8,672 nucleotides of DNA from Neptuniibacter sp. (GTDB lineage: Bacteria; Pseudomonadota; Gammaproteobacteria; Pseudomonadales; Balneatricaceae). A program made the position numbers and the translations under genes. Where the stretch lies: positions 1-8,672 of the forward strand of contig JASBRM010000042.1 in assembly GCA_030149405.1 (NCBI GenBank), in the 5' to 3' direction. The notes beneath the pieces are model-generated. The model did no database searches, had not been told where the DNA came from, and was given only the letters and a program-made list of their open reading frames with translations. Below, piece by piece: positions 1 to 8,672 of this stretch. How positions within the stretch are numbered: the first letter of the stretch is position 1; each line of letters begins with the position of its first letter.

Positions 1-3000
1 AAACGAATCTTACCCAAACGCCCCGACCTGAAGGTGATCATTACCTCAGCGACTATTGATCTGGAGCGCTTCTCGAAACACTTTAATGATGCTCCGGTCA
101 TTGAAGTTTCAGGTCGAACATTTCCAGTTGAAGTTCTATATAGACCTCTTCATGAGATGGAAGGCGATGATGAAAAAGCCCAGGATCTGCAGCAAGGTGT
201 TTTAGCTTCTGTAGAAGAATTGCTCGAAATTGATTTAAAACAGGGTAAAGGCCCTCAAGGGGATATTCTGATTTTTCTTCCGGGCGAACGGGAAATCAGA
301 GAAACAGCGGATACCTTGCGAAAAGCCCAGCTTCGGAATGTAGATGTTCTGCCATTGTACGCGCGTCTCTCCTTGGCAGAACAAAACCGGGTATTTCATC
401 GGGGAAGTGGTTCTGTTGGAACGCGTATTGTTCTTTCTACCAATGTTGCTGAAACGTCCCTTACAGTACCGGGCATTAAATATGTTATTGATACCGGCTT
501 GGCTCGTATCAGTCGATACAGTTACCGTTCTAAGGTGCAGCGCTTGCCGATAGAGGCTATTTCTCAGGCCAGTGCGAACCAGCGTTCCGGCCGTTGTGGT
601 CGTATTTCCGAGGGTACCTGTATCCGGCTGTATTCTGAAGAAGACTTTGTGAGCCGACCGGAGTTTACCGATGCGGAAATCCGCCGCACAAATCTTGCTG
701 CAGTTATTCTTCAGATGTTATCGCTTAAATTAGGTGATATTTCAGAGTTTCCTTTTGTAGATCCACCGGATAACCGTTTCATCAATGATGGTTTTAAGCT
801 ACTGCAGGAGTTAGGTGCAGTAGATGCTAAACGTAATATTACACACATAGGTTGGCAGTTATCGCGCCTGCCAATTGATCCACGTTTAGGCAGAATGGTG
901 ATTGAAGCTTCACGGAATAATTGTTTGCGTGAACTGCTTATTATCGTGAGTGCGCTTAGTATTCAGGACCCGAGGGAACGCCCACAGGAAAAACGTCAGG
1001 CCAGTGACGAGAAACATCGGGTATATGCCCATGAAGAATCTGATTTTCTGACATTTGTAAATCTCTGGGATCTCTATGAAGAGCAGCGCCAGGAGTTAAG
1101 CCAGAATCAACTAAGAAAATTCTGTACCAAAAATTTCCTCTCATACATGCGTATGCGGGAGTGGCGTGATACCCATCGTCAATTGCATCTAATTTGTAAA
1201 GAGCTAAAAGAGCAGGATAAGAAGTTCGTTGAGCGTGCTGAACCTGCTTCATATGAGGCTGTGCATAAATCTCTATTGGCCGGTTTGCTCAGCCATATGG
1301 GGTTCAAACAAGAGAAGAAAGAATATCTAGGTGCTCGTAATCGTCGCTTTAACTTGTTTCCGGGATCTATTGTTTACAAGAAAGCGCCAAAATGGATAGT
1401 GGCTGCCGAGTTAGTTGAGACCAGTCAGTTGTACGCTCGGGTGATCGCTCGTATTGATCCGGCCTGGGCGGAAAAACTGGCTCCGCACTTAATTAAAAAG
1501 AATTACAGTGAACCTCATTGGGAGAAAAAACGCGGTGAGGTGGTAGCTACGGAGCAGGTCGTTTTATACGGGTTGATCATAGTTCCAAAGCGCAAGGTAA
1601 GTTTTGGCAAGGTTGATGTCGATCTTTCGCATGAAATCTTTCTTCGTGAGGCTTTGGTAGCGGGCGAGTTGAACACAAAAGCGGACTTTATTGCTAAAAA
1701 CCGCCAGCTGTTATCGGATATTGAAGAGCTTGAGGCTAAATCCCGACGGAAAGATTTGCTGGTAGATGAAGAGCAGTTGTTTGAATTCTATCGCCTGCGT
1801 TTTAAAAGCCTGAATGGATCAAATATTGTAAACGCAGCAGGCTTTGAAAAATGGCGTAAAGAAGTAGAACAGGTTCAACCTGCGGCATTGTTGATGCAAG
1901 AAGAGGATATTCTGCAACGCTCTACCGATCATGTTACCGAGAGAGACTATCCAGACACGTTTACCTGGAACAACACTCAGCTAAAGCTCTTCTACAACTT
2001 TGAACCGGGTAGTAATGATGATGGTGTCACCCTTCAAGTGCCTTTGCCCTTGTTGACGTCTTTACCAAAAGAGCAGATGGAGTGGCTTGTCCCTGGTCTT
2101 TTGGAAGAGAAGTGCACCTGCATTTTACGAGGTTTGCCTAAACAACAAAGAAAGCATTATGTTCCGGTACCTAACTTTGTAACGGCATTTACCCAGGCTG
2201 CGGAATTTGGCGTGGGGAATTTGTATCAGGCATTTGCGCTTCACCTGCTCAGGATGACAGGCATTAGGATCGAAGCTTCTGAGTTGGCGGCTGTAGAAGT
2301 ACCTGAACATTTACATATGAATCTCCGTATTGTTGATGAAAAAGGGCATTTGCTGGACGAATCTCGCTCCTGGGAAGGACTTAATGAAAAGTATGCGGCT
2401 GAGGTCGGAGAGAATCTGACTCAATCGGAGGAACTAAGCTGGGGCAGACAAGGGCTCACAGCCTGGGACTTTGAAGAGCTGGAAGGTGATTGTCGTATTA
2501 CTCAATATGCCGGGATGGAAGTTGATGCCTATCCGGCGCTTATCGATCGTGGTGATTCGGTAGATCTTAGTTTGCGTACCTCTGAGTCAGAAGCCAGATT
2601 CCTATCGGTACGAGGAACAACACGCCTGGCTCTGTTGAATATGAAAGAGCAGATTCGTTTTGCACGTAAGCAACTGCAGGGTAATGAGTTAAATCAGGTT
2701 CTTCTCTTGGGCAGAGAGTTTTTTTCTAAGGAAAAGCTGGAAGAGCAGATCGTATGGATCTCCTGTAGGGAATTGCTGGGTGTGGATCAGCAGCTCATCA
2801 GAACCAGAGAAGGTTTTGATCAGGCTATAGTGAAAAGCAAATCTGGCTTGGTTGAAAGTTGTGCGAAGGTTCTGACAATACTCAAAGAATCCACCCAGCT
2901 GTACCACGACATTCAAAAGCAATTAAAAGGCAAGGTTCAGCTGACTGATGTAACTGTACTTAATGATGTGAAACAGCAGCTTTTAGATCTGTTTTACAAA

Positions 3001-3318
3001 GACTGTCTGACGGACCTTAATCTGGATAAGCTTCAGGATTATCCGCGCTATTTAAAAGCGGTGAAGCTGAGGTTGGAGAAGTTCCGCCGAAATTTAAGGC
3101 AGGAAACATTATTGAGCGATCAGCTCCAGAAATACCGTCAACAATATCTGGCACGTTTGGAGATGAATACTAAACAGGGTATTTATGATACTGAGCTGGA
3201 GAACTATCGATGGTTACTCGAGGAATATCGAGTGTCTTTGTTTGCGCAACAACTAGGGACCCGGGTAACAGTATCCGAAAAGAGGCTTAAACAGTTCTGG
3301 GACAAATTTTTGACTTGA
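1..3318 (+). CDS. hrpA: ATP-dependent RNA helicase HrpA (DEAH box), 5' end outside window
   Basis: This is a cytoplasmic DEAH-box 3'-5' RNA helicase; in E. coli HrpA is linked to mRNA processing and rescue of stalled ribosomes. The reading frame is open from base 1, so the gene is partial: 1105 residues are visible against about 1300 in E. coli HrpA, and the missing part should hold Walker A and the DEAH box. Numbering from the first visible codon, helicase motif III (SAT) is at residues 16-18. The motif IV region (ILIFLPGEREIR) is near 89-100, motif V (STNVAETSLTVPG) at 146-158 and motif VI (QRSGRCGR) at 194-201. After these come the winged-helix/ratchet and OB-fold regions, then the long C-terminal extension (DUF3418-like) that separates HrpA from the shorter HrpB. 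The GTG at 34 lies inside conserved helicase sequence and is not the start. The stop is TGA at 3316-3318. No frameshift is visible. Family assignment is secure. Confidence 0.96.
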   Translation, partial: KRILPKRPDLKVIITSATIDLERFSKHFNDAPVIEVSGRTFPVEVLYRPLHEMEGDDEKAQDLQQGVLASVEELLEIDLKQGKGPQGDILIFLPGEREIRETADTLRKAQLRNVDVLPLYARLSLAEQNRVFHRGSGSVGTRIVLSTNVAETSLTVPGIKYVIDTGLARISRYSYRSKVQRLPIEAISQASANQRSGRCGRISEGTCIRLYSEEDFVSRPEFTDAEIRRTNLAAVILQMLSLKLGDISEFPFVDPPDNRFINDGFKLLQELGAVDAKRNITHIGWQLSRLPIDPRLGRMVIEASRNNCLRELLIIVSALSIQDPRERPQEKRQASDEKHRVYAHEESDFLTFVNLWDLYEEQRQELSQNQLRKFCTKNFLSYMRMREWRDTHRQLHLICKELKEQDKKFVERAEPASYEAVHKSLLAGLLSHMGFKQEKKEYLGARNRRFNLFPGSIVYKKAPKWIVAAELVETSQLYARVIARIDPAWAEKLAPHLIKKNYSEPHWEKKRGEVVATEQVVLYGLIIVPKRKVSFGKVDVDLSHEIFLREALVAGELNTKADFIAKNRQLLSDIEELEAKSRRKDLLVDEEQLFEFYRLRFKSLNGSNIVNAAGFEKWRKEVEQVQPAALLMQEEDILQRSTDHVTERDYPDTFTWNNTQLKLFYNFEPGSNDDGVTLQVPLPLLTSLPKEQMEWLVPGLLEEKCTCILRGLPKQQRKHYVPVPNFVTAFTQAAEFGVGNLYQAFALHLLRMTGIRIEASELAAVEVPEHLHMNLRIVDEKGHLLDESRSWEGLNEKYAAEVGENLTQSEELSWGRQGLTAWDFEELEGDCRITQYAGMEVDAYPALIDRGDSVDLSLRTSESEARFLSVRGTTRLALLNMKEQIRFARKQLQGNELNQVLLLGREFFSKEKLEEQIVWISCRELLGVDQQLIRTREGFDQAIVKSKSGLVESCAKVLTILKESTQLYHDIQKQLKGKVQLTDVTVLNDVKQQLLDLFYKDCLTDLNLDKLQDYPRYLKAVKLRLEKFRRNLRQETLLSDQLQKYRQQYLARLEMNTKQGIYDTELENYRWLLEEYRVSLFAQQLGTRVTVSEKRLKQFWDKFLT

Positions 3319-3329
3319 CCTGCGTCAAG
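3314..3329. promoter_or_regulatory. FNR/Anr-like dyad (or short hairpin) over the hrpA stop codon
   Basis: CTTGAC and GTCAAG form a perfect 6-bp inverted repeat around CTGC. The inner 14 bases, TTGAC-N4-GTCAA (3315-3328), have the size, spacing and half-site shape of CRP/FNR-superfamily operators (FNR/Anr consensus TTGAT-N4-ATCAA; Dnr-type variants carry C/G at the inner position). It overlaps the hrpA stop and lies about 365 bases before the porin start. A TAATAC hexamer follows at 3342-3347, but the spacing is not the usual class II spacing. It could instead be a weak hairpin at the end of the hrpA mRNA, although no T-run follows. The site is read by eye and unproven. Confidence 0.35.
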
Positions 3330-3694
3330 ACAATTGCACGCTAATACCTTTGTCGAATTAAATTGCTTAGTTTATAGAGGGTTAAGCGGTTGCACATGCC
3401 GAGAGGGTATGGTGTAATGCGCTAAATTTGTGCGCAGGACTACTACTTAAGGTCCGATATTAAAGGAGTAGATGCTTCTTTATAGTGATTTGGTAATGAC
3501 GTGTGCACCATTCAGGTAGAAAAATAAAGAAACTTAAAATACTGCCGAATGTAAGAATATGAGGAAATGTTTCATTCATATGGGATGTTTTTTCTGATTA
3601 CTTTTCGTGGAATAGCTGCAGTGCGCTGTAATCTATCCATGAGAATAATAAAATTCACTACTAGTATGTTGAATATATTGAAGGGGAAATGTTG
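3319..3694 (+). other. Long non-coding region upstream of the porin (probable promoter and 5' leader)
   Basis: No protein gene of convincing size lies in these 376 bases. They hold the dyad described at 3314-3329 and a short hairpin candidate (TGCGC 3418-3422 with GCGCA 3432-3436, 9-nt loop, no T-run). There is also a 15-codon open frame at 3472-3519 preceded by AAGGAG at 3463-3468; its 3-nt spacing is too tight to persuade, and it may be chance. The segment from about 3590 is A/T-rich, with TAATAAAAT near 3647-3655 as a possible -10 area, but no matched -35 could be assigned. The ribosome-binding site AAGGGG (3681-3686) is clear. A region this long before a porin often holds regulator sites or a leader targeted by small RNAs; that is inference. 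Confidence 0.4.
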
Positions 3695-4663
3695 ATGAAA
3701 AAGTCACTGATTGCTTTGGCTGTTGCTGGTGCTATGGTTGCACCAATGGTTGCACAGGCTGACGCTACTCTGTATGGCTCTATGCGTATTGAATTGAACG
3801 ATTGGGATTCTGGTAGCTCACTGGACCTGAACGACAACTCTTCTCGTGTAGGTATTAAGGGTGATGTTGATCTGGGTCTGGAAGGCACTAAAGGTATCTT
3901 CCAGTGGGAATTTAACATCAATACTACAGATGACAATCAATACGGTGATCTGGGTGAGCGTCTAGGTCTGATCGGTGCTACAGGTGGCTGGGGTACAGCT
4001 CTGGTTGGTCGTCAGTACCACCCACACTTCCTGTGGGTTAACCTGAATGCTTACACTTTCAGCGACGCAACAATGGCTGAAGCTGGCTTCCTGGGTAACA
4101 CTGGTCACAAACGTACAGAAAACACTCTGGCATACGTATCTCCAAGCATGAACGGCTTCAGTGTTGCTGCTGGTGCAGTTATTGCTGGTTCTGCTGACTC
4201 TGAAGACGTTGATGGTCACAACATCGCTGCTAAATATTCTGGCAACGGTCTGACTGCTGCGATCTCTTTTGGTGATCTGAAATCTAACGGTGCAGTAGGT
4301 CTGGATCGTGAAGTTGTAGGTGCTTCCGTTAAGTATGCAATCAACGATGCTGCAACTGTAATGGCTCGTTATGAAGATGCTGATCAGACTGGTAACGACC
4401 AGAAAGTTTGGGCTCTAAGCGGTACTTACAAGATCGAAAACACTACTCTGAAGCTGGGTTACACTGATCTGGAAGTTGACAACGGTACAACAACTGCTGA
4501 CGGCGACTTCTGGGCTGCAGAAGTACACCAGAAAATGGGTAAAGGCGCTGTATACGCTGCATACGCTGACTTCAACGACTTCAGCGGTTACGCATCAGGT
4601 GCTGGCATCGCAGCTACTGGCGACAACGAACTGTTCACAGTTGGTTACCGTCTGGACTTCTAA
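3695..4663 (+). CDS. Gram-negative general porin, outer-membrane beta-barrel
   Basis: This is a trimeric general-diffusion porin for small hydrophilic solutes in the outer membrane. I chose the ATG at 3695 because AAGGGG (3681-3686) lies 8 nt before it, whereas the in-frame ATG at 3689 is only 2 nt from that site. The product is 322 residues. A signal peptide (MKK, hydrophobic core, then AQA) is cut near residue 22, giving a mature start of DATLYGSM, typical of the OmpC-like/Porin_4 family. Alternating beta-strand patterns run through the protein, including the family-type segment around NTLAYVSPSMNGFSVAAGAV. The last residues, VGYRLDF, end in the phenylalanine recognised by the BAM assembly machine. 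Codons are strongly biased (GGT, CTG, AAC, TCT) compared with hrpA, as expected for an abundant protein. It is monocistronic, with a strong terminator directly after it. Substrate preference cannot be read from sequence alone. Confidence 0.92.
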   Translation: MKKSLIALAVAGAMVAPMVAQADATLYGSMRIELNDWDSGSSLDLNDNSSRVGIKGDVDLGLEGTKGIFQWEFNINTTDDNQYGDLGERLGLIGATGGWGTALVGRQYHPHFLWVNLNAYTFSDATMAEAGFLGNTGHKRTENTLAYVSPSMNGFSVAAGAVIAGSADSEDVDGHNIAAKYSGNGLTAAISFGDLKSNGAVGLDREVVGASVKYAINDAATVMARYEDADQTGNDQKVWALSGTYKIENTTLKLGYTDLEVDNGTTTADGDFWAAEVHQKMGKGAVYAAYADFNDFSGYASGAGIAATGDNELFTVGYRLDF

Positions 4664-4688
4664 GTTCAACATTTCCTAACGGAAATTT

Positions 4689-4716
4689 AAAAGGCTTCCT
4701 TCGGGAAGCCTTTTTT
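4689..4716 (+). terminator. Rho-independent terminator of the porin gene
   Basis: AAAAGGCTTCC (4689-4699) pairs with GGAAGCCTTTT (4704-4714) around a TTCG loop closed by C-G, the very stable UUCG tetraloop. It runs into a T-tract through 4716. It lies 26 nt after the porin stop and separates the porin from mlaA. Confidence 0.95.
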
Positions 4717-4791
4717 CGTTTCTGGATCAAATGATTCTGTTTTTTTCTAAATTGAGCTTTTTTCTTATTTTTTTTCTGTCGCTGTATTGGC

Positions 4792-4797
4792 TACAAT
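4792..4797 (+). promoter_or_regulatory. mlaA: Candidate -10 element for mlaA
   Basis: TACAAT matches TATAAT at five of six positions and lies 34 nt before the chosen mlaA ATG. It follows a T-rich stretch (about 4738-4777), so no proper -35 box is seen at the expected distance. A start point near 4804 would leave a leader of about 28 nt containing the AAAGGA ribosome-binding site. This would also exclude the upstream TTG at 4787 as a translation start. The only support is position and the match. Confidence 0.4.
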
Positions 4798-4831
4798 GGG
4801 GTTTCGTTGTGCATGTGCAAAGGATCAATTA

Positions 4832-5533
4832 ATGAATACAAAGATTAAAGGTTTTCTGGCTGCTGGTGTTATAGCTGCTGTGTTGTCCCAGAATGCTATT
4901 GCCCAAGAGAATGATGTAGATCCTTGGGAAGGGTTTAACCGTGCTATGTTCAGTTTCAACGATACTTTGGATACCATTGCGCTCAAACCGCTAACAAAAG
5001 GCTACAAAGCGGTTATGCCGGATGCTGCAGAAAAAGGTGTTTCAAACTTTTTTGATAATTTAGCTGACGTTGGCACAATGATTAATAATCTGCTTCAGGC
5101 TAAGTTTGATAATGCAGCTCAGGACCTTGCGCGTGTAACTTTCAATTCTACCTTTGGTTTGGCCGGCTTCATTGATGTTGCTACGCCTATGGGTATAGAA
5201 AAGCATAACGAAGATTTTGGTCAGACTCTGGGGCATTTGGGTATTGAAAGTGGCCCTTATCTTGTTCTGCCTTTCTTCGGTCCTAGCTCCGTGCGTGATG
5301 GCATAGGTAAAATTCCAGACAGCATGGTAGATCCTGTTGCTCATGTTGATGACACAGGTGCGAGAAATGCGCTTTACCTAACTCGTGTAATTGATACACG
5401 TAGCCGTCTGTTGGAAACTGAAAAACTCATAGCGGGTGATAAATACACATTTATCCGGGATGCTTATCTGCAAAAGAGAGAGTTTGATGTTCTGGATGGT
5501 AATTTAGAAAATTACGACGACAGCAATTTCTAA
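4832..5533 (+). CDS. mlaA: MlaA/VacJ-family phospholipid-transport protein, lacking a lipobox cysteine
   Basis: MlaA sits in the outer membrane and removes mislocalised phospholipids from the outer leaflet, handing them to MlaC for return to the inner membrane; in E. coli it binds OmpC/OmpF trimers. ATG 4832 is chosen because AAAGGA (4819-4824) lies 7 nt before it and a signal peptide begins at once; a TTG at 4787 in the same frame has neither. The product is 233 residues. Family signatures are DPWEGFNRAMFSFND (30-44), the helix with INNLLQ (84-89), FGLAGFIDVA (108-117), LGHLGIESGPYLVLPFFGPS (133-152, with VRDG after it) and FIRDAYLQKREF (207-218). Oddly, the signal region ends NAIA-QEN with no cysteine, and there is no cysteine anywhere in the protein, so processing by signal peptidase I is predicted instead of lipidation. 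It is also shorter at the C-terminus than E. coli MlaA (251 residues). No mlaBCDEF genes are in the window. Confidence 0.92.
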   Translation: MNTKIKGFLAAGVIAAVLSQNAIAQENDVDPWEGFNRAMFSFNDTLDTIALKPLTKGYKAVMPDAAEKGVSNFFDNLADVGTMINNLLQAKFDNAAQDLARVTFNSTFGLAGFIDVATPMGIEKHNEDFGQTLGHLGIESGPYLVLPFFGPSSVRDGIGKIPDSMVDPVAHVDDTGARNALYLTRVIDTRSRLLETEKLIAGDKYTFIRDAYLQKREFDVLDGNLENYDDSNF

Positions 5534-5545
5534 ACTCCTTCAAGT

Positions 5546-5578
5546 AAGGTTGGTTTTGGTGGCTCTGAAATCAACCTT
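5546..5578 (+). terminator. Possible mlaA transcript-end hairpin (weak)
   Basis: AAGGTTG (5546-5552) pairs exactly with CAACCTT (5572-5578). Allowing three G-U pairs, the stem extends to 14 bp (5546-5559 with 5565-5578) around a 5-nt loop. It begins 13 nt after the mlaA stop, which fits a 3'-end structure. There is no clear T-run after it, so intrinsic termination is doubtful and it may only stabilise the mRNA end. Confidence 0.4.
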
Positions 5579-5662
5579 TACGTCCTATAGATCTTATTCC
5601 TTGGTATTCTTTTCTTAAATAACCTCAGTCTTCTATTGCATGTTCAGGTCTTAAGTTTTAAC

Positions 5663-5692
5663 GTGATGCTTCATATCACTTGCCAAGTGGCA
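5663..5692. promoter_or_regulatory. Two adjacent dyads directly upstream of the phosphatase gene
   Basis: GTGAT-N7-ATCAC (5663-5679) is followed after one base by TGCCA-AG-TGGCA (5681-5692). The second dyad ends 5 nt before the ATG at 5698 and covers the only purine-rich stretch (AAGTGG) that could act as ribosome-binding site. They could be an operator or, in RNA, small hairpins that limit translation. The stems are short and chance is possible. No confident -10/-35 pair was found between 5534 and 5697. Confidence 0.25.
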
Positions 5693-5697
5693 TAGTT

Positions 5698-6867
5698 ATG
5701 AAACAAGCCTATCAAACAATATTGTTAGTGGACCATGTCGCAGAAGTTGTCGATTGTATAATCGAAACCTGTAACAGCGCTTCCTTGCCACCTGTAAAAA
5801 TTTCAACTGCTTTCAGTGCTCATTATGCGGCTGAATTACTCAAGGAAAATGACTTTTCGGTATTAGTTGTTGGTCTGGGTGAAAAACTGGATCTTGAACA
5901 AGTCTCTTTACTTGCTGAGTTACATGCTCCAAAACCAATCATTGTGATATTACCTCCTTCAGCAGAAGATCAGGTCATATCTACGCTTCGTGCCGGCGCA
6001 TCTGATGTGTTTTTTCAGGAATCTGTCCATCAGGAGCAGAGTGATTTTGTTAAATCACTCGATAAATCCCTGGCTCAGGCTGACCTGATAGAGAAAAACT
6101 TCCATTACAGAGATGAGTTAGAAAAAAGCCTGGATGAGCTGAAAGCCGATCAGGAAGCTGCATTGCAAATTCAACAGAATATGCTTCCAGATAAAGAAGT
6201 AAGCTGTGGTGGTGTTACTGCTCGTTTTCTGGTGATCCCATCCTTGTATTTGAGTGGTGATTTTGTCGATGTGGTTTCTATAGACAAAAATCGAACGCTG
6301 TTTTATCTGGCGGATGTCTCAGGGCACGGCGCATCTTCTGCATTGGTTACGGTGTTGCTCAAAAATATGACTAACAGGCTATTAAGGAATTTCCGGCGCA
6401 GCTCAAGCTTTGATATTTTAAATCCGGTGGATACACTTCACCGCATTAATTCAGAGTTGCTGGATACCGGGTTAGGAAAGCATTTGAGTATTTTTCTAGG
6501 CCTGTTCGATGCGTCTGAATCTAAATTGACCTATGCCGTTGGCGGGCATCATCCTATGCCGATTCTAAGATGCGGTAACAAAGCTGAATTCCTGAATGGA
6601 AGGGGGATGCCAGTCGGTTTATTCCCTGAGCCCATGTTTGAACAGAAAGAGATTACACTAGAGTCTGAGTTTGAAATTGCTTTATTTTCAGATGGAGTTC
6701 TTGAAATGCTTCCTCAGGAAACTATGAATGAGATGGAGCAGCGTCTAATTGAAGCGGTAATTGAGACTAAAGGAGCAGGGCCGCAAGTGATTAAAGATAG
6801 CTTACTTCCCGGTATAATTGACGAAGCACCTGACGATATAGCAATTATGACGATTAGTAGGCAGTAG
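5698..6867 (+). CDS. PP2C/SpoIIE-type serine phosphatase with N-terminal degenerate receiver domain (RssB/CrsR-like)
   Basis: This is a probable cytoplasmic regulator that dephosphorylates the STAS protein encoded next to it. ATG 5698 is preferred over the in-frame TTG at 5680; it gives 389 residues beginning at the receiver's first beta-strand (YQTILLVD). Residues 5-115 have the response-regulator fold pattern, but only one Asp (D12) of the acidic pocket remains. The phosphoacceptor position in beta-3 is Gly59 (LVVGLG), and the switch Thr/Ser and the conserved Lys also appear lost. A helical linker (about 116-162) leads through QIQQNMLP to the phosphatase domain. There the metal ligands look intact: SGD (D188), ADVSGHG (D206), FSDG (D332) and PDD (D379/D380). 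No HATPase kinase domain follows, unlike Shewanella CrsR; the length fits the Pseudomonas RssB-type protein. E. coli RssB has the opposite pattern, with a working receiver and a dead phosphatase. The next gene starts 1 nt after the stop. Confidence 0.9.
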   Translation: MKQAYQTILLVDHVAEVVDCIIETCNSASLPPVKISTAFSAHYAAELLKENDFSVLVVGLGEKLDLEQVSLLAELHAPKPIIVILPPSAEDQVISTLRAGASDVFFQESVHQEQSDFVKSLDKSLAQADLIEKNFHYRDELEKSLDELKADQEAALQIQQNMLPDKEVSCGGVTARFLVIPSLYLSGDFVDVVSIDKNRTLFYLADVSGHGASSALVTVLLKNMTNRLLRNFRRSSSFDILNPVDTLHRINSELLDTGLGKHLSIFLGLFDASESKLTYAVGGHHPMPILRCGNKAEFLNGRGMPVGLFPEPMFEQKEITLESEFEIALFSDGVLEMLPQETMNEMEQRLIEAVIETKGAGPQVIKDSLLPGIIDEAPDDIAIMTISRQ

Positions 6868-6868
6868 G

Positions 6869-7357
6869 ATGCAGGAAGGCTCGATTTTTTCAGCTCTGGT
6901 TGATGGCAGTTACGTACTCAAATTTATTGGTGACGTAAGGCTTACCCTGTGCTCGTCTCTCGACACTCATCTGGAAAACTCACTCAACAACCCCGAAATA
7001 AAAGAAATCCTGATTGATCTTACCCAGGTTGAAGGGATTGATAGTACTTCTTTGGGGCTCATTGCTAAGCTGTCCCTTAAAGCTAAAGAGCGAAACTTAC
7101 CAAAACCTGCTTTGGTTTCGACAAATCAGGATATCACCCGGATTCTTCTAACCATGGGATTTGACCATGTATTCGTGCTCATGGATCAATTACCCTCTTC
7201 ATCTCAAGAACTGAAGCAACTGCCCTTGGTTCAGGAATCGGTAGAAGAAATGCAGCAGCGCATTATTTCTGCACACAAAGTTTTAATGGATTTAAATGAA
7301 ACTAACCGAGAAGCGTTTAAAGATTTAGTTTCTACTCTGGAATCCATCGAAAAATAA
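6869..7357 (+). CDS. STAS-domain anti-sigma-factor antagonist (RssC/CrsA-like)
   Basis: This is a cytoplasmic partner-switch protein: in its unphosphorylated form such a protein binds an anti-sigma factor or kinase and frees the sigma factor. The product has 162 residues. The STAS fold covers about 5-108, with IKEILIDLTQVEGIDSTSLG (44-63) as the core. D58-S59-T60 align with the Asp-Ser-Ser/Thr site phosphorylated in SpoIIAA and RsbV, so S59 or T60 is the likely phosphosite. A predicted helical tail (about 110-162, charged and Gln-rich) extends beyond the minimal STAS domain. The ATG lies 1 nt after the phosphatase stop, so translation is probably coupled; the phosphatase is the natural partner. 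The cognate kinase/anti-sigma protein is not in the window. GGA motifs cover the start region (6867-6869 and 6874-6876), a possible CsrA contact. The stop codon lies inside the dyad at 7352-7372. Confidence 0.92.
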   Translation: MQEGSIFSALVDGSYVLKFIGDVRLTLCSSLDTHLENSLNNPEIKEILIDLTQVEGIDSTSLGLIAKLSLKAKERNLPKPALVSTNQDITRILLTMGFDHVFVLMDQLPSSSQELKQLPLVQESVEEMQQRIISAHKVLMDLNETNREAFKDLVSTLESIEK

Positions 7358-7372
7358 GAATTTTTCTTATTT
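7352..7372. promoter_or_regulatory. Candidate GacA/UvrY/LetA-type operator upstream of the small RNA
   Basis: AAATAAGAA (7352-7360) and TTCTTATTT (7364-7372) form a perfect 9-bp inverted repeat around TTT. The half-sites TAAGAA/TTCTTA resemble the Legionella LetA box as I recall it (TNAGAA-AT-TTCTNA), with one extra central base. They also resemble the TGTAAG-N6-CTTACA activator site of GacA/UvrY-controlled rsm/csr RNAs. The repeat overlaps the stop codon of the STAS gene and is centred about 42 bp before the proposed RNA start, nearer than the roughly -65 known for Pseudomonas rsm promoters. A/T-rich dyads arise by chance, so this is tentative. Confidence 0.45.
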
Positions 7373-7391
7373 AACTTTATCTGGTAATTCA

Positions 7392-7397
7392 TAGAAT
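7392..7397 (+). promoter_or_regulatory. Candidate -10 element of the small RNA
   Basis: TAGAAT matches TATAAT at five of six positions and would place the RNA start near 7404. At 15-17 nt upstream there is only a poor -35 (TTAACT at 7371-7376 is the nearest). That would be normal for a promoter relying on a response-regulator activator bound next to it. Confidence 0.35.
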
Positions 7398-7403
7398 ATT
7401 CAA

Positions 7404-7541
7404 TTGGAAGGGGGTTGCATAGGATTTGCACATGTTCACAAGGAAGAGCCGCCCCATCTCATCGTTTAAGGACTGAACGATGACCGATATGGATATCGGG
7501 GGAATAGCCCGTAGGCTGGAAGATACCTACGGGCTTTTTTT
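7404..7541 (+). ncRNA. CsrB/RsmZ-type CsrA-sequestering small RNA (putative)
   Basis: RNAs of this class carry many GGA motifs in exposed loops and titrate the translational repressor CsrA/RsmA. Here seven GGA motifs occur in about 138 nt, starting at 7406, 7422, 7442, 7470, 7491, 7501 and 7518. Hairpin 1 is weak: TGCA 7416-7419 with 7427-7430, loop TAGGATT. Hairpin 2 is 8 bp (7459-7466 with 7476-7483) with loop TAAGGACTG. Hairpin 3 follows directly: CCGAT 7484-7488 with ATCGG 7495-7499, hexaloop ATGGAT, matching the preferred ANGGAN loop. Hairpin 4 is the terminator (7506-7535) and also shows GGA in its loop. GGGG (7411-7414) can pair with CCCC (7452-7455) to close the 5' part. The size and the consecutive GGA-loop hairpins fit RsmZ. 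The 5' end is a guess from the TAGAAT box; the 3' end is firm. No protein frame here is credible. Confidence 0.78.
7506..7541 (+). terminator. Rho-independent terminator of the small RNA and probably of the phosphatase/STAS operon
   Basis: AGCCCGTAGG (7506-7515) pairs perfectly with CCTACGGGCT (7526-7535) around a 10-nt loop containing GGA, then T7535-T7541. It is the only convincing terminator after the STAS gene. On the minus strand the same stem follows the amrS stop at 7540 but lacks a U-run, so it should act mainly on plus-strand transcripts. Confidence 0.93.
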
Positions 7542-8619
7542 ATCCTATTTCTATTGGCAACCTGCGTTGTCCCCAAGTTCCAGGAACAGGGCTGAAATGA
7601 CCGTGAACAGCTGCATGGCACTTGTTGCAGCGCCCTTCAGGGTTAATGTTCCATTTTCCTAGTTCATACCAGCAGCGTTCAATAAGAAGGTGATGACAGT
7701 TGTGGCAGTAGGTGCTGTTGCCCTCAGTGTCATAAACATTTCCAGTATATGGGTAATAAAGGCCGTTTTTAACCGCAATATCTCTGGCTCTCGTTAGGGT
7801 ATCTGCTGGTGTTCTCGGTTTATCCAGCATCTTCCAATCAGGATGAAACGCAGTAAAGTGAATAGGTACTTCCGGGCCGAGGTTATCCGCTAACCATCTG
7901 CACATAGCTTCCAGTTCTTGGTTGTTGTCGTTTTCTCCTGGTATAAGTAGCGTAGTGAGTTCAAACCAGATATGAGTTTCATGTTTTAGATAAAGCAGGG
8001 TGTCTAAGACCGGGGCCAGATCGCCTCCACAAATCTTTTTATAGAAGTTTTGACTAAAGGCTTTCAGATCGACATTGGCTGCATCTATCTTTGAGAAAAA
8101 CTGCTCCCTAGGCTGTTCACATATATAGCCTGCAGTTACGGCTACGGTTTTTAATTTGTGTAAATGGCAGGCATCTGCAATATCCAGGGCATATTCCATA
8201 AAAATAACTGGATCATTGTAGGTAAAAGCGACACCCAAACAGGCATTCTGAAGAGCCGCTTCGGTAATACTCTCTGGCAGGGCTAATTGGGTTAATCGGT
8301 CCATCTCGCGGGATTTGCTCATATCCCAGTTCTGGCAAAATTTGCAGGTCAGATTGCAACCTGCCGTACCAAACGAGAGTATAGGTTGACCGGGATAGAA
8401 ATGATTAAGAGGCTTCTTTTCGATAGGGTCTATACAAAATCCGCTTGATCTACCCCAGGTATAGAGCTTTATTTCACCCTGCTCACAACCTCTGACAAAA
8501 CACAGACCGCGTTGCCCCTCTTTCAACTTGCAATAACGGGGGCAGAGGTCACATTGAACTCTATCGTCTTCTAATTTATGCCAAAACTTGGTTGGGTGAG
8601 GCGAATTAATAATAGACAT
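7540..8619 (-). CDS. amrS: AmmeMemoRadiSam system radical SAM enzyme (AmrS)
   Basis: This is a cytoplasmic radical S-adenosylmethionine enzyme of the PflA-like group, normally found with AMMECR1-domain and MEMO1-domain proteins; the reaction and substrate are unknown. The product has 359 residues. The 4Fe-4S/SAM motif is C88-x3-C92-x2-C95 (CNLTCKFCQNW). An N-terminal cysteine cluster (C23, C26, C30, C40) and a C-terminal pair of CxxC motifs (C305/C308, C331/C334) are as expected for AmrS and may bind metal. Other conserved stretches are SFGTAGCNL, AFTYNDPVIFMEYA and IHFTAFHPDWKM. The ATG at 8619 has AGGTG (plus-strand 8625-8629) 5 nt before it. The frame stays open upstream to the window edge, so a longer N-terminus cannot be excluded, but MSIINSPHPTKFWHKL is a normal start. 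Neither partner gene is visible downstream; the upstream neighbour is outside the window. Its 3' end converges on the small RNA. Confidence 0.93.
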   Translation of the reverse strand: MSIINSPHPTKFWHKLEDDRVQCDLCPRYCKLKEGQRGLCFVRGCEQGEIKLYTWGRSSGFCIDPIEKKPLNHFYPGQPILSFGTAGCNLTCKFCQNWDMSKSREMDRLTQLALPESITEAALQNACLGVAFTYNDPVIFMEYALDIADACHLHKLKTVAVTAGYICEQPREQFFSKIDAANVDLKAFSQNFYKKICGGDLAPVLDTLLYLKHETHIWFELTTLLIPGENDNNQELEAMCRWLADNLGPEVPIHFTAFHPDWKMLDKPRTPADTLTRARDIAVKNGLYYPYTGNVYDTEGNSTYCHNCHHLLIERCWYELGKWNINPEGRCNKCHAAVHGHFSPVPGTWGQRRLPIEIG

Positions 8620-8672
8620 TTCTGCACCTGGCTCAATTACCCCAAGTATAGAAGGAATGTCTGGAATGGGTT

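Follow-up and report, generated by a model that had tools for sequence, protein, structure and literature searches.

A conserved predicted RNA with GGA in its hairpin loops, a likely CsrA sponge, beside an rssBC-like operon of Neptuniibacter

An 8,672-nucleotide stretch of Neptuniibacter sp. DNA (assembly GCA_030149405.1, contig JASBRM010000042.1; hereafter the window) contains, at positions 7404-7541, a conserved sequence that is predicted to form an RNA with GGA in each hairpin loop and is very likely a CsrA sponge of the Csr/Rsm type. Comparison across relatives provides strong evidence for the RNA. It constitutes a new RNA family, of the presumed Csr/Rsm sponge type, and stays under the gathering threshold of every Rfam family searched. 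It is ordinary in its likely function and unusual in its likely control. The source genome is designated G000 below, and the bacterial family to which it belongs f1, which we take to be Nitrincolaceae in GTDB.

Predicted structure of the RNA

The minimum free energy (MFE) of the RNA is -49.8 kcal/mol (z -3.9), and none of 200 shuffled sequences was equally stable. The window sequence allows 8, 5 and 10 base pairs for the P4, P5 and terminator hairpins respectively (Table 1), where an earlier note on this DNA had placed them, and the -10-like box and the dyad that this note reported upstream are likewise present. The MFE structure narrows two of the loops a little, to AGGAC in P4 and UGGA in P5. 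The 5' part, absent from the earlier note, is predicted to consist of stem P1 around the GGA-loop hairpins P2 and P3. Features of a small RNA gene, namely promoter-like elements and an intrinsic terminator, are visible in the sequence; a consensus terminator scan with a loop limit of 8 omitted this terminator.

Table 1. Coordinates of the RNA, its parts and its neighbours in the window
Feature	Position	Strand	Description
RssB-like gene with SpoIIE-type phosphatase domain	5680-6867	+	Upstream neighbour; SpoIIE (PF07228) 115.7 bits
RssC-like STAS gene	6869-7357	+	STAS (PF01740) 33.4 bits
Dyad TAAGAATTTTTCTTA (TARGA-N5-TCYTA)	7355-7369, centre 7362	.	Predicted activator site; 15 nt
-10-like element TAGAAT	7392-7397	+	Starts 30 nt after dyad centre
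RNA	7404-7541	+	Predicted start about 7404, from the -10; ends with the T run
P1 stem	7411-7415 with 7451-7455 (span 7411-7455)	+	Predicted fold; closes a three-way junction with P2 and P3
P2 hairpin	7416-7430	+	Predicted fold; UGCA/UGCA, loop UAGGAUU
P3 weak hairpin	7434-7449	+	Predicted fold; GUUC/GAGC, loop ACAAGGAA
P4 hairpin	7459-7466 with 7476-7483	+	8 bp; loop UAAGGACUG
P5 hairpin	7484-7488 with 7495-7499	+	5 bp; hexaloop AUGGAU
Linker	7500-7505	+	GGA at 7501; paired with U run in MFE structure
Intrinsic terminator	7506-7515 with 7526-7535, T to 7541 (span 7506-7541)	+	10 bp; loop CUGGAAGAUA, U run
amrS, convergent radical SAM gene	7540-8619	-	TIGR04337 625.5 bits, cut-off 220

Two other readings of the same letters were rejected. 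An open reading frame at 7480-7662 (60 aa) matches nothing in Pfam and runs across the covarying stems, and a match to the Rfam anti-hemB family (26.8 bits, gathering threshold 49.5) covers two hairpins and the terminator and was dismissed as chance. Elsewhere in the window, a terminator-like hairpin lies at 4689-4714, between the porin and MlaA genes, and the Rfam leader families that match there below threshold, on either strand, do so through this hairpin.

GGA motifs

Seven GGA motifs start on the + strand at 7406, 7422, 7442, 7470, 7491, 7501 and 7518, in agreement with the count and positions of the earlier note for these 138 or so nucleotides, and the - strand has none within the gap 7358-7539. 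The contention that they are far denser than chance was overstated, however: a first-order Markov model gives a probability of 0.0062 for at least seven GGA per 138 nt, and the same number is reached within a coding region by 138-nt windows that start at 2331-2373 or at 2382-2407. Density by itself is therefore weak evidence, and taken alone would suit the view that the cluster arose by chance and has no function. That view is scarcely credible given the covariation, the placement of the motifs in loops and the linkage to the dyad described below. In the MFE structure the GGAs at 7422, 7442, 7470 and 7491 are unpaired and that at 7518 nearly so, whereas the remaining two of the seven (7406, and 7501 with the U run) are paired. 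Judged by shape against CsrA sites in general, P4 and P5 would be the best sites.

Covariation and loop conservation

A covariance model, R1, was built from eight sequences (the window and seven relatives) with base pairs drawn by eye, and was used throughout. Twenty-five copies from 19 sources, hand-picked and without those judged false, were aligned (alignment A4). Of all cells in paired columns, 88.9% can pair, compared with 30-48% when the partners are slid; changes on both sides occur in 31 of 32 pairs, and none of 500 shuffles reaches any of the five measures. P1 (84.7% of cells paired), P4 (97.4%) and P5 (91.8%) show both-side changes in every pair (5/5, 8/8 and 5/5). P2 has 72.5% of its cells paired, and the terminator 98.5% in the lower stem and 72.2% in the upper. 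The pairing of P3 lies outside the covariance model and these figures. Alignments A3 and A4 favour the structure, because they were fitted to a model with pairs drawn by eye. RNAalifold, applied to an unfitted, sequence-only MAFFT alignment of 14 sequences, predicted 23 pairs, 16 of them with both-side changes, that correspond to P2, P4 and the terminator with an extension of the linker to the U run; P1 and P5 were not predicted from that alignment.

The feature that defines the class, several conserved GGAs in hairpin loops, is found here. In A4, with segments taken as the loops plus a few adjoining columns, all 25 rows carry GGA in the P3, P4 and P5 segments and 24 carry it in the P2 segment; the motif occurs in 22 rows for the terminator loop and in 14 for the linker. 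Only 14 of 172 GGAs fall mostly in columns paired by the model. The case made in the earlier note called for loop GGAs and stem covariation to be kept in relatives, and both are.

A small RNA of the base-pairing (Hfq-type) kind, with purine-rich loops by the way, would account equally for the length, promoter-like elements and terminator, which fit any small RNA. The loop letters that are kept are GGA, though, and another long conserved unpaired seed was not seen in A4 by eye, so that such an RNA is a very improbable reading beside a CsrA sponge.

Distribution and arrays

Plain DNA similarity found matches in only two of 38 genomes (the source genome and G007). By reading, a GGA-rich, terminator-ended unit was recognised after the STAS gene at 14 of 30 loci, that of the window included, and R1 detected 16 copies in 37 sources, its own eight included. 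The match in the window (7398-7541) scores 131.1 bits with a model to which the window sequence itself contributed, and is the only copy in the source genome. In a set of 57 whole genomes, R1 matched 18, all within the 36 of f1, and none of the 21 from other families. G048 was counted among the 18 through a false match (L090), and its real copies are those at L024. G018 (L026) is a nineteenth f1 genome with a copy, and G266 (L156) a further one from outside the 36-genome set. The total gathered is 25 copies, the eight of the model included, from one bacterial family.

No R1 copy was found in 17 of the 36 f1 genomes, one of which is G008 (L005/L064, Neptuniibacter Gpa_13; genome 88% complete), the closest relative by STAS protein (86%): the RNA is absent after its STAS gene, and R1 found none elsewhere in that genome. 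Among named organisms, the nearest by STAS protein belong to Neptuniibacter (L064, L065; Oceanospirillaceae at NCBI). Weak matches at L090, L091, L094 and L095 were dismissed by eye, as they are without loop GGAs and without a dyad. An order-wide search, limited to eight candidates per genome, gave matches in at least nine of 390 genomes. Those in G091, G267, G282, G309 and G334, from other families (28.8-32.3 bits), are strong terminators with one to four GGA and were rejected; five of the six matches in these genomes were inspected, and L162 overlaps L160 on the opposite strand. Absences in this search are weak evidence, since eight candidates per genome were scored and the known positives G016 and G048 were missed.

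The RNA occurs at unrelated loci in several genera. Four copies in a row (G047) and two (G021) follow an Lrp/AsnC-type gene, a tandem pair lies beside an OmpA-type gene in G023, and the copy in G016 follows a chemotaxis-receptor gene. Arrays of two to four copies were seen at L112 (G047:C137), L113 (G023:C37), L114 (G021:C155) and L024 (G048), and most array copies have a dyad of their own.

These loci bear on another account, in which the sequence does no more than provide the rssBC-like operon with a structured 3' UTR and a terminator, protecting or ending the mRNA, the GGAs being incidental. The RNA does lie on the same strand as the RssC-like gene, with no G+C-rich terminator seen between the two. 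Yet copies that mostly have the dyad stand in tandem or singly beside the Lrp/AsnC-type, OmpA-type and chemotaxis-receptor genes, and the loop GGAs persist despite changes in the stems. A mere 3' UTR is accordingly an improbable explanation, and the sponge reading is preferred.

Relation to known Csr/Rsm RNAs

None of the Rfam families that the earlier note had suggested searching (CsrB, CsrC, PrrB/RsmZ, RsmY and RsmX) reaches its gathering threshold. CsrB, CsrC, PrrB_RsmZ and RsmX gave no match to the window at E ≤ 10, nor to the 14 loci at E ≤ 2, and the window listing left out three overlapping matches that score below a listed clan member. RsmY of Pseudomonas (RF00195) reached 17.4 bits against a gathering threshold of 57 and was not matched at E ≤ 2 in the loci of 13 relatives. 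The RsmY model is nevertheless aligned end to end with the window RNA by cmscan, and the two are similar in length, in a 5' hairpin with an AGGA loop, in further GGAs and in the terminator; the window RNA adds the enclosing stem and hairpins P4 and P5. The core of the earlier proposal, an unannotated CsrB/RsmZ-like RNA, holds up, with conserved GGA loops, covarying stems and a csrA start in the genome (see below).

A parallel in setting is that of CsrB and CsrC in Marinomonas mediterranea, a marine gammaproteobacterium with ANGGA-containing small RNAs, activator boxes and csrA, in which, according to excerpts of PMC8523701, a GacA homologue (PpoR) is encoded beside uvrC and GacA boxes are present at csrB and csrC. 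The box there is TGTAAGN6CTTACA, whereas the window has the dyad TARGA-N5-TCYTA and gacA was not found. Similarly, in Escherichia coli an upstream inverted repeat drives CsrA-sequestering RNAs (csrB and csrC) under UvrY, which binds an 18-nt repeat centred at -183/-182 of csrB (PMC4682653, in excerpt); the dyad in the window differs in being 15 nt long and at about -42 from the predicted start. A search of open-access full text returned no papers on CsrA in Neptuniibacter or Nitrincolaceae, or on CsrB in Marinobacterium.

The promoter dyad

The dyad is found exactly upstream of 20 of the 25 copies and with at most one mismatch upstream of 23, compared with 0 of 448 (exact) and 4 of 448 (at most one mismatch) control blocks of the same loci. 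The two copies without it are members of tandem arrays (G047, G021). The distance from the dyad centre to the -10 is 30 nt in 13 of the 23 copies with a dyad and 28-32 nt in 18; in the other five the spacing, to a -10 picked by score, scatters from 8 to 23 nt. The dyad would be centred at about -42 if transcription starts near 7404. The earlier note had called it a GacA-type dyad. Its presence and its association with the RNA are confirmed, yet it differs from the canonical GacA box: sites with up to three mismatches to TGTAAGN6CTTACA are lacking in the gap and number 4 in the window (4.17 expected), the nearest being at 7064, inside the STAS gene.

The pattern TARGAA/TTCYTA with 2 to 4 nt between its halves occurs at five places in the source genome (each read on both strands), equal to the control count of five. 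Two of the four other dyads (L110, G000:C155:859-873; L109, G000:C248:4575-4589) precede small cysteine-containing ORFs (listed lengths 95 and 76 aa), and a -10-like TAATTT stands at roughly 30-31 nt from the centre of each dyad, as counted by eye. These sites possibly belong to the same regulon as the RNA dyad. Another, on C171, is at a contig end, with little of its surroundings visible.

CsrA and GacA in the family

A gene for CsrA, which the earlier note regarded as essential to its proposal, is at least partly in evidence: a csrA start follows an aspartate-kinase-type gene in the source genome and is cut by the contig end after 18 residues, its match to the CsrA N-terminus (E 3.3e-4, 24 bits) lying below the Pfam cut-off of 27.

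A GacA orthologue (NF007018, UvrY/SirA/GacA, E ≤ 1e-62) was found in none of the 36 f1 genomes but in 14 of 21 genomes from other families in the order (272-334 bits). Its absence is not unique to f1, because the remaining seven of those 21 also gave none. In the source genome the five best regulators by this model score from 188.9 down to 109.3 bits (cut-off 280), and none of them is favoured as the regulator of the dyad. uvrC was searched for in eight genomes, six of f1 and two outsiders. It was found in five of the six (L117-L120, L122); none of these has gacA in the 1.5 kb before uvrC, and a pgsA-like gene follows it in all five by eye (CDP-OH_P_transf confirmed for L117). Both outsiders keep gacA beside uvrC. 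No uvrC was found in the fragmented source assembly, so the absence of gacA there proves little on its own.

BarA-like kinases (E ≤ 1e-120) were found in 49 of the 57 genomes, 31 of them among the 36 of f1, with a model that also catches other hybrid kinases; none exceeds the cut-off of 890 bits. That of the source genome (G000:C130, L151; 555 bits) contains sCache_4, HAMP, HisKA, HATPase and receiver domains. It stands in a row with TonB-receptor-type and ABC-substrate-binding-type genes, and similar-looking rows were seen by eye at L152-L155.

A diverged GacA orthologue, beyond the reach of the NCBIfam model, might read the dyad in an ordinary Gac/Csr circuit, which would compete with a rewired control and leave the sponge untouched. 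In its favour, the window half-sites TAAG/CTTA resemble the ends of TGTAAGN6CTTACA, as given in excerpts of PMC8523701, and the BarA-like kinase with its sCache_4 domain is at hand. The split between f1 and the other families and the lack of gacA beside uvrC in all five f1 genomes argue against it, as does the distance of the candidates: 13 GacAs of other families share 51-76% identity with one another, while the five regulators of the source genome share 27-41% with them. Moreover, TAGG replaces TAAG in most copies, and the half-sites stand 7 nt apart instead of the 6 of the GacA box. A diverged GacA is therefore considered rather unlikely. Given that the orthologue is found in 0 of 36 f1 genomes, the dyad has probably passed to a different response regulator. 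In f1 the Csr output seems to have been kept and the activator lost or replaced, and control of the RNA, with no recognisable GacA among the f1 genomes searched, has probably been rewired.

The rssBC-like operon

The dyad opens with the stop codon TAA of the RssC-like gene (7355-7357), and the amrS stop overlaps the end of the U run of the RNA. Between the RssC-like gene and the RNA, the sole hairpin seen is A+U-rich. As no G+C-rich terminator was seen there, the terminator of the RNA probably also ends the rssBC-like transcript.

The two upstream genes have a layout identical to that of RssB and RssC of Azotobacter and Pseudomonas, described in excerpts of PMC12923157 that make no mention of an Rsm RNA alongside. 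Their best NCBIfam matches are RssB_Pseudo and RssC_Pseudo, although at scores below the curated cut-offs (279.3 bits against 700, and 178.6 against 250). According to the same excerpts, degradation of RpoS in Pseudomonadaceae has been proposed to require RssB and RssC, and RpoS stability in Azotobacter is under Gac-Rsm control through ClpXP. The RpoS link that the earlier note assigned to the neighbouring operon is reasonable, because the operon is RssB/RssC-like, by analogy with Pseudomonadaceae (PMC12923157). The integration of two global switches that the note suggested from this position may apply here; in several genera, as described above, the RNA lies elsewhere. Control of rssC by CsrA through a GGA at the start codon was considered and rejected, since this GGA comes and goes among 18 loci; on the + strand, GGA is missing from the rssB leader (5534-5679).

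Implications

In the proposed mechanism, the RNA would be activated via the dyad by some response regulator distinct from canonical GacA, with transcription starting from the TAGAAT box near 7404. Several CsrA dimers are predicted to grip the loop GGAs, so that CsrA would be titrated and its target mRNAs freed. The rssBC-like transcript would moreover have the RNA as its 3' end, and through this shared transcript CsrA titration may be tied to RpoS turnover. A broader scenario is offered tentatively, at somewhat less than an even chance: the whole family may have lost GacA and kept the CsrA-sponge arm, with a new RNA family under another response regulator that acts through a new operator at about -42, and in Neptuniibacter transcription of the rssBC-like genes may also make the sponge.

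A further gain is an RNA family below the gathering threshold of every Rfam family searched; it includes tandem copies and one linked to rssBC, through which CsrA control and RpoS turnover could be connected. Gac/Rsm is usually described as a single conserved cascade in Gammaproteobacteria. If f1 runs the Csr arm without GacA, the family would be a natural experiment that shows a global RNA switch passing to another master, and the covariance model and operator motif supplied here are a means to find the new activator.
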